A stretch of 64,000 nucleotides of DNA from Gemmatimonadota bacterium (lineage in GTDB: Bacteria; Gemmatimonadota; Gemmatimonadetes; Gemmatimonadales; GWC2-71-9). The stretch is taken from assembly GCA_025357945.1 (NCBI GenBank), contig JANYLJ010000008.1, forward strand, positions 1 through 64,000, read 5' to 3'. A program made the translations under genes and the position numbers. Shown here piece by piece: positions 1 through 64,000 of the stretch. The notes beneath the pieces were generated by a model. That model had not been told where the DNA came from and searched no databases. It worked only from the letters and a program-made list of their open reading frames with translations. The first letter of the stretch is position 1, and each line of letters starts with the position of its first letter.

Positions 1-1
1 C

Positions 2-2244
2 ACTGCCAACCTGCAGCATCCCCACATTCTCGGCCTGATCGATTCGGGAGAAGTGTCCGGGTTGCTCTGGTACGCGATGCCGTTCGTCGAAGGCGAAACA
101 TTGCGCGACCGGCTGCAGCGCGAAAAGCAGTTGCCCATTCCCGACGCCGTGCGCATCGCGACCGAGGTGGCCGGTGCGCTCGACTATGCCCATCGCCACG
201 GCGTGATCCATCGCGACATCAAGCCCGAGAACATCCTGCTCCACGACGGCAGCGCGCTGGTGGCCGACTTCGGCATCGCGCTGGCGGCGAGTACCGCCGG
301 CACCCGGATGACCGAAACCGGGATGTCGCTCGGCACGCCGCAGTACATGTCACCGGAACAGGCGATGGGCGAGCGCGAGATCACGGCGCGGAGCGACGTG
401 TATGCGCTGGGCCGTGTGACCTACGAAATGCTGGTGGGCGAGCCACCGTTCACCGGGCCCACCGCACAGGCGATCATCGCCCGGGTGATGACCGAAGATC
501 CGCGCGCGCTCACCGGCCAGCGGAAGACGATCCCGCCACATGTCGAAGCGGCCGTGTTCACCGCTCTCGAAAAGTTGCCAGCGGATCGATTCGCCACCGC
601 TGCCGACTTTGCGGCGGCACTCGCCAACCCGAACACGACAACGGCACGAACGAGCCTTCAGCCGGTGGTAATCATGGGACGGCGTGGCTGGCTGAACGTC
701 GCAGTGTTCGCCGTCGTTGCACTGATCGCCGGGGTGGCGATCGGCGGACGGCGCAGGGATCCCGGCAGCGTGGGCCGCGCCGACGTCGTCCGCGCCACGC
801 TCGCCCTCGGTGACAGCGCCGTGGTCCGGGCGATCGCCAACGTGCGGCTGGCAATCTCCCCGTCAGGCCGACGGATCGCCTTCATTGGCCCCGATGGAGC
901 GGATGCCGCGCTCTGGGTGCGGGACTTCAACCAGCCGACCGCCCACCCTCTCCCGGACACCAAGGGCGCCTTCGACCCGTTCTTTTCCCCTGACGGCGAA
1001 TCGATCGGATTCTTCACAGGGGGCGGTAACCAGACCGTCCTCAAGGTCATCGCCGTTACCGGCGGCGTCTCCCGCACCGTGGTGCAGGACTCCGTGTCAC
1101 CGTTTGGCGGTGCGGACTGGGGCGATGACGGCCAGATCTACTTCACGCACGTCGCCCGGGGCCTCGCGCGGGTGGCGTCCTCGGGTGGTATGGTGACCCG
1201 GATTTCACACCCGGACTCCAGCCACGGTGTGACGGAGCATGACTATCCTGACGTCCTGCCGGGTAGTCGCCGTGCCTTGGTGATGCTGTGGAAGGGCTCG
1301 ATCGCTTCGAATCACATCGGCGTGATCGACCTGGCCACGGGGGCGGTGACCGACCTGACTGCGGGATCCTACGCCCGCTATGTCGCCCCCGGCTTTCTGG
1401 CGATCGCCAGCGCGGACGGCAGGGTGCTGGCTGCCCGGTTCGATCCGCGTCAGGGGCGAATCACCGGAACGCCCGTGGTCATGCTGCAGGACGTCCAGCA
1501 GGAGAGCAGCAACGGTACCGTCGAGTTTGCTGTCTCGGCGACCGGCATCGTCGTGTACGAACCGAAGACCGGCGGCAATGATGGAATCGTCTGGGTGGAT
1601 CGCGGCGGCGGCCGGACGCCGGTGGACACCACGTTGAAGGGAGGGTTCCCGTTCGTGGCGCTGTCGCCCGATGGAACGCAGATCGCCGTGACCCGGGCCG
1701 AGTCGGGGGAGACCCAGATCTGGGTGAAGCAGCTGACGACGGGGGCCTTCAGCCGCCTGTCGTTCGACGTCGGCACTGCTGATCGACCGGTCTGGACACC
1801 CGACGGCCGCAAGGTCGCCTTCCTCGCCACCCGCAACAATCGCCGGACGGCCACTGGCTGGCGTACGTCTCGGAGGAATCTGGAGCGCCAGAGGTCTACG
1901 TACGGCCGTTCCCCAATGTCGACTCGGCACGATTCGCCATCTCGGTTGGCGGCGGCGTGGAGCCGCTGTGGCGGCGGGACGGCACCGAACTCTTCTACCG
2001 CAATCCGCGCGGCGCCATGTTCGCGGCTTCCGTCACCACCGATCGCCACTTCGAGCACGGCACCCCCAAGCTGCTCTTTTCCAGTCCCGGCCTGGCGCAG
2101 CAGCCGTATTTTCGCAGCTACGATGTGCACCCGGATGGCAAGCGGTTCCTCCTGGTGTCCTCCGGTGGTATCGATGCGAACAGTCTCAACATCATCTTCA
2201 ACTGGCGTGTAGAACTCGAGAAGCTCAAGGAAACGCCGCGGTGA
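2..2244 (+). pseudogene. Ser/Thr protein kinase with C-terminal PD40/TolB propeller, 5'-truncated by the window and frameshifted
   Basis: The reading frame is already open at base 2 (TANLQHPHILGLIDSG), so the start lies outside the window. Kinase motifs are clear: HRDIKPENIL, VADFGIA and the MSPEQA activation-loop end. A single transmembrane segment follows (bases about 685-750), then a beta-propeller of PD40/TolB type (repeated SPDG motifs) that should lie outside the cytoplasmic membrane. Near base 1840 the propeller leaves this frame. Coding sense continues in the +1-shifted frame (SPDGHWLAYVSEESG, EVYVRPFP, FNWRVELEKL) to the TGA at 2242-2244. The two propeller blades meet with almost no linker, so a deletion as well as a frameshift is likely. 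It is a close paralogue of the kinase at 5640. Either a decayed gene or a sequence error; the kinase part looks intact. Confidence 0.85.
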
Positions 2245-2341
2245 CCCCGGCATGCGATCGCCTGACCGCGGCGCTGGAATACCGGGTGAGCATTCCCGAA
2301 CCGGAACTACCTTGTTGATCTTCCCTGGCCGGAGTCTGTCG

Positions 2342-5300
2342 ATGCCGCGGTCGCCATTGCTATCCCTTCTCTTCCTTGGACTGCTGCCGGGGCCACTCAC
2401 CGCGCAATCCACGCGGCTGCTCCACCAACCGGACATCAGCGCGAAATACATCGCGTTCGCCTACGCCGGCGACATCTGGCTGGTACTGCGCGCCGGCGGC
2501 GACGCCCGGCGCGTGACGTCCTCGCCGGCGGTGGAGAAGGACCCGCACTTCTCGCCGGACGGCAAGTGGCTCGCCTTTACCGGCGAGTACGGCGGCAACG
2601 AAGACGTCTACGTCGTGCCGGTCGACAGCGGCACGCCGCGGCGACTGACCTGGCACCCGGGTCCCGACGAAGTGCGCGGCTGGACGCCGGATGGCCGGCG
2701 CATCGTCTTCATGTCGACGCGCACCGGCGTGCCGGACGCCGAGCCCCAGCTGTGGACCGTGGGGCTCACCGGCGGGCTTCCCGAGCGGCTTCCCGTACCG
2801 CGCGCACAAGCGGGAGCGATTTCCCCCGATGGTCAATCCGTGGCCTATCAGCTGGTGCGGCCATGGGAAACCGAAATGCGGAACTACCGTGGCGGTCAGA
2901 ACCAGCCGATCCGGGTCCTCGATCTGAAAACCGACTCGGTCATCAAACTGCCGTGGGTCGACAGCCGCGACCAGCAGCCAGTGTGGCTTGGCAACACGAT
3001 CTATTTCATCTCGGACCGGGATTGGACCAACAACCTCTGGGCCTACAACACCGGCACAGGTGCGCTCAAGCAGATCACCCACCACGCCGACTTCGACGTG
3101 GCGAGCGTCAACGCCGGCGCGGGCGCGGTGGCCTACGAACAGGCGGGCGACGTGCACGTGTATGATCCCGCCACTGGTGAGGACAGGACGATCACGATCC
3201 ACGTCACTGGCGACTTCCCGTGGGCGATGCCGCATGCCGTCGACGTGGCGAAGTCGCTCACCGCGCCGCAACTCTCGCCCACGGGCGTGCGGGCGTTGTT
3301 CGAGGGCCGCGGCGATATCTTCACGGTGCCGACCGACAAGGGAACCTGGCGCAACCTCACCCACTCGTCCGGCGTCGCGGACCGGGCACCGACCTGGTCG
3401 CCAGACGGCAAGCGCATCGCGTGGTTCAGCGATGCTTCCGGCGAGTATCAGCTCATGGTCGGCGACCAGGACGGGTTCGCGCCACCACGCGCATACTCCC
3501 TCGAACATCCGAGCTTTGTGCATGAGCCGGCGTGGTCTCCCGACGGCAAGCGGATGCTGTTCACGGACGCGGAGATGAACCTTCAGGTGCTCGATCTCGC
3601 GACCGGAAAGGAGACGCACGTCGACCAGGACAACTACACCTGGCCCAACCGCAACATGGGTCCTGCCTGGTCGCCGGACTCACGCTGGATTGCGTACACC
3701 AAACGGCTCAAGGGATCGCAGTTCCACGCCGTCTTCGTGTACCATCTGGCCGACGGCACGACGCATCAGCTGACCGACGGCCTCGCCGACGTTGTCGACC
3801 CGGCCTGGGACAGGAGCGGCAAGTATCTCCTCTTCCTGGCGTCGACCGACTTCGCGCTGAATTCGGGCTGGCTCGACATGAGCTCCTACGAACGGCCGGT
3901 CCGCCGCGGGGTGTACCTCGCGGTGCTGTCGAAGCGCGACCCGTCGCCGCTGCTCGCCGAAACCGGCGACGAACCGGGCGACAGCGCCAGGAACGCCAAA
4001 GCGGACAGCGCAACGAAAGCCAAGGCCGACAGCGCCTCACGGCATACCGTGCGAGACTCTGCCACGGTGCACATCGACCTTGACGGCATCTCACAGCGCA
4101 TCCTCGCGCTCGACGTGCCGAGCCGGGACTACGACGCGCTTGAGGCCGGCATTGCGGGTCAGTTTTTCTATGTCGAGCGCATTCCCAATCGAGCGGACGT
4201 GTTGCACCGCTACGACCTCACGAAGCGCAAGGTGATCGATTTCGTTCCGGCCGCAGCGGCGGGATTCGCGCTGGCCTTCGACGGCAAGAAGCTGTTGTAC
4301 CAAGGGGCGGAACCCACGGGCCAACCAAGCGGGCAATGGCTGGTGGTCGATGCCGCTGGCGAACCACCGCAGCCGGGCCATGGCGCGCTGGCGACTCAGG
4401 CCCTCAGGATCGATCTCGATCCATTGGCGGAATGGCGTCAGATCTTCAACGAAGCGTGGCGCATCGAGCGGGACTACCTGTACGTCGCGAATATGCACGG
4501 CGCGGACTGGCCGGCCTTGAAGAAGAAGTACGAGGTTTTCCTCCCGGCGGTGCGCCACCGCGCCGATCTCACTCAACTGTTGAGCGAAATGCAGGGCGAA
4601 CTCACGGTGGGCCACAGTTTTGTGGGTGCCGGTGACCTGCCCAGGGTCGACTCGCGCCAGGTCGGGCTCCTGGGCGCCGACCTCGAGGTTGCCCAGGGAC
4701 GCTATCGCATCAAGAAGATCTTCGGTGGCGAGAACTGGAATCCCGACCTGCAGGCGCCGCTTTCCGCGCCGGGAGTGAATGTCCGCGAGGGTGACTACAT
4801 CCTGGCGGTCAACGGTCGCGACCTGACTGCGACCGAGAATCCGTATGAGTTTTTTGTCGGCACTGCGGGCCAGCAAATCGAGCTCCGGATCAACGAACGG
4901 CCCACGGTCGATGGGTCACGCCTGATCACTGTAGTCCCGATCGCGAACGATGCCGGGCTGCGCACCCGCGACTGGATCGAGTCCAACCGTCGCAAGGTGG
5001 ACTCACTGTCCGGTGGCAAGCTCGCCTATGTCTATGTGCCCAACACCGGCGAGGGAGGGTACGCCAGCTTCAACCGTTACTACTTCGCCCAACAGGACAA
5101 GCAGGGGGCGGTGATCGACGAGCGGTTCAATCACGGTGGCAGCATCGCCGATTACATGGTCGACATCATGAACCGCCAGCTGCACGGCTACTTCAACCAG
5201 CGGCTCGGCGACCACTATGAGGCAGTTACCGCTCCGGCCGCGGCGATCTGGGGGCCCAAGGTCCTGATCATCAACGAGATGAGCGGCTCCGGCGGCGACA

Positions 5301-5647
5301 TGTTCCCCTACATGTTCCGTCAACTCGGCATCGGGCCGTTGATCGGTACCCGGACGTGGGGCGGTCTGGTGGGCTGGGGCGGTGAGCCGCGGCTGATCGA
5401 CGGTGGCTTCATCTCCGCCCCCAGCACCGGGTTCTACAACCCGGCCGGCCAGTGGGACGTCGAGAACAAGGGCGTCGCGCCCGACATCGAGGTGGAGGAG
5501 AACCCGGCCGCGCAGCTCGCCGGCCACGACCCGCAGCTCGAGCGCGCCGTGGCCGAAGCGCTCCGGTTGCTGCGCGAGCACCCGCCCGCGCTCAAGCCCC
5601 AGCCCGCACCGCCGGACCGCGTGCATCCGGGAAAGCCCGGTGGCTGA
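2342..5647 (+). CDS. Tricorn protease homologue (S41-type serine protease with N-terminal propellers)
   Basis: Predicted 1101 aa, close to archaeal tricorn. The start is the ATG at 2342, giving the signal peptide MPRSPLLSLLFLGLLPG...AQ; the upstream in-frame ATG at 2252 would put a polar leader before it. Residues about 25-600 are repeated PD40 beta-propeller blades (SPDGKW, SPDGKRI). A core domain, a PDZ domain (about 800-870) and an S41 catalytic domain follow. The likely nucleophile is Ser983 in the SGSGGD motif, with His758 (TVGHSF) as the partner histidine, as in the tricorn family. The signal peptide implies periplasmic or exported action on oligopeptides, unlike cytosolic archaeal tricorn. 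An Asp/Lys/Ala-rich linker (about 550-575) interrupts the propeller region. It overlaps the following kinase by 8 bases, so the two are probably co-translated. Confidence 0.93.
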   Translation: MPRSPLLSLLFLGLLPGPLTAQSTRLLHQPDISAKYIAFAYAGDIWLVLRAGGDARRVTSSPAVEKDPHFSPDGKWLAFTGEYGGNEDVYVVPVDSGTPRRLTWHPGPDEVRGWTPDGRRIVFMSTRTGVPDAEPQLWTVGLTGGLPERLPVPRAQAGAISPDGQSVAYQLVRPWETEMRNYRGGQNQPIRVLDLKTDSVIKLPWVDSRDQQPVWLGNTIYFISDRDWTNNLWAYNTGTGALKQITHHADFDVASVNAGAGAVAYEQAGDVHVYDPATGEDRTITIHVTGDFPWAMPHAVDVAKSLTAPQLSPTGVRALFEGRGDIFTVPTDKGTWRNLTHSSGVADRAPTWSPDGKRIAWFSDASGEYQLMVGDQDGFAPPRAYSLEHPSFVHEPAWSPDGKRMLFTDAEMNLQVLDLATGKETHVDQDNYTWPNRNMGPAWSPDSRWIAYTKRLKGSQFHAVFVYHLADGTTHQLTDGLADVVDPAWDRSGKYLLFLASTDFALNSGWLDMSSYERPVRRGVYLAVLSKRDPSPLLAETGDEPGDSARNAKADSATKAKADSASRHTVRDSATVHIDLDGISQRILALDVPSRDYDALEAGIAGQFFYVERIPNRADVLHRYDLTKRKVIDFVPAAAAGFALAFDGKKLLYQGAEPTGQPSGQWLVVDAAGEPPQPGHGALATQALRIDLDPLAEWRQIFNEAWRIERDYLYVANMHGADWPALKKKYEVFLPAVRHRADLTQLLSEMQGELTVGHSFVGAGDLPRVDSRQVGLLGADLEVAQGRYRIKKIFGGENWNPDLQAPLSAPGVNVREGDYILAVNGRDLTATENPYEFFVGTAGQQIELRINERPTVDGSRLITVVPIANDAGLRTRDWIESNRRKVDSLSGGKLAYVYVPNTGEGGYASFNRYYFAQQDKQGAVIDERFNHGGSIADYMVDIMNRQLHGYFNQRLGDHYEAVTAPAAAIWGPKVLIINEMSGSGGDMFPYMFRQLGIGPLIGTRTWGGLVGWGGEPRLIDGGFISAPSTGFYNPAGQWDVENKGVAPDIEVEENPAAQLAGHDPQLERAVAEALRLLREHPPALKPQPAPPDRVHPGKPGG

Positions 5648-8273
5648 GCCGTCGGCGCCGCTCATGGCAAGCCTGGCCGACCGCTATCGACTCGAGCGCG
5701 AGCTCGGTGCCGGTGGCATGGCCACGGTCTATCTCGCGCACGACCTCAAGCACGACCGCAAGGTGGCGGTGAAGGTGCTGCGGCCCGAACTCGCTGCGGT
5801 CATCGGCGCCGAGCGGTTTCTCGCTGAGATCAAGACCACGGCAAACCTGCAACACCCGCACATCCTGTCGCTTTTCGATTCCGGTACCGTTGACGGCACC
5901 GTGTTCTATGTCATGCCGTTCGTCGACGGTGAATCATTGCGTGATCGGCTCACGCGCGAGAAGCAGTTGCCGATCGACGACGCACTCAGGATTGCGCGGG
6001 AAGTCGCTGACGCACTGCAGTACGCCCACGAACACGGCGTGATCCATCGAGACATCAAGCCGGAGAACATCCTGCTGCAGGGCGGGCACGCCCAGGTTGC
6101 CGATTTCGGCATCGCGCTCGCCGCCGCCAGGACCGGTGGCGCCCGGATGACGGAAACCGGGATGTCGCTCGGCACGCCGCAGTACATGAGTCCGGAACAG
6201 GCGATGGGTGAGCGCGACCTTGACGCGCGCACCGATGTGTACGCGCTGGGGTGCGTGACGTACGAGATGCTGGCTGGCGAACCTCCGTTCACCGGGCCGA
6301 CCGCACAGGCGATCGTGGCGAAGGTGGTGACCGAGGCGGCGCCGTCAGTGCGCAGCAAGCGCGCCACGGTGCCTGAGCATGTCGACGACGCGATCCAGAC
6401 CGCACTGCAAAAAACTCCCGCCGATCGCTTCCGGACCGCCACCGAGTTTGCCGCCGCGCTGGCGATGGCGACCGCAACGACACGGCGTACGTTCGCGCCA
6501 CCACGCCACACTTCTTCACGACGCCTGTTGCTGGTTGTGACGGGAATCGCTACCGTGGTCGCGCTCGCCGCCTTCGTTCTCGGCGGTCGCCTGCTCGGCG
6601 GGCGCAGTGCGCCCCCGCTGGTCTTCGGCCGTGCCACGCACGCCACCTGGGATCCCGGGCTCGAAATCACGCCGGCGATGTCGCCGGACGGAAAATCGGT
6701 GGCGTATGCTGCGGGACCGATCGTCAATATGCAGGTCATGGTCCGGCCGGTGGGCGAAGGCCGCGCCGTGCGGCTCACCGGCGACACCACTGCCGCGGCG
6801 ACCGATCCGCAATGGTCGCCCGATGGGTCGCGCGTCCTCTTCCTGTCGCGCGGCGGCGTGTTCAGTGCGCCGGCTGGCGGCGGACCGGCCCGGCCGGAAT
6901 TACCCGGCTACCCGGACGCGCCGATCACATCGGCCGCGTGGTCGCCCGACGGCACACGACTGGCGTTTACGCGCGGCGATTCGTTGTTCGTCCGCGAGCG
7001 CGACGGGACCGCGCGCGCGCTGGCCCGCACGGTCGGGCCGCGGCTCTGCACCTGGTCGCCCCAGGGGACATTCGTCGCCTGCGCCTCGGGGAACCCCAGC
7101 TACTCGACACCGGAGAACTTATTCGGCAACAAGTCGCCGAGCCGGATCGTGCTCTGCCGCGTGCGGGACGGCGTGTTGACGACCGTGACCGACTCCCTCT
7201 CGCTCAACCACAGCCCGGCGTGGTCGGCCGACGGGCGCTGGCTCTATTTCGTTTCTGATCGGAATGGACCACGCGACATCTATGGCGTGCCGATCACGGC
7301 CGACGGACGCGCTGGCGGCCCGACGATCCGCCTCACTACGGGACTCGGCCCGCACACCATCTCGCTCTCGGCCAATGGCGCGCGGCTGGCGTACTCCCAT
7401 TACACATCGCAAACCAGTATCTGGTCGCTGCCGATCCCGCTGAATCCGCCCGTCACGACGGCCACCGCGACCCGAGTCACCAGTGCCAACGAGGTCATCG
7501 AATCGATCGCTGTATCGCCCGACGGAAAGTGGTTGTTGTACGATTCCGATCTCGCTGGCAACGACGACATCTTCCGCATGCCGCTCGCCGGCGGCGAGCC
7601 GGAACAGCTCACCACGGACCCGGCTGACGATTTCGCTCCGGCCGCATCGCCCGACGGCAAGGAAATCGCGTTCCATTCCTGGCGTTCAGGGGGATCGCGC
7701 GAAATTTATGTGATGCGGCTCGATGGCGGTGGCGTGCAGCAAGTCACGCATTCACCGCGGCAGGAAGCGGGGCCGAATTGGTCGCCGGACGGCAACGCGC
7801 TCGTCTTCACTGACATCGCGACTATGGGGGTCTGGACCGTGCGCCGCAACGCTGCCGGTCAATGGGGAGAGGCGAAGCAGCTGAGTGTGAGCGGCTTCCT
7901 GCCCCATTGGTCTCCCGACGGCCACTCGATTGCCTTCGTCTCGACGCTCACGGGCGGGAGTCTCAAGATCATCCCGGCGGATTCGGGCGCCGAACGCACC
8001 GTCGTGGACGCATCCGCCACAGGAGCGCCATGGGTTGAATGGCCCGTCTGGGGAAGGAACGGGCTGATTTACTTCACCAGGCATGACACTCGAGGGAATG
8101 CATCGATCTGGTCTGTCCCGGCGGCCGGCGGGACACCCCGGCTCATGGTACGATTCGATCCGGTGCTTCACCCCACATTCCGCAGCATTTTGGCGGTGGG
8201 AAACGGACGCTTCTTTTTCCCGAGCGAGGCACGCGAGAGCGACATCTGGGTGATGGAGATCAAGAATCGCTAA
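5640..8273 (+). CDS. Transmembrane Ser/Thr protein kinase with PD40/TolB beta-propeller sensor
   Basis: About 877 aa. The chosen start is GTG 5640, overlapping the tricorn stop (GTGGCTGA); ATG 5664 (MASLADRYRLERELG) is the alternative. The kinase domain (about 15-280) is complete: GAGGMATV loop, VAVKVL lysine, HRDIKPENIL catalytic loop, VADFGIA and MSPEQA. A hydrophobic helix (LLLVVTGIATVVALAAFVLGG region) separates it from an extracytoplasmic propeller with many SPDG blades (SPDGKSVAYA, SPDGSRVLFLS, SPDGKEIAFHS). The architecture fits PknB-like receptors in which the propeller senses an external ligand and the kinase signals inside; the ligand is unknown. Its position inside a peptidase cluster suggests a link with peptide degradation. 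The frameshifted gene at the window start is a paralogue. Confidence 0.93.
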   Translation: MAEPSAPLMASLADRYRLERELGAGGMATVYLAHDLKHDRKVAVKVLRPELAAVIGAERFLAEIKTTANLQHPHILSLFDSGTVDGTVFYVMPFVDGESLRDRLTREKQLPIDDALRIAREVADALQYAHEHGVIHRDIKPENILLQGGHAQVADFGIALAAARTGGARMTETGMSLGTPQYMSPEQAMGERDLDARTDVYALGCVTYEMLAGEPPFTGPTAQAIVAKVVTEAAPSVRSKRATVPEHVDDAIQTALQKTPADRFRTATEFAAALAMATATTRRTFAPPRHTSSRRLLLVVTGIATVVALAAFVLGGRLLGGRSAPPLVFGRATHATWDPGLEITPAMSPDGKSVAYAAGPIVNMQVMVRPVGEGRAVRLTGDTTAAATDPQWSPDGSRVLFLSRGGVFSAPAGGGPARPELPGYPDAPITSAAWSPDGTRLAFTRGDSLFVRERDGTARALARTVGPRLCTWSPQGTFVACASGNPSYSTPENLFGNKSPSRIVLCRVRDGVLTTVTDSLSLNHSPAWSADGRWLYFVSDRNGPRDIYGVPITADGRAGGPTIRLTTGLGPHTISLSANGARLAYSHYTSQTSIWSLPIPLNPPVTTATATRVTSANEVIESIAVSPDGKWLLYDSDLAGNDDIFRMPLAGGEPEQLTTDPADDFAPAASPDGKEIAFHSWRSGGSREIYVMRLDGGGVQQVTHSPRQEAGPNWSPDGNALVFTDIATMGVWTVRRNAAGQWGEAKQLSVSGFLPHWSPDGHSIAFVSTLTGGSLKIIPADSGAERTVVDASATGAPWVEWPVWGRNGLIYFTRHDTRGNASIWSVPAAGGTPRLMVRFDPVLHPTFRSILAVGNGRFFFPSEARESDIWVMEIKNR

Positions 8274-8351
8274 GCGCGTGTTGTGATATATTTTACCCTT
8301 CCCACGGCAGCACTGCCCGGCCACATCACCTCACGACAGGCCCCGAGATTC

Positions 8352-11300
8352 ATGACGAACCGTACCTCCGGCCTCACCCGACTTGTCGTCGCGGCGGCGC
8401 TGATCGCCACACCGGCCGCGCTGACAGCCCAGCGAGCGCCCTCCCGATCCCGCCAGCTGACCGATGCCGAACTGGCAAATGCCAAACCGGGGCCCGATCC
8501 ACGCCAGCCGATCGACACCCAGTACACACGGAAGATCAAGGAATACACGACGCAACCGTATTTCCTGTCGCCGATTGTGGACTACATGCCGGCGTCCAAG
8601 ACGGTGCCCACGCCGACAAAGGTGCTCGGCGACATCGCTGGCGCACCGGGCAAGTTGCCGTACTCGGCGGAGGTCTACGAGTACATGCGACTACTGGCGC
8701 AGGCAACGCCACGGGTGAAGGTGTTCTCAATCGGGACGACCGAGGAAGGCCGCGAGATGATCGCCGTCGCGATCGCCTCCGAACAGCTCATGGCGAAGCT
8801 CGATGCCAACAAGGCCGACCTCGCCCGGCTGGCCGATCCCCGCACGATCAACATGAACGACGCCCTCGCTGACTCGATCGCCAGGCGCGCGGCACCGGTC
8901 TACTACATCACCGGCACGATTCACTCCACCGAAGCCGGCGCGCCGACCGCGATGATGGAAATGGCCTATCGCCTCGCCGTCGACGAGAGCCCGTACATCC
9001 GCAACATCCGCGAGCACATGATCACGCTGATCACGCCGATCGTCGAGGTCGACGGCCGTGATCGCGTCGTCGATCTCTACGAATACAAGAAAAAGCACCC
9101 GAACGACATCGTTCCCGGGGCGATCTACTGGGGCAAGTACGTCCAGCACGACAACAACCGCGACGCGATGGCGCTCACGCTCAAGCTCTCCACCAACGTG
9201 CTCGACACCTATCTCGGCTGGAACGCGCAGGTGCTGCATGATCTGCACGAGTCGGTGGCATTCCTCTACGACAACACGATTGGCGACGGGCCATACAATG
9301 CCTGGGTCGATCCGATCCTGACCAACGAATGGCAGATGCTCGGCTGGAACAACGTCAATGAGATGACGCGGTGGGGGATGCCCGGCGTGTTCGCGTTCGG
9401 CACCTTCGATACCTGGTCACCGGGCTACCTGATGTTCATGGCGGCGACCCATAATGGCATCAGCCGCCTGTACGAGACGTTCGGCAATGGCGGCACTGCC
9501 GAGACGCAGGATCGCACCCTCGGCGCGAATGAGACCTCGCGGACCTGGTACCGGCAGAATCCGGCGTTGTCGCGCGTGCGCTGGTCGCTCCGCAACAACA
9601 ACAACTATGAGATGACCGGCATCCTCCTCTCCGAGAACTACTTCGCCACCAACCGGGTCTATTTCCTGCGGAACTTCTACGAGAAGAGCAAGCGCTCGAT
9701 CCTGAAGGCGCAAACCGAAGGGCCGGCGGCGTACGTGTTTTCGGCCGCGGACCCGCGCCCCGGCTCGCAGGCCGAGTTGCTGCGCGTGCTCCAGCGGCAG
9801 CATGTCGAGATCTCGCGCGCAACGGTCGCGTTCACCGCCAACCTTCCGGTCCGTCAGGTGGCGCCCGGCCGCGCGGCCGGTACGGCCGCTGGCCGCGGTG
9901 GCACAGACACCACGGTGACCGCACCGGTGGTCGCGCCACCGACGCGGGACTTCGCCGCTGGCAGCTACATCGTGCGAATGGACCAACCCTACTCGCGCAT
10001 CGCCGACGCATTACTCGACTATCAGTACTGGGCGCCGAACGATCCGCAAAAGAACCCGTACGATGACACCGGGTGGACCTTTCCCGAGAATTTCGGCGTG
10101 CAGGCGGTACGGATCACTGATCCCAAGGTGCTGGAAACACCAATGACGAAGGTCGTTGGTGAACTGAAAGCCGCCGGCGGCGCGAGTGGGGTTGGCACCA
10201 TCTTCGCGATCAACCACGACGCGGATAACGCCCTCATCACGCTCAGGTACCGGCTGAAGAACGCTGACATCCAGATGGCCGAGGAGCCGTTCGAGTCCGC
10301 GGGCCAGAAGTTCAGCCCCGGTTCATTCGTCATCAGCGGTGTTCCGCAGGCCAATCTCGACAAGACGACCGCCGAGTTGGGCCTCAGGGCGTACGCCATC
10401 GCCGCCGCGCCGACCGTGAAGATGCATCCGGCGCGCGCAGCGCGCGTGGCGATCCTGCACTCATGGACCAGCACGCAAGCCGAAGGCTGGTGGCGTCAGG
10501 CGTTCGATGTGTACGGCGTTCCGTTCGACTACGTCGATCCGGCGTTCGTCGGCACGACGACCGACCTCAGGGCCAAGTATGACGTGATTGTCGCCGGACC
10601 GGGGATCAGCCAGAATGCGGTCGATGGCATCGCGATGTATCGCAACGCCGAGCCGTGGAGGAATTCTCCGGACACGCCGAACATCGGGACCTACGCACAG
10701 ACGGACGACATCCGCGCCGGCATGCAGTTGGAAGGGCTGATTAACATCCGCAACTTTGTGCAACGTGGCGGCGTCGTTGTCGCGGCCACCGGCAGCGCGG
10801 ATTTCCTGATTGCCAACAACCTCGCGAAGGGTGCCACGTCCACGCGTCCTGGTGCCGCCACGCGGGTGGTCGGCTCGCTCTTGCGCACGACTGTCGCCGA
10901 CACGGCCAGCCCGATCATGTATGGCGTGCCGACCGCCCTGGCCGTCTACAGTGATCGTGGCGAAAGCTTCAACGCCGACGGTGGCGGTGCTGGCGGACGT
11001 GGCGGTGGTGGCGGCGGCGGAGCAGCGCCAGCCGGCGCCGGTGGACGGGGCGGCGCCGGCAACACCCGGACGACCGGCCGTGGCACACCGGATGACCCCG
11101 ACGTGGTGCAGGGCCGCCCGGCCGGCGTCGGCAACGAACCGGCATTGCCGCCGCTGCCGGGTGACTCCACCGGCGGTGGTGATGCTGGTGGTGCTGGTCG
11201 TGGTCGCGGTAGTGGCATCACCGTGCCGCCAGAGCTCCGGCCGCGGCCGCTGCTGCGTTTCGAGACCCAGGACAAGTTGCTCGTGTCGGGCTTGCTCGAC

Positions 11301-11504
11301 GGCGGCGCCGACATCGCCGGCCAGACCGTGGTCGTCGACCTGCCGGCCGGGAAGGGACACTACATCCTGTTCGCCAACAACCCGATCTATCGGGGCGAAA
11401 CCATCGGTAGCTACTTCATGGTCTTCAACGCGATCCTCAACTTTGACAACCTCGGTGTTGGGCGGGCAGCTCCACCGGCCGGACGGGGCGGTGGGGGCAG
11501 ATAG
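8352..11504 (+). CDS. Secreted M14-family zinc carboxypeptidase-like protein with Gly-rich insert
   Basis: Predicted 1050 aa from ATG 8352, which begins a signal peptide (MTNRTSGLTRLVVAAALIAT...LTAQ). The M14 domain spans about 100-420. Zinc ligands fit HxxE at His191/Glu194 (IHSTEAGA), with the third ligand in H296-DLH-E. NNRD supplies the usual substrate-binding Asn/Arg, and YETFGNGG the likely catalytic Glu. The C-terminal half (about 650 onward) resembles the class-I glutaminase-like fold that accompanies this M14 subfamily. At about 876-955 it carries a low-complexity Gly/Arg/Ala tract (GGGAGGRGGGGGG). It probably trims exported peptides in the periplasm or outside the cell. Its exact specificity cannot be read from sequence. 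Confidence 0.9.
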   Translation: MTNRTSGLTRLVVAAALIATPAALTAQRAPSRSRQLTDAELANAKPGPDPRQPIDTQYTRKIKEYTTQPYFLSPIVDYMPASKTVPTPTKVLGDIAGAPGKLPYSAEVYEYMRLLAQATPRVKVFSIGTTEEGREMIAVAIASEQLMAKLDANKADLARLADPRTINMNDALADSIARRAAPVYYITGTIHSTEAGAPTAMMEMAYRLAVDESPYIRNIREHMITLITPIVEVDGRDRVVDLYEYKKKHPNDIVPGAIYWGKYVQHDNNRDAMALTLKLSTNVLDTYLGWNAQVLHDLHESVAFLYDNTIGDGPYNAWVDPILTNEWQMLGWNNVNEMTRWGMPGVFAFGTFDTWSPGYLMFMAATHNGISRLYETFGNGGTAETQDRTLGANETSRTWYRQNPALSRVRWSLRNNNNYEMTGILLSENYFATNRVYFLRNFYEKSKRSILKAQTEGPAAYVFSAADPRPGSQAELLRVLQRQHVEISRATVAFTANLPVRQVAPGRAAGTAAGRGGTDTTVTAPVVAPPTRDFAAGSYIVRMDQPYSRIADALLDYQYWAPNDPQKNPYDDTGWTFPENFGVQAVRITDPKVLETPMTKVVGELKAAGGASGVGTIFAINHDADNALITLRYRLKNADIQMAEEPFESAGQKFSPGSFVISGVPQANLDKTTAELGLRAYAIAAAPTVKMHPARAARVAILHSWTSTQAEGWWRQAFDVYGVPFDYVDPAFVGTTTDLRAKYDVIVAGPGISQNAVDGIAMYRNAEPWRNSPDTPNIGTYAQTDDIRAGMQLEGLINIRNFVQRGGVVVAATGSADFLIANNLAKGATSTRPGAATRVVGSLLRTTVADTASPIMYGVPTALAVYSDRGESFNADGGGAGGRGGGGGGGAAPAGAGGRGGAGNTRTTGRGTPDDPDVVQGRPAGVGNEPALPPLPGDSTGGGDAGGAGRGRGSGITVPPELRPRPLLRFETQDKLLVSGLLDGGADIAGQTVVVDLPAGKGHYILFANNPIYRGETIGSYFMVFNAILNFDNLGVGRAAPPAGRGGGGR

Positions 11505-11537
11505 CGCGCCAGCCACAATCACGCTGATGCCGGTGAG

Positions 11538-13799
11538 CTATCTCCTGTTTCGCGGCCCCGCCGGCAGGTGGTCCAGCAAGTACCGCGTCAGCAACGAGTA
11601 CACGTGTAGCGTCGTCCCGCGCCCCTCGCAAATGCAGTGACTCCGGTTGGGATATTCCATGAAGTCCACCGGCTTCCCAAGCTCGATCAGCGTGTTGAGC
11701 ATGCGCTGGGAGCCCTGAAAGTGCACGTTGTCGTCGCCCGAGCCGTGCACGAGGAGCAAGTGGCCACGCAATCCATCGGCGTGGTTGATCGCCGATGCCG
11801 AATCGTAGCCGGCCGCGTTCGTCGTCGGCAGGCCCATGTAACGTTCCTGGTAGATCGTGTCATACAGGCGCTCGTCAGGGACCGGCGCAACACTCATCCC
11901 GACCTGATACACGCCGGGATACCGGAACATCGCCTGCAGGGTACTCGAGCCGCCGCCGCTCCATCCCCAGATTGCCACCCGTGATGCATCGAGATACGGT
12001 CGCGTGCCGGTCAGGACGCCGACCGCGTCCGCCTGCTCGGCGCTCGAGAGCACGCCGATCTGGCCATAAACGACCTTGCGCCAGGCGCGTCCCTTGGGCG
12101 CCGGAGTGCCGCGGTTGTCGACGCTCGCAACGACATAGCCCAGGTCGGCGAGCATGTGAAACCAGAGCCCCGTGCCATCGCTCCAGGCGTCCACCACCGT
12201 CTGACCGGCCGGCTCGCCATACACATACATCAGCAACGGATATGTCCGCGTGGAGTCGAAGTCGCGAGGACGAATCAGCCACCCATCGAGCGTGGCGCCA
12301 TCATGCAGTCCCACCTTGAAGAACTCGGTCGGGCGCGCCCCCAGCGCCGTCACGCGCGACCTGAGCGTGTCATTCGTAACGAACGTTCGGGCAAGCTGAT
12401 GGGATGGGAGTGCGACGAGATCGATGCTGGGTGGAATGTCGGCGCTCGAATACCGATGGATCGCCCAGTGTGCGTCGGGTGAGACGTCGTATTGATGGGT
12501 CCCCGGCATGCTCGCCGGTGTGAGCCGCTCCGCGGCGCCTGTGCCATCGAGCCGATTGCGAAACAGGTAGTTCTGGGTGGCGTTGTCCGGGGACGCCGTG
12601 TAGTAGAGCCAGCCACCAGGTTCATCAACGGCGACAACGGATTGCACGTCGAATGCGCCCGGCGTGACGATCCGGGCGCGGCCATCGCGGGCCACCCGGA
12701 ATACGTGCCGCCAGCCGTCCCGTTCGCTCAGCCAGAGAAATCCCTGATTGTGATCGATCCAGGTGACGTCAGCCGCGGACGCGTCAATCCATGCGGTGTC
12801 CTGTTCCACCATGACGGCACGGGTGATGCCGGTCGTTGCGTCGGCCAGCAGCAAGCGATCAGTGTTCTGCAGCCGATTCATCTGCTGCACCAGTATCTCG
12901 CTCGGCCCGGTCCACTGCATGCGCGGCAAGTAGTTGTCCCGCGGATCGCCACCAACGTGGAGCCAGGTGGTGGCGCCTCCGTCGGCGCTCACCACGCCGG
13001 CCGTCACGGCCGAGTTCGCGGTGCCGGCCTTGGGATACTGGATGGGGATCGTGTACGGATAGAGCGAATCGGTGTTGTTGATCAGCAGGAAGGTCCGCAC
13101 GCCCGTCATGTCGAAGTGCCAGTAGGCGATCCGGGCCCCATCCGGTGACCACCGGAAGCCGTCGCGGAGATCGAACTCCTCCTCGTACACCCAGTCGGTC
13201 ATTCCGTTCACATGCAGTGAGTCGGCGCCGGTGGTGAGCCGGGTGAGCTTGCCATCGGCGAGCCGTTCGACGTAGACGTCGCCCTGACGGACGTAGGCGA
13301 CGCGGTCGCCCCGCGGTGAAAACTTCGCGTACATCAGCGACGAGTGCGGCGCGTCGGCGCCGCCGAGCTTGCGAAGCGCCCCGGTGGATCGATTCAGTAC
13401 CCAATAGTCCCCGCGAGTGTTCTGGCGCCAGACGCGTTCGGTATTGGTGAACAGCAGGAGTTGCTTGCCGTCGGCCGACCAGGTGTAATCGGCGAACGCC
13501 AGCGGCTCACTGGCGCCCGGTGGCACCAGTTGCTCGGCCGCGACGTAGACGCCGCGGTCGCCGGTGGCGGTGACATAGCGCACGATGTCGGCCCCGCCGC
13601 GCCGCGCCGTTGATCGCTCCACGGTGGTATAGGCAGTTCCGTTCTCGATCCAGCGCGCGGGACCGAAGTTCTCGCCGGTGTAATCGCGTGAGGCGAAAAT
13701 CCGGCGCAGCATCTCCGCGCTGGCGGCGGGAACCTGGGCCTGGATGGTGATCAGTGGCAGCAGGAAGGCGATGCCAAGCAGGACGCGAACTCGACGCAT
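11538..13799 (-). CDS. Dipeptidyl-peptidase IV-like S9B prolyl oligopeptidase family protein
   Basis: 753 aa with signal peptide MRRVRVLLGIAFLLPLITIQAQ. The N-terminal DPPIV_N eight-bladed propeller (about 50-480) precedes an alpha/beta-hydrolase domain. The nucleophile is Ser614 in GWSGGG, the acid is in HGSGDDNVHF and the base His is in NRSHCICEG, so the triad is complete. The double-Glu segment that binds the substrate N-terminus in S9B enzymes is visible as DWVYEEEFDLRDGF. It should remove dipeptides (Xaa-Pro or Xaa-Ala) from exported peptides. It is convergent with the M14 gene, 33 bases away, and completes the peptidase cluster. The start codon fits the signal peptide. Confidence 0.95.
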   Translation of the reverse strand: MRRVRVLLGIAFLLPLITIQAQVPAASAEMLRRIFASRDYTGENFGPARWIENGTAYTTVERSTARRGGADIVRYVTATGDRGVYVAAEQLVPPGASEPLAFADYTWSADGKQLLLFTNTERVWRQNTRGDYWVLNRSTGALRKLGGADAPHSSLMYAKFSPRGDRVAYVRQGDVYVERLADGKLTRLTTGADSLHVNGMTDWVYEEEFDLRDGFRWSPDGARIAYWHFDMTGVRTFLLINNTDSLYPYTIPIQYPKAGTANSAVTAGVVSADGGATTWLHVGGDPRDNYLPRMQWTGPSEILVQQMNRLQNTDRLLLADATTGITRAVMVEQDTAWIDASAADVTWIDHNQGFLWLSERDGWRHVFRVARDGRARIVTPGAFDVQSVVAVDEPGGWLYYTASPDNATQNYLFRNRLDGTGAAERLTPASMPGTHQYDVSPDAHWAIHRYSSADIPPSIDLVALPSHQLARTFVTNDTLRSRVTALGARPTEFFKVGLHDGATLDGWLIRPRDFDSTRTYPLLMYVYGEPAGQTVVDAWSDGTGLWFHMLADLGYVVASVDNRGTPAPKGRAWRKVVYGQIGVLSSAEQADAVGVLTGTRPYLDASRVAIWGWSGGGSSTLQAMFRYPGVYQVGMSVAPVPDERLYDTIYQERYMGLPTTNAAGYDSASAINHADGLRGHLLLVHGSGDDNVHFQGSQRMLNTLIELGKPVDFMEYPNRSHCICEGRGTTLHVYSLLTRYLLDHLPAGPRNRR

Positions 13800-13912
13800 G
13801 GGGCGGCTCCACCGCTGAGGGTGCAGGATCGTGGCGTGCTGAATCGCGGAATATAGGGCGAGTCGTCGCTCGTCGACCGTGCTTCAGCAACCGCGCCGTC
13901 AGTCTTGCCATC

Positions 13913-13932
13913 TGATAGCTTATTAGCTATCA
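13913..13932. promoter_or_regulatory. Perfect palindrome, probable operator of the XRE gene
   Basis: TGATAGCTTATTAGCTATCA is an 8-bp perfect inverted repeat around TATT, ending 8 bases before the ATG of the XRE regulator. It is AT-rich in an otherwise GC-rich region. Position and symmetry fit an autoregulatory operator overlapping the promoter or leader; binding is inferred. Confidence 0.65.
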
Positions 13933-13940
13933 TCAATTCC

Positions 13941-14264
13941 ATGGCAACTCACCCGCCAGGCGACCTCATCCACACGGCCCGCGTCCGCGCCGGGTTGACG
14001 CAGCGCGAGCTCGCCCGCCGGTCCCGCACGGCCCAATCGGTGGTGGCGCGGATCGAGCGGGGCCAGGCGTCGCCGACGTGGTCAACGTTCAACCGCCTCC
14101 TCCACGCTGCTGGCTTCGACCTGCACGCCGAACTCGAACCCCATCCCGTCAGGGGATCGCACATGCTCGGCGACGTCTCGCGCATTCTCGCGCTCAGTCC
14201 GGAGGCGCGTCTCCTCGAGCTGCGCAATATCTCGCGCTTCCTCACCGATGCCCGCCGTGTCTAG
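13941..14264 (+). CDS. XRE-family helix-turn-helix regulator (putative antitoxin-like partner)
   Basis: 107 aa from ATG 13941 (MATHPPGDLIHTARVRAG). The HTH is at about 10-62: RVRAGLTQRELARRSRTAQSVVARIERG followed by SPTWSTFNRLLHAAGF, a textbook Cro/CI-type domain. The short C-terminus is helical, with no second known domain. The perfect palindrome just upstream suggests autoregulation. Its end overlaps the start of the nucleotidyltransferase gene by 17 bases, so the two are translationally coupled, the arrangement usual for toxin-antitoxin operons in which an XRE protein represses the operon. A plain regulator is the alternative. Confidence 0.88.
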   Translation: MATHPPGDLIHTARVRAGLTQRELARRSRTAQSVVARIERGQASPTWSTFNRLLHAAGFDLHAELEPHPVRGSHMLGDVSRILALSPEARLLELRNISRFLTDARRV

Positions 14265-14766
14265 CGTCGCCCCTCTCGATCCCGAGCGGCTGATCACCAC
14301 GCTGGCCCGCCACCAGGTCCGCTACATCCTGGTCGGCGCCGTGGCCGCTCGGCTTCAGGGTTTCCCGTGCCTCGCCGCCGACACCGACATCACGCCGGCG
14401 CGCGAGCCGGAGAACCTGCATCGACTCGCCAGCGCCCTGCGCGAGCTCGCCGCTCGCGTCTTCACGGAATCGGTCCCCGAAGGACTGCCATTCGACTGCG
14501 CCGCGGCCACCCTCGAGCGCGGTCAACTCTGGCACCTCGTCACCACCGCCGGCCGACTCGACCTGATCTTCGAACCACGTGGCACCACCGGCTACGACGA
14601 CCTGGCCAAACACGCCGTCCAGTTCGAAGTGTTCGGCGTCCGCCTCGACGTCGCATCGCTTGAGGATATTATCCGCACGAAAGTCGCCGCTGGGCGAGCG
14701 CAGGATCGCCAAGATGTCATTGTGCTGCGCGAGATCATCCGGCTGAGGGGCCATGGGCAACAATGA
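14248..14766 (+). CDS. Nucleotidyltransferase-fold protein (AbiEii/DUF6036-like), putative toxin-like partner
   Basis: 172 aa. The N-terminal nucleotidyltransferase signature is visible: YILVGAVAARLQGFP then ADTDITP, corresponding to the hVGG...DxD pattern of minimal NTases (Gly30-Ala31, Asp45, Asp47). The usual GG or GS is GA here. RLDLIFEPRG probably supplies the third acidic residue, and the C-terminal SLEDIIRTKVAAGRAQDRQD is typical of this family. AbiEii-type toxins transfer nucleotides to tRNA or other targets; that role is possible but not shown here. It follows the XRE gene in one coupled unit. The ATG at 14248 is the only good start. The standalone position in a chromosome-like context leaves open a housekeeping role. 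Confidence 0.8.
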   Translation: MPAVSSVAPLDPERLITTLARHQVRYILVGAVAARLQGFPCLAADTDITPAREPENLHRLASALRELAARVFTESVPEGLPFDCAAATLERGQLWHLVTTAGRLDLIFEPRGTTGYDDLAKHAVQFEVFGVRLDVASLEDIIRTKVAAGRAQDRQDVIVLREIIRLRGHGQQ

Positions 14767-15118
14767 TGACGGGGCGCCGGGTTTGATGCAGCTGATCCAG
14801 AAACGCGGACGCGTTCGCCCGAAACTCGGTGACCGGGCGAACGTCCTGAGACGGGCGAAGACCAGACATCGAACGGCTCCTTACCACGTACGCCATTAAG
14901 GACTGTTCATTACGGCGTGAGCCATGAGCCGTGAGCCGCGGGGGCGGAAGTTCGGCCCGGAATTCGACACGTTGTGACGAGCCTACCGGTTGGGGGCGTA
15001 TAGCTCATCGCTGCCTTAATGGCACATTCCCCCGGTACGCCCGTTGCTTCATACTCTCCCGACTGCCTTGACCAGGCCAAATCGGCCATATCCAGGGCGC
15101 ACCAGGAGACTCAGGCAC
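14767..15118. other. 352-bp non-coding stretch upstream of dnaK
   Basis: No convincing gene on either strand. It holds one copy of the dispersed repeat GCCRTGAGCCRTGAGCC (14921-14937) and should contain the dnaK promoter. No CIRCE operator (TTAGCACTC-n9-GAGTGCTAA) is visible, so HrcA control of dnaK is not supported here. A purine-rich AGGAGA sits about 9 bases before the dnaK ATG. Confidence 0.6.
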
Positions 15119-17032
15119 ATGGCTTCGAAAATCATCGGAATCGATCTCGGCACCACCAATTCCGTCGTTTCTGTCATGGAGGGCGGCGATCCCGTCGTCA
15201 TCCCCAACGCTGAGGGTGGCCGCACGACGCCGTCGGTCGTCGCCTTCACCAAGGACGGCGATCGTCTCGTCGGTCAGGTGGCCAAGCGGCAGGCGGTGAC
15301 CAACCCCAAGCAGACCATCTTCTCGATCAAGCGGTTCATGGGCCGCCGGATGGATGAAATCAAGGAAGAAAGCAAGCGCGTGCCATACAAGGTCGAGAGC
15401 GGCCAGAACGGGCTTGCCTCGGTCGAGATCGCCGGCAAGAAATACACGCCGCCCGAGATCTCGGCGATGATCCTGCAGAAGATGAAGCAGACCGCGGAAG
15501 ACTATCTCGGCACCACGGTCGACAAGGCCGTGATCACGGTGCCGGCGTACTTCAACGATGCCCAACGTCAGGCGACCAAGGACGCCGGCAAGATTGCCGG
15601 GCTTGAGGTCCTGCGTATCATCAACGAGCCGACCGCGGCTGCACTGGCGTATGGGCTCGACAAGAAGAAGGACGAGAAGATCGCCGTCTTCGATCTCGGC
15701 GGCGGTACCTACGACATCTCCGTGCTGGAGCTTGCCGACGGCGTCTTCGAAGTGAAGTCGACCAACGGCGACACGCACCTCGGCGGCGACGACTTCGATG
15801 AGCGGCTGATCGAATGGCTGATCACCGAGTTCAAGCGCGACCAGGGGATCGACCTCTCCAAGGACCCGATGGCGTTGCAGCGCCTCAAGGAAGCCGCGGA
15901 GAAGGCGAAGATGGAGCTCTCCAGCACGGCACAGACGGACATCAACCTGCCGTTCATCACGGCGGATCAGTCGGGACCGAAGCACCTCAACCTGACCCTC
16001 ACCCGGGCCAAGTTCGAACAGCTGTGTGACGACTTGATCAAGCGCGTGATTCCACCGATGCAGCTGGCGCTCAAGGACGCCGGGCTCAAGCCAACCGAGA
16101 TCGATGAGATCATCCTGGTCGGAGGATCGACGCGTATCCCGCGAATCCAGGAGATCGTCAAGGAGTTCTTCGGCAAGGAACCGAATCGCTCGGTCAACCC
16201 CGATGAAGTCGTCGGAATTGGTGCGGCGATCCAGGGCGGTGTGCTGGGCGGCGAAGTGAAGGACGTGCTCCTGCTCGACGTGACGCCACTCTCGCTCGGC
16301 ATCGAGACGCTCGGTGGCGTGACCACGGTGCTGATTCCGCGGAACACCACGATCCCGACCAAGAAGTCGGAAGTGTTCTCCACCGCGGAAGACAACCAGA
16401 CCACGGTCGAGATTCACGTGCTGCAGGGTGAACGCCAGATGGCGCAGGACAACCGTACGATCGGCAAGTTCCAGCTCACCGGGATGCCACCGGCTGCGCG
16501 CGGCATGCCGCAGGTGGAGGTGACCTTCGACATTGACGCGAACGGCATCCTGCACGTCTCCGCCAAGGACAAGGCCAGCGGCAAGGAGCAGAAGATCCGG
16601 ATCGAAGCGTCCAGCGGCCTGAGCGACGCGGATATCGACAAGATGGTCAAGCAGGCCGAGGCGAATGCCAAGGAAGACGAAGCGCGGCGCCAGGAGATCG
16701 ATACCCGGAACCAGCTCGATGGGCTGGTCTACAAGGTAGAGAAGGATTCCAAGGAGTGGGTTGATCGCCTGGCGGCCGACGTCAAGGAACGGCTCGACAA
16801 GGCGGTCGAGGCGGGCAAGGACGCGCTGCGCACCGGTGACGCGGCCAAGATCCATTCGTCGCTCGACGAACTGAACGTCGCCTACTCGGCCGCGGGCGCG
16901 GCGCTCTACCAGAATGCGTCGGCGAGCGGGACCGAGCCGCCCCCGGGCGGCGAGGCCGGTCAACCCCAGCCGCCGAAGGACGAGGCGGTCGAGGCGGACT
17001 ACGAAATCGTGGACGAAAAGCCGAAGAGCTGA
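15119..17032 (+). CDS. dnaK: Chaperone protein DnaK (Hsp70)
   Basis: 637 aa, normal length. ATG 15119 gives the usual N-terminus [17 protein letters not shown] and has AGGAGA upstream; the longer frame adds a non-Hsp70 leader. ATPase signatures are present: [26 protein letters not shown] and [16 protein letters not shown]. The substrate-binding domain begins after the linker [17 protein letters not shown]. The C-terminus [13 protein letters not shown] is the conserved DnaK tail. It folds nascent and stress-damaged proteins with DnaJ and GrpE, which are not in this window. It is followed 4 bases downstream by a strong hairpin. Confidence 0.98.
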
Positions 17033-17035
17033 GTC

Positions 17036-17084
17036 GTCATCCTGAGCGGAGCCCGGCCAAAGGCCGGGCTCCGCTCAGGATGAC
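17036..17084. repeat. 49-bp perfect hairpin palindrome (GTCATCCTGAGCG family) after dnaK
   Basis: Two 23-bp arms (17036-17058 and 17062-17084) are perfect reverse complements around the loop AAA, starting 4 bases after the dnaK stop. The ends are GTCATCCTGAGCG and CGCTCAGGATGAC, the same as the element at 61843-61980. It can stop transcription or protect the mRNA 3' end, but lacks a U-tract, and the shared termini point to a dispersed palindromic repeat. Confidence 0.85.
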
Positions 17085-17200
17085 TACGGAGGTGCGACCA
17101 GAACCTTCGGTCGGTCATCTACGTACTATTGAGATACCAAGCCGGGCGCCAGTTTGGGCCCGGCTGGGCAATACACAATCCAACACCCGGACACCGGACC

Positions 17201-18805
17201 ATGTCGACCCGTTCGCTCAACTGGCTCAAGCTCACCGCCGTCGTCGCCCCTGCGTTTGTGCTCGGGTTGTTCGTCGCTGGGCTGCTTGATTTTCCCCGCC
17301 CAGGTCTCGCCCAGGTACGCAACGCCCACACCCCGATCGTCAAGGTGGACGCGCCACGCATTCCCGGCGCCCGGCCGCTCGTGGACCTGAGCGACGCCTA
17401 TGCCGCCGTCGCCGAGGCGGTGCGACCGTCGGTGGTGTACATCCAGTCGGAACGCCCGATGACCGCCGAGCCACAGGCCCAGCTGTTCGGGCAGCTGCCG
17501 CCCGGATTCGTTATTCCGCGTGGCCAGCGGCAGCGGCGTGGTCGACAGAGCGACCCGCAGCTGGAGCACGGCAGCGGCTCCGGCTTCATCGTGTCGAACG
17601 ACGGCTACATCCTCACCAATAATCACGTCATTGAAGGCTCGAGCAAGGTGACCGTGCGACTGCTGAACGGTCGCGAATACACGGCGAAGATCGTGGGCAC
17701 CGACAAGGACACCGACATCGGCGTGCTGAAGATCGACGCGACCGGGTTGACGCCGGCTGCGCTCGGCTCGTCGGAAGCGACTCGCGTTGGGGAATGGGTT
17801 CTCGCGATCGGCAATCCGCTCGGCCAGGATCTCACGTTCACGGTAACGCAGGGAATCGTGAGCGCCAAGGGACGGGCGAATCTCGACGTGGGTGACCGCG
17901 ACGGCGGCAAGTTGATCCAGGACTACATCCAGACCGACGCCGTGATCAATCGCGGCAACTCGGGTGGGCCGCTGGTGAACGCCCGTGGTGAGGTGATCGG
18001 CATCAACGCCGCCATCGCATCGACCACCGGGTACTTCACCGGCTATGCCTTCGCGGTACCGATCGACCTGGCGCGCCGCGTGATGGATCAGCTGGTCACC
18101 CGCGGTCACGTCGAGCGGGCCGGGCTCGGTATTTTCGTCGGCGACGCGTCGCGCGAGGACGCGGAATATCTCGGCCTGCCGACGGTGACCGGCGTACGCG
18201 TCGAGAGTTTCCCGTCGGAAACGTCACCGGCCAAGGCGGCTGGGATGCAGCCGGGTGACGTGATCGTCGCGATCGATGGCGAGCCGATCAAGTCCACGCC
18301 GCAGTTGCAGCAGACCGTCGGCTTCCGCCGTCCCGGCGAGACCGTCAAGGTCGACATCGTCCGCAAGGACGGCAAGCATCAGTATTCGGTGCGACTCGCC
18401 AGCGTCGATCAGCCGAACACCATGGCCGACGCCGCGACACCGGATGCAGGTACCAGGCCCGAAAACACGAGCAGCTCAGGCAAGAACCTGCTCGGCCTGG
18501 TGACCGAGCCGCTGACCGCTGCGACAGCGAGCGATGTCGGCCTGCCGAGTACGACGCGTGGGCTGCTGATCCGGAGCGTGGTCGACGGATCGCCGGCGTC
18601 GTCGAAGGCCTTCTGCCTGCCCGACGAGGGGATGCAGTGTACGCCCGACGTAATCATTTCGGTCGAGGGGAAGCCGGTCAAGACGGATGAAGATCTCAAG
18701 GCCGCCCTCGGCAGCGCCGTACACGGTGTGGTGACACTCGGAATCGCGAACGGCACCAAGGATCACAAGGGGACCACGCGGGTGGAGCGAATTCGCCTGC
18801 GCTGA
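17201..18805 (+). CDS. htrA: HtrA/DegP-type periplasmic serine protease (S1C) with two PDZ domains
   Basis: 534 aa from ATG 17201, which starts a hydrophobic N-terminal anchor or signal (MSTRSLNWLKLTAVVAPAFV). The trypsin-like domain contains the full triad: His142 (TNNHVIEGS), Asp172 (DTDIGVLKI) and Ser254 (RGNSGGPLVN). PDZ1 is at about 305-395 (MQPGDVIVAIDGEPI). A second, more diverged PDZ (about 430-530) ends the protein. Members degrade or refold misfolded envelope proteins. Following dnaK, it forms an envelope/cytoplasm quality-control pair, although a hairpin and a 168-base gap suggest separate transcription. Confidence 0.95.
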   Translation: MSTRSLNWLKLTAVVAPAFVLGLFVAGLLDFPRPGLAQVRNAHTPIVKVDAPRIPGARPLVDLSDAYAAVAEAVRPSVVYIQSERPMTAEPQAQLFGQLPPGFVIPRGQRQRRGRQSDPQLEHGSGSGFIVSNDGYILTNNHVIEGSSKVTVRLLNGREYTAKIVGTDKDTDIGVLKIDATGLTPAALGSSEATRVGEWVLAIGNPLGQDLTFTVTQGIVSAKGRANLDVGDRDGGKLIQDYIQTDAVINRGNSGGPLVNARGEVIGINAAIASTTGYFTGYAFAVPIDLARRVMDQLVTRGHVERAGLGIFVGDASREDAEYLGLPTVTGVRVESFPSETSPAKAAGMQPGDVIVAIDGEPIKSTPQLQQTVGFRRPGETVKVDIVRKDGKHQYSVRLASVDQPNTMADAATPDAGTRPENTSSSGKNLLGLVTEPLTAATASDVGLPSTTRGLLIRSVVDGSPASSKAFCLPDEGMQCTPDVIISVEGKPVKTDEDLKAALGSAVHGVVTLGIANGTKDHKGTTRVERIRLR

Positions 18806-18828
18806 TTTCGCGTCACGATTACGACACA

Positions 18829-18859
18829 GCGCCCGCCGGCTTGATCAGCCGGCGGGCGC
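18829..18859. terminator. Bidirectional hairpin terminator between htrA and a lipoprotein gene
   Basis: A perfect 12-bp GC stem (GCGCCCGCCGGC / GCCGGCGGGCGC) with loop TTGATCA lies between two convergent genes. It is followed on the + strand by GTTGTTGT, a weak T-rich tail. Confidence 0.75.
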
Positions 18860-18880
18860 GTTGTTGTGGACGACCAGGGC

Positions 18881-19216
18881 TTACTTGGGCATCGCGATCT
18901 TCTGCTTCTTCGACGCCCCGCTCCACCAGCCCCAGCCCCAGCCAACCGTCTTGCCGTCGATGAAGACGACCGGGCTCATCTTCCGCCAGGGAACAGAATC
19001 CTTCGCAGCGGTAGTGCTGCGGGCGAAGAACTGGACTTCCCATTGCTTGCCGGCCGTCAGGTAAGCGTTGTTCCGGTGCGGGGTGTCGCCGATGAGTGCT
19101 GCGACCGAGTCCTTGGAAATCCCCAGGGCGAGCTTGTCGAGTCGGGCGTCGGCGCAGGCCGCGAGCAGGGTCAGGGTGGCGAGCGTGGCGGCAGCCCGGA
19201 AGGTCTTCTGGCGCAT
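18881..19216 (-). CDS. Small putative lipoprotein
   Basis: 111 aa starting at 19216 (MRQKTFRAAATLATLTLLAACADA), a lipoprotein signal peptide with lipobox LAAC, so it should be anchored to an envelope membrane. The mature part (ARLDKLALGISKDSVAALIGD, then KQWEVQFFARST and KMSPVVFIDGKTVGWGW) resembles SmpA/BamE-like or DUF3192-type small lipoproteins, in which a helix with a (G)xxKxxVxxxxG motif precedes short strands. That similarity is only suggestive. A longer frame exists upstream but runs antisense through the tRNA gene and is not credible. It is convergent with htrA. Confidence 0.75.
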   Translation of the reverse strand: MRQKTFRAAATLATLTLLAACADARLDKLALGISKDSVAALIGDTPHRNNAYLTAGKQWEVQFFARSTTAAKDSVPWRKMSPVVFIDGKTVGWGWGWWSGASKKQKIAMPK

Positions 19217-19280
19217 CGTAGTGCTTCCCCGGAAAGGTGGTTCGTGACGGCTGGAAACATAGTGTAGCTTTCCGCCGCTC

Positions 19281-19362
19281 GCGAACGTGGCGGAATTGGT
19301 ATACGCACAGGTTTTAGGAACCTGCGCCGCAAGGCATCCGGGTTCAAGTCCCGGCGTTCGCA
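19281..19362 (+). tRNA. tRNA-Leu (anticodon UAG)
   Basis: 82 nt with a full class II cloverleaf. The acceptor arm GCGAACG (19281-19287) pairs with CGTTCGC (19355-19361), discriminator A at 19362. The anticodon stem CAGGT/ACCTG encloses TTTAGGA, giving anticodon TAG (Leu, CUA). A long variable arm (CGCCGCAAGGCAT) and the T-loop GGTTCAAGTCC are typical of tRNA-Leu. CCA is not encoded. Confidence 0.97.
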
Positions 19363-19436
19363 TGTCCTTCATGACGTCCTTCGCGCAATCCGACAGTATC
19401 CACCAGTTTGCGACGCGGTCAACATCGTATGAGCCA

Positions 19437-20510
19437 ATGAACCCCAACGGCACGAACACCCCCCGGCCGAGCGAAGACCGGCCTTTCCGCGTGTTGCTGA
19501 TCGCCGGATCGAACCGGCGTCAATACGACTGCCCCGGCATCGATTCGAAAGCTCGCACGCTGATGTTTCACATGGCCGATCGATTGCCGCAGGAATGGGA
19601 GATCGACGTCGAGGATCTTGGCAACGTGTGGAACCGGAAGAAGATCCAGACCTGCAACGGCTGCGTCTCGACTTCGATGGCGCTCTGCGTCTGGCCGTGC
19701 AACTGCTACGAGAAGAACAGCCGCGGCCAACCCGACCTGATGTGGGACCTCGACATGTACGCCCGCCTCGACCTCGCCGACGCCTGGGCGATCATCGGAC
19801 CGGTGAACTGGTACAGCTCGAGCAGTAACCTCAAGGCGATGTTTGATCGACTGGTGTGCATGAACGGTGGCAACCCGCGCGAGGACCTTATCGCTCACAA
19901 GGACCAGGAACTCGCCATACAGCTCGAACACGCACCGGACTGGGAGACCCTGAGCCAGAACCACCTCGAAGGCCGGTCGGCGGCCTTCTTCTGCTATGGT
20001 GATGGCGGCGGTGACGAGCTTGACGATGCCGGCCGGCCCAAGATCCTGCGGCATCCGGATTACTTCGATCCCGAGGATGAGCCGTTTGAGGACATGCGGG
20101 ACACCTACGCGCCGCTGGTGTGGCAGTGCCGGTACAGCGGCATCGAAGTGCCGGACGCGCTCTGGCGTTACGTTGAATTCGGCGCGGGCAAGAAATACAG
20201 CGAATCCCAAGCCGAACACATGGCGAGCGACCAGCGCGTGATGGCGGCATTCGACGCGTGGACCGACGCGTTCGCCGGACACGTTGCGGCGAAGGGGAGG
20301 GTGAAGCCGAACCAGTATCGCGCGTACGGCTATCGTCCGCCGTCCCACGTCCTCGCCGACCTCAAGACCAAGTGGCGCGGCCTGCGGATGGCGGTCGGCC
20401 GCCCGGTCCCGGGGAGCTCGCCGGCGATTCAGCAGGCGCGTGGGCTCAACCGGGACGCGACACTCGCATTCAAGGCGGGCGAGAGGAAGCTGCGGCGGAG
20501 CGGCAAGTAA
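19437..20510 (+). CDS. Flavodoxin-fold NAD(P)H-dependent FMN reductase-like protein
   Basis: 357 aa from ATG 19437. The N-terminal half is a flavodoxin-like FMN-reductase fold: VLLIAGSNRRQYDCPG (phosphate-binding loop), ADAWAIIGPVNWYSSSSNLKAMFDRL (flavin-contacting segment). A Cys cluster (QTCNGCVST, LCVWPCNCYEKN) matches the iron-sulfur-flavoprotein-like members, although spacing for a classic 4Fe-4S site is not certain. It probably moves electrons from NAD(P)H to a quinone or metal; the substrate is unknown. In-frame upstream codons run through the tRNA-Leu gene and are not coding. It is convergent with a kinase gene 10 bases away. Confidence 0.82.
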   Translation: MNPNGTNTPRPSEDRPFRVLLIAGSNRRQYDCPGIDSKARTLMFHMADRLPQEWEIDVEDLGNVWNRKKIQTCNGCVSTSMALCVWPCNCYEKNSRGQPDLMWDLDMYARLDLADAWAIIGPVNWYSSSSNLKAMFDRLVCMNGGNPREDLIAHKDQELAIQLEHAPDWETLSQNHLEGRSAAFFCYGDGGGDELDDAGRPKILRHPDYFDPEDEPFEDMRDTYAPLVWQCRYSGIEVPDALWRYVEFGAGKKYSESQAEHMASDQRVMAAFDAWTDAFAGHVAAKGRVKPNQYRAYGYRPPSHVLADLKTKWRGLRMAVGRPVPGSSPAIQQARGLNRDATLAFKAGERKLRRSGK

Positions 20511-20520
20511 CGAGCGGGCC

Positions 20521-23136
20521 CTACCTGCCGGCGATAAGCTTCTCGAAACGGGGATTCCCCTTGAGGGGGAGGAAACTCGGATCGAGGCGCATGTAGCCCG
20601 GCGTGAGGTCCGATCCGTTGGTGGTGAGCAATGGCTCGATCAGATCGAGCGCCTTCTCCGGCTCACCGGATTGAATCAGGATTCGCGCCACTTGGAACCG
20701 CACGTAGGGACCGGTGCCCGCGTCGAGGGAGGTCTCCCGGAGCCGGAGCGAGAGCTCGGCCTCCTCCACCGCCTCATTCTTCCAGCCGCCAAGCGCTAGC
20801 GCCCGCCCGTGCAGCTCGTGGAGCTGGGCCTCATCCGGGAACTGCTTCAACTCTGCGGCAAACGCCATCCGTGCCGTATCCGCGAAGGCATGCGCCTTGG
20901 CCGCATCGCCAAGCAGCTTCCAGGTGCCCCCCAACTTGAGCCCGTAATGTCCGCGGTCGCCGTCGAACGCCTTCGGGGTGAGCCGGGTAACTAGCGGCAG
21001 CAGTTCAGGCGGGAGCACCCACATCTGTTCCTGAAAGAGGGAGAAGTGCGCCACCAGCGCCGCGCTGTCCACCAGATGGAGTGCCTGACGAATCACCGCC
21101 CGGGCGCTATCGAGACTTCCCAGCGAGAGCCAAGTCCCCGCCTTCCCCTGAATGATGGCCAAGTTGTCCGGGGCGAGGGCGAGGGCTTCGTCCCACGCGG
21201 CGAGCGCCTCCTGGTAGCGCCGCATGTCGTGGTAGGTCTTGGCTTGGAGCCGCGCCGTGCGCACCGACCGGGGATCGAGCGTGTGAGCCCGTCGGACATG
21301 TTCCAGCCCGGCGTCCCATTGGCCCAGCGTGCGCTCCGCAACGGATGCGGCAGTCAGAAACGCCGCGTTGTTGGGGTCGGCCTTGAGTCCGAGGGTGAAT
21401 TGCTGGAGCGCCCCGGTGTAGTCCTTCTCGATATTGAGGAGGAACGTGCCCATTGCAAGCCATGCCACCAGCGTGTTGGGCGCAATCCGCACGGTACGCT
21501 CGGCGGCCACCCGGGCCGCTGCGACACCCGCCACCGTGGGGCCACTCGCGTACAGGGTGGCGTAGGTTCGCGCGATCTGCCCCCACGCTTCGGCGAACGT
21601 GCTGTCAAGCTCCACCGCCCGCTGGTAGAATGCGAGACCCTGGCGCAGGTGCGCCGCGTCCGACACGCCGATGGACTGGGTCGCCTGCTCGCCCTTGAGG
21701 AAGAGGTCGTAGGCTTCGAGATTCCTGGTGGGTCGCGCCGACAACCGTTGCTGATCGGAGGTACCGAGCGCGAGATCGAGCGCCGCCGCCACCTTGCCGG
21801 CGATGTCGGACTGCACCTTGAAGACGTCCGAAAGATCGGCGTTGATCGCGTCCGACCACTTGCTCGTACTGCTGGAAACCTGAATCAACTCCGGATTGAC
21901 CCGCACCCGGCTCGCCCGGCCCGGTTCTTTCGACCATCGCACCGTGCCGGTGAGCAGGTAGTCGACATCGAGTTCCGTGCCGATCTGCTTCGGCGTTTTC
22001 ACCGATTTCTTGTATTGGCTGGTGCTTCCCCGCGCGGTGACCTGTAGCCCGGAAATGGAGGCCAGCTTGCTGCGTACTTCATCGGTCACGCCGTCAGCGA
22101 AGTACTCATCTTCGGCCGCACCCTGATTCTCGAACGGAAGCACCGCGATTCGCCTGGCTGAAGTCGCGCCGGAGCCGTGCCGGAACAGTAACCCGAAACC
22201 GAAGGCCGCCGCGATCGCGAGCGCCGCGACCGGAACCACCCAACGCGACCACCTGACACGGGCCCGCGCTCCGGCCGCTACCTGCGTCCCAATGGAAACC
22301 ACCTCGCCGCTCGTGGCACCAAGCGCCTTGGCAAACTCCGCACCGCTCCCGAACCGGTCCGCCGGCGTCCGCGCCATCGCCTTGGCGATTACCGCGGCCA
22401 GCGTTGGCGACACCGCCGGACGCACCGCCGTGATCGGGCGCGGGTTCTCCGTCATCGCTCGCACGATCACCGCCTGGGGATTGGGGCCGGTGAACGGCGG
22501 CTCTCCCGCCAGGAGTTCGTACAGCACGCAGCCGAGCGAATAGATGTCACTCCGTCCGTCAACTCCGCGCTCCCCGCTTGCCTGCTCCGGGCTCATATAC
22601 GCGGGTGTGCCGATCGACATGCCCGTCTGGGTGATCGAGCCCTCGGCGCCAACGGCGCGTGCGATCCCGAAGTCGGCGACCAGCGCCTGGCCATCCGAGA
22701 GCAGGATGTTCTCGGGCTTGATATCGCGATGGATGACGTCGTGCCGGTGGGCGTAGTCAAGGGCGAGCGCCACCTCCCGTACCACCCGCACCGCCTCGTC
22801 CACCGGAAGCTGGGTCTCCCGGATCAGCCGGTCCCGGAGCGACTCCCCGTCCACGAACGGCATCGTGAACCAGAGCTGCCCCGCCGCCTCACCCGAGTCG
22901 TAGACGCTCAGAATGTGGGGATGCTGAAGCCGCGCAGCGAGCCGGATCTCCCGCTGAAATCGTTCGTTCCCGATCGATGCCGCCAGCTCCGGCAGCACCA
23001 GCTTGAGCGCCACCGGGCGGTCGTGATTGACGTCGTGAGCGAGGTAAACCGTCGCCATCCCGCCACGGCCCAACTCCCGTTGGATTTCGTAACGGCCAGC
23101 GAGGGCGGCACGGAGTCCTGCGAGATTCTCGGACAT
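20521..23136 (-). CDS. Ser/Thr protein kinase with TM helix, TolB-like domain and TPR repeats
   Basis: 871 aa. Residues about 15-275 are a PknB-type kinase: GRGGMATVYLAHD, VALKLVLPE, HRDIKPENILL, VADFGIAR, MSPEQAS. A transmembrane helix (about 300-325, VVPVAALAIAAAFGFGLLF) follows. Then comes a FlgO/TolB-like module (RIAVLPFENQGAAEDEYFADGVTDEV ... DYLLTGTVRW, about 330-470) and several TPRs (about 500-860) outside the membrane. This kinase-FlgO/TPR architecture is common in Acidobacteria and Gemmatimonadota and acts as a receptor-like regulator; the input is unknown. A second sensor type is thus present alongside the propeller kinases at the window start. Confidence 0.93.
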   Translation of the reverse strand: MSENLAGLRAALAGRYEIQRELGRGGMATVYLAHDVNHDRPVALKLVLPELAASIGNERFQREIRLAARLQHPHILSVYDSGEAAGQLWFTMPFVDGESLRDRLIRETQLPVDEAVRVVREVALALDYAHRHDVIHRDIKPENILLSDGQALVADFGIARAVGAEGSITQTGMSIGTPAYMSPEQASGERGVDGRSDIYSLGCVLYELLAGEPPFTGPNPQAVIVRAMTENPRPITAVRPAVSPTLAAVIAKAMARTPADRFGSGAEFAKALGATSGEVVSIGTQVAAGARARVRWSRWVVPVAALAIAAAFGFGLLFRHGSGATSARRIAVLPFENQGAAEDEYFADGVTDEVRSKLASISGLQVTARGSTSQYKKSVKTPKQIGTELDVDYLLTGTVRWSKEPGRASRVRVNPELIQVSSSTSKWSDAINADLSDVFKVQSDIAGKVAAALDLALGTSDQQRLSARPTRNLEAYDLFLKGEQATQSIGVSDAAHLRQGLAFYQRAVELDSTFAEAWGQIARTYATLYASGPTVAGVAAARVAAERTVRIAPNTLVAWLAMGTFLLNIEKDYTGALQQFTLGLKADPNNAAFLTAASVAERTLGQWDAGLEHVRRAHTLDPRSVRTARLQAKTYHDMRRYQEALAAWDEALALAPDNLAIIQGKAGTWLSLGSLDSARAVIRQALHLVDSAALVAHFSLFQEQMWVLPPELLPLVTRLTPKAFDGDRGHYGLKLGGTWKLLGDAAKAHAFADTARMAFAAELKQFPDEAQLHELHGRALALGGWKNEAVEEAELSLRLRETSLDAGTGPYVRFQVARILIQSGEPEKALDLIEPLLTTNGSDLTPGYMRLDPSFLPLKGNPRFEKLIAGR

Positions 23137-23175
23137 CAGCTCGATTGTTGTGGGAAGCGGATCACGTGCCGGACG

Positions 23176-23703
23176 CTAAAGTCCCGTCAACTTTTTCAGG
23201 ATCGTCTCATAGACCCGGAGCTCGAGCCGCCCCGTGGTCTCGCACGGCATCGCCTGTCGGGACCCCTCGGCGACGTTCACGGCGGTCCCCAGCAAGCCGG
23301 TGTGCAACGTCGTGTCGTTCGGTCCGCCCGGTGTGAGGTAGGACATAATGGACAGATAGATGCGATATGTGTCGGCGTACGGTCCGGTGATTCCGCCGTT
23401 GCAGGAGAGATACGCCGACATCGGCTTGCCAGCCAGCGGGCTCGAGGTGATGAACTGGAGGTTCCCGACCTGTCCTTCCAGCGAGTCCTGTGCCGTCGTG
23501 ACAATCTTGAGCTCAGCAAAGGTGGCGACCAACGCGTGGTATACCTTGCCGTAGGAATAGGGCAGATCGTACCCACTGCCCATGGTGTCGGAAATAATCT
23601 GGGTCGTCTGCCCCGGCACGACGATCACCGTTCGCCGCCGCTGTGCCGCCAGCGGTACCGCGAGGACCAGGAGGACCACCAGGGTCATCAACCACTTCGT
23701 CAT
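23176..23703 (-). CDS. Hypothetical secreted protein
   Basis: 175 aa with a clear signal peptide (MTKWLMTLVVLLVLAVPLAAQ). The mature part has no domain I recognise; it contains TYRIYLSIMSYL and a C-terminal helix (RVYETILKKLTG), with two Cys that could pair. It lies 39 bases downstream of the kinase start on the same strand, so it is the upstream gene of that pair and may be co-transcribed with the TPR kinase, making it a possible ligand or accessory protein (inference). It is divergent from the glycosyltransferase gene. Confidence 0.75.
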   Translation of the reverse strand: MTKWLMTLVVLLVLAVPLAAQRRRTVIVVPGQTTQIISDTMGSGYDLPYSYGKVYHALVATFAELKIVTTAQDSLEGQVGNLQFITSSPLAGKPMSAYLSCNGGITGPYADTYRIYLSIMSYLTPGGPNDTTLHTGLLGTAVNVAEGSRQAMPCETTGRLELRVYETILKKLTGL

Positions 23704-23782
23704 GCGGATATCCGCCGAGATTGGTGAACCCGGGTACGCTCACCCAGACCCGCTCCCCCTGGCTAACTTGCGCCGTAACTCA

Positions 23783-25492
23783 ATGATACCATCGTCGCCG
23801 TCCGCGCGTTCTTCCGACTGGCGCCAGCATCTTTGGGCCTGGCTCGCGCTCGGCCTCCTCATCGTGTACATCCGCGGCCTCTTCATCGACCTGATGGACG
23901 TCGATGCGGCGCAGTACGCGGCCCTCTCGATGGAGATGCTGCAGGGCGGGCACTGGCTCCAGGTCCAGTATCGCCACGTTGACTATCTCGACAAGCCGCC
24001 CCTGCTCTTCTGGTCATCCGCTGCGTCGTTCGCCCTGTTCGGCTTGCACAACTGGTCCGACAAGCTGGTGTCGTTGCTCGCCGCCGGTGGCGGCGTCTAC
24101 GCGGTGTACCGGTTCTCTCGCCTCTTTTACGCGAAGACCACGGCGCGCAATGCCGCGTTCATTCTCGCGTCGTGCGTCGGTGCCGTGCTCATGTGCAACG
24201 ACGTGCGCACCGACGCACTGCTGATGGGCTTGACCGTGTGCGCGGTGTGGCAGGTCGCCGAGCACGTGGCGTCTGGACGGCTCAAACACCTCCTCCTCGC
24301 CGGAGTGTTTGCCGGCCTCGCCATGCTGACCAAGGGCCCGATTGGCCTGATCGCTCCAGGCTTCGCCGTCGGCACCCACCTGCTGCTGCGTCGCGATTGG
24401 CGCCGTCTGTTCCAGCCGCGCTGGCTCTTCGGCCTCGCCGTCACGGCGGTGATCCTGCTGCCAATGTGCTGGGGACTCTACCAGCAGTTCGACCAGCACC
24501 CCGAGAAGTTGGTAAACGGCCGCACCGGGGTGTCTGGCCTCTACTTCTACTTCTGGGAGCAAAGCTTCGGCCGAATCACCGGCGCAAGCACCTGGAAGGA
24601 TAACACGACACTCTTCACGTTTTTCCATGTGTACCTGTGGGTGTTCCTCCCCTGGCCGCTTCTGTTCGCGGGCGCGCTGTGGCGGCGGCTCCGCGATGTT
24701 GTGCGCGACGGCCTTCGAATCGATGCCGGCGATGAAGCCTACTCGCTCGGCGGATTCGTGCTGACGTTCGTGGCGCTGTCGTTATCGCATTACAAATTAC
24801 CGCATTACATCTTTGTCACGCTCCCCTGGGCGGCGATCCTCACGGCCCGTTGGCTCGCAATGCCGGCCGCGATCGGGCGCGCGTGGTGGCGAACACAGTA
24901 CTTCGTGTTTGCAGCGCTCGGGGCCATCGTGCTCTGGCTGTTGCACGGCGTCTTTCCACCCGGCGCGACCCTGGTCTGGATCGTGGTGCTGATCCTGTTC
25001 GGGTACCTGTTCGTGCTGTGCTGGCGCACGCCGTTTCCGGAACGCACCGACCTCCTGGTACAACGCAGCGTGCTCGCGGCGCTCGCCACGCTCGTGGTCG
25101 TGAACTTTCATTTCTACCCGAACCTGCTCCCGTTCCAGAGCACCGTTGCGGTGCCCCGCTTCGTGCGTCAGGCGGGGATTCCGGTAGACAAGCTGGCGTA
25201 TTTCAACCGCCGCGGGCCAGCGATGGACTTCTATGCCGGCCGCGTCGTTCCGGAAATGGACACGCCCGATCAGGTGCGCGAAACGGCCGCGCGGAACGGC
25301 CCGTACTGGGTCTACACCGACAGCGGCGGGCGGGCGCGCCTCGACAGCGCCGCCGTTCCATACACGGCAGCGGCGGCGTTTCAACACTTCGAGGTCGCCC
25401 AGTTGACCGGCCGGTTCCTGAATCACCGTACCCGCGACAAGACGCTCCAGCCCGTGTACCTGTTGAAGATTTCGGCCGACGACGTGCGCTGA
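23783..25492 (+). CDS. GT39/ArnT-like membrane glycosyltransferase
   Basis: 569 aa from ATG 23783. About 11-12 hydrophobic helices span residues 20-480. The first periplasmic loop has the catalytic-type acidic pair in DLMDVDAAQYA, followed by VDYLDKPPLLFW, the PMT/ArnT signature. These GT-C enzymes transfer a sugar from a polyprenyl-phosphate donor to lipid A or protein at the periplasmic face. The hydrophilic C-terminal part (about 480-569) may bind the acceptor. The longer upstream frame is antisense to the divergent secreted-protein gene and was rejected. Acceptor and sugar cannot be told from sequence. Confidence 0.9.
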   Translation: MIPSSPSARSSDWRQHLWAWLALGLLIVYIRGLFIDLMDVDAAQYAALSMEMLQGGHWLQVQYRHVDYLDKPPLLFWSSAASFALFGLHNWSDKLVSLLAAGGGVYAVYRFSRLFYAKTTARNAAFILASCVGAVLMCNDVRTDALLMGLTVCAVWQVAEHVASGRLKHLLLAGVFAGLAMLTKGPIGLIAPGFAVGTHLLLRRDWRRLFQPRWLFGLAVTAVILLPMCWGLYQQFDQHPEKLVNGRTGVSGLYFYFWEQSFGRITGASTWKDNTTLFTFFHVYLWVFLPWPLLFAGALWRRLRDVVRDGLRIDAGDEAYSLGGFVLTFVALSLSHYKLPHYIFVTLPWAAILTARWLAMPAAIGRAWWRTQYFVFAALGAIVLWLLHGVFPPGATLVWIVVLILFGYLFVLCWRTPFPERTDLLVQRSVLAALATLVVVNFHFYPNLLPFQSTVAVPRFVRQAGIPVDKLAYFNRRGPAMDFYAGRVVPEMDTPDQVRETAARNGPYWVYTDSGGRARLDSAAVPYTAAAAFQHFEVAQLTGRFLNHRTRDKTLQPVYLLKISADDVR

Positions 25493-25576
25493 CGAAGCGC
25501 CCGCCGGTCCGCGCCGAACGCCGCGTGACGATTCACGCGGGCCGCGTGGCGGGGAGGGTGTCAGGCGCTACCGGAT

Positions 25577-26599
25577 TTAGTGACCGTCTGGCGGCAACAC
25601 CTTCCCCACCATCGCCACCGGCTCGCCCGCCCCCATCGCCGGCGACACCACGATGTAGATGACCGTACCATCCATCGGCGAAGCGACCTCGGTGACCGTT
25701 TCGCCGAAGTAGTCGGTCAGGCGTCCGAGCAACGCACCCTTCACGACGTGGTCGTCGGGGCGCACGGCGGGGTGCCACGTCCCCGTCTCAGGGCTCACTA
25801 CCACTTCCGCAGGATCGATCCAGCGAGGATGCGCGACCATCTCGCGCGGGCCCGGGAGCATCGCGAGGTGGCGCATCACTCGCATCGCACCCCTCACGTT
25901 GAGCGCGATCATCTCTTCGGTGGGCACGCCGACGCCACCGGCCTCGGTGGTGACCGCCGGCTTGCCGCGGACATGCGCGGTGTTGGAGCAGAACACCGAC
26001 GCGTTGATGTCGCGCGGCCCACCGCGATCGATAACGATGTGATCGAGTCCGAAGGTGAGCGCCAGATCACGCGCTTGCGCATCGACGTGGTCGTCGAGGC
26101 CGAGCTGGTTCCAGTAGGAATAGGGTCGCAGCGCCTCGTTGCCGTCGCCGGAGTGCATGTCGATCAGGTAGTCACAGCGATCGATCACCTGCGTGGTAAT
26201 CGCGTGTGCGATCCGCTCGGACGCCGTGCCATCCGGCCTCCCCGGGAAGACCCGGTTGAGGTTCTTCTGGTCCCACGGGCCGCGGTAAACGGTGCGATGA
26301 ATGAATGACGGCAGGTTGGCGACCTGCACGATGATCACCGTGCCAGTGAGGGCCGCCGCGTCGACCCCGGCACGCACGCGCTGGAGCGCCAGGATCGGCG
26401 AAGGCTCCGAGCCATGAATACCAGCGATCAACGCGAGCACCGGACCCACGTGCCGTCCGGCGATGATCGTCACCGGGATCTCGGTGCCAGGATCCGTGCC
26501 CGCGGGCACGTTGATGAACCCGGAGACCTTCTCGCCCGGGCGCGCGACGGCCGAGCCGACGGTGAGCGGTGGCATGTCGTATAGTACAGCCCCCGCCAT
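25577..26599 (-). CDS. Succinylglutamate desuccinylase/aspartoacylase-family zinc hydrolase
   Basis: 340 aa from the ATG at 26599 (MAGAVLYDMPPLTVGSAVA); 26575 is an alternative. The M14-like zinc site is visible as GIHGSEPSP (HxxE) and the later His in LIDMHSGDGNEA. KNLNRVFPGRPDGT supplies the Asn-Arg substrate-binding motif. The C-terminal beta-domain (VVSPETGTWHPAVRPDD onward) is typical of the AstE/AspA group. It would cleave an N-acyl-amino acid or a related amide. It is not beside arginine-catabolism genes, so the substrate is open. Confidence 0.9.
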   Translation of the reverse strand: MAGAVLYDMPPLTVGSAVARPGEKVSGFINVPAGTDPGTEIPVTIIAGRHVGPVLALIAGIHGSEPSPILALQRVRAGVDAAALTGTVIIVQVANLPSFIHRTVYRGPWDQKNLNRVFPGRPDGTASERIAHAITTQVIDRCDYLIDMHSGDGNEALRPYSYWNQLGLDDHVDAQARDLALTFGLDHIVIDRGGPRDINASVFCSNTAHVRGKPAVTTEAGGVGVPTEEMIALNVRGAMRVMRHLAMLPGPREMVAHPRWIDPAEVVVSPETGTWHPAVRPDDHVVKGALLGRLTDYFGETVTEVASPMDGTVIYIVVSPAMGAGEPVAMVGKVLPPDGH

Positions 26600-26731
26600 A
26601 GCGCAGACAGGCTCGCACTGGGGCGGGTCGGCCGCCCTGCCGATAGTAGGAGAGTCCCCGCCGCCGTGCCGGACCACAACCGGTGCTGGCGGAGCTATCT
26701 TCCGAGCCCCCCGTTACTGGAGCCGCGAGCC

Positions 26732-27241
26732 ATGTCAATCTGGAAAGAGCAGAGTGCCCCCAAGAGAGAGTCGATTCCCATGTCGCCGACTCCGGCCCCC
26801 AAGGCGGAGGCATCGCCGCGCGCCGACGTTTCCGCGACGCAGGATTTGCCGCGTCGCGCGACCGAGCGCGAGGGCAAGGAGTCGCTGATCGCGGCCGACC
26901 TGACGATCGAAGGAAAGATTGAGGGATCCGGCCACGTCCGCATCGCCGGGCGATTCAAGGGTGACATCAACGTGCAGGGCCACCTGACGATCGAGATGGG
27001 CGCCAAGGTGACCGGCGCCGTCCGTGCCAACGCCGTCATCATCGCCGGCGAACTCGAAGGCAACATCGACGCCGCAGCGCGTGTGGAACTACTCGAGACC
27101 GGCGTATTGAACGGCGATCTCAAGGCGGCGTCACTCACCGTCGCCGCGGGATCACGGATGCGCGGCCAGGTCGAATTCGGATGGGACGAGAAGAGCGTCC
27201 AGAAGCCCGGGTTGAGAATGGAGATCGGCTCCGCCTCATGA
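26732..27241 (+). CDS. Bactofilin family cytoskeletal protein
   Basis: 169 aa. After a disordered N-terminus (about 1-50, Pro/Ala rich) the bactofilin (DUF583) domain covers about 55-150 with its repetitive beta-helix pattern: LTIEGKIEGSGHVRIAGRFKG, NVQGHLTIEMGAKVTGAVRA, VIIAGELEGNI. Bactofilins polymerise without nucleotide and scaffold wall or polar structures. ATG 26732 was chosen because it gives a usual-length N-terminal tail. It overlaps the next gene by ATGA, so the zinc-ribbon protein is translationally coupled and may be a partner (inference). Confidence 0.93.
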   Translation: MSIWKEQSAPKRESIPMSPTPAPKAEASPRADVSATQDLPRRATEREGKESLIAADLTIEGKIEGSGHVRIAGRFKGDINVQGHLTIEMGAKVTGAVRANAVIIAGELEGNIDAAARVELLETGVLNGDLKAASLTVAAGSRMRGQVEFGWDEKSVQKPGLRMEIGSAS

Positions 27242-27612
27242 GCGTCAGTCGACCGGGTGTTGCGGGCGCGACGCGCACCTGTCCACACTGCCGGACGACG
27301 ATTCTCGAAACTGCGAGCGTCTGCCCGGCGTGCCGGCACCACTTGCGGTTCGAACCCGGAGTGGCGCCGCGCATGCAGCCCAGTGTGTCGCCGCTGCGCG
27401 TGGAAGGAACCATCCGTCACCCCGAAGGCGGCGAGGCGTGGGAGTACTCGGTGCTGCTCACGATCCGTAACGATCGCGGCGAGGAGATCGCGCGCCAGGT
27501 CGTTGGCGTCGGCGCCCTGCAGCCGGGCGACGGACGGACGTTTACCCTCGCCGTGGAGATTTTCATGCCGGGCGACGCGCGGGCAGCGAGCGAGGGTGGC
27601 GCTGGCGGCTGA
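27238..27612 (+). CDS. Zinc-ribbon protein coupled to bactofilin
   Basis: 124 aa starting at ATG 27238, overlapping the bactofilin stop (ATGA). Residues about 15-33 hold two CxxC knuckles, CPHC and CPAC, which should bind zinc. The rest (about 50-115) reads as a beta-sandwich (LRVEGTIRHPEGG, EYSVLLTIRNDRGEEIARQVVGVGAL), similar in tone to FxLYD-type domains. No membrane segment. The function is unrecognised; the tight coupling suggests it acts with the bactofilin. Confidence 0.8.
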   Translation: MSVSRPGVAGATRTCPHCRTTILETASVCPACRHHLRFEPGVAPRMQPSVSPLRVEGTIRHPEGGEAWEYSVLLTIRNDRGEEIARQVVGVGALQPGDGRTFTLAVEIFMPGDARAASEGGAGG

Positions 27613-27647
27613 ACCGGCATCGAGGTCGCTGCCATTACCTTCCGCCG

Positions 27648-28250
27648 ATGGCACTGTGGGTCGGCCTCACCATCGCGTATCACCTGACCAGTCGGCTGGC
27701 GTACGTCATCTGGGTCGGCATCGCGCTGACTCGGCAGGACCGGCGTCAGGTCTTCACTCGCGATGATGGCGTTGCAATGGGATTTCAGCGGTTTCGTCGC
27801 CGGGCCTCGCACCTGATGACGAACGATGCGGCAAGTCTTGTGGTGCTGTGCGTGGCATCGCGAGAAGGCCTGCACACCGGGATCCCGCCGAGCATCACCC
27901 TCGCCGTCAGTGGATTGCTGATTGTCGCCGGAATCGGCACCAAGGCCTGGGCAGCGAAGACGCTCGGGAGCGAGGCGTACTACTGGCACAACTTCTTTGC
28001 GCCGGAGCAGTCGGCGCCGCTCGGCCCGCCCGGACCGTATCGCTACCTCAAGAATCCCATGTACACCGTCGGCTACCTGCAGGCCTACGGCCTGGCCCTC
28101 GCGCTCGGATCGCTCCCCGGTCTTGCCGCGGCACTTTTTGACCAGGTCGCCATCCTGACATTCCACCACTGGGTTGAGAAGCCCCATTATCGGACACTGG
28201 TACTCACTAAGGCGTCATTCGCGTCGGCTTCTCCTTCAACAGCGCTGTGA
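27648..28250 (+). CDS. Isoprenylcysteine carboxyl methyltransferase/PEMT-like membrane protein
   Basis: 200 aa with four or five hydrophobic helices. The C-terminal half has the ICMT/PEMT signature GPYRYLKNPMYTVGYLQAYGLAL and the late HHWVEKPHYR segment containing the acidic/His residues used by the family. It probably methylates a small lipid or prenylated substrate with SAM, though many bacterial members have no known substrate. It overlaps the TlpA-like gene on the opposite strand by 44 bases. The last dozen residues (SFASASPSTAL) come from that overlap. Confidence 0.85.
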   Translation: MALWVGLTIAYHLTSRLAYVIWVGIALTRQDRRQVFTRDDGVAMGFQRFRRRASHLMTNDAASLVVLCVASREGLHTGIPPSITLAVSGLLIVAGIGTKAWAAKTLGSEAYYWHNFFAPEQSAPLGPPGPYRYLKNPMYTVGYLQAYGLALALGSLPGLAAALFDQVAILTFHHWVEKPHYRTLVLTKASFASASPSTAL

Positions 28251-29526
28251 TCAACACCGGCAACCGCTGGGCGTTCCCCGTGTCCCAACCCGTCAGGATC
28301 CGCCGAATGGTGCCGTTGCGATCAATGATCACCGTCTGCGGAATGGCGCCGACCTTGTAGCGGGTGTCGTTGGGATTGAACACGTAACGCTCGCCCGGCT
28401 TCGGCGTCGCCGGTTGATCCGCAATGCCGATCGGGAAGTGGATGCCGTGCTCGCCAACGAAGTACTCGTGATCCGCGGCGAACTCTGCCGCCGGATCAAG
28501 ATTCTTCCTGGTGCCGAGATACCCGTAGAACTGCGTTGCGAAGATGAACTGTGCGCCCTGCTTCTCGAACTTGTCTGCCATCTCCGTCATCGCGGGATAG
28601 CTGTTGCGGCACGGAATACACCAATGCGCGGTGAACTCGATGACCGTCACCTTCCCCTTGCCGTCCATCGTCTTCGTGTCGGGTGGTGCATTCAGCCAGT
28701 GTCCTGCCTCCAACGCCATCGCTGGCGTGCCCACCAGCTGGTAGCGTTGACGCCCCGACTTCAGGTAGTTGTCCGCTTCGGCGGCTCCGATCTCGGGGTG
28801 ATCCTTCGTCGCCTGGTCGAGGATCATCAACGCCGAATCGGCATGTCCGAAGTCGCCATACACCTCGGCAAGATTCGAATAGGCGCTGAGCATGACGTAG
28901 CTCCGGATCCCGGCGGCACCTCGTGCGGTGGCAGGCATCGCCTTCTGGCCGCGGGTCAGGTTGATGATCGCCAGCGAGTGCTGGCGAATGCGATCGTTGA
29001 CGTCCAGGTAGCGGTACTCGTCGTTGAGCTGACTGTGCGCCTCGAGCTTCTGCATCATGACCGCCTTCGACATGGCGTCGAGCTGCGTCATGTACGGCTC
29101 GGCACGCGCCACCACCAGGGTGTCGGGCTTCGTCAGGCTGCCAACCTTGGCAACCAGCGCGTCGGCGCGATCCATCTCGGTCAGGCCCGGCTCGGCGAGC
29201 CGTTTGTCCACCGCAGCCGTCGCGAGGGCATCCTCGCTGATCGAGGAATACAGGTTCGATAATGGCAGGAGGCCCGCTCCGGAGGTCGTCGCCACATTGA
29301 ACTGCGCCGCGCACACCTTCGTCCTGGCCGTACGCGTCGCGAGCAACCCCGACACGTCCGCCGGCTTCCCGCCCGGACGTGCCGCACTGTCGCGGGCCGC
29401 CTTGTACGCCGCGGTAAACCAGTCCCCGGCGTCCTTGGTGCACCCGGCGGGCGACGGAGACTGCGCGTGCAGCAACAGCGGCGCAACGAACATCACGACC
29501 AACACGACGGTAGCACGTCGCTTCAT
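28207..29526 (-). CDS. Secreted TlpA/thioredoxin-like protein with helical N-terminal region
   Basis: 439 aa with signal peptide MKRRATVVLVVMFVAPLLLHAQ. Residues about 25-270 are helical repeats of unclear family, possibly TPR-like. About 285-430 is a thioredoxin fold of TlpA/AhpC-TSA type, with the redox motif in HWCIPCRNSYP (CIPC) and the cis-Pro loop in VGAIPQTVIIDRNG. It probably transfers electrons or reduces periplasmic disulfides, drawing on the adjacent DsbD. The gene lies 28 bases downstream of dsbD in the same direction, so they are likely one operon. Confidence 0.9.
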   Translation of the reverse strand: MKRRATVVLVVMFVAPLLLHAQSPSPAGCTKDAGDWFTAAYKAARDSAARPGGKPADVSGLLATRTARTKVCAAQFNVATTSGAGLLPLSNLYSSISEDALATAAVDKRLAEPGLTEMDRADALVAKVGSLTKPDTLVVARAEPYMTQLDAMSKAVMMQKLEAHSQLNDEYRYLDVNDRIRQHSLAIINLTRGQKAMPATARGAAGIRSYVMLSAYSNLAEVYGDFGHADSALMILDQATKDHPEIGAAEADNYLKSGRQRYQLVGTPAMALEAGHWLNAPPDTKTMDGKGKVTVIEFTAHWCIPCRNSYPAMTEMADKFEKQGAQFIFATQFYGYLGTRKNLDPAAEFAADHEYFVGEHGIHFPIGIADQPATPKPGERYVFNPNDTRYKVGAIPQTVIIDRNGTIRRILTGWDTGNAQRLPVLITALLKEKPTRMTP

Positions 29527-29554
29527 GCCATCCTCCGGTCACCAGAGGCAACCA

Positions 29555-31462
29555 CTATGGGGCGGTGACACTCCGAGCGTGACTCAGGAACTGCACGAAC
29601 TCATCGGTGTTGCGTGTCATGCCGAGAAACTGGGCCTTCACGTCACCGAGTGAATCCACGATGGCGTAGTACGGCAGTGCGACCGTGCCAAGTTTTTCCT
29701 GCTCCATCCGTTGCTGCCGCTGGTACAACTCACCCTGACCGTCGGTGTACAACCGGACGCGGACGAACCGCGCCAGCTCCCGCGTCACTTCCGGGCGCGG
29801 AAACATGTTCGCTTCCATCCACCGGCAATTGGTGCAGGTGTAGCCGGTGAAGTCGACCAGCATCTGCTTGTGCTCCGCGCGCGCGCGCGCCAGTCCGGCG
29901 TCGTAGTCGTTCACCAGCCACGACAGTTCGCCCGGCACCGATGTGGTCCCGCTGGTCACGCCACCTTCCGGTGGCGGCAAGAACGACTCGAGCTCGCCGA
30001 TGCGCCGACCGGTCAGGCCGCGACCGAGATAGACCGCCACGGCGAGCGTCGAGAGCGCGAGGCCGATGCGCAGCGGCCCCGGCCGCGTTGTCGGCGCTCC
30101 GGTCGGGCGGCCGACCAGGCCAAGCACGTACAGCCCGGTCAGCACGGCGATCAGCAACCAGATCGCCAGGACAACTGTTCGGGTGAAGACGCCCCACCGG
30201 AGCACCAGGTCGGCGTTCGAGAGAAACTTCATCGCCGTGGCCAGCTCGACGAATCCCAGCACGACCTTCACCGACTGGAGCCACGAGCCTGATCGCGGCA
30301 GCTTCGCCACCGCGCTCGGCATCAACGCCAGCACGAAAAACGGCAGGGCAAAGACCGCTGAGAACACGAGCAGCCCCGACAGCGGCCAGATCCAGCTTCC
30401 TTGCGCCGCCATCACCAGCAGCGTCCCCACGAACGGCGTGGTGCAGGTGAACGACGTCAACGTGAAGGTCAGTCCCATCAGCAGAATGCCGGCGGTCTCG
30501 CTGCCACCAGCCCGACGCGTGGCACCGTCAAGCCGCGTCAGCAAGGACGCCGGCAGGCCAATCTGGTAGAGGCCGAACAGGTTCAGCGCGAAGGCGATGA
30601 AGATCGCCGTCACGAGGAGATTGACCCATGGATTCGCGGCGAAACGGATGATGCCGCCGGCACCCACCAGCACCGCGATCGCCATGCCAAGAATCGTGAA
30701 TGTCGCGATGATCCCGGCGGCATAAACGAGGGCGTTGCGCGCCGGCTTGCCACGCGCCGTTTCGTTGGTGCTGGTGAAGTACGAGACCGTGATCGGGATC
30801 ATCGGAAAGACGCACGGCGTCAGCAACGACAGTGCGCCCATCACGGCGGCGAACCAGAGAAAGAGCGGCAGCGACGGCGTGTTGGCACCACCGGGAAGCG
30901 GAGCCGCAGCGGTTGTTCCGACGGTCGGCGGTACTGGTGGCCGCGTTGGCGGTCCGGGTAGTGGCACGACTGCGGCGACCACCGTTCCCGGCGTGACCTT
31001 CACCGGCAGTTCGAGCACTTCAGCGGTGGGTGGCAGGCAGTAGCGGTTCGTGCAGGTCTGGAAACCGACCTTGATGCGAAGCGTCGCGGCACCAGCGACA
31101 CGCGCAATCACCGGAATCGTGAACGTCACCGAATCGGCGTACGTCTCGGTGACGATCTCGAAATTGTTGTCCGGCGCCACGTCCGGCGCCCGCGCGCTTG
31201 GTGCACCGGCGAGAACGAAGGTGGTGTCAGGCACCGTGATGACCGTGGCAATCGGGCCGCCGGGCGGCTGCGTGGTAGAATAGAGGTGCCAGCCAAACGG
31301 GATCTGTGCCCGCAGCATCACCTGAAATGGCTTGCCCTGGCGAAGGCCTCCGCCGGCGCTGGCCAGCGACCAGGTAATCGGGCGCTGCTGCGCCGTCAGC
31401 GGTCCCACTGCCAGTGCGGTGCAGGCGAAAAGTGACGCGGCGATCCAGCGGGTGAATGACAC
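29555..31462 (-). CDS. dsbD: Thiol:disulfide interchange protein DsbD
   Basis: 635 aa. The signal peptide MSFTRWIAASLFACTALAVG leads to the periplasmic alpha domain, whose Cys pair is in FQTCTNRYCLPP. The central domain (about 210-460) has eight or so helices with the CcdA-type Cys positions (LLTPCVFPMIPIT and FTCTTPFVG). The C-terminal thioredoxin domain has CTNC in FTGYTCTNCRWMEANMF. All three redox centres needed to pass electrons from cytoplasmic thioredoxin to periplasm are therefore present. The TlpA-like protein encoded just downstream is the likely acceptor. Confidence 0.95.
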   Translation of the reverse strand: MSFTRWIAASLFACTALAVGPLTAQQRPITWSLASAGGGLRQGKPFQVMLRAQIPFGWHLYSTTQPPGGPIATVITVPDTTFVLAGAPSARAPDVAPDNNFEIVTETYADSVTFTIPVIARVAGAATLRIKVGFQTCTNRYCLPPTAEVLELPVKVTPGTVVAAVVPLPGPPTRPPVPPTVGTTAAAPLPGGANTPSLPLFLWFAAVMGALSLLTPCVFPMIPITVSYFTSTNETARGKPARNALVYAAGIIATFTILGMAIAVLVGAGGIIRFAANPWVNLLVTAIFIAFALNLFGLYQIGLPASLLTRLDGATRRAGGSETAGILLMGLTFTLTSFTCTTPFVGTLLVMAAQGSWIWPLSGLLVFSAVFALPFFVLALMPSAVAKLPRSGSWLQSVKVVLGFVELATAMKFLSNADLVLRWGVFTRTVVLAIWLLIAVLTGLYVLGLVGRPTGAPTTRPGPLRIGLALSTLAVAVYLGRGLTGRRIGELESFLPPPEGGVTSGTTSVPGELSWLVNDYDAGLARARAEHKQMLVDFTGYTCTNCRWMEANMFPRPEVTRELARFVRVRLYTDGQGELYQRQQRMEQEKLGTVALPYYAIVDSLGDVKAQFLGMTRNTDEFVQFLSHARSVTAP

Positions 31463-31642
31463 GCCGAACGATACCCGGCGCGCCCCGCCGGAGCCAACTA
31501 TCCGCTACGGCGGGATACAGCGCTCTTGCGGTGCTTGGCCGGCCGTGCCTGGGGTGAAACGTCGGTCATCGGCCATGCGAATCCCTCAGCTCCGCGCGGA
31601 CCGCGGCCGACCTGCGCATCCCTGCTGACGCCAAGCTGACAG

Positions 31643-32017
31643 TCAGGTCCGTGCTGGGTGGCGCCGGACTCGCGCCGCCGCGGCCGCCAGACGCGCAACG
31701 AACTCCGCCACCGACTCGCGGTCACCGCGCGCCGGTAGCACGAAATCCGCATCGTCCGGCTGCGGGGTGTGACCGCGTGGAGGCTCGTCGACCATCAGGT
31801 CACCGCCCCGCGACTGCACGGCCTCCTCGAACCACTCGACGCCGTCGATGAGGTCGCCGATTTCATCGCTGGTTTCCGTGCCAGCGAGGTGGACGCCGAG
31901 GGACTGGAGGCGGGCGGCACCGGCGGCACGGGCCTTGTCCGCTTCGTCGGCGCGATGTGGATTGAGCAGCACGTCCAGTGGCTCGTCACTGCAGAACTGC
32001 ATGAAGTTGCCCATCAT
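31643..32017 (-). CDS. Hypothetical acidic protein
   Basis: 124 aa from 32017 (MMGNFMQFCSDEPLDVLLNPHR). No domain recognised. It is acidic, with ETSDEIGDLIDGVEWFEEAVQ forming an amphipathic helix, and a basic Ala/Arg helix at the C-terminus. There is no signal peptide. It sits between dsbD and the M1 peptidase genes on the same strand. Codon-position composition looks coding, but there is no family support, so confidence is moderate. Confidence 0.5.
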   Translation of the reverse strand: MMGNFMQFCSDEPLDVLLNPHRADEADKARAAGAARLQSLGVHLAGTETSDEIGDLIDGVEWFEEAVQSRGGDLMVDEPPRGHTPQPDDADFVLPARGDRESVAEFVARLAAAAARVRRHPART

Positions 32018-32092
32018 GGCCCGCTCCGGTGGAGGATCCACAAAGGAGACGGGCTGGGGCCACGACTTGGCACACGGCAGATACCGATCGCG

Positions 32093-33763
32093 TCAATACC
32101 CGACGTTTTTCGTGTTCACATAGAAGTTTTCATCGACCTTGAAGTCGGCCACATGCGGCAGCTTCACGTCGGCGGTCCGCCACGATTCGGTCGGCCGGAT
32201 CCAGGCGTACCCGTTGCCGTTCAGCGTGACCTTCACCGGCAAGTCGAACCCCGGCACCACGTCTACCCAGCGGAACGAGAGCGTATTATCGCGGATGCGG
32301 TATTCGAGCGTCGGGACCCGCGTGGTCGTGAGGTACTGTTCGAATACCCGGTCGAAGTTGAACCCCGACTGCTGGTCGATGTAGTCCATCACCTGCCGGC
32401 CGGTGACGGTCTGGTGCCAGAAGGTCTTGTTGAGCCCGCGCAGAACGCCGCGCCACCGGTCGTCATTGTCGACCACCTGCCGCATCGTGTGCAACATGCT
32501 GCCGCCCTTGTAATACATGTCGCCGGAGCCGTCCGTGTTGACGCCATACGGTCCGATGATCGGCGCGTCGTTGTGGATCTGGCGCCGGCTCCCGATCAGG
32601 TAGCGCGCACCCGCTTCCTTCCCGTCCTGGCACTCCGAAAAGATTCCCTCGGCGTAGTTCGCGAAGCTTTCGTGCACCCAGCTGTCGGCGATGTCCTTGG
32701 TGGTGATGTTGTTACCGAACCATTCGTGCGCGCTTTCATGCACGATGATGAAGTCCCACTTGTATCCCTCGCCCATTCCCGAAAAATCGATCCAGCGTTC
32801 CTGGCCGCGCGCGCCGGCGTAGTAGCCATTCTTGAAGTGGTTGCCGTAGGCCACCGCGGTCTGGTGTTCCATCCCCAGGTGCGGGGCTTCGACGAGCTTG
32901 TATCCGTCGGCGTACCACGGATACGGACCGAACCAGTGCTCGAAGCAGCTCATCATCGGCTTCGCCTGTTGCCACTGGACCTTCGCGGTGTCGAGGTGAT
33001 AGGCGAGCGGCCAGAAGTCCATTGTCAGGCTGCCAGCTTCGCCGTTGAACACGTCGCTGAAGTGGGCGTAGCTGCCGGCGTTGACCGCCACGTCGTAGTT
33101 GTTGATCGGCTCGGTGACGAACCACTCGAAGGTCGTCGTGCCGTCGGCGTTGTGCGTCGTCAGCCGCAAGCGACCGTTCGAGACGTTCTGCATCGGATCC
33201 GGCACGGTGATCGCGATCCGCTGCGAATCAGGTTCGTCGGCCTGGGTGTCCTTGTTCGGCCACCAGATCGAGGCGCCAATACCCTGGTTTGCGGTGGCGA
33301 TCCAGAGGTTACCCAACGAATCGTGCTGCCAGATGTAGCCGCCGTCCCACGGCGGCCTGCGGGCGGCGATCGGCTTGCCGTGGTAGTACACGCTCACCGT
33401 CCGGCGCGTCCCGACACGCTGCTGCGACGCCAGCGTCACGAAGAAGGCGTTGCCATCACGACGCCACGTCAGCGCCTTGCCGTCCTGCAGCACGCTGTCG
33501 GCTTCCATCGGCACTTGCAGGTCGATCTGCATCTCCTGCGCGGGTACCAGCACCTGGTAGGTGATGCCGTTGAAGCCGCGAACGCTGCTGTCAGCCGGAT
33601 TCACCCGGACGTGGAGGTCGTAGAACGTGACGTCCCACCAGGCGCGCGCCGGGCCGATCGACCCACGGAGGGTGTCGGCGTGCGTGAACGTTGCCGTGTT
33701 CTGGGCGCGAATCGGTGTGACGGCAAACACGGCGGCGGCGGGGACGAACAACAGGCGACACAT
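32093..33763 (-). CDS. M1-family metallo-aminopeptidase
   Basis: 556 aa with signal peptide MCRLLFVPAAAVFAVTPIRAQ. Zinc-binding HExxH is in IIVHESAHEWFGNN, and the third ligand Glu follows in DSWVHESFANY. The exopeptidase motif GxMEN appears as LGMEHQT, a form common in secreted M1 members. It is shorter than the four-domain PepN enzymes and lacks the long C-terminal helical domain. It should remove N-terminal residues from exported peptides, adding a third metal or serine peptidase activity to those at 2-14 kb. Confidence 0.93.
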   Translation of the reverse strand: MCRLLFVPAAAVFAVTPIRAQNTATFTHADTLRGSIGPARAWWDVTFYDLHVRVNPADSSVRGFNGITYQVLVPAQEMQIDLQVPMEADSVLQDGKALTWRRDGNAFFVTLASQQRVGTRRTVSVYYHGKPIAARRPPWDGGYIWQHDSLGNLWIATANQGIGASIWWPNKDTQADEPDSQRIAITVPDPMQNVSNGRLRLTTHNADGTTTFEWFVTEPINNYDVAVNAGSYAHFSDVFNGEAGSLTMDFWPLAYHLDTAKVQWQQAKPMMSCFEHWFGPYPWYADGYKLVEAPHLGMEHQTAVAYGNHFKNGYYAGARGQERWIDFSGMGEGYKWDFIIVHESAHEWFGNNITTKDIADSWVHESFANYAEGIFSECQDGKEAGARYLIGSRRQIHNDAPIIGPYGVNTDGSGDMYYKGGSMLHTMRQVVDNDDRWRGVLRGLNKTFWHQTVTGRQVMDYIDQQSGFNFDRVFEQYLTTTRVPTLEYRIRDNTLSFRWVDVVPGFDLPVKVTLNGNGYAWIRPTESWRTADVKLPHVADFKVDENFYVNTKNVGY

Positions 33764-33827
33764 GAATTCCTTTCTCAGGTGTACCGGCGCTTCACGGTCA
33801 TGCTGAACTGGGCGGCGGGCGGTACGA

Positions 33828-34163
33828 TCATCGCTTCGGCGACATCGAACCGATCATGCCACCGATCAGGCTGCAGATCCCGATCGTGAGGAGGAACCCC
33901 CCGGGGTGGACGCCGCAGTCGCTATCGCAGATGCCGTGGAAGGCCGCGTATGCCAGGACGGACAATCCGGCTCCGACGATGCCGCCAATGATCATTCCCT
34001 TCTTCCACTCCGTCTCGGGAACTGAGCCACCGGAAAACGAAGGTGTCCAGTGGGAGTCGGCGCGGACACCCGCATGTGCCGCTAATCCGACGGGAGAGGG
34101 ACCCTGCGCCGCAAGCGGTGCCCCGACCAACATCATCGCGACGAGGACCAGGTACCGACGCAT
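33828..34163 (-). CDS. Hypothetical small envelope protein with glycine-zipper-like helices
   Basis: 111 aa with signal peptide MRRYLVLVAMMLVGAPLAAQ and two hydrophobic Gly-rich segments (GMIIGGIVGAGLSVLAYAAF and LLTIGICSLIGGMIGS). A Cys pair in CDSDCG lies between them. No family recognised. It overlaps the response regulator reading frame by 31 bases on the same strand, so the two are likely coupled. Confidence 0.65.
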   Translation of the reverse strand: MRRYLVLVAMMLVGAPLAAQGPSPVGLAAHAGVRADSHWTPSFSGGSVPETEWKKGMIIGGIVGAGLSVLAYAAFHGICDSDCGVHPGGFLLTIGICSLIGGMIGSMSPKR

Positions 34164-34552
34164 GGTTCGCCGCCCTCCGGTTCGAGCGGCCGCAACAGCG
34201 CCACGTCTACCGCGTCAATGACGAGTTGCAGGTCATCAAGTTTCCCGAGCAGCGGGACACCGAGTTGTTCGATGGGACGGTGCACCTCAGGGTCGCGATT
34301 CGCACCGGTCAGGAACACCACCCGGTTTCGGAGTCTCGGCGCCCGCTCCATCAGGTGCCGGTAGCACACCAGTCCATCCATCCCCGGCATGAACACGTCG
34401 CAGACGACGGCGTCGGGTCGTTCGGTTTTCAGCAGGTCGAGCGCCTGAAAAGCTGATTCCGCCTCCGTCACGGTGTGTCCGGCGCGTTCGAACGTCAACC
34501 GTAGCACCCGCCGCACCGCGTCGTCATCGTCGACCAGAAGAATTTGAGCCAT
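34133..34552 (-). CDS. Single-domain response regulator (receiver)
   Basis: 139 aa, receiver domain only. The acidic pocket is LLVDDDDAV, the phospho-acceptor Asp is in VVCDVFMPGMDG, the Thr/Ser switch is in VVFLTGANRD, and the conserved Lys is in LLGKLDDL, where the usual KP is KL. No output domain, so it acts by protein contact as in CheY-like or DivK-like regulators. The cognate kinase is not adjacent. The C-terminal 20 residues are low in family character because of the overlap with the downstream gene. Confidence 0.9.
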   Translation of the reverse strand: MAQILLVDDDDAVRRVLRLTFERAGHTVTEAESAFQALDLLKTERPDAVVCDVFMPGMDGLVCYRHLMERAPRLRNRVVFLTGANRDPEVHRPIEQLGVPLLGKLDDLQLVIDAVDVALLRPLEPEGGEPCVGTWSSSR

Positions 34553-34617
34553 GCGGGAATATGGATAGCGCGGGGCTGACGGGTAGGGGGGCGACTACGG
34601 AGGACAAGTCGCCGGGG

Positions 34618-34701
34618 GGCCGTGAGCCGTGAGCCCGGGACGGCGAGCAAGCAGTCGATCGGCAAGCGCGAGCTCAACCTACGGTCGCACGGCTCACGGC
34701 C
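34618..34701. repeat. Inverted repeat with GCCGTGAGCCGTGAGCC upstream of tig
   Basis: A 14-bp perfect inverted pair (GGCCGTGAGCCGTG at 34618-34631 and its complement at 34688-34701) flanks a 56-base interior. The left arm carries one of the three window copies of GCCRTGAGCCRTGAGCC. It ends 19 bases before the trigger-factor ATG, so it could form structure in the leader. Confidence 0.65.
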
Positions 34702-34720
34702 GCTGTTATCTTTAACGGCT

Positions 34721-35977
34721 ATGACTGGAATCACCTATCAGACGACGTCCGAGGACGTCGCCTCACGCTCGCTGCAGGTCACCGTCGACCCCGAACGGCT
34801 GGAAGCCACCGAACGTCGCGCGGTGCGCGAGTACGCTCGCAAGGCGCGGCTGCCCGGGTTCCGGCAGGGACACGCCCCCGAACCGGTCGTGCGCCGTCGT
34901 TTCGAGTCCGAAATTCGCCGATTCGTGCTCGAGGAAACCCTCCGGGAGAGCTGGGACGCGATCCTGAAGGAGACCGACCTCAAGCCGACCGCCGACCCCC
35001 AGATTCGCAACGTCTCGTTCGAGAACGGCAAGCCACTCACCTTCGATGTGCTCATCGAGGTGCGACCCCAGATCACGTTGTCGAAGACCGGCGGCTTCGC
35101 CGTCACGCGAAAAGTCCCGACGGTAACCGCGGAGATGGTGCGGGAGCAACTGCAGCAGTTGCGCGAACAGCGCGGCAGCTGGAGTCCGCTCGCGGCCGTG
35201 CACCCCAAGCCGGGCAATCTCGTCTCCGTCACTGTGACAACGCTCGAAGATGGCGTCGATCCGGCGGTCGGCCAGCCGCACGACCTCGTGCTCGGTCAGG
35301 GACAGGCGATTCCGGAGCTGGAAGAACGGATCATGGACCTCGTGCCAGGCGGCACGGTGGACGCCGAGGTGCGGTTTCCCGAAGACCACGCGGAATCGAG
35401 CCGCCGCGGGAAGACCCGGAACGTGCGAATCGCCTTGCATGAGGTGAAGGAACAGATCCTCCCCGAACTCGATGACGCGCTGGCTCGGGAGCTGGGCGAC
35501 TTCGACTCGCTGGCCTCCCTGGCAGCCCGGGTCCGTGAGGACCTGAGCGCCGAGGCGAAGCGGCGCGTCGACGACGAGCTGAATGGCGAGCTGCTCCGGC
35601 GGATTGGCGAGGCGAACGACGTCCCGGCGCCGCCGTCGATGGTGCACCGCCTGCTGCACGCCTATGCCGAGTCGTATCGAGTCGAGGCGGCGCAATTTGA
35701 AACGTTTGCGACATCATTCCAGTCGGTCGCCGAGGCACAGGTTAAGCGGGAATTGATTCTCGATGCGGTCGCCACGGCCCAGAACCTGCTGGCAACTGAG
35801 GCCGATATCGACGAGCGGGTGGCCAAATTGGCGGCCTCCCGGGGACTCGACCCGGCCAAGCTCTACACCTCGCTGCAGCAGAACAAGCGGCTCGGCGAAC
35901 TCGAACATTCGATCACGGAGGAGAAGGTGTTTACCTGGCTCCTCCAGCAATCCACCGTCACCGAGGATGCGGCGTGA
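34721..35977 (+). CDS. tig: Trigger factor
   Basis: 418 aa from ATG 34721. The N-terminal ribosome-binding domain contains the loop [21 protein letters not shown] (consensus GFRxGKxP). An FKBP-like region spans about 155-245 ([18 protein letters not shown]). The helical C-terminal domain completes the fold. It chaperones nascent chains at the exit tunnel. The stop overlaps the clpP GTG by 4 bases, the classical tig-clpP-clpX operon. A longer in-frame extension upstream lies in the repeat and was rejected. Confidence 0.96.
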
Positions 35978-36588
35978 CTTACGCGTCCATATATCCGCCG
36001 TACATTATCGAACGCTCGTCCCGTGGCGAGCGGACGTACGACATTTTTTCGCGCCTGCTCATGGACCGGATCGTGTTCCTGGGTGCGGCGATCAATGACG
36101 ACGTGGCGAACATCATCATCGCGCAGCTGCTCTTTCTCGAGTCGGACAATCCCGAGAAGGACATCTACCTCTACATCAATTCGCCCGGGGGCGTGGTGTC
36201 GAGCGGGATGGCGATCTACGACACGATGCAGCACCTGCGCGCGCCGATCAACACGATCTGCATGGGGATGGCGGCGTCGATGGGTTCCTTTCTGCTTGGT
36301 GCGGGGACCAAGGGGAAGCGGGCAGCACTGCCGCATTCCCGGATCATGATGCACCAGCCGTCCGGCGGCGCGCAGGGCACCGCAGCGGACATCGAGATCC
36401 AGGCGAAGGAAATCCTCTACCTGCGCGGGAAGATGCATGAGCTGTATGCGAAGCACACCGGGCAGACGCTGCAGCAGATCGAGCACGACATGGAACGGGA
36501 CCGCTTCATGAGCGCCGACGAAGCAGTCACCTATGGCCTGGTCGACACGGTTTTTGCACCGCGCAAGACCGTCACCGTGATGGCGTAA
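35974..36588 (+). CDS. clpP: ATP-dependent Clp protease proteolytic subunit ClpP
   Basis: 204 aa starting at GTG 35974 inside the tig stop overlap (GTGA). Catalytic Ser102 is in GMAASMGS and His127 in [11 protein letters not shown], with the Asp following in the C-terminal third. [16 protein letters not shown] is the oligomer handle region. It assembles into a 14-mer that degrades proteins fed by ClpX, encoded 12 bases downstream. Confidence 0.97.
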
Positions 36589-36600
36589 GGATCGAGCCCG

Positions 36601-37857
<1,257 letters not shown>

Positions 37858-37859
37858 CA

Positions 37860-38468
37860 ATCCTGAAATCTCCGCTGGCGACGCTTCCCGTCGAATTTGT
37901 CGGGAGTTTTCCCGATCCCGCACACCGACTGGAACCTGCCGCGCCGGAATTCGCGTTCATCGGCCGCTCGAATGTGGGCAAGTCGTCATTGCTCAACGCG
38001 CTGGTCGGCCGACGCGCGCTCGCGCGGGTGAGCAGCACGCCGGGAAAGACGCAGTTGCTCAACGTCTACCGATTGCCGACGTTTTACCTGATCGACCTGC
38101 CGGGCTACGGTTTCGCGCAGACGAGCCAGGCCGCCAGACGGGAATACCGGGCACTACTGGAGGCATTGCTCACGACGCGCACGACACTGACCGGCGTCGT
38201 CTGGCTCCTCGACGTGCGACACCCCCTTTCGGCGGACGACCAGGACTTCCAGACGCTGCTGGCAGACGCCGGCCGGTCGGTGCTGGCGGTGCTCACCAAG
38301 GCGGACAAGATTGTCCGGAGCAAGCAGAAGGCGACCGTGGCAGCACGGGCGCGCGAACTGGGCATGGGGCCGGCCGAGGTGCAACTCGTCAGCGCCGAGA
38401 CCGGGCTCGGCATATCAGATTTGGGGGAGTCGTTGCTGGCAGCGGCGAACGAGACGGGGGACGCGTGA
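37860..38468 (+). CDS. engB: Ribosome biogenesis GTPase EngB/YsxC with unusual start
   Basis: About 202 aa. G1 is GRSNVGKSS, G3 is DLPGYGFAQ (with G2 Thr in SSTPGKTQ), G4 is TKAD and G5 is SAETG. The family length is about 200, so the protein must begin near base 37860. In this frame there is no ATG, GTG or TTG between the clpX stop and the G1 motif. ATC 37860 lies 9 bases after the purine tract AAGAAGGA; CTG 37863 is the other candidate. It works in late 50S assembly. Its stop overlaps the next gene (GTGA). Confidence 0.9.
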   Translation: MLKSPLATLPVEFVGSFPDPAHRLEPAAPEFAFIGRSNVGKSSLLNALVGRRALARVSSTPGKTQLLNVYRLPTFYLIDLPGYGFAQTSQAARREYRALLEALLTTRTTLTGVVWLLDVRHPLSADDQDFQTLLADAGRSVLAVLTKADKIVRSKQKATVAARARELGMGPAEVQLVSAETGLGISDLGESLLAAANETGDA

Positions 38469-39103
38469 AGCAGTACCGCATGATCCGGGCGATGGTCGTG
38501 GTTGGAACGCTTGCCGCCGGGCCAACGGTGGCGCGCGGCCAGGTCCCACTCGATACGTCGCGGACCGACAACTTGCCGACCGGCCAGGGGCACCTCTCCC
38601 TCAGCACCGCAACGATCACCCTCAGCAACGGCAATTTGCAGATCGTGTTCATCCCGCTCGATGAACGAATCCTCCGGCTGATTACCAAGGACTCCTACGA
38701 GTCGACGGAGGGCACCATGGCGCAGCAGCGGCGGGCGATCGATTCGGTGATGGTGGCCACTGGCGTGACGTCGCCCGGCATCGCGTTCGTCTCGTTCCAG
38801 GGCCTCGCGCCGAACACGCGGTTCGATCCGGAGCAACTGGTGCTGAACCTGCGTGGCCAGCAGTTCCGCCCCGTGGCGTGGATCCCGATGTCCGCCACGT
38901 TTACCAACCAGCAACTCGACGTGCGCCAGCAGGTGCAGGCGCTGTTCATCTATCGTCGCGACATTCCGGTGCGCGAAGGGTTCACCGTCTCGTACCGCAA
39001 TGCGACAAGCGATGACTGGGCGAACCGCCTCTCCCGCTTCGATGCGGAACGCTCACGTATTCTCGGCACCGTCCGCGCCCGCGGCGACACGATCCGGTAC
39101 TGA
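38465..39103 (+). CDS. Hypothetical secreted protein
   Basis: 212 aa from GTG 38465, overlapping the engB stop. An N-terminal signal (MKQYRMIRAMVVVGTLAAGPTVARGQ) leads to a beta-rich mature domain (HLSLSTATITLSNGNLQIVFIPLDERILRLI split across strands). The C-terminal tail has DWANRLSRFDAERSRILGTV, an amphipathic helix. No known family was recognised. Position at the end of tig-clpPX-engB suggests co-transcription by read-through rather than shared function. Confidence 0.75.
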   Translation: MKQYRMIRAMVVVGTLAAGPTVARGQVPLDTSRTDNLPTGQGHLSLSTATITLSNGNLQIVFIPLDERILRLITKDSYESTEGTMAQQRRAIDSVMVATGVTSPGIAFVSFQGLAPNTRFDPEQLVLNLRGQQFRPVAWIPMSATFTNQQLDVRQQVQALFIYRRDIPVREGFTVSYRNATSDDWANRLSRFDAERSRILGTVRARGDTIRY

Positions 39104-39105
39104 CC

Positions 39106-39939
39106 ATGGCCATGCTCCCGCTTCGCCGGGTTGAACTCCCCACCGGTGCGCGCCAGCTGCGCGACGCCTGGTTGAGCGACCTCGACCAGAGGCTCCGCAC
39201 ACCGGACGCCGATTGGAACCTGATCGTGCGCGACACACTGTTCGAACTGGCGTACCCGGGCCAGGGCACGTGGGGCGAGCGCGTCGCCGACGCATCGCTG
39301 GCGACCCGCGTGGCGCTCGACGCCTGCGACCCGCGCAACATCACGCTCGAGCCCGAGTACTACGCCGATGTGGACCCGGTGCGGTTCGCGCGCGCAAAGC
39401 CGCTGCTCTGGCTCTGGTATTCGTTCGACCGGCTGCCGGTGGGTGGCCAGAACGTGGACCTGGGCGTCGAGTTCCGCCGCATGCTGGCGCCGTTCCTCTT
39501 CGCCCGCGTGGGCAAGAACTTCAAGTGCTTCCAGCACGTGGAGTTTTCCTACGGCTACCAGCTGGAAGTTGGCGATGACGTCGTGGTGCATCGGCACGTG
39601 CTGCTCGACGACCGGGGCGGGCTCACGCTCGGCGACCGGGTGTCGATTGCCGATTACGCCAACATCTATTCGCACACCCACAGCATCGTGGACCAGAAGG
39701 ACGTGCTGGCGCTGCGGACGGTCCTCGAAGACGATGTGCGGATTACCTATCACGCGACGGTGCTCGCAGGCGTGCGGGTCGGGCGCAACGGGATGGTGGG
39801 AGCGTTGGCGGTGGCGACGAAGGACGTGCGGCCGTATCACGTGCACGTCGGGATCCCGGCCAAGTCGATCCGCGTCAAGCCGAACGCGCCGCCGGAAGTG
39901 TTGTCGACGCACCGCGAGCCGGACCGGCCGAGACCGTAG
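39106..39939 (+). CDS. Left-handed beta-helix acyltransferase (LbH)
   Basis: 277 aa. The C-terminal half has hexapeptide-repeat character: VGDDVVVHRHVLLDDRG, LTLGDRVSIADYANIYSHTHS, LEDDVRITYHATVLAGVRVG, the CysE/LacA/NodL superfamily pattern with the catalytic His in the SHTHS turn. The N-terminal 100 residues are helical. It probably acetylates a sugar or amino acid with acyl-CoA. The gene begins 2 bases after the previous stop, so it belongs to the same transcript. Confidence 0.85.
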   Translation: MAMLPLRRVELPTGARQLRDAWLSDLDQRLRTPDADWNLIVRDTLFELAYPGQGTWGERVADASLATRVALDACDPRNITLEPEYYADVDPVRFARAKPLLWLWYSFDRLPVGGQNVDLGVEFRRMLAPFLFARVGKNFKCFQHVEFSYGYQLEVGDDVVVHRHVLLDDRGGLTLGDRVSIADYANIYSHTHSIVDQKDVLALRTVLEDDVRITYHATVLAGVRVGRNGMVGALAVATKDVRPYHVHVGIPAKSIRVKPNAPPEVLSTHREPDRPRP

Positions 39940-39970
39940 TGCTGGTGTCGGGGCGCAGCATGCTGCGCCG

Positions 39971-40438
39971 TCATAGAAGTCGCAGTGTATCCTCCAACAC
40001 GCCAGCATTCCCGTCACCAAACAATCGCACGGCGTCTCCCAGACATCGCGTCGCGCGCGGCCAGCTGCAGCGCTCGCGTGCGTCGTCCGGTGTGAGCCAG
40101 AGCAGCGTATCGTGCTCTTCGCTGAGACGGATCACCGCATCGGCCGCGACGAAGGCGACGAACGCCGGAATGAGCACCACCTCGTCGCTGGTGTGGGAGT
40201 AGAACTGCTCGACGCGGCTGAGGTTGTACAACGCGAGCGGGGTGCAGCTGGTTTCTTCGTGGAGTTCGCGCCGGGCGGCAGCAGTTGGCGTCTCACCCGG
40301 ATCGATCTTGCCGTGCACCGATTCCCAGCTGCCGCCGCGCGCCCGGGTGCGCGCCCGGCGGAGGAGGAGGACCTCGAGGGCATCACCGCGGCCGCGCAAG
40401 ACGTAGACATCAACAAAAGCGACGCGAGTGGCGGTCAC
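39971..40438 (-). CDS. Nudix hydrolase
   Basis: 155 aa starting at GTG 40438, overlapping the PilB-like gene by GTGA. The Nudix box is GKIDPGETPTAAARRELHEETS, matching GX5EX7REUXEEXGU except that the last Gly is Ser. It hydrolyses a nucleoside diphosphate linked to another moiety; the substrate cannot be assigned. It sits downstream of the ATPase-receiver gene, probably as an operon passenger. Confidence 0.9.
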   Translation of the reverse strand: MTATRVAFVDVYVLRGRGDALEVLLLRRARTRARGGSWESVHGKIDPGETPTAAARRELHEETSCTPLALYNLSRVEQFYSHTSDEVVLIPAFVAFVAADAVIRLSEEHDTLLWLTPDDARERCSWPRATRCLGDAVRLFGDGNAGVLEDTLRLL

Positions 40439-42720
40439 TTCCTGCTGCGTGCCAGCGTCGCGGCGAGGCGTGCGATCAGCGGCCGGGGCCGGAACGGCTT
40501 GGTGATGTAGTCGGTGGCACCCGCCCGCAACACCTTCACTTCGTTCTCCTCGTCACCCCGGGCCGTGAGCACGACGATCGGCAAGTGCTCGGTACGCGCC
40601 TCTGCCCGGAGCTTCCGGAGCACCGTAAACCCGTCGACGTTGGGGAGGTTGAGGTCGAGGAGCACGAGATCGGGATTGTGCCGATCCACCTGCTCCATCG
40701 CTTCGGCGCCATCGCGTGCTTCGCAGATGGTGTACCCTTCCATCTCGAGCAGGTCCTTGAGCACCCGTCGCAACGAGTCCTCGTCCTCGACGAGCAGGAT
40801 GGTCGCCGAAGCGGTGGCGCCGGTACCAACATCCGCGGCACTCGGTTCGTCCACCAGTTCCAGCCCCGCCAGCATTTCATCCGGATCAAATCCGTCGCCG
40901 ACCTCGAACTCGCCGGTGGCGTTCTCGTCCGCGGCGGGCACAGCCGCCGACGACGCTCCCTTCGCCTTCTCCTTCTCCTTCGCCTTCCCCTTGGACTTTG
41001 ACTTGCCCGCCGGTACGTCGCCGGTCTTCGGCACGTCGGTCACGCGCAGCAACTCGTCCACCGACGTGTGACCGTCGAGCAGGTGCTTGAGTCCGCACTC
41101 GAACAACGTGCGCATTCCTGCCGCACGGGCTGCCTGCCCGATCTCGTCGGCGTTGGCGTTGTTGCCGATGAGGCGCTCGATATCCGGGTTCATCGCCAGG
41201 ATCTCGACGACGGAGAATCGACCGCGATAGCCCGTCTGCGAACACTGCCCGCAGCCGACCGCCTTCCACAGCGTCGTGCCACTCGGGATGAAGCTGCGGA
41301 GTCGGTCGGGAACGTCACTCATCAGCTGCTTGGTGCGACAGGACGGGCAGAGCTTGCGCATCAGCCGCTGGGCGATGATGCCGCGCAACGCCGCGCCGAT
41401 CTTGAACGCCTCGAGTCCCATGTCCACCAGGCGCGTCACCGTGTTCGGTGCGTCGTTGGTGTGCAGCGTGGAGAGCACCAGGTGGCCCGTGAGCGATGCC
41501 TGGACCGCGACCTGGGCCGTTTCGATGTCGCGGATTTCGCCGACCAGGACAATGTCGGGATCCTGACGCAGGATCGACCGCAGCGCCGCCGCGAACGTCA
41601 GGCCGGTCTTCTCGTTGGTCTGCACCTGAACGATGTTCTTGCCCAATCGGTACTCGACCGGGTCCTCCACCGTGACGATGTTGATCCCTTCGTCCTCGAT
41701 CGTGCGGATGCAGGAGTAGAGCGTCGTCGTCTTGCCCGAGCCCGTGGGGCCGGTGCAGAGGATGATCCCTTCCTTGCTGGTGAGCAACCGCTTGATCAGC
41801 GCCTGTTCATCGTCATAGAGGCCGAGCGCCTCGAGCGACAGCATCGTCGCCTGCGTGTTCAGGATACGAATCACGACCTTCTCGCCGTGCGTCGCCGGCA
41901 GGGTCGAGACGCGCAGGTCAACGGGATTGCCGTTCACCTCGACGCGCGCGCGGCCATCCTGCGGCCGCAGGCGATCGGCGATATCAAGGCCGGAGATGAT
42001 CTTGATGCGTGAGATCAGCGGTGCGCCGGCCTTGCGAGGGATCGTCATCGCGTGGCGGAGCACACCGTCAATGCGGTAGCGCACCGTCAACGCCTGCTCG
42101 CCGGACTCGATGTGGATGTCGCTCGCCCGACTGGTGATGCCGTCGGCGAGGAGGACGCCCACGAGCTTGACGATTGGCCGCGAGCTGGCCTCGGCCTCGA
42201 TCGCCTCGGCGTCGACCTCGTCCTGCTCATCCGGCAGCGCGGTGACGCCGAACTCCTCCATCCCCGTCAGGAGGTCCTTGACGCTTCCTTCGCGGCGCGC
42301 GCTGCCATACAGCTGGTCGAGTTTTTCGCGGATCCGCGGTGGCGACGCCAGCAGCATGCGGACCTCGCGACCGGTCGCAAACGCCAGCGACTGCTCGGCT
42401 CCGATGTCGAACGGATTGCTGGTGGCCACTTCGAACAACGCATCGGTGACGGTCAGCGGTACCACGCTATACCGTCGAGCCAGCGGCTCCGGCAGCGCAT
42501 CGCGTCCCACGTTGCTCGCCTGCGTCAGGTCTGCCACCGGCAGCTTGCACCGGCTGGCGACCGCGTCCAGCACCTCGGCTTCGGTCAGCAAACGGGCATC
42601 AAGCACCCGTTCCCACAACGAAGTCTTGGATTCCTTGTCGTTCACCAAACGCTCCAGGGCCCCCTCCGCCAGGAGGGGACCGACCACCGCTGCCACCCAT
42701 TCGTCGTTGTAGTTCGCCAC
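40435..42720 (-). CDS. PilB/GspE-type secretion ATPase fused to a C-terminal receiver domain
   Basis: 761 aa. The N-terminal MshEN-type domain (about 1-150) is followed by the hexameric ATPase: Walker A GPTGSGKT (324-331), the Asp box and Walker B region (DPDIVLVGEIRD), the His box (LHTNDAPNTVTRL), and a tetracysteine zinc site (CPSC, CGQC). Residues about 575-600 are a Lys/Glu-rich linker (KSKGKAKEKEKAKG). From about 640 a receiver domain follows with LLVEDEDS, acceptor LVLLDLNLPNVDG and KPFRP. The motor would power type IV pilus extension or type II secretion, with assembly gated by phosphorylation of its own tail (inference). No pilus genes are adjacent. Confidence 0.92.
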   Translation of the reverse strand: MANYNDEWVAAVVGPLLAEGALERLVNDKESKTSLWERVLDARLLTEAEVLDAVASRCKLPVADLTQASNVGRDALPEPLARRYSVVPLTVTDALFEVATSNPFDIGAEQSLAFATGREVRMLLASPPRIREKLDQLYGSARREGSVKDLLTGMEEFGVTALPDEQDEVDAEAIEAEASSRPIVKLVGVLLADGITSRASDIHIESGEQALTVRYRIDGVLRHAMTIPRKAGAPLISRIKIISGLDIADRLRPQDGRARVEVNGNPVDLRVSTLPATHGEKVVIRILNTQATMLSLEALGLYDDEQALIKRLLTSKEGIILCTGPTGSGKTTTLYSCIRTIEDEGINIVTVEDPVEYRLGKNIVQVQTNEKTGLTFAAALRSILRQDPDIVLVGEIRDIETAQVAVQASLTGHLVLSTLHTNDAPNTVTRLVDMGLEAFKIGAALRGIIAQRLMRKLCPSCRTKQLMSDVPDRLRSFIPSGTTLWKAVGCGQCSQTGYRGRFSVVEILAMNPDIERLIGNNANADEIGQAARAAGMRTLFECGLKHLLDGHTSVDELLRVTDVPKTGDVPAGKSKSKGKAKEKEKAKGASSAAVPAADENATGEFEVGDGFDPDEMLAGLELVDEPSAADVGTGATASATILLVEDEDSLRRVLKDLLEMEGYTICEARDGAEAMEQVDRHNPDLVLLDLNLPNVDGFTVLRKLRAEARTEHLPIVVLTARGDEENEVKVLRAGATDYITKPFRPRPLIARLAATLARSRK

Positions 42721-42789
42721 CCACCCAATCTAGGGGACCGCGCGAGTCTTTGTTATCCCGCACGCAGCGAACGATCGCCGCCCGGGACG

Positions 42790-44802
42790 CTACATCAGTC
42801 GCCACCAATCGGGGTGCACATCGATCGTCACAGCGGCCAGGCCCGTGCGAAGCGAGATGCCCGTCTCGATCCTCAAAAGCGGGCCCCAGAGATCCAAACG
42901 CACGCCGGCCACCGGTTCGATCCGCCCGGTACCGCGCCACGGCGCGTTCGAGAGGTCGCCGCCCGCCACGCCGGCCGCCAGGTATGGCACCAGCGCCGAG
43001 GGCAACCTGACAAACCGGGAATAGGGAAAGCGTGGGCTGGGCACGTTGACCGGCAGCGCCCACGCGATGTTCACGAGCGCCATGCGGCGGCCGCCGAGGG
43101 CGCGGAAGGGCACGCCGAGCAGCGTGCCACGACCGCCAAGGACGAAACTCCGGTACGCGGGGAGGTCGCCCCAGCCAACACCCGACTCCCCGGTCAGTTG
43201 CAAGTCACCCGATGCCAACCCGACATGACCGAGGGCGGAGGCATGCGCCCGGGACCAACGATTGTCGCTGGCATTCCCGTTCTCGAAATCGAATGACCAG
43301 CCGAAGCCGTGGCGATCGCGCTGCGCGATCGTCGTGCGCGTGACCCAGCCCTCACGGCCACCCAACGCCGGGTTCGGCGCGGCCGCTCCGCTGATTGGCG
43401 AAAACCGGGTCGTCACCGATGACGGCCGTTCCCATCCCGCGTCCACGGTGACACGTAGGGCACCACGCGAAATGCCATATCCAACGCCGACGCGCTCCAC
43501 CAGTGTGTAGTCGCCGTGATCATCGCCCGAGATCAGCGTGCCCAACGAGTTCGCAATTCCGCTGATGACCGGCACGTCCGCCACGTCGCGCATCGTCCGA
43601 TCCGCAAAGAGGCGCCAGCGGCTATCACTGAAACGCCGCTCCAGTTCCAGCCTCCCGACGACCCGATGGTCGCTGAGGCCGATGCCGACGCGACCGCGCG
43701 CCGTGAGGACGTTGCCGATGCCGATCCGGGTTCCGATCGCCGGCGTGACACCCGCCACTCGAGTGACCCGGATCAGGTCGCTGATGCCGGCGGCGAGGAA
43801 TCGGATGCGCGGCAGTCCGTCGAGCAATCGCCCGCCCAGCGCCTGGGACGCGGCGTGCCCGGCAGCCGCGACGCCGGCTTCGGAAGCTGGCAGGCCTTCG
43901 AGGCGCAGTGCCAGTGGTGCATCCCACGTACCGCTTGCCGGCGGCGCGCGCGGACCGACGATGTATGCGCCGACAAACCGGTCCGGCGTGTGCTGGACGC
44001 CGAGCTGGTAGTTGTCGATGGTCCAGTCACCCCGGATGACCGTCCGCAGCGGGACGTCGAGCAGCGCCTCGCCGCGCCGGATCACGATCGATTGCCGCCA
44101 CGGCAACCACCGGGCGTTCGCCAGCAGCGCGTTCTCCAGCGTCACGGTGATGTCCGCCACCGTGTGATCACGGTACGACGCCGGCGTGAAGGTGAACTGA
44201 AACCGCACCAGCGCGGCGCGGTCGAGATCGAGGAAGAGCGTGCCCACGGTCCCGGCGGAGTCGGCATCCCTGGGCCGCACCCGCACGCCGACGACGCGGA
44301 CCCGCCCGTTCGGACCCGTCACCAGGACCGTGTCGCCGAGCGCAAACTGATACGTCGCCATCCCGGCATCGGAGAGCGGGTGCACCACGTCGCGCACCTC
44401 CTCACCCTGGCCGAGTCGAATGGTGGCCCCGAAGTCGTTTGCGACGATTCCCAGGTGGTCGCGGTGGTAGACGATGCGATTCGGCAGGAAACTGGTATCC
44501 CGCCAGGCGGTGATGATCTGCTTGCTCTTGTTCGGGGACTCCCCGTACACTTCGACTCGCAGCTCGTCCGCCCTGATGACTCGTTCCACCGGACCGTCGC
44601 CGTGATCCAGCACCGATGCAGTGCGCAGAATGCCGTGGGCTTCGGCCTGCCACGTAGTGATGAGGGTGTCCGCGTCGCGCGACGCGCGATGCGCAACCGC
44701 ACGGCGGATCAGGTCGATGTCTGCGCCTGCCCGCCATACCTGCGCGCCGGCTCGCCCGACGCTCATCGTCAGCAGAATCGCCCAGCCGATCGCGCGTCGC
44801 AT
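42790..44802 (-). CDS. Putative outer-membrane beta-barrel surface protein
   Basis: 670 aa from 44802, where MRRAIGWAILLTMSVGRAGAQ forms a signal peptide; the longer frame upstream is antisense to a real gene. The C-terminal half alternates short amphipathic strands, ending VAAVTIDVHPDWWRLM-like, and contains RMALVNIAWALPVNVPSPRF and ALVPYLAAGVAGGDL, which resemble Omp85/D15-type barrels. The N-terminal half is a beta-rich periplasmic region (DTLITTWQAEAHG onward). A function as an export or assembly pore is possible, but no POTRA repeat was confirmed. Confidence 0.75.
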   Translation of the reverse strand: MRRAIGWAILLTMSVGRAGAQVWRAGADIDLIRRAVAHRASRDADTLITTWQAEAHGILRTASVLDHGDGPVERVIRADELRVEVYGESPNKSKQIITAWRDTSFLPNRIVYHRDHLGIVANDFGATIRLGQGEEVRDVVHPLSDAGMATYQFALGDTVLVTGPNGRVRVVGVRVRPRDADSAGTVGTLFLDLDRAALVRFQFTFTPASYRDHTVADITVTLENALLANARWLPWRQSIVIRRGEALLDVPLRTVIRGDWTIDNYQLGVQHTPDRFVGAYIVGPRAPPASGTWDAPLALRLEGLPASEAGVAAAGHAASQALGGRLLDGLPRIRFLAAGISDLIRVTRVAGVTPAIGTRIGIGNVLTARGRVGIGLSDHRVVGRLELERRFSDSRWRLFADRTMRDVADVPVISGIANSLGTLISGDDHGDYTLVERVGVGYGISRGALRVTVDAGWERPSSVTTRFSPISGAAAPNPALGGREGWVTRTTIAQRDRHGFGWSFDFENGNASDNRWSRAHASALGHVGLASGDLQLTGESGVGWGDLPAYRSFVLGGRGTLLGVPFRALGGRRMALVNIAWALPVNVPSPRFPYSRFVRLPSALVPYLAAGVAGGDLSNAPWRGTGRIEPVAGVRLDLWGPLLRIETGISLRTGLAAVTIDVHPDWWRLM

Positions 44803-44865
44803 GCGCAGAAGATAGGCGTCGTCCTGGTGCTCGCCTCGGCCTGCCACGCCAATCGTGCCAACGTG

Positions 44866-45354
44866 ATGCCGCAGCCGGCTGCCACCACCCTGGACCGGGT
44901 CTGGTTGCTCGAAGCCTCCGGAACCCCGATCCCGGACACGTCGGTGACCTTCGCGCTCGCGACGGGGCGCACGATCGTGTTGCGCCACGCGCGCCCGGAC
45001 GATGCGATCTTCCTGGTGCTGCAGTTTCCGGCGACGAAGGATTCGCTGCGGGCGCGCGACAGCGTGCATGTTACCATTCGCCCGATGCGCGGCAAGTACG
45101 CCTTCACGCTCACAACACCCGACAAGATCGGGAGTGGCGCGCAGGCGACCTTTTCGTACGCCATTCACTTCCAAACGCCGCGGGACGCGCTGGCGAAGTA
45201 TCCGAGTCCAGGTCGATTCGAGGCGCAGCTCTCACCCACCGAGATCATTGCCGACACCAAGGTGCAATTCCTGGTGGGCGCACGACCGGCGGCGGACATG
45301 ATCCGCTTCCCGCTGATCGCGCCCGGCAGCTACGGCCTGGCGGCGATCCGGTGA
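44866..45354 (+). CDS. Hypothetical protein with disputed lipoprotein start
   Basis: 162 aa from ATG 44866. The protein (DRVWLLEASGTPIPDTSVTF onward, then VLRHARPDDAIFLVLQFP) looks coherent and ends at the trpE start with a GTGA overlap. In the same frame upstream, bases 44812-44844 would encode KIGVVLVLASAC, an excellent lipoprotein signal, but no normal start precedes it. ATG 44801 is out of frame by one base; removing one A in the run AGAAGA would join it as MR-KIGVVLVLASAC. That start would overlap the divergent gene. See the finding. Family unrecognised. Confidence 0.65.
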   Translation: MPQPAATTLDRVWLLEASGTPIPDTSVTFALATGRTIVLRHARPDDAIFLVLQFPATKDSLRARDSVHVTIRPMRGKYAFTLTTPDKIGSGAQATFSYAIHFQTPRDALAKYPSPGRFEAQLSPTEIIADTKVQFLVGARPAADMIRFPLIAPGSYGLAAIR

Positions 45355-46883
45355 TCGAACCCAAGGCGCGCTGCCGTGAGGCCGCCCGACAGGGATATAC
45401 CCGGGTGCCTCTCGTGCGCGAAGTCGTGCTGGACGGTGATACGCCGGTGTCGGCCTTCGCCAAGCTGCACCGCGGTGGATATGGCTTCCTGCTCGAGTCA
45501 CTCGAGGGTGGCGAGCGCTGGGCGCGCTACTCGTTTCTCGCGACCGAGCCGACGGCGGTGTTTCGGTATCGCGGCTCGAGGGTCGAGCGGTCAGCGGTCG
45601 AAGGCGAATGGACAGTGGCAGCGGAGGATCAGGCGCCACTCGCACATCTCGGTTCGCTGTTGCGTGCCGATCGTTCGCTCGACGTCCCGGGATTGCCGCG
45701 TTTCACCGGTGGCGCCGTCGGGTTCTGGGGCTATGACGTCGTGCGCACGCTCGAGGAGTTGCCGAATCCGCCGCGCGACGATCGCGGTTTGCCCGACGCC
45801 GTGGTGATGACCGTGGAAACGCTGCTGGTGCTCGACAACCTGTTCCACCGCGCCATCGTCATCGCGAACGTCGCCGTGCACGCCGACCTGAGCGACGATG
45901 AACTGGAACGTCGCATCGCGGACGCGGGGATCCGGTGCGATGAGTGGCTGGCGCGTCTCGCGGTCCCGAACCCGCTCGCACCCCTGGCGATTCCACCCAC
46001 CCGCCCTCCTGCCGCGGCCACGTCGCCGTATCCGGACGATGCGTTCCGCCGCGACGTGCAACGCTGCCGGGATTTTATCGCCGCGGGTGATGCCTTCCAG
46101 ATCGTGCTCTCCCGCCGGCTGGACGTGGTACCCGCGCCCGATCCGTTCCTCAGCTATCGCTGGCTCCGGGCACTCAATCCGGCGCCGTACTGCTATTTCC
46201 TCCGCTTCGGCGACCTCACCATCGCCGGCGCATCACCCGAAGTGCTGGTGCGCGTCGAATCCGACGAGGTCACGGTGCGTCCGATCGCCGGCACGCGACC
46301 CCGCGGCACCACACCCGAACAGGACCTCGCGATGGAAGCCGAGTTGCGCGCCGATCCGAAGGAACGGGCGGAACATCTCATGCTGCTCGACCTCGGCCGC
46401 AACGACGTCGGGCGCGTCGCCCGGTATGGCTCGGTGCGCGTCGCCGAACAGATGGTCGTCGAGCGCTATTCGCACGTGATGCATCTCGTGAGCGAGGTTC
46501 GCGGATCGTTGCGCACCGGGCTCGACGCGCTCGACGCCCTCGCGGCGGTGTTTCCGGCGGGGACGGTCAGCGGCGCGCCCAAGGTGCGGGCGATGGAGAT
46601 CATCGACGAACTGGAGGTCACCCGCCGCGGCCCGTACGCCGGGGCGGTGGGCTACGTCGCCTTCGGTGCCCGAAGCCTCGACACAGCGATCGCGATTCGC
46701 ACCGTGGTCTTTCACGGCGATACCGCCTATGTGCAGGCGGGCGCCGGAATCGTCGCGGATTCCCACCCGCAAGCCGAGTTTGACGAGACGGTGGCCAAGG
46801 CGGGAGCGGTGCTCGCGGCGCTGGGGCTGGCACAGCAGGGAGAGACGAGAGACGAGAGACGAGAGACGAGGGGGATCACGTAG
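45351..46883 (+). CDS. trpE: Anthranilate synthase component I
   Basis: 510 aa from GTG 45351, overlapping the preceding stop. The chorismate-binding domain is clear: FRRDVQRCRDFIAAGDAFQIVLSRR, GASPEVLVR, RPIAGTRPRG, AEHLMLLDLGRND and AGTVSGAPKVRAME. It makes anthranilate from chorismate with a glutamine amidotransferase partner, which is not seen here. The last 12 residues (ETRDERRETRG) are encoded by an AGAGACG tandem repeat and are unlike the family; the enzyme fold ends before them. Confidence 0.96.
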   Translation: MIEPKARCREAARQGYTRVPLVREVVLDGDTPVSAFAKLHRGGYGFLLESLEGGERWARYSFLATEPTAVFRYRGSRVERSAVEGEWTVAAEDQAPLAHLGSLLRADRSLDVPGLPRFTGGAVGFWGYDVVRTLEELPNPPRDDRGLPDAVVMTVETLLVLDNLFHRAIVIANVAVHADLSDDELERRIADAGIRCDEWLARLAVPNPLAPLAIPPTRPPAAATSPYPDDAFRRDVQRCRDFIAAGDAFQIVLSRRLDVVPAPDPFLSYRWLRALNPAPYCYFLRFGDLTIAGASPEVLVRVESDEVTVRPIAGTRPRGTTPEQDLAMEAELRADPKERAEHLMLLDLGRNDVGRVARYGSVRVAEQMVVERYSHVMHLVSEVRGSLRTGLDALDALAAVFPAGTVSGAPKVRAMEIIDELEVTRRGPYAGAVGYVAFGARSLDTAIAIRTVVFHGDTAYVQAGAGIVADSHPQAEFDETVAKAGAVLAALGLAQQGETRDERRETRGIT

Positions 46884-46980
46884 GCTTGCGCCCATCCCTC
46901 GCTTCGCTCAGGGCGACTCAGTTTCTCTCGTCTCTCGTCTCTCGTCTCTCGCCTCTCGTCTCTCGTCGCTCGTCTCTCGT
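46841..46980. repeat. Oppositely oriented heptamer tandem repeats (AGAGACG)n / (CGTCTCT)n
   Basis: About four copies of AGAGACG (46841-46870) are followed 54 bases later by about eight copies of the complement, CGTCTCT-like, with two variant units (46925-46980). The arms could pair over about 30 bp. The left tract codes for the tail of TrpE; the right ends at the stop of the convergent maf gene. The interior contains GCTTCGCTCAGGG, a partial match to the GTCATCCTGAGCG family. Confidence 0.8.
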
Positions 46981-46982
46981 TT

Positions 46983-47549
46983 TCAGAATCGATATTCGTG
47001 ACCCGCATCAGCGAGTAGTTGCAGCACAAGTCTCACCGGTAAACCCATCACGCCGAAGAAATCGCCGTCGATCCGCTCGACCAGCGCGGCCCCCCATCCC
47101 TGAATGCCGTAGGCGCCAGCCTTGTCGCGTGGTTCGCCGGTGGCGACATAGTCGCGCAACATGCGGTCGGAACAGACACGGAAGGTGACCCGGGTTTCGT
47201 CGATGGCGTGATGTTCGCGACCCTGCGCCACGAGGCAGACGGCGGTGATCACGGTATGGGTGCGGCCTTGCAGGAGTCCGAGCAGCCGCACCGCATCGGC
47301 GTCGTCGGTCGGCTTTTCGAGGATCTGGTCATCGAGTACGACGATCGTGTCGGCGCCAAGGACGAGCTCGCCGGGGATCGCGCGCGCCTTGTCACGCGCG
47401 AGACGGCGCGCATAGGCGGCTGGCGGCTCGCCGGGAAGGGCGATCTCCTGCACGTTCGCAGGCATCACCACGACGGGAATGTGCAGCATCTCGAGCAGCT
47501 GTCGGCGTCGTGGCGACGCCGACGCGAGGACCAGGGTCGGGATCGTCAC
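46983..47549 (-). CDS. maf: Maf-type nucleoside triphosphate pyrophosphatase
   Basis: 188 aa from GTG 47549, overlapping dtd. Maf motifs: LASASPRRRQLLE at the N-terminus, then VLGADTIVV, and the C-terminal KAGAYGIQGWGA and GVMGLPV. It hydrolyses non-canonical or dTTP/UTP-type nucleotides and limits septum formation when overproduced in Bacillus (family knowledge). It follows dtd in one small operon. Confidence 0.95.
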   Translation of the reverse strand: MTIPTLVLASASPRRRQLLEMLHIPVVVMPANVQEIALPGEPPAAYARRLARDKARAIPGELVLGADTIVVLDDQILEKPTDDADAVRLLGLLQGRTHTVITAVCLVAQGREHHAIDETRVTFRVCSDRMLRDYVATGEPRDKAGAYGIQGWGAALVERIDGDFFGVMGLPVRLVLQLLADAGHEYRF

Positions 47550-47992
47550 GTCGCGGTCCGCTCCAGCATCAGGGTCACCGGGCCATCGTTCACGAGCGAC
47601 ACCTGCATGTCGGCTCCGAACTCGCCGCTTGCCACGGTCAGGCCGGCGGCGCGCAACGCGGCCAGGAACGACTCATACAAGGGACTCGCGGTCTCGGGCC
47701 GGGCGGCGTCAATGAACGACGGCCGCCGCCCCTTTGCCGTATCGCCATAGAGCGTGAACTGCGACACGGCGAGCACGGCACCACCGGCGGCGGCAACGTC
47801 GCAGTTCATCTTGCCGGCCGCATCGTTGAACACCCGCAGCCCGACGACCTTGTCGGTCAGCCACCGCACCTCGGCCACCGTATCGGCGTGGGTGAAGCCG
47901 ACCAGCAGCACGAAGCCCGGACCGATGGCACCGGCGACGCGACCGGCGATGCTGACACTCGCCTCGGAAACACGTTGCAGAAGTACGCGCAT
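47546..47992 (-). CDS. dtd: D-aminoacyl-tRNA deacylase
   Basis: 148 aa, typical length. Active-site motifs are SQFTLYGDTAKGRRPSF and VSLVNDGPVTLMLE (the GP cis-proline signature), with MRVLLQRVSEASVSI at the N-terminus. It removes D-amino acids mischarged to tRNA. Its stop overlaps the maf start (GTGA), so they are coupled. Confidence 0.97.
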   Translation of the reverse strand: MRVLLQRVSEASVSIAGRVAGAIGPGFVLLVGFTHADTVAEVRWLTDKVVGLRVFNDAAGKMNCDVAAAGGAVLAVSQFTLYGDTAKGRRPSFIDAARPETASPLYESFLAALRAAGLTVASGEFGADMQVSLVNDGPVTLMLERTAT

Positions 47993-48056
47993 GCTGGAAG
48001 GTAAATCGCTGGCGGCTGCCTACCAGCGGCACGCGACCAGCCATTTACCTTCCCTC

Positions 48057-48947
48057 ATGTTCAAGAGCCACGTCGAAGCGCTCCGGCGCTACGCCCGATT
48101 CTCGGAGTTGTACCGGCAACGGGACCGGGCCTGCCAGCGCGGCATCACGCCGCTCCACCCCGACCCGGCGTCGTGGCCGTCCGACCGGATCACGCTCGCC
48201 TGGTTGGGCCACTCCACCGTCCTGCTCAACGTGTTCGGCACCTGGGTCATCACTGATCCGGTCCTCGGTCGTCGCGTCGGCCTGTCGATCGGCCCGGTCC
48301 AGGTTGGCGTTCGACGACTGACCCCTCCGGCACTGAAGGTGAAGGAGTTGCCGCCGATCGACGTCGTGCTGCTCAGTCACGCGCACTTCGATCACCTTGA
48401 CCTTCCGACGCTGCGCCGGCTACCGAGATCGGCGGTGGTGGTCACCGCCGCCAACCTGGGGGACCTCGTGACACGCTTTCGCGACGTGCGTGAGCTCGGG
48501 TGGAGTGAGACGACCCGCGTCGGCGAAATCGAGATCGAGGCCACGCCCGCCAAGCACTGGGGCGCCAGGATGTTACACGATCACCATCGCGGCTGGGGCG
48601 GCTACCTGATGACCGTGCGCGGCAAGCGAATCTTCTTCGCTGGCGACACGGCGCAGACGGACGCCCTGCGGCCACTCGCCGAGGGCGGCCCGGTCGACGT
48701 CGCCCTCATGCCGATCGGCGCGTATGATCCGTGGATCGTCAACCACTGTTCGCCAGAAGAAGCGTGGCACATGGCCGCAGAGCTCGGCGCGCGCGCCGTC
48801 GTGCCCATTCACCACGCCACCTTTCGCTTGAGTCGGGAGCCGATGCTCGAACCGCTAACGCGCCTGCGGGCGGCCGCCGGACCCCAGGTCGATCGCGTCG
48901 TTGGGTCCGCGCTCGGCGAAAGCTGGACGATCCCGGATCGGCGCTAG
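48057..48947 (+). CDS. Metallo-beta-lactamase-fold hydrolase (UlaG/NAPE-PLD-like)
   Basis: 296 aa from ATG 48057; ATG 47991 would add 22 residues. The metal motif HxHxDH is in LLSHAHFDHLDLP, with further ligands in KHWGAR, FFAGDTAQTD and VPIHHATF. WLGHSTVLLN near the N-terminus is characteristic of the UlaG/NAPE-PLD branch, which acts on phosphodiesters or lactones. Substrate unknown. It diverges from dtd. Confidence 0.92.
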   Translation: MFKSHVEALRRYARFSELYRQRDRACQRGITPLHPDPASWPSDRITLAWLGHSTVLLNVFGTWVITDPVLGRRVGLSIGPVQVGVRRLTPPALKVKELPPIDVVLLSHAHFDHLDLPTLRRLPRSAVVVTAANLGDLVTRFRDVRELGWSETTRVGEIEIEATPAKHWGARMLHDHHRGWGGYLMTVRGKRIFFAGDTAQTDALRPLAEGGPVDVALMPIGAYDPWIVNHCSPEEAWHMAAELGARAVVPIHHATFRLSREPMLEPLTRLRAAAGPQVDRVVGSALGESWTIPDRR

Positions 48948-49118
48948 TATTTCGGTCAACCAGTCCAGCCGGCTCCGGCACCTGGTGGCCACTGTCGGCT
49001 GGACCGCGGCGGGAAAGTCGCGCAATGGGAAGTACCTGAACTGTCGAGCACCGGCGCGTATTTGATCCGCCGTTGATACCGCCGGGCAACGTTGCCGGGA
49101 CTTCTTCCCGAGGAACCC

Positions 49119-49715
49119 GTGCGACACCTGCTGCTCATTGTTCTCTTGTTCTCCGGATCCGCCACGATCCACGCGCAATGGCGGGTGGCCTTGCTCACCG
49201 GCACCGCGACGTCGCACGGCGACTCTCGCGACGAGATCGATCCCGCCCACCCTGAATTCCACGCCGAAGGCCCGGCGACCTTGACCGTGGCGTTCGCACG
49301 CGAACACGGACCGTGGCGAGTCGGCCTGGAGCTCCATCACACGTCGGCGGACCTCGCGGAGGTCAGCGTGTCGTCCGTGGTCACGACGCGCGACGTGCTG
49401 AAGGCATGGGGGACTGCGTTCGAGGTGGCGCATCGCATCGCCGGGCACCAGGGTGCGCCGGCGTTGAATCTTTCCGTGGCCGCCGGGATCGACCGGTGGA
49501 CGTTCGACCTCACTGAGAGTTCGCCGCGCTGGCGGGCGTCGGCGCGCGGCGCCCTCGAGGCGGAACTACCGATCAATCGCTCGTGGAGCGCGGTGATCCG
49601 CGGTGAGGTGACCGGCGGACCATCGGTCTTCAAGGCGGCGGAGCTTCCCGAAGGGTTCGTCCGTCGGACTGCCATACGCCTTGGGCTCGTTCTCGGAATC
49701 GCGCGACGCCCGTAG
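49119..49715 (+). CDS. Small outer-membrane beta-barrel-like protein
   Basis: 198 aa from GTG 49119, with GAGGAA just upstream as ribosome site. Signal peptide MRHLLLIVLLFSGSATIHAQ. The mature part is a run of alternating strands (WRVALLTGTATSHG, TLTVAFAREHGPWRVGLELHH, ALNLSVAAGIDRWTFDL) ending in TAIRLGLVLGIARRP, consistent with an 8-10-stranded barrel. No family recognised. It is convergent with glmS, 15 bases away. Confidence 0.75.
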   Translation: MRHLLLIVLLFSGSATIHAQWRVALLTGTATSHGDSRDEIDPAHPEFHAEGPATLTVAFAREHGPWRVGLELHHTSADLAEVSVSSVVTTRDVLKAWGTAFEVAHRIAGHQGAPALNLSVAAGIDRWTFDLTESSPRWRASARGALEAELPINRSWSAVIRGEVTGGPSVFKAAELPEGFVRRTAIRLGLVLGIARRP

Positions 49716-49730
49716 CGAGTCCGCGGCGGC

Positions 49731-51557
49731 CTACTCGACCGTGACACTCTTCGCCAGGTTCCGCGGCTGATCCACGTTGCAGCCGCGATTGACCGCGACG
49801 TAATACGACAACAGCTGCAGCGGGATCACGGTCAGGATCGGCGTCAGCAGGTCGAGCGTCTCCGGGACGATGAACGTGGCCTCGGCCAGCCGGGAGATCT
49901 CCTCGTCATTCTTGTTCACGATCGCGATCACCTTGCCGCCGCGGGCGCGCACTTCCTGGATGTTCGACACGATCTTGCCGTGCACGGCGTCCCGCGGTGC
50001 CACCACCACCACCGGCATGTTTTCGTCGATCAGCGCGATCGGACCGTGCTTCATCTCGGCGGCAGGGTACCCTTCCGCGTGGATGTAGGAGATTTCCTTC
50101 AGCTTGAGCGCACCCTCGAGCGCGACCGGAAAGTTCACGCCGCGGCCGAGATAGAGGGCGTTGGTCGCGCCGTCGAATCGCGACGCCAGCTTCTCGATCT
50201 CCGGTGCGCAGTCGAGCACCTGCTGGATCTGTGCGGGGAGCTGTTGGAGCGCGTCGATGTAGCGGCGTCCTTCGAGCAACGACATCGTGCGGAGACGGGC
50301 GAAGCGCAGCGTGACCATGGCGAGTGCCACGACCTGCGACGTGAACGCCTTGGTGCTCGCGACGCCGATTTCCGGCCCGCAGCGGAGATACATCCCGCCG
50401 TGCACTTCGCGCGAAATCGTCGAGCCGACAACGTTCACGAGCCCGAGCACGCGCGCACCGCGCTGCTTCGCTTCCAGCAGTGCGGCGAGGGTGTCCGCGG
50501 TCTCGCCAGATTGCGAGATCGCGATCACCAGCGTCTCGGAATCCACGATCGGATTCCGGTAGCGGAACTCGGACGCGTACTCCACGTCGGTGGGAATCCG
50601 CGCCAGTTCCTCGATCATGCTCTTGCCGATCAATGCCGAGTGCCAGGACGTGCCGCACGCGGTGATGATGATCCGCTTGACCTTCTTGGCGTCGGTGTCG
50701 GAGAGCTTGAGGCCGTAGACCCGAACGTTGCCTGTCTCCTCGAGCAAGTGGCCGCGCATCGTATTCTCGATGCTTTCAGGCTGCTCGAAGATCTCCTTCA
50801 GCATGAAGTGATCGAAGCCGCCGCGCTCGATGGTGGCGAGATCCCACTCGATCTGGTTGACCGGCTTGTCGATCTGGCGCGTCGTGAGCGTGCGCACGCG
50901 GTAGCTGTTCGCGCTCAGCACCGCCATTTCGCCGTTGTCGAGGTAGACGACGGACCGCGTGTGATCGAGCAATGCCGACTGGTCGGATGCGACCAGGTTT
51001 TCGCCCTCGCCCAGGCCGAGCACGATCGGCGACCCGTTGCGCGCCGCGATCAAGGTGCCGGGTTCGTCGGCGGAGAGCACCACGATGCCGTAGGCACCGT
51101 CGACATCGCGCAGCGCCGCCGCGACCGCCTCTTCCAGGTTCCCTTCGTATAACTCGCCGATCAGGTGGGCCAGCACTTCGGTGTCGGTCTCGGAAAGAAA
51201 GACGTGACCGCGCGCCAGCAGCGCCTTCTTGATGGCGGTGGAGTTCTCGATGATGCCGTTGTGAATCAGGGCGATTCGACCCGACTGGTCGAGATGCGGA
51301 TGGGCATTGACCGTGGTGGGCGCGCCATGGGTGGCCCAGCGCGTGTGGCCCATGCCGGTGGTACCGACCGGCTCGCGTCCCTCAAGTTCGCCGGCGAGCA
51401 CGCTGAGCTTCCCCGCCGCCTTGTGGATCTCGATGCCGCCGTTGTTGAGTACGGCGATCCCGGCGGAGTCGTAGCCGCGATACTCCATCCGGCGCAGTGC
51501 CTCCATCAGGATGGGCGTTGCCTGCTTGGGCCCGACGTAACCGACGATTCCACACAT
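49731..51557 (-). CDS. glmS: Glutamine-fructose-6-phosphate aminotransferase (isomerizing)
   Basis: 608 aa. MCGIVGYVG supplies the class II amidotransferase nucleophile Cys2. The two SIS domains (TACGTSWHSALIGKSMIEEL, AISQSGETADTLAAL, YLGRGVNFPVALEGALKLKE) and the C-terminus LAKSVTVE are standard. It makes glucosamine-6-phosphate for peptidoglycan and LPS. It lies 14 bases downstream of glmM, so the two form one amino-sugar operon. No glmS ribozyme signature could be verified. Confidence 0.98.
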   Translation of the reverse strand: MCGIVGYVGPKQATPILMEALRRMEYRGYDSAGIAVLNNGGIEIHKAAGKLSVLAGELEGREPVGTTGMGHTRWATHGAPTTVNAHPHLDQSGRIALIHNGIIENSTAIKKALLARGHVFLSETDTEVLAHLIGELYEGNLEEAVAAALRDVDGAYGIVVLSADEPGTLIAARNGSPIVLGLGEGENLVASDQSALLDHTRSVVYLDNGEMAVLSANSYRVRTLTTRQIDKPVNQIEWDLATIERGGFDHFMLKEIFEQPESIENTMRGHLLEETGNVRVYGLKLSDTDAKKVKRIIITACGTSWHSALIGKSMIEELARIPTDVEYASEFRYRNPIVDSETLVIAISQSGETADTLAALLEAKQRGARVLGLVNVVGSTISREVHGGMYLRCGPEIGVASTKAFTSQVVALAMVTLRFARLRTMSLLEGRRYIDALQQLPAQIQQVLDCAPEIEKLASRFDGATNALYLGRGVNFPVALEGALKLKEISYIHAEGYPAAEMKHGPIALIDENMPVVVVAPRDAVHGKIVSNIQEVRARGGKVIAIVNKNDEEISRLAEATFIVPETLDLLTPILTVIPLQLLSYYVAVNRGCNVDQPRNLAKSVTVE

Positions 51558-51571
51558 GTCGTTCTGCTCCT

Positions 51572-52927
51572 CTAGGTCTCACGGGCCTTCGCAATCAGCC
51601 GTTCCGCTTCCGCCGCAGTCGGCGCTTCGGCGATTAGCCGGACGATCGGTTCCGTTCCCGACGGCCGGACGTGCAACCACCGATCCTGCCAGCCGAGCCG
51701 CAATCCGTCGCGGAGGTCGCGTTCCGCATCTGGAAACGCGGCTTCCAGCCGGCGGTACTGACCGTTCAGGTCGCCCCCGCGGGGCGCCTTCGCCTTGACG
51801 ATGACGTACCGGGGCGAGGCCGCCACCACAGCCGAAAGCCTCTCCCCGGTCGCCGCCAGATATTGCAAGATGAGGGCCGCCCCCAGCGGGGCGTCCCGGC
51901 CGACGTGCAGCGCCGGAAGGATCACCCCGCCGTTCCCCTCGCCGCCGAGGAGGGCCCGTTCGGCGACGATGGTCCGGGCGACATTGGCCTCGCCAACGGG
52001 GGCCCGAACGAACCGGCCGCCCCCCTGCTGGACCGCATCGGCCACCACCAAGGACGTGGACAGGTTGGCGACCACCACAGGCTGTGGCGTGGCCGGGGCC
52101 CGGGCGAGGACGGCACGCGCGGCGACCGCCAGCGTGTAATCCTCCCCGATCGGCCTGCCAGCCTCGTCCACGAGTGCGAGACGATCGACGTCCGGATCCA
52201 CCGCCATGCCGATGTCGGCACCGCTCTGTTGCACCAGTTCGGCGAGCTCACCGAGGTTTTCGGGGATCGGCTCCGGCTCGCGGGGAAAGCGACCGTCGGC
52301 TGGCAGATTGATGCCACTCACCCGGACACCAAGTCGATCGAACAGCGCCAGCATGGTGGGGCCACCGGCGCCGCGCACACAGTCGAGCGCGACGTGAAAC
52401 TCGCGCGCCTGGATCGCGCCGACGTCGATCTCGGGCAACGCCAGGATCGCGTCCAGATGGCGCGTGATCGCGCCGTCGTCGTGCGACCGCGTGCCGACGG
52501 TATCCCATCCAGCGCGCTCGGGCCCGGCGTCGGCAAGGCGGCGCACAGCACTCCCCGCATCGGCGTCGAGAAAGATCCCGTCCGGCCCAACAAACTTGAG
52601 CGCGTTCCACTCGATCGGGTTGTGACTGGCGGTGAGGATGAGTCCGGCGCCAGCATGGTGGTGCTCCACCGCCATCTGCACGGTGGGCGTCGGTGCGATG
52701 CCGACGTCAATGACGTCGACACCGACCGACTGAAGGCCAGCAATCGCCGCGCGCGCGAACATCTCGCCGGAGGTGCGCGCATCGCGGCCGAGCACTACGC
52801 GGCTGCCGCCATTCTGCCGGACCCAGGCGCCGAGCGCCGCCGCGTGGCGCGCAACCAGCTCCGGCGTGAGGTCCTTGCCCACGATTCCGCGCATGCCGGA
52901 AACGGAGATCATCAGGGTGTCAGACAT
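51572..52927 (-). CDS. glmM: Phosphoglucosamine mutase
   Basis: 451 aa from 52927 (MSDTLMISVSGMRGIVG). The active-site phosphoserine is Ser101 in LTASHNPIEWN; the metal loop is MAVDPDVDRLAL; the sugar-binding loop is GEGNGGVI and the phosphate loop RPSGTEPIVR. It converts GlcN-6-P to GlcN-1-P. Phosphomannomutase is the alternative, but the glmS neighbour favours GlmM. The longer frame upstream runs into transposase debris and is not part of the gene. Confidence 0.92.
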   Translation of the reverse strand: MSDTLMISVSGMRGIVGKDLTPELVARHAAALGAWVRQNGGSRVVLGRDARTSGEMFARAAIAGLQSVGVDVIDVGIAPTPTVQMAVEHHHAGAGLILTASHNPIEWNALKFVGPDGIFLDADAGSAVRRLADAGPERAGWDTVGTRSHDDGAITRHLDAILALPEIDVGAIQAREFHVALDCVRGAGGPTMLALFDRLGVRVSGINLPADGRFPREPEPIPENLGELAELVQQSGADIGMAVDPDVDRLALVDEAGRPIGEDYTLAVAARAVLARAPATPQPVVVANLSTSLVVADAVQQGGGRFVRAPVGEANVARTIVAERALLGGEGNGGVILPALHVGRDAPLGAALILQYLAATGERLSAVVAASPRYVIVKAKAPRGGDLNGQYRRLEAAFPDAERDLRDGLRLGWQDRWLHVRPSGTEPIVRLIAEAPTAAEAERLIAKARET

Positions 52928-52946
52928 GTAACTCCATTCGCGGGAA

Positions 52947-52963
52947 GCCATGAGCCATGAGCC
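52947..52963 (+). repeat. GCCATGAGCCATGAGCC, third copy of a dispersed repeat
   Basis: Matches GCCRTGAGCCRTGAGCC as at 14921-14937 and 34619-34635. It lies just upstream of the glmM start (opposite strand), where remnants of a transposase begin. Confidence 0.6.
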
Positions 52964-52989
52964 CCAGACGGAAAGCGAGCGTGCGCATC

Positions 52990-53290
52990 CCGCGCGCGAA
53001 CTGTTGTTGATGAAAACGTTGTCTGCCAGTGCCCCGCAAATCGCTGCATGGGAGTGAGTCCGTTGATGCCGATGTGGAACCGTCGCCCGTTGTAGTATCG
53101 CAGGAAATCCGGCAGCGCGCTCGTCCGCGCGACCAAGGTGCGAGAGGACCGGGCGTACGCCTATTCTGCGAGGCAGGTCCGGATCCACCGCTCCGCCTTG
53201 CCGTTGGTTTGCCGGGGGTAGGGCCGCGCCCGGGCATCGATCGCGATGTGCAGGTAGTCATACCCCGCGCCTGCAGGGTCTCGGGAATCA
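52990..53290 (-). pseudogene. IS481-type transposase remnant
   Basis: Reading the minus strand, GYDYLHIAID resembles the start of the rve/DDE core, then PYPRQTNGKAERWIRT is the motif near the third catalytic Glu, then LPDFLRYYNGRRFH and GLTPMQRF are the classic C-terminus. About 80 codons are missing between the first two. An in-frame TAG at 53161-53163 stands where the family has Trp (AE*AYAR, usually EWAYAR). No terminal repeats were identified, so it is a decayed IS fragment. It could mark the edge of the block that follows. Confidence 0.8.
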
Positions 53291-53489
53291 TGGCCGCGCC
53301 ATACTTGGCAAGCACACTGTCGCGCTTCCTCCGGCCGTTTTTCATCGCCGCGTCATCCCCAAGGCAAAAGCCAAATGACGACAATCAAGTGCCACGCGAG
53401 TGACTACAGTCAACTGTCACTTAGCCGGTTACCTTTGTCCGCGGTCCATACCCTCAGGCCGCCCAACACGCGTTTGCTGCTGACCGGGC

Positions 53490-53836
53490 GTGGGCGCAGC
53501 GGCCGAAGCGCAGAGTCATTTGGCGGACCACCGGGTGGTGCGGCAAGTGGCAGGCCGCCTCGCTACGCGCCGGGAACAACAATTGAACGAGGAGTTCTTG
53601 GGCCAAGCGGCTCTCCCGCAAGCGCTGCTGGACAACACCGGTTCCGCCATCTTCTCCACCACGGTGAAAGACGTCATCACCAGCTGCAATCGCAGCGCGG
53701 GGCAACTGACTCGCGAGCTGGGCCGGAACATTGACCCCGGCTTCGAGGTCCTCGTCGCCAAAACCCAGGGGCCGGGCGGGTGGCTTTTGCCTGCCGCTAT
53801 AGGCGGAAAGACGACCCGCGGTTCGCAGTAAGGTGA
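53490..53836 (+). pseudogene. Fragment of a PAS-domain sensor, frameshifted
   Basis: From GTG 53490 an open frame encodes REQQLNEEFLGQ then LPQALLDNTGSAIFSTT and DVITSCNRSAGQL, the beginning of a PAS domain. An in-frame TGA at 53481 blocks a longer start. Near 53780 the domain jumps frame: the shifted frame reads [13 protein letters not shown], the usual end of this PAS type, and stops at 53834-53836. No kinase domain is attached. It appears to be a remnant at the left end of a sensor-gene block. Confidence 0.65.
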
Positions 53837-55599
53837 GGATGCAACTAAAACGGCCAGATATTTTGATCGTGGGATTCGTCGCCGCCCTGGCGCTGCTCGG
53901 CGGCGTGGCGTGGTTCGGCTGGCGACACACTGCTCGCACGCAGGAGACGGCGGAGTTGCTGGCCCACAGCCAGGAAGCGCAGTCCAATTTGAACCGGCTG
54001 CTGTCGCTGATCGACGACATAGAGACCGGCGCGCGCGGTTTCGTGGTGACGGGTGATCCGGCGTTCCTGGAACCGTTTGAAAGCGGTTTGCAAGCGGTGG
54101 TGGAACAACGGCGCAAGCTGGAGCAACTGATTCCCGACGCAGAACAACAAGCCAACTTGTCCGCCTTGGATCCGCTGATCGCGGAGCGCATTCGCCAGGC
54201 ACAGCGCACTGTGGACCTGCGCCAGAACTCCGGCTTCGAGGCCGCCCGACAGGAAGTTGCCAGTAGTAGAGGCAAGATCATAATGGACAACATTCGCGCC
54301 AATTTTGCCCGGATGGACGCCAAGGGGCAAACGCTGCTGGGCCAGCGCTCTGCCGCCGCCAAACGAGAGGCGAGCGCCGCCAACCTTCTAAGTGCCATCG
54401 GCACGGGCTTGAGCTTCGTCCTGTTCATCGCCGTGTTCACGTTCCTGCTGCGCGAGAATCGACTGCGCCAGCGCGCGGAGGAGCGAACGGCCGGGAGCCT
54501 CAAAGCGCAGAACGCTTTCAAGACCGCGCTCGATGAGCACGCCATTGTTGCCATCACCGACGCGCGGGGGAAGATTACCTACGTGAACGACAAGTTTTGC
54601 GCGATCTCGAAGTACTCACCGGAGGAACTGCTCGGCCGGGATCACCGCATCATCAATTCAGGTCATCACCCAAAAGCCTTTATCCGCGAGCTGTGGCAGA
54701 CGATCACCAGCGGACGCGTGTGGAAAGGTGAGCTCAAGAACCGCGCGAAGGATAGCACGTTCTATTGGGTGGCCACGACGATTGTCCCTTTTCTTGACGG
54801 ACACGGAAAGCCCGCCCAATACATTGCCATCCGCGCCGACATTACCGAGCGCAAACAGGCGGAAGAAAAAATCGTCCAGCTCAACGCCGATCTGCGCGCC
54901 CACGCCACCCAGCTCGGAGCCACCAATACGGAGCTGGAGTCGTTCGCCTACTCCGTTTCGCACGACTTGCGTGCGCCATTGCGTGGCATGGACGGCTTCA
55001 GCTAGGCCCTCTTGGACGATTACGCGGGCAAGTTTGACGCGACGGGGCAGGATTATCTGCGGCGCATTCGCGCCGGGGCTCAACGCATGGGCCAGCTCAT
55101 CGATGATCTGCTCAACCTGTCGCTGGTGACCCGCTCCGAGATGACGTTGGACCCCGTCAACCTCACGGCGCTGGCGCGCGAGGCCATCGCGGAGTTGCAG
55201 CCACAACAGGCGGGGCGGGCCGTCCAATGGGAAGTCAGCGATCCATTGACCGCGCGCGGTGACACGCGGCTCTTGCAGCTTGCCCTGGTCAATCTGCTGG
55301 CGAACGCGCTCAAGTTTACCGGCAAGTGTGCGCACGCCCGAATCGAATTCGGCCAGCAGGCCCAGGGAGCGGAACTGGCGTTTTTTGTTCGCGACAACGG
55401 CGCGGGTTTTGACATGGCCTATGCGGACCGGCTGTTTGGCGCGTTCCAACGGCTGCACACCCCGCTGGAGTTTCCCGGCACCGGCATCGGCCTGGCCACA
55501 GTGCAACGCATTATCCACCGGCACGGCGGCCGCGTGTGGGCGGAAGCGCAACCCGGAAAAGGTGCTACGTTCTACTTCACCCTCCCAGCCGCCGAGTGA
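53833..55599 (+). pseudogene. CHASE3-PAS sensor histidine kinase interrupted by one in-frame TAG
   Basis: The frame is open for 390 codons, stops at TAG 55003-55005, and continues in the same frame to the stop at 55597-55599, 589 codons in all. Order: TM1 (about 8-28), CHASE3 domain ([19 protein letters not shown]), TM2 (about 195-215), PAS (about 225-345), HisKA with phospho-acceptor His377 ([17 protein letters not shown]), then after the stop ALLDDYAG and the ATPase domain (NLLANALKFTG, DNGAGFD, GTGIGLA). The stop replaces what is normally Gln (CAG to TAG). It lies 14 codons after the His, so the first product lacks the ATPase. Both halves otherwise look intact, suggesting a recent mutation or a base error. 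Confidence 0.88.
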
Positions 55600-55608
55600 A
55601 GACACACC

Positions 55609-56058
55609 ATGGCAAACACAAAAGACAAAGTCATCCTACTTGTCGAAGACAACGCAGACGACGAAGCCCTCGCCATCCGTGCCCTGAAGAAAAACAACAT
55701 CCTCAACGAAGTGGTCGTGGCCCGCGACGGCGCGGAAGCCCTCGACTACCTCTTTGGCACGGGAGCGTATGCCGGGCGTGACCTGACCGCGCTGCCGCAA
55801 GTGGTGTTGCTCGACCTGAAGCTCCCCAAGATCAGCGGCCTGGAGGTGCTCAAGCGCATTCGGGAAGATCAGCGGACGAGATTCCAGGCCGTCGTCATAC
55901 TGACTTCCTCCAAGGAGGAACAAGACCTGATTGGCAGCTATAGCTTGGGAGCCAACAGCTACATCCGCAAACCGGTGGATTTCAGTCAGTTTGCCGAAGC
56001 CGTCCGGCAGGTTGGACTTTACTGGCTGGTGCTCAACGAAGCGCCGCCCAAACACTGA
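55609..56058 (+). CDS. Rcp1-like response regulator
   Basis: 149 aa, single receiver domain of the phytochrome-associated Rcp1 type: ILLVEDNADDEALAIRALKK, acceptor VVLLDLKLPKISG, switch ILTSSKEEQD, Lys in YIRKPVDF. It begins 9 bases after the histidine kinase frame and precedes a hybrid kinase by 6 bases, so it forms the middle of a three-gene signalling operon. It probably receives phosphate from one of these kinases; the target is unknown. Confidence 0.93.
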   Translation: MANTKDKVILLVEDNADDEALAIRALKKNNILNEVVVARDGAEALDYLFGTGAYAGRDLTALPQVVLLDLKLPKISGLEVLKRIREDQRTRFQAVVILTSSKEEQDLIGSYSLGANSYIRKPVDFSQFAEAVRQVGLYWLVLNEAPPKH

Positions 56059-56064
56059 TGTGAT

Positions 56065-58533
<2,469 letters not shown>

Positions 58534-58544
58534 GATGGCCGTCG

Positions 58545-58597
58545 AACAACGGGATGAAGCTGACGGCCCGCTTCGCGGCGGGCAGGTTGTCCTGCGG
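58545..58597 (+). other. Stray MKLT-type motif with hairpin after the hybrid kinase
   Basis: Non-coding by context. It would translate as NNGMKLTARFAAGRLSCG, a form I recall from unrelated run-on ORFs in soil genomes, often tied to mobile or attC-like repeats (recollection, not checked). A 6-bp hairpin GCCCGC/GCGGGC (58566-58571 and 58578-58583) sits inside. The core boxes of a real attC (RYYYAAC and GTTRRRY) were not matched. Confidence 0.35.
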
Positions 58598-58688
58598 ATG
58601 ACACGACCCCGCGGCCGAAATATCCTGACGTAGGTTAGCGCGCGGTACGCGCACGCTCGCGGCCGTCCGGGCCTCACGACTTCTGGTC

Positions 58689-59756
58689 TCAACTCAAAAT
58701 CGGCAACGCCGCCGAATCCGGAAACGCCGCCCGGAACGCCGCGATCACGTCCGGATCGAACTGCCGCCCCGCGCAGCGCTGCAACTCGGTCCACGCGCCG
58801 TCGATCGACTGATTCTCCCGATAGCTACGTGTCGTGGTCATCGCATCGAACGCGTCGACGACCGAAACGATCCGGGCCGTCACCGGGATCTGTTGGCCGG
58901 TCAATCCGTCAGGGAAGCCGGTGCCGTCGAGACGCTCGTGATGCCATCGCGCGATGTGCAGCACTTCGGGGTGATCGGTGCGCAAGACGCTCAGCATCGC
59001 CTCGCCATCGACGGTGTGTCGCCGAATCTCGGCGAATTCTTCGTCGGTCAGCGGCCCTGGCTTTTGAAGCACCGCGTCGCGCGTGCCGATCTTGCCAATG
59101 TCGTGCAGCTCGCCGCCGAGTCGGATCTCTTCGAGCAAGGCGATGGAGATCCCCATCTGGCGCCCGGTCGCCACGGCATACTCGGCGACGCGCCCCGAGT
59201 GGCCGCGTGTGTAGGGATCCTTCGCTTCGAGCATCGTCACCGCCATCTGCACCTGCGCCAGGAACATCGCCTGGTTCTTGCGCGCGAGGTCGCGCACCTG
59301 CCGTTCGAGATCCGTGTGGTAGCTCTCGCGGAGTCGGCGGACCTCGAGCGTCAGTTGGCGCTCCGCCAGCGCCATGTCGATGCGGGCGCGCACCTCATGC
59401 ACCTGCACCGGTTTCGAGAGGTAGTCGCTCGCGCCGATCTTCAGGCACTCCACCGCCGTGGCCACGTCGCCATCACCGGTGAGCATCACCACCGCAGTGT
59501 CCGGGTACCGGCTGCGGATCTCGCGCAACAGCTCGCGGCCGTCGCGACCCGGCATGTTGACGTCACTCACGACCAGCGGCACTTCGCGATCGCGAATCAG
59601 GATCGCCAGCGCGGCGTCCGTCCCGTCCGCCTCGGTCACCGCGTAGCCCTGGCTGGTCAGCAAACGCACCAGGATCTCGCGAACGCCGGAGTCGTCATCG
59701 ACAACGAGCACCCGCGTCGCCACGGCTTCGGGAGGAAACTCCAGGGGCGGAACCAT
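58689..59756 (-). CDS. Response regulator with HD-GYP c-di-GMP phosphodiesterase domain
   Basis: 355 aa. The receiver domain (about 15-130) has LVVDDDSG, acceptor VVSDVNMPGRDG and KPVQVHEV. A coiled linker (SYHTDLERQVRDLARKN) joins the HD-GYP domain: the metal HD is in ELHDIGKIG, the signature in HHERLDGTGFPDG, and a further metal site in RGHSGRVAEY. It should hydrolyse c-di-GMP under control of phosphorylation. The cognate kinase is not adjacent in the same orientation; the hybrid kinase at 56065 is convergent with it. Confidence 0.95.
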   Translation of the reverse strand: MVPPLEFPPEAVATRVLVVDDDSGVREILVRLLTSQGYAVTEADGTDAALAILIRDREVPLVVSDVNMPGRDGRELLREIRSRYPDTAVVMLTGDGDVATAVECLKIGASDYLSKPVQVHEVRARIDMALAERQLTLEVRRLRESYHTDLERQVRDLARKNQAMFLAQVQMAVTMLEAKDPYTRGHSGRVAEYAVATGRQMGISIALLEEIRLGGELHDIGKIGTRDAVLQKPGPLTDEEFAEIRRHTVDGEAMLSVLRTDHPEVLHIARWHHERLDGTGFPDGLTGQQIPVTARIVSVVDAFDAMTTTRSYRENQSIDGAWTELQRCAGRQFDPDVIAAFRAAFPDSAALPILS

Positions 59757-59837
59757 CTGGCAAAGCTAAGCCGACGGTGAGGCGCCGGGCAGGGATCCAC
59801 AGTAGATTCGTTCCCGTCTGACGCAGCCGGAGGCGCG

Positions 59838-60683
59838 GTGATCGAGGTGTTTTTTGGCGATAATCTTGACGTCCTGCCTGGCTTTGCCGCCGGCCGGTTC
59901 GACCTCATTTACATCGACCCGCCGTTCAACACGGGGAAGGTGCAGGCGCGCACCCAGCTCGCAACCGCGCGGGATCCCGACGGCGACCGCACCGGATTCC
60001 AGGGCGAGCGCTATCGGACCACTCGCCTCGCCACGCGCAGCTACCCTGACGCGTTCGACAATTACCTTGGCTTCCTCGAACCACGCCTGCGCGAAGCACA
60101 CCGATTGCTGGCTCCGACCGCCTCCCTCTTTGTCCACCTCGACTATCGCGAGGTGCACTACGCCAAGGTGTTGCTCGACCAGATATTTGGCCGGGATTGC
60201 TTCCAGAACGAGATCATCTGGGCCTATGACTATGGTGCCCGCGCCACCAAGCGATGGTCCGCGAAGCACGACAACATTCTCTGGTACACGCGCCACCCGA
60301 CCACATACACGTTTCACCTCACCGAAGTCGACCGGATCCCGTACATGGCACCAGAACTGGTTGGCCCGGAAAAGGCCGCCCGCGGCAAGACACCGACCGA
60401 CACCTGGTGGCACACCATCGTGAGTCCGACGGGTCACGAGAAGACCGGCTACCCCACGCAGAAGCCGCTCGGCGTCCTCGAGCGCATCGTCAAGGTGCAT
60501 TCGTCGCCGGGTATGCAGCTGGGCGACTTCTTCGCGGGAAGCGGGTCGTTCGGCGACGCCGCCGATCGCCTCGGTCGTGATGTGGTGCTGATCGACAACA
60601 ATCCCGCGGCGATCGACGTCATGCGGCGTCGTTTCGCCGCCCGGGATGTTCGCCTTCCTACTCCCCTTGCCCGGCCCGCTTAA
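59838..60683 (+). CDS. Orphan DNA methyltransferase (beta class, N6-A or N4-C)
   Basis: 281 aa from GTG 59838, with GGAGG 4 bases upstream. The catalytic motif IV comes first (LIYIDPPFNTG), then the target recognition region (about 100-200), then motif I (DFFAGSGSFGDAA), the beta order of type II/III enzymes. EKTGYPTQKPLGVLERIV is the conserved motif preceding the SAM site. No restriction endonuclease is adjacent, so it is solitary and may be regulatory or a remnant. Its stop overlaps the metB start by one base (TAATG). Recognition sequence unknown. Confidence 0.9.
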   Translation: MIEVFFGDNLDVLPGFAAGRFDLIYIDPPFNTGKVQARTQLATARDPDGDRTGFQGERYRTTRLATRSYPDAFDNYLGFLEPRLREAHRLLAPTASLFVHLDYREVHYAKVLLDQIFGRDCFQNEIIWAYDYGARATKRWSAKHDNILWYTRHPTTYTFHLTEVDRIPYMAPELVGPEKAARGKTPTDTWWHTIVSPTGHEKTGYPTQKPLGVLERIVKVHSSPGMQLGDFFAGSGSFGDAADRLGRDVVLIDNNPAAIDVMRRRFAARDVRLPTPLARPA

Positions 60684-61852
60684 TGACTCGCATCGCCAAC
60701 GCCGACACCACGCACCACCTCGCCACCCTCGCGGTACACGCGGGCCAGCGTCCGGATCCCCTGTCCGGTGCCGTGATGCCGCCGATCTACCAGACCTCGA
60801 CGTACGTGCAGGATGGCCTCGGGCGGCCGCACAACGGCTACGAATACGCCCGCACACGCAATCCGACTCGCGAAGCATGGGAAGCCAACCTCGCCGCGCT
60901 CGAAGGCGGCACCGACGCCTTCGCATTCGCCTCCGGCCTCGCCGCGCTCGACACCGTCCTGAAGCTCCTCTCCTCGGGCGATCACGTCGTCGTGGGCAAC
61001 AACATCTACGGTGGCAGTCACCGCCAGATGGAACGGATCTACGAGCGGTTCGGCCTGACATTTTCGTTCGTCGACATGCGGAACATCAAGAATGTCGAAA
61101 CGGCGATCCGGCCGAACACCCGGATGCTGTTCTGCGAGACACCGTCGAACCCGATGATGTTCCTGGCCGATCTTCGCGCCCTCGGCGACCTGGCGCAGGC
61201 GCTCGGCGTGCTGCTGGTGACCGACAACACGTTCGCGACGCCCATGCTGCAACGCCCGCTCTCATTGGGCGCCGATATCGTGCTGCATTCGACCACCAAG
61301 TACCTCAACGGGCACTCGGACATGGTGGGCGGCGCGCTGATCACGACGCGCGACGACCTGGCGGAGCGGATCGGGTTCCTGCAGAACGCGGCGGGCGGCG
61401 TCCCCGGACCGTTTGACTGCTGGCTGGCGTTGCGCGGTGTGAAGACGCTGCCTCTGCGAATGCGCGCGCATTGCGACAACGCGATGCAGATCGCGCAGTG
61501 GCTTAGCCGAAGAAAGGACGTCGTGAAGGTGTACTACCCGGGCCTCGCCGATCACCCGCAGCACGAACTCGCGACGCGGCAGATGTCGGCGTTCGGCGGC
61601 ATCATCTCGCTCGAGCTCGGCCAGGTCGATCGCGCGCGCACGGTGGTGGAAGCGACCCGGATCTTTGCGCTCGCCGAATCGCTCGGTGGCGTGGAAAGCC
61701 TGATCGGCCATCCGGTGTCGATGACCCATGCGTCCGTGCCGCAAGCGTTGCGCGACGAGATGGGCTTGACCGCCTCGCTGGTGCGATTGTCGGTGGGAAT
61801 CGAAGATGTCGGGGATTTGATGGCGGACCTGGATCGCGCGTTGTCATCCTGA
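60683..61852 (+). CDS. metB: Cystathionine gamma-synthase/lyase family PLP enzyme
   Basis: 389 aa. The PLP lysine is in LHSTTKYLNGHSD; other family motifs are YARTRNPTREAWE, FASGLAALDTVLKLL and ETPSNPMM. It acts in transsulfuration (cystathionine synthesis or cleavage), and the choice between MetB and MetC or CGL cannot be made from motifs alone. The last three codons and stop (TTG TCA TCC TGA) belong to the 138-bp repeat at 61843, so the repeat has replaced the natural end. Confidence 0.93.
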   Translation: MTRIANADTTHHLATLAVHAGQRPDPLSGAVMPPIYQTSTYVQDGLGRPHNGYEYARTRNPTREAWEANLAALEGGTDAFAFASGLAALDTVLKLLSSGDHVVVGNNIYGGSHRQMERIYERFGLTFSFVDMRNIKNVETAIRPNTRMLFCETPSNPMMFLADLRALGDLAQALGVLLVTDNTFATPMLQRPLSLGADIVLHSTTKYLNGHSDMVGGALITTRDDLAERIGFLQNAAGGVPGPFDCWLALRGVKTLPLRMRAHCDNAMQIAQWLSRRKDVVKVYYPGLADHPQHELATRQMSAFGGIISLELGQVDRARTVVEATRIFALAESLGGVESLIGHPVSMTHASVPQALRDEMGLTASLVRLSVGIEDVGDLMADLDRALSS

Positions 61853-61980
61853 GCGAAGCAATGGCGAAGCCATTGCGGAGTCGAAGGACCTCGGCTCCGC
61901 GCTCACTGACCGGCCGCCTCGCGCGGAGCCGAGGTCCTTCGACTCCGCGAACGCTTCGCGTTCGCTGCGCTCAGGATGAC
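61843..61980. repeat. 138-bp nested palindromic element (GTCATCCTGAGCG family)
   Basis: The outer ends GTCATCCTGAGCG (61843-61855) and its complement (61968-61980) pair. Inner 27-bp arms at 61875-61901 and 61922-61948 are perfect complements. Two small hairpins sit between outer and inner arms: GCAATGGC/GCCATTGC and GCGAACGC/GCGTTCGC. The whole folds as a cruciform with side hairpins. The first ten bases code for the end of metB. It shares its ends with the hairpin at 17036-17084. No transposase is associated, so it is non-autonomous, like MITE or REP elements. Confidence 0.85.
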
Positions 61981-62052
61981 GGAGACGACGCAGGATGAAA
62001 CAACGGTAACCCAACGCCGTAGAGTGACAGATCTTCAACTCGTGAGTTCTCG

Positions 62053-63078
62053 ATGATCACGCTCCCCGCGCCACGCCCGCGCGTCGCCCTGCCCGACATC
62101 GCTCCGGTGTCGTGGGAACATCCGGCCGATCGCGCGGCACTCCAGGCGCTCCGGGCACTGCCGGGGGTCGACCAGGTCATCCGCAAGATCCTGGCGATCC
62201 TGGGCGGCGAGCGCGGCATCCGCCTCCTGTTTCAGGGCAACGCCGTGCGCTGCGGGCCAACGCAGTTCCCGCGGCTCTGGGGAATGCACCTCGAAAACTG
62301 CACCACGTTCGGCTGGGAACGCGTACCCGAGTTGTACGTCACGCAGACGCCGGTGTTCAACGCCGGAGCGTACGGCGTGGACGATCCCTTCATCGTGATT
62401 CATTCCTCGGCATTCGAGCTGCTCGACGAAGATGAACAACGGGGCCTGCTGGCCCACGAACTCGGACACGTGATCAGCGGTCATGCCGTGTACACCACCA
62501 TCGCGGCGATCCTGGCGATGGTGTCGCTCGGGGCGCTGCCGTTCCCGCTCGAGCTGGTGGTGCTGCCGGTCCGGCTCGCCTTCCTGGAATGGTCGCGCAA
62601 GTCGGAGCTCTCGGCCGACCGCGCCGAACTGCTCGGCTCGCAGGACCTGGCGGCGTCGATGCGCATGTTCATGAAAATGGCCGGCGGCGCCAACACGGCG
62701 AACGTTCGGCCGGGCGACCTCAATCTCGAACCGTTCATGCAGCAGGCGAATGAGTACGCCACGCAGCACGATGGCTTCGACGTGATCTACAAGCTGTTGA
62801 ACACGCTCGTTGTCACGCATCCGATGCACGTCGTACGCGCGGGCGCAGTGCAGCAGTGGGTCCAATCGGGCGCGTACGACCGCATCCTCAATGGCGAATA
62901 CGTCCGTCGCGGCAGCGAGGCCGATGATCGCCCGCTGCGCGATGACATGCGCGACGCCGCGGCACACTACCGGAGCGAGTTCAACGCGTTTGCCGACCAG
63001 TTGAAGACCGCGGCGAAGCGCGCGGCCGAGCGCGCCCGCGCCGCGTTCAACGACGCCCGCACGAAAGGCGCCGCGTGA
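62053..63078 (+). CDS. M48-family metallopeptidase
   Basis: 341 aa. The zinc motif is LLAHELGHVISGH (HExxH) with the third ligand in KSELSADRAELLG. Upstream VIHSSAFELLDEDE matches the family. One or two hydrophobic helices (about 145-180) follow the HExxH, so it is probably membrane-bound with the active site in the cytoplasm or at the membrane, as in HtpX-like and BepA-like members. It has no signal peptide. It ends 4 bases into the purD start (GTGA). Confidence 0.9.
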   Translation: MITLPAPRPRVALPDIAPVSWEHPADRAALQALRALPGVDQVIRKILAILGGERGIRLLFQGNAVRCGPTQFPRLWGMHLENCTTFGWERVPELYVTQTPVFNAGAYGVDDPFIVIHSSAFELLDEDEQRGLLAHELGHVISGHAVYTTIAAILAMVSLGALPFPLELVVLPVRLAFLEWSRKSELSADRAELLGSQDLAASMRMFMKMAGGANTANVRPGDLNLEPFMQQANEYATQHDGFDVIYKLLNTLVVTHPMHVVRAGAVQQWVQSGAYDRILNGEYVRRGSEADDRPLRDDMRDAAAHYRSEFNAFADQLKTAAKRAAERARAAFNDARTKGAA

Positions 63079-64000
63079 GGCTGCTCATCGTCGGCGGCGG
63101 CGGCCGGGAGCACGCCCTCGCCCTGGCCTTCGCCGCCGATGATCCGCACCACCAGATCTACGTTGCACCGGGAAATCCCGGCACCGCGACCGCCGCCACC
63201 AACCTCGACATTTCGGCGGACGACATCGATCGCCTCGTTGACGCGGCGGATGCGTATGCCATCGACCTCATCGTCGTCGGTCCCGAAGTCCCGCTGGCGC
63301 TGGGCCTCGCCGACCGGCTTCGCGGCGAAGGCCGGGCGGTGTTCGGACCCGGTGCCAGTGGCGCCAGGATCGAGGCATCAAAGGCGTTCGCCAAGGAGGT
63401 GATGCAGGCGGCGGGCGTGCCGACCGCCCGGAGCGCAGTGTTCACCGACGCGGCAGCCGCGCTGCGCTACATCGATCTCGTGCCGGAACCGCTGGTGGTG
63501 AAGGCGTCGGGACTCGCAGCCGGCAAGGGCGCGATCGTGTGCAACAGCCGTGACGAGGCTCGCCAGGCGGTGAAGGCCATGCTCGCCGATCACCTGTTCG
63601 GCGACGCGGGAACGGTCGTCGTGATCGAAGCATTCCTGGCGGGAGAGGAACTCTCCGTGCTCGCGATCACCAACGGACGCGACGTGCAGCTGCTACCGGC
63701 CGCACAGGATCACAAGCGACTCCTCGAAGGCGACCATGGCCCCAACACGGGCGGCATGGGGGCGTATTCGCCGGTCTCGATCGCAACGGCGGCCGTATTG
63801 GCGCGAATCCGCGACGAAGTGCTGCTACCCACGCTCGATGAACTGGCGCGGCGCAACGCACCGTATCGGGGTGTGCTGTACGCCGGAATCATGTTGCGCC
63901 CGGACGGCACGCCAAACGTGGTGGAGTTCAACTGCCGGCTCGGCGACCCTGAAGCGCAGGTCGTGATCCCGCTGGTTGGCCCCGGCCTGGTCGCCCTGCT
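63075..64000 (+). CDS. purD: Phosphoribosylamine-glycine ligase, 3'-truncated by the window
   Basis: The first 308 codons from GTG 63075 (MRLLIVGGGGREHALA). The ATP-grasp parts are present: VVKASGLAAGKGAIV, GEELSVLAITNG, DHKRLLEGDHGPNTGGMGAYSP and VEFNCRLGDPEAQVV. It joins glycine to phosphoribosylamine in purine synthesis. The stop is beyond the window. It overlaps the M48 peptidase stop. Confidence 0.97.
   Translation, partial: MRLLIVGGGGREHALALAFAADDPHHQIYVAPGNPGTATAATNLDISADDIDRLVDAADAYAIDLIVVGPEVPLALGLADRLRGEGRAVFGPGASGARIEASKAFAKEVMQAAGVPTARSAVFTDAAAALRYIDLVPEPLVVKASGLAAGKGAIVCNSRDEARQAVKAMLADHLFGDAGTVVVIEAFLAGEELSVLAITNGRDVQLLPAAQDHKRLLEGDHGPNTGGMGAYSPVSIATAAVLARIRDEVLLPTLDELARRNAPYRGVLYAGIMLRPDGTPNVVEFNCRLGDPEAQVVIPLVGPGLVAL

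Follow-up and report, generated by a model that had tools for sequence, protein, structure and literature searches.

The window analysed here, a stretch of 64,000 nucleotides, harbours two small overlapping genes that very probably constitute a type II toxin-antitoxin (TA) module, the first encoding an XRE-type repressor that would serve as the antitoxin and the second a MenT-like nucleotidyltransferase (NTase) that would serve as the toxin. Toxicity is ascribed to the NTase by analogy, and the chances are roughly even that its activity, as judged from its relationship to MenT1, consists of the addition of nucleotides to tRNA ends. The layout of a self-repressed TA module, which the original prediction had put forward, is supported at the level of sequence by the conservation of the pair and of its operator, by decay of the toxin gene, by exchange of the antitoxin head and by the presence of a TA hotspot in a congener.

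Organization of the gene pair and its operator

The XRE gene was located directly 5' of the NTase-like open reading frame on the same strand, as had been predicted, and its product matched the HTH_31 (E 1.7e-12) and HTH_3 (E 3.6e-9) profiles above cut-off (Table 1). The 17-base overlap previously assigned to the two genes depends on the selection of ATG 14248 as the NTase start, which would yield a protein of 172 aa; this codon is unlikely to represent the ancestral start since only the window and L012 (the same locus again as L048) have an ATG that would give the 17-nt overlap. In close relatives the NTase begins at a GTG within CGTGTCTGA, or a near variant, inside the stop region of the XRE gene, and GTG 14257 is the window counterpart of this conserved start, so that the overlap is reduced to 8 nt, an arrangement presumed to permit translational coupling. 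Between the NTase gene and dnaK a 10-bp perfect inverted repeat (CGTTCGCCCG / CGGGCGAACG, 12-nt loop) was observed at positions 14812-14843, at which no T-run terminator was found.

Table 1. Positions of the XRE-NTase genes and of the associated promoter and operator elements in the window
Feature	Position	Strand	Remarks
-35 element TTGCCA	13905..13910	+	TTG kept at same offset in aligned loci
Operator TGATAGCT-TATT-AGCTATCA	13913..13932	.	Predicted XRE dimer site, overlaps core promoter
-10 element TATCAT	13928..13933	+	Final T outside palindrome, T in 28/28
XRE antitoxin/repressor gene (putative)	13941..14264	+	107 aa
Gene overlap GTGTCTAG	14257..14264	+	8 nt; GTG at 8-nt overlap in most close relatives
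MenT/TM1012-like NTase gene	14257..14766	+	169 aa from conserved GTG

An AT-rich inverted repeat does precede the first ATG by 8 nt, as originally noted, but its description as a perfect 20-bp palindrome applies to the 8-bp arms alone, as the 4-nt centre TATT breaks the symmetry (18 of 20 positions symmetric); a perfect palindrome with an AATT centre is present in some relatives. By itself the palindrome is modest evidence, since arms of 8 bp with a gap of up to 8 occur in 22 of the 799 80-mers of the window; 20-mers that are equally AT-rich number only 54 out of 63981 in the window. The decisive evidence for an operator, from a sequence perspective, is the conservation of the palindrome across loci. 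Alignment of 28 upstream regions, anchored on the palindrome, established that GATAGC-N6-GCTATC is kept, with an invariant GATAGC arm and a near-invariant GCTATC arm, and that information content approaches 2 bits per base in GATAGC...GCTATC and at the -10 T, with values of around zero in most flanking columns. The XRE start codon is situated a few nt 3' of the palindrome in nearly all of these loci.

The same alignment revealed an invariant T just 3' of the palindrome, which completes TATC(A/G)T, and, at a 17-nt spacing, an upstream TTG in the -35 position (T 24/28, T 21/28 and G 16/28), and as neither belongs to the symmetry of the palindrome, both mark a promoter. In the window the corresponding sigma-70-like promoter TTGCCA-17-TATCAT, at 13905-13933, agrees with the consensus at 10 of 12 positions with a spacer of 17, and was the better of two promoters found, where shuffles give 0.2. 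The predicted operator covers the core promoter, including most of the -10 box. Just 7 nt separate the end of the -10 box from the XRE ATG, which, given the usual distance between a -10 box and the transcript start, leaves too little room for a ribosome-binding site in a leader, and from this spacing the XRE-NTase mRNA is probably leaderless.

The operator is the only copy, at two or fewer mismatches, in the 3.0-Mb home genome, and a wider XRE regulon operating through this motif was ruled out on that account. In a sample of 295 genomes of the class the operator pattern was detected in 20 genomes as compared to 2 matches for a reversed control, and in 18 of these 20 an XRE gene adjoins the operator. 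All 14 genomes of this sample with a close NTase carry the operator (14/14). Of the other six, one (L118) has an XRE gene and a truncated NTase, one (L122) has a more distant pair, two (L128 and L129) have an XRE-MNT fusion and HepT, and two (G259 and G028) are without an XRE gene and look like background, in agreement with the two control matches. The loci L128:1500-2560 and L129:1500-2560, where the XRE domain is fused to an MNT (Polbeta) domain and followed by HepT, with an operator core of GATAGC-N6-GCTATCAT, apparently represent an XRE-controlled HEPN/MNT system. Direct reading of the operator by the XRE protein is supported by two cases of covariation, as the recognition helix departs from QSV in two pairs (L060 with QPA and L061 with QAA), which are the ones with altered half-sites (n=2).

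Fold and catalytic residues of the nucleotidyltransferase

Profile searches with the NTase, which had been proposed in the original prediction, returned for the window protein a weak match to DUF6036 (17.8 bits against a Pfam cut-off of 23.6), no match to PF08843 (AbiEii) at E 1, no meaningful NCBIfam or PADLOC match and no PHROG match; a profile of the NTase family itself finds MenT1 over nearly its full length (E 6e-4). When the NTase was modelled with AlphaFold (pLDDT 94) and the model compared to the PDB by Foldseek, the closest structures were TM1012 (E 1.6e-6) and MenT1 (E 5.7e-6), the structural match to the latter being moderate (TM about 0.6), and the antibiotic-modifying enzymes LnuA and ANT(2'')-Ia came directly next among the structural neighbours. 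In MenT1 the residues D41, K137 and D152 are each essential for toxicity (PMC10435456), and their counterparts, as placed by profile alignment rather than by a solved structure, are D42, K142 and D150 in the window, and the latter two do not vary among the 30 sequences aligned.

The MenT1 T39 position is occupied by Ala40 in the window and by Thr in 24 of 25 close relatives; the T39A derivative of MenT1 is still toxic (PMC10435456). The same study reports that MenT1 lacks toxicity in E. coli. By the fold of its model and by the three catalytic residues the window NTase is placed in the MenT clan, and it is termed MenT-like rather than filed as MenT (DUF1814) because the Ser/Thr phosphoacceptor of that family (MenT1 T39, MenT3 S78) is absent from this copy. 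The replacement of the usual GG/GS by GA was correctly recognized in the earlier work, but the doubt thereby cast on activity does not hold, as GA is present in 25/25 close relatives, and is thus, on this alignment, a family trait and no sign of decay, and the MenT1-equivalent Asp, Lys and Asp are present.

It is conceivable, if unlikely, that the window copy is no longer toxic and represents a decayed or domesticated module which was kept as an autoregulator, as a catalytic Asp is absent in 6 of 25 relatives and as conserved positions of the window NTase carry substitutions private to it (R38C, T40A, A43T and N93H). Against this reading, neither gene of the window pair has an interrupted frame, none of D42, D44, D102, K142 and D150 has been replaced, and promoter and operator are preserved.

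Conservation, decay and mobility of the pair

Searching the 295 class genomes at E 1e-10 identified NTase relatives in 59 of them, with a patchy distribution, and a scan of species genomes identified 31 loci, labelled Gemmatimonadota, Deltaproteobacteria, Balneolaceae and Actinomycetota; as most relatives come from metagenome bins, artefacts could underlie some of the host assignments or single-residue losses. An XRE gene is directly upstream of the NTase gene in 28 of these 31 loci, the same holds for nearly all of the class-scan loci that were inspected, and the neighbourhood is accordingly conserved as a pair, the lack of which had been named as an argument against the module. The surrounding DNA is otherwise unrelated upstream of the pair, with changing neighbours, and conserved synteny was rejected as a reason for conservation of the pair, as dnaK and the S9 peptidase gene do not adjoin other pair loci. 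Two small overlapping genes kept as a pair across unrelated contexts, the first specifying a protein with a DNA-binding domain and, on sequence evidence, an operator at its own promoter, are what is expected of a type II TA module.

At L022:1162-1998 a single open reading frame comprises an XRE domain fused to an NTase of the window type. XRE and NTase distances correlate in a mirror-tree analysis (r 0.76, 0/2000 permutations), a result that fits co-inheritance of the two genes but by which binding and shared ancestry are not separable; the correlation for the tail of the XRE protein was no better than that for its HTH domain once L061 was left out. The genome from which the window derives also has, on contig C15 (L002:1014-1980), a second overlapping pair of an XRE-like gene and an NTase gene, the NTase being 28% identical.

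Two copies of the NTase gene were identified on plasmids, of Mycolicibacterium rufum and Miltoncostaea oceani, each with an HTH gene upstream and annotated as hypothetical protein. A phage or virus origin was considered and set aside, as no relative was found among viral contigs or phage records. In the congener G020 the same S9-peptidase/dnaK interval (L098:1336-3242), with flanking proteins that are 91% and 97% identical, has no XRE-NTase pair, and contains instead VapB-PIN (VapBC) and Phd/YefM-PIN modules together with the C-terminal remnant of a window-type NTase, so that the interval adjoining dnaK is, by its gene content, a TA hotspot in this congener. As far as genome comparison goes, the mobility of the pair is shown by its patchy spread, its changing neighbours, the plasmid copies and the TA modules at the same site in the congener.

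The XRE protein comprises an HTH domain (residues about 6-62; pLDDT 96-98 in the AlphaFold model), a flexible linker (pLDDT 61 for the linker block) and a two-helix C-terminal tail (residues 77-106). NTases that are more distant, at about 40% identity, are partnered by an XRE protein with the tail D.TLLRENL..S..ER, and in L024 and L030 a Phd/YefM domain precedes the same tail, VDRTLLRENLRR..ER; at L062:2363-3471 the upstream partner has a similar C-terminal tail and no recognisable head domain. These tails align around L...PEER, although weakly for the subfamily of the window. Type II antitoxins usually combine a constant tail with heads that vary, and for this reason the persistence of a similar tail with the NTase across different heads suggests that the tail binds the toxin. 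The idea of a MenA1-like tail was rejected, as a profile of the tails found no credible similarity to MenA1 or to any other solved chain.

Six of the 25 close relatives (L050, L053, L054, L055, L056 and L057) each lack one of D42, D44 and D102, which is replaced by Val, Gly or Ala; 6 radical changes were thus observed in these columns as compared to 0.9 expected (P about 0.001 by column sampling with columns at least 85% conserved, and 0.007 with 80%), among which metagenome errors are possible case by case. At L118 the operator and the XRE gene are kept and the NTase is truncated to about 15 residues, and no broken XRE gene was seen at any locus examined. Comparison of the aligned genes shows that the toxin gene decays or loses active-site residues as the antitoxin gene stays intact, an asymmetry that is partly biased since most loci were found through the NTase; the operator search is free of that bias.

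This pattern bears on the reading in which the NTase is a regulated small-molecule nucleotidyltransferase, acting for example by antibiotic adenylylation, under an autoregulated XRE repressor, and is not a toxin. Such an enzyme is suggested by LnuA and ANT(2'')-Ia among the structural neighbours, by a weak match of a distant member to the Pfam profile Aminoglyc_resit, and by the many non-TA genes that XRE repressors govern. We consider it improbable, as TM1012 and MenT1, rather than resistance enzymes, head the structural and profile matches, the repeated loss of a catalytic Asp with XRE and operator kept fits a harmful activity and not a resistance gene, the antitoxin head has been swapped for Phd/YefM, and the site is a TA hotspot in the congener.

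Less probable still, indeed very doubtful, is that the NTase is an antitoxin-like partner, as MntA is in HEPN/MNT systems, which modifies a protein encoded elsewhere, with the XRE protein acting as a regulator only. At L128 and L129 a related XRE domain is fused to MNT and followed by HepT behind the same kind of operator, so that the head works with an MNT antitoxin there; for the window pair, however, no HEPN gene was recognised nearby among the open reading frames of the window, its NTase is similar to MenT1 and TM1012, unlike the L128 MNT domain, which is of the Polbeta/NTP_transf_2 type, and the part that decays is the NTase and not the XRE gene.

Proposed mechanism and comparison with known systems

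In the type II TA module that we propose, the XRE protein would act as both antitoxin and repressor, an XRE dimer binding the 20-bp operator, which lies downstream of the -35 box and ahead of the start codon, thereby blocking RNA polymerase. The 5' end of the transcript would coincide with the XRE start codon or lie beside it, as the spacing implies, so that the transcript would be leaderless, and coupling across the 8-nt overlap would allow the NTase to be translated from it. The two-helix C-terminal tail of the XRE protein would hold the NTase inactive, as is suggested by the retention of a similar tail with the NTase when the DNA-binding head changes. A fall in the XRE level would free the NTase, which, like the related MenT1, may then extend RNA 3' ends by added nucleotides, the acceptor ends of tRNA being the likeliest substrate, and so stop translation.

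The module is of a recognisable kind, and its family is without a name in current libraries, the Pfam match being below cut-off and NCBIfam and PADLOC giving no meaningful match to the NTase. We lean towards the wider view of an unnamed TA family of the MenT clan built of exchangeable parts, in which the NTase and a toxin-binding two-helix tail are constant, the heads (XRE or Phd/YefM) are interchangeable, the operator, the -10 box and a leaderless start codon are fused, and the XRE head and operator core also serve XRE-MNT/HepT. Such XRE-NTase modules are probably being missed, because no library searched names the family and the plasmid copies carry no more than a hypothetical annotation. 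The cited MenT toxins, of Mycobacterium tuberculosis origin, are kept in check by antitoxins that belong to unrelated types; in the present family a MenT-like toxin is paired with an XRE repressor whose operator is clearly defined, which makes autoregulation and neutralisation directly testable, and it offers natural head swaps together with natural variants that lack one catalytic Asp.

The pair is neither AbiE nor HEPN/MNT, as had been predicted. With AbiE (AbiEi/AbiEii, PF08843) it shares an NTase toxin gene downstream of a gene for a DNA-binding repressor/antitoxin, but the partner in the window is of the HTH_3/HTH_31 type, with no winged-helix/COG5340 AbiEi, and the NTase itself does not match PF08843, a profile that is matched by 6 of 30 relatives at E 0.01 (best 7.9e-5), with the bridging relative L062 passing its cut-off (23.1 vs 22.5 bits). 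HEPN/MNT systems likewise have a minimal NTase, and the two relatives with the same operator core are an XRE-MNT fusion with HepT, but the window NTase is of another family and no HEPN (HepT) partner was recognised next to the pair. DUF6036 (PF19502) is matched by 25 of 30 relatives at E 0.01 although the window NTase falls below the Pfam cut-off; Pfam gives no function for this domain, and no mention of it was found in the literature searched. The minimal NTase fold is the same as that of TM1012 of Thermotoga (2EWR, 2FCL and 4HX0).

The MenAT1 system (rv0078B-rv0078A; PDB 8AN4/8AN5; PMC10435456) also comprises a small NTase of the same fold with matching catalytic Asp, Lys and Asp and an upstream antitoxin gene, and is patchy in distribution and probably horizontally acquired. 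MenA1, however, is a protein of 68 aa without a DNA-binding domain, whereas in the window the partner is a repressor of the XRE type that has an operator of its own and a tail without detectable similarity to any solved chain. The nearest reported system, likened to the window pair by layout alone, is Xress-MNTss of Streptococcus suis, in which an XRE antitoxin and an NTase toxin are likewise encoded in one operon (PMC8406773). MNTss was modelled on kanamycin nucleotidyltransferase and is toxic only when sent to the periplasm, and both Xress and the Xress-MNTss complex bind and repress their own promoter (PMC8406773).
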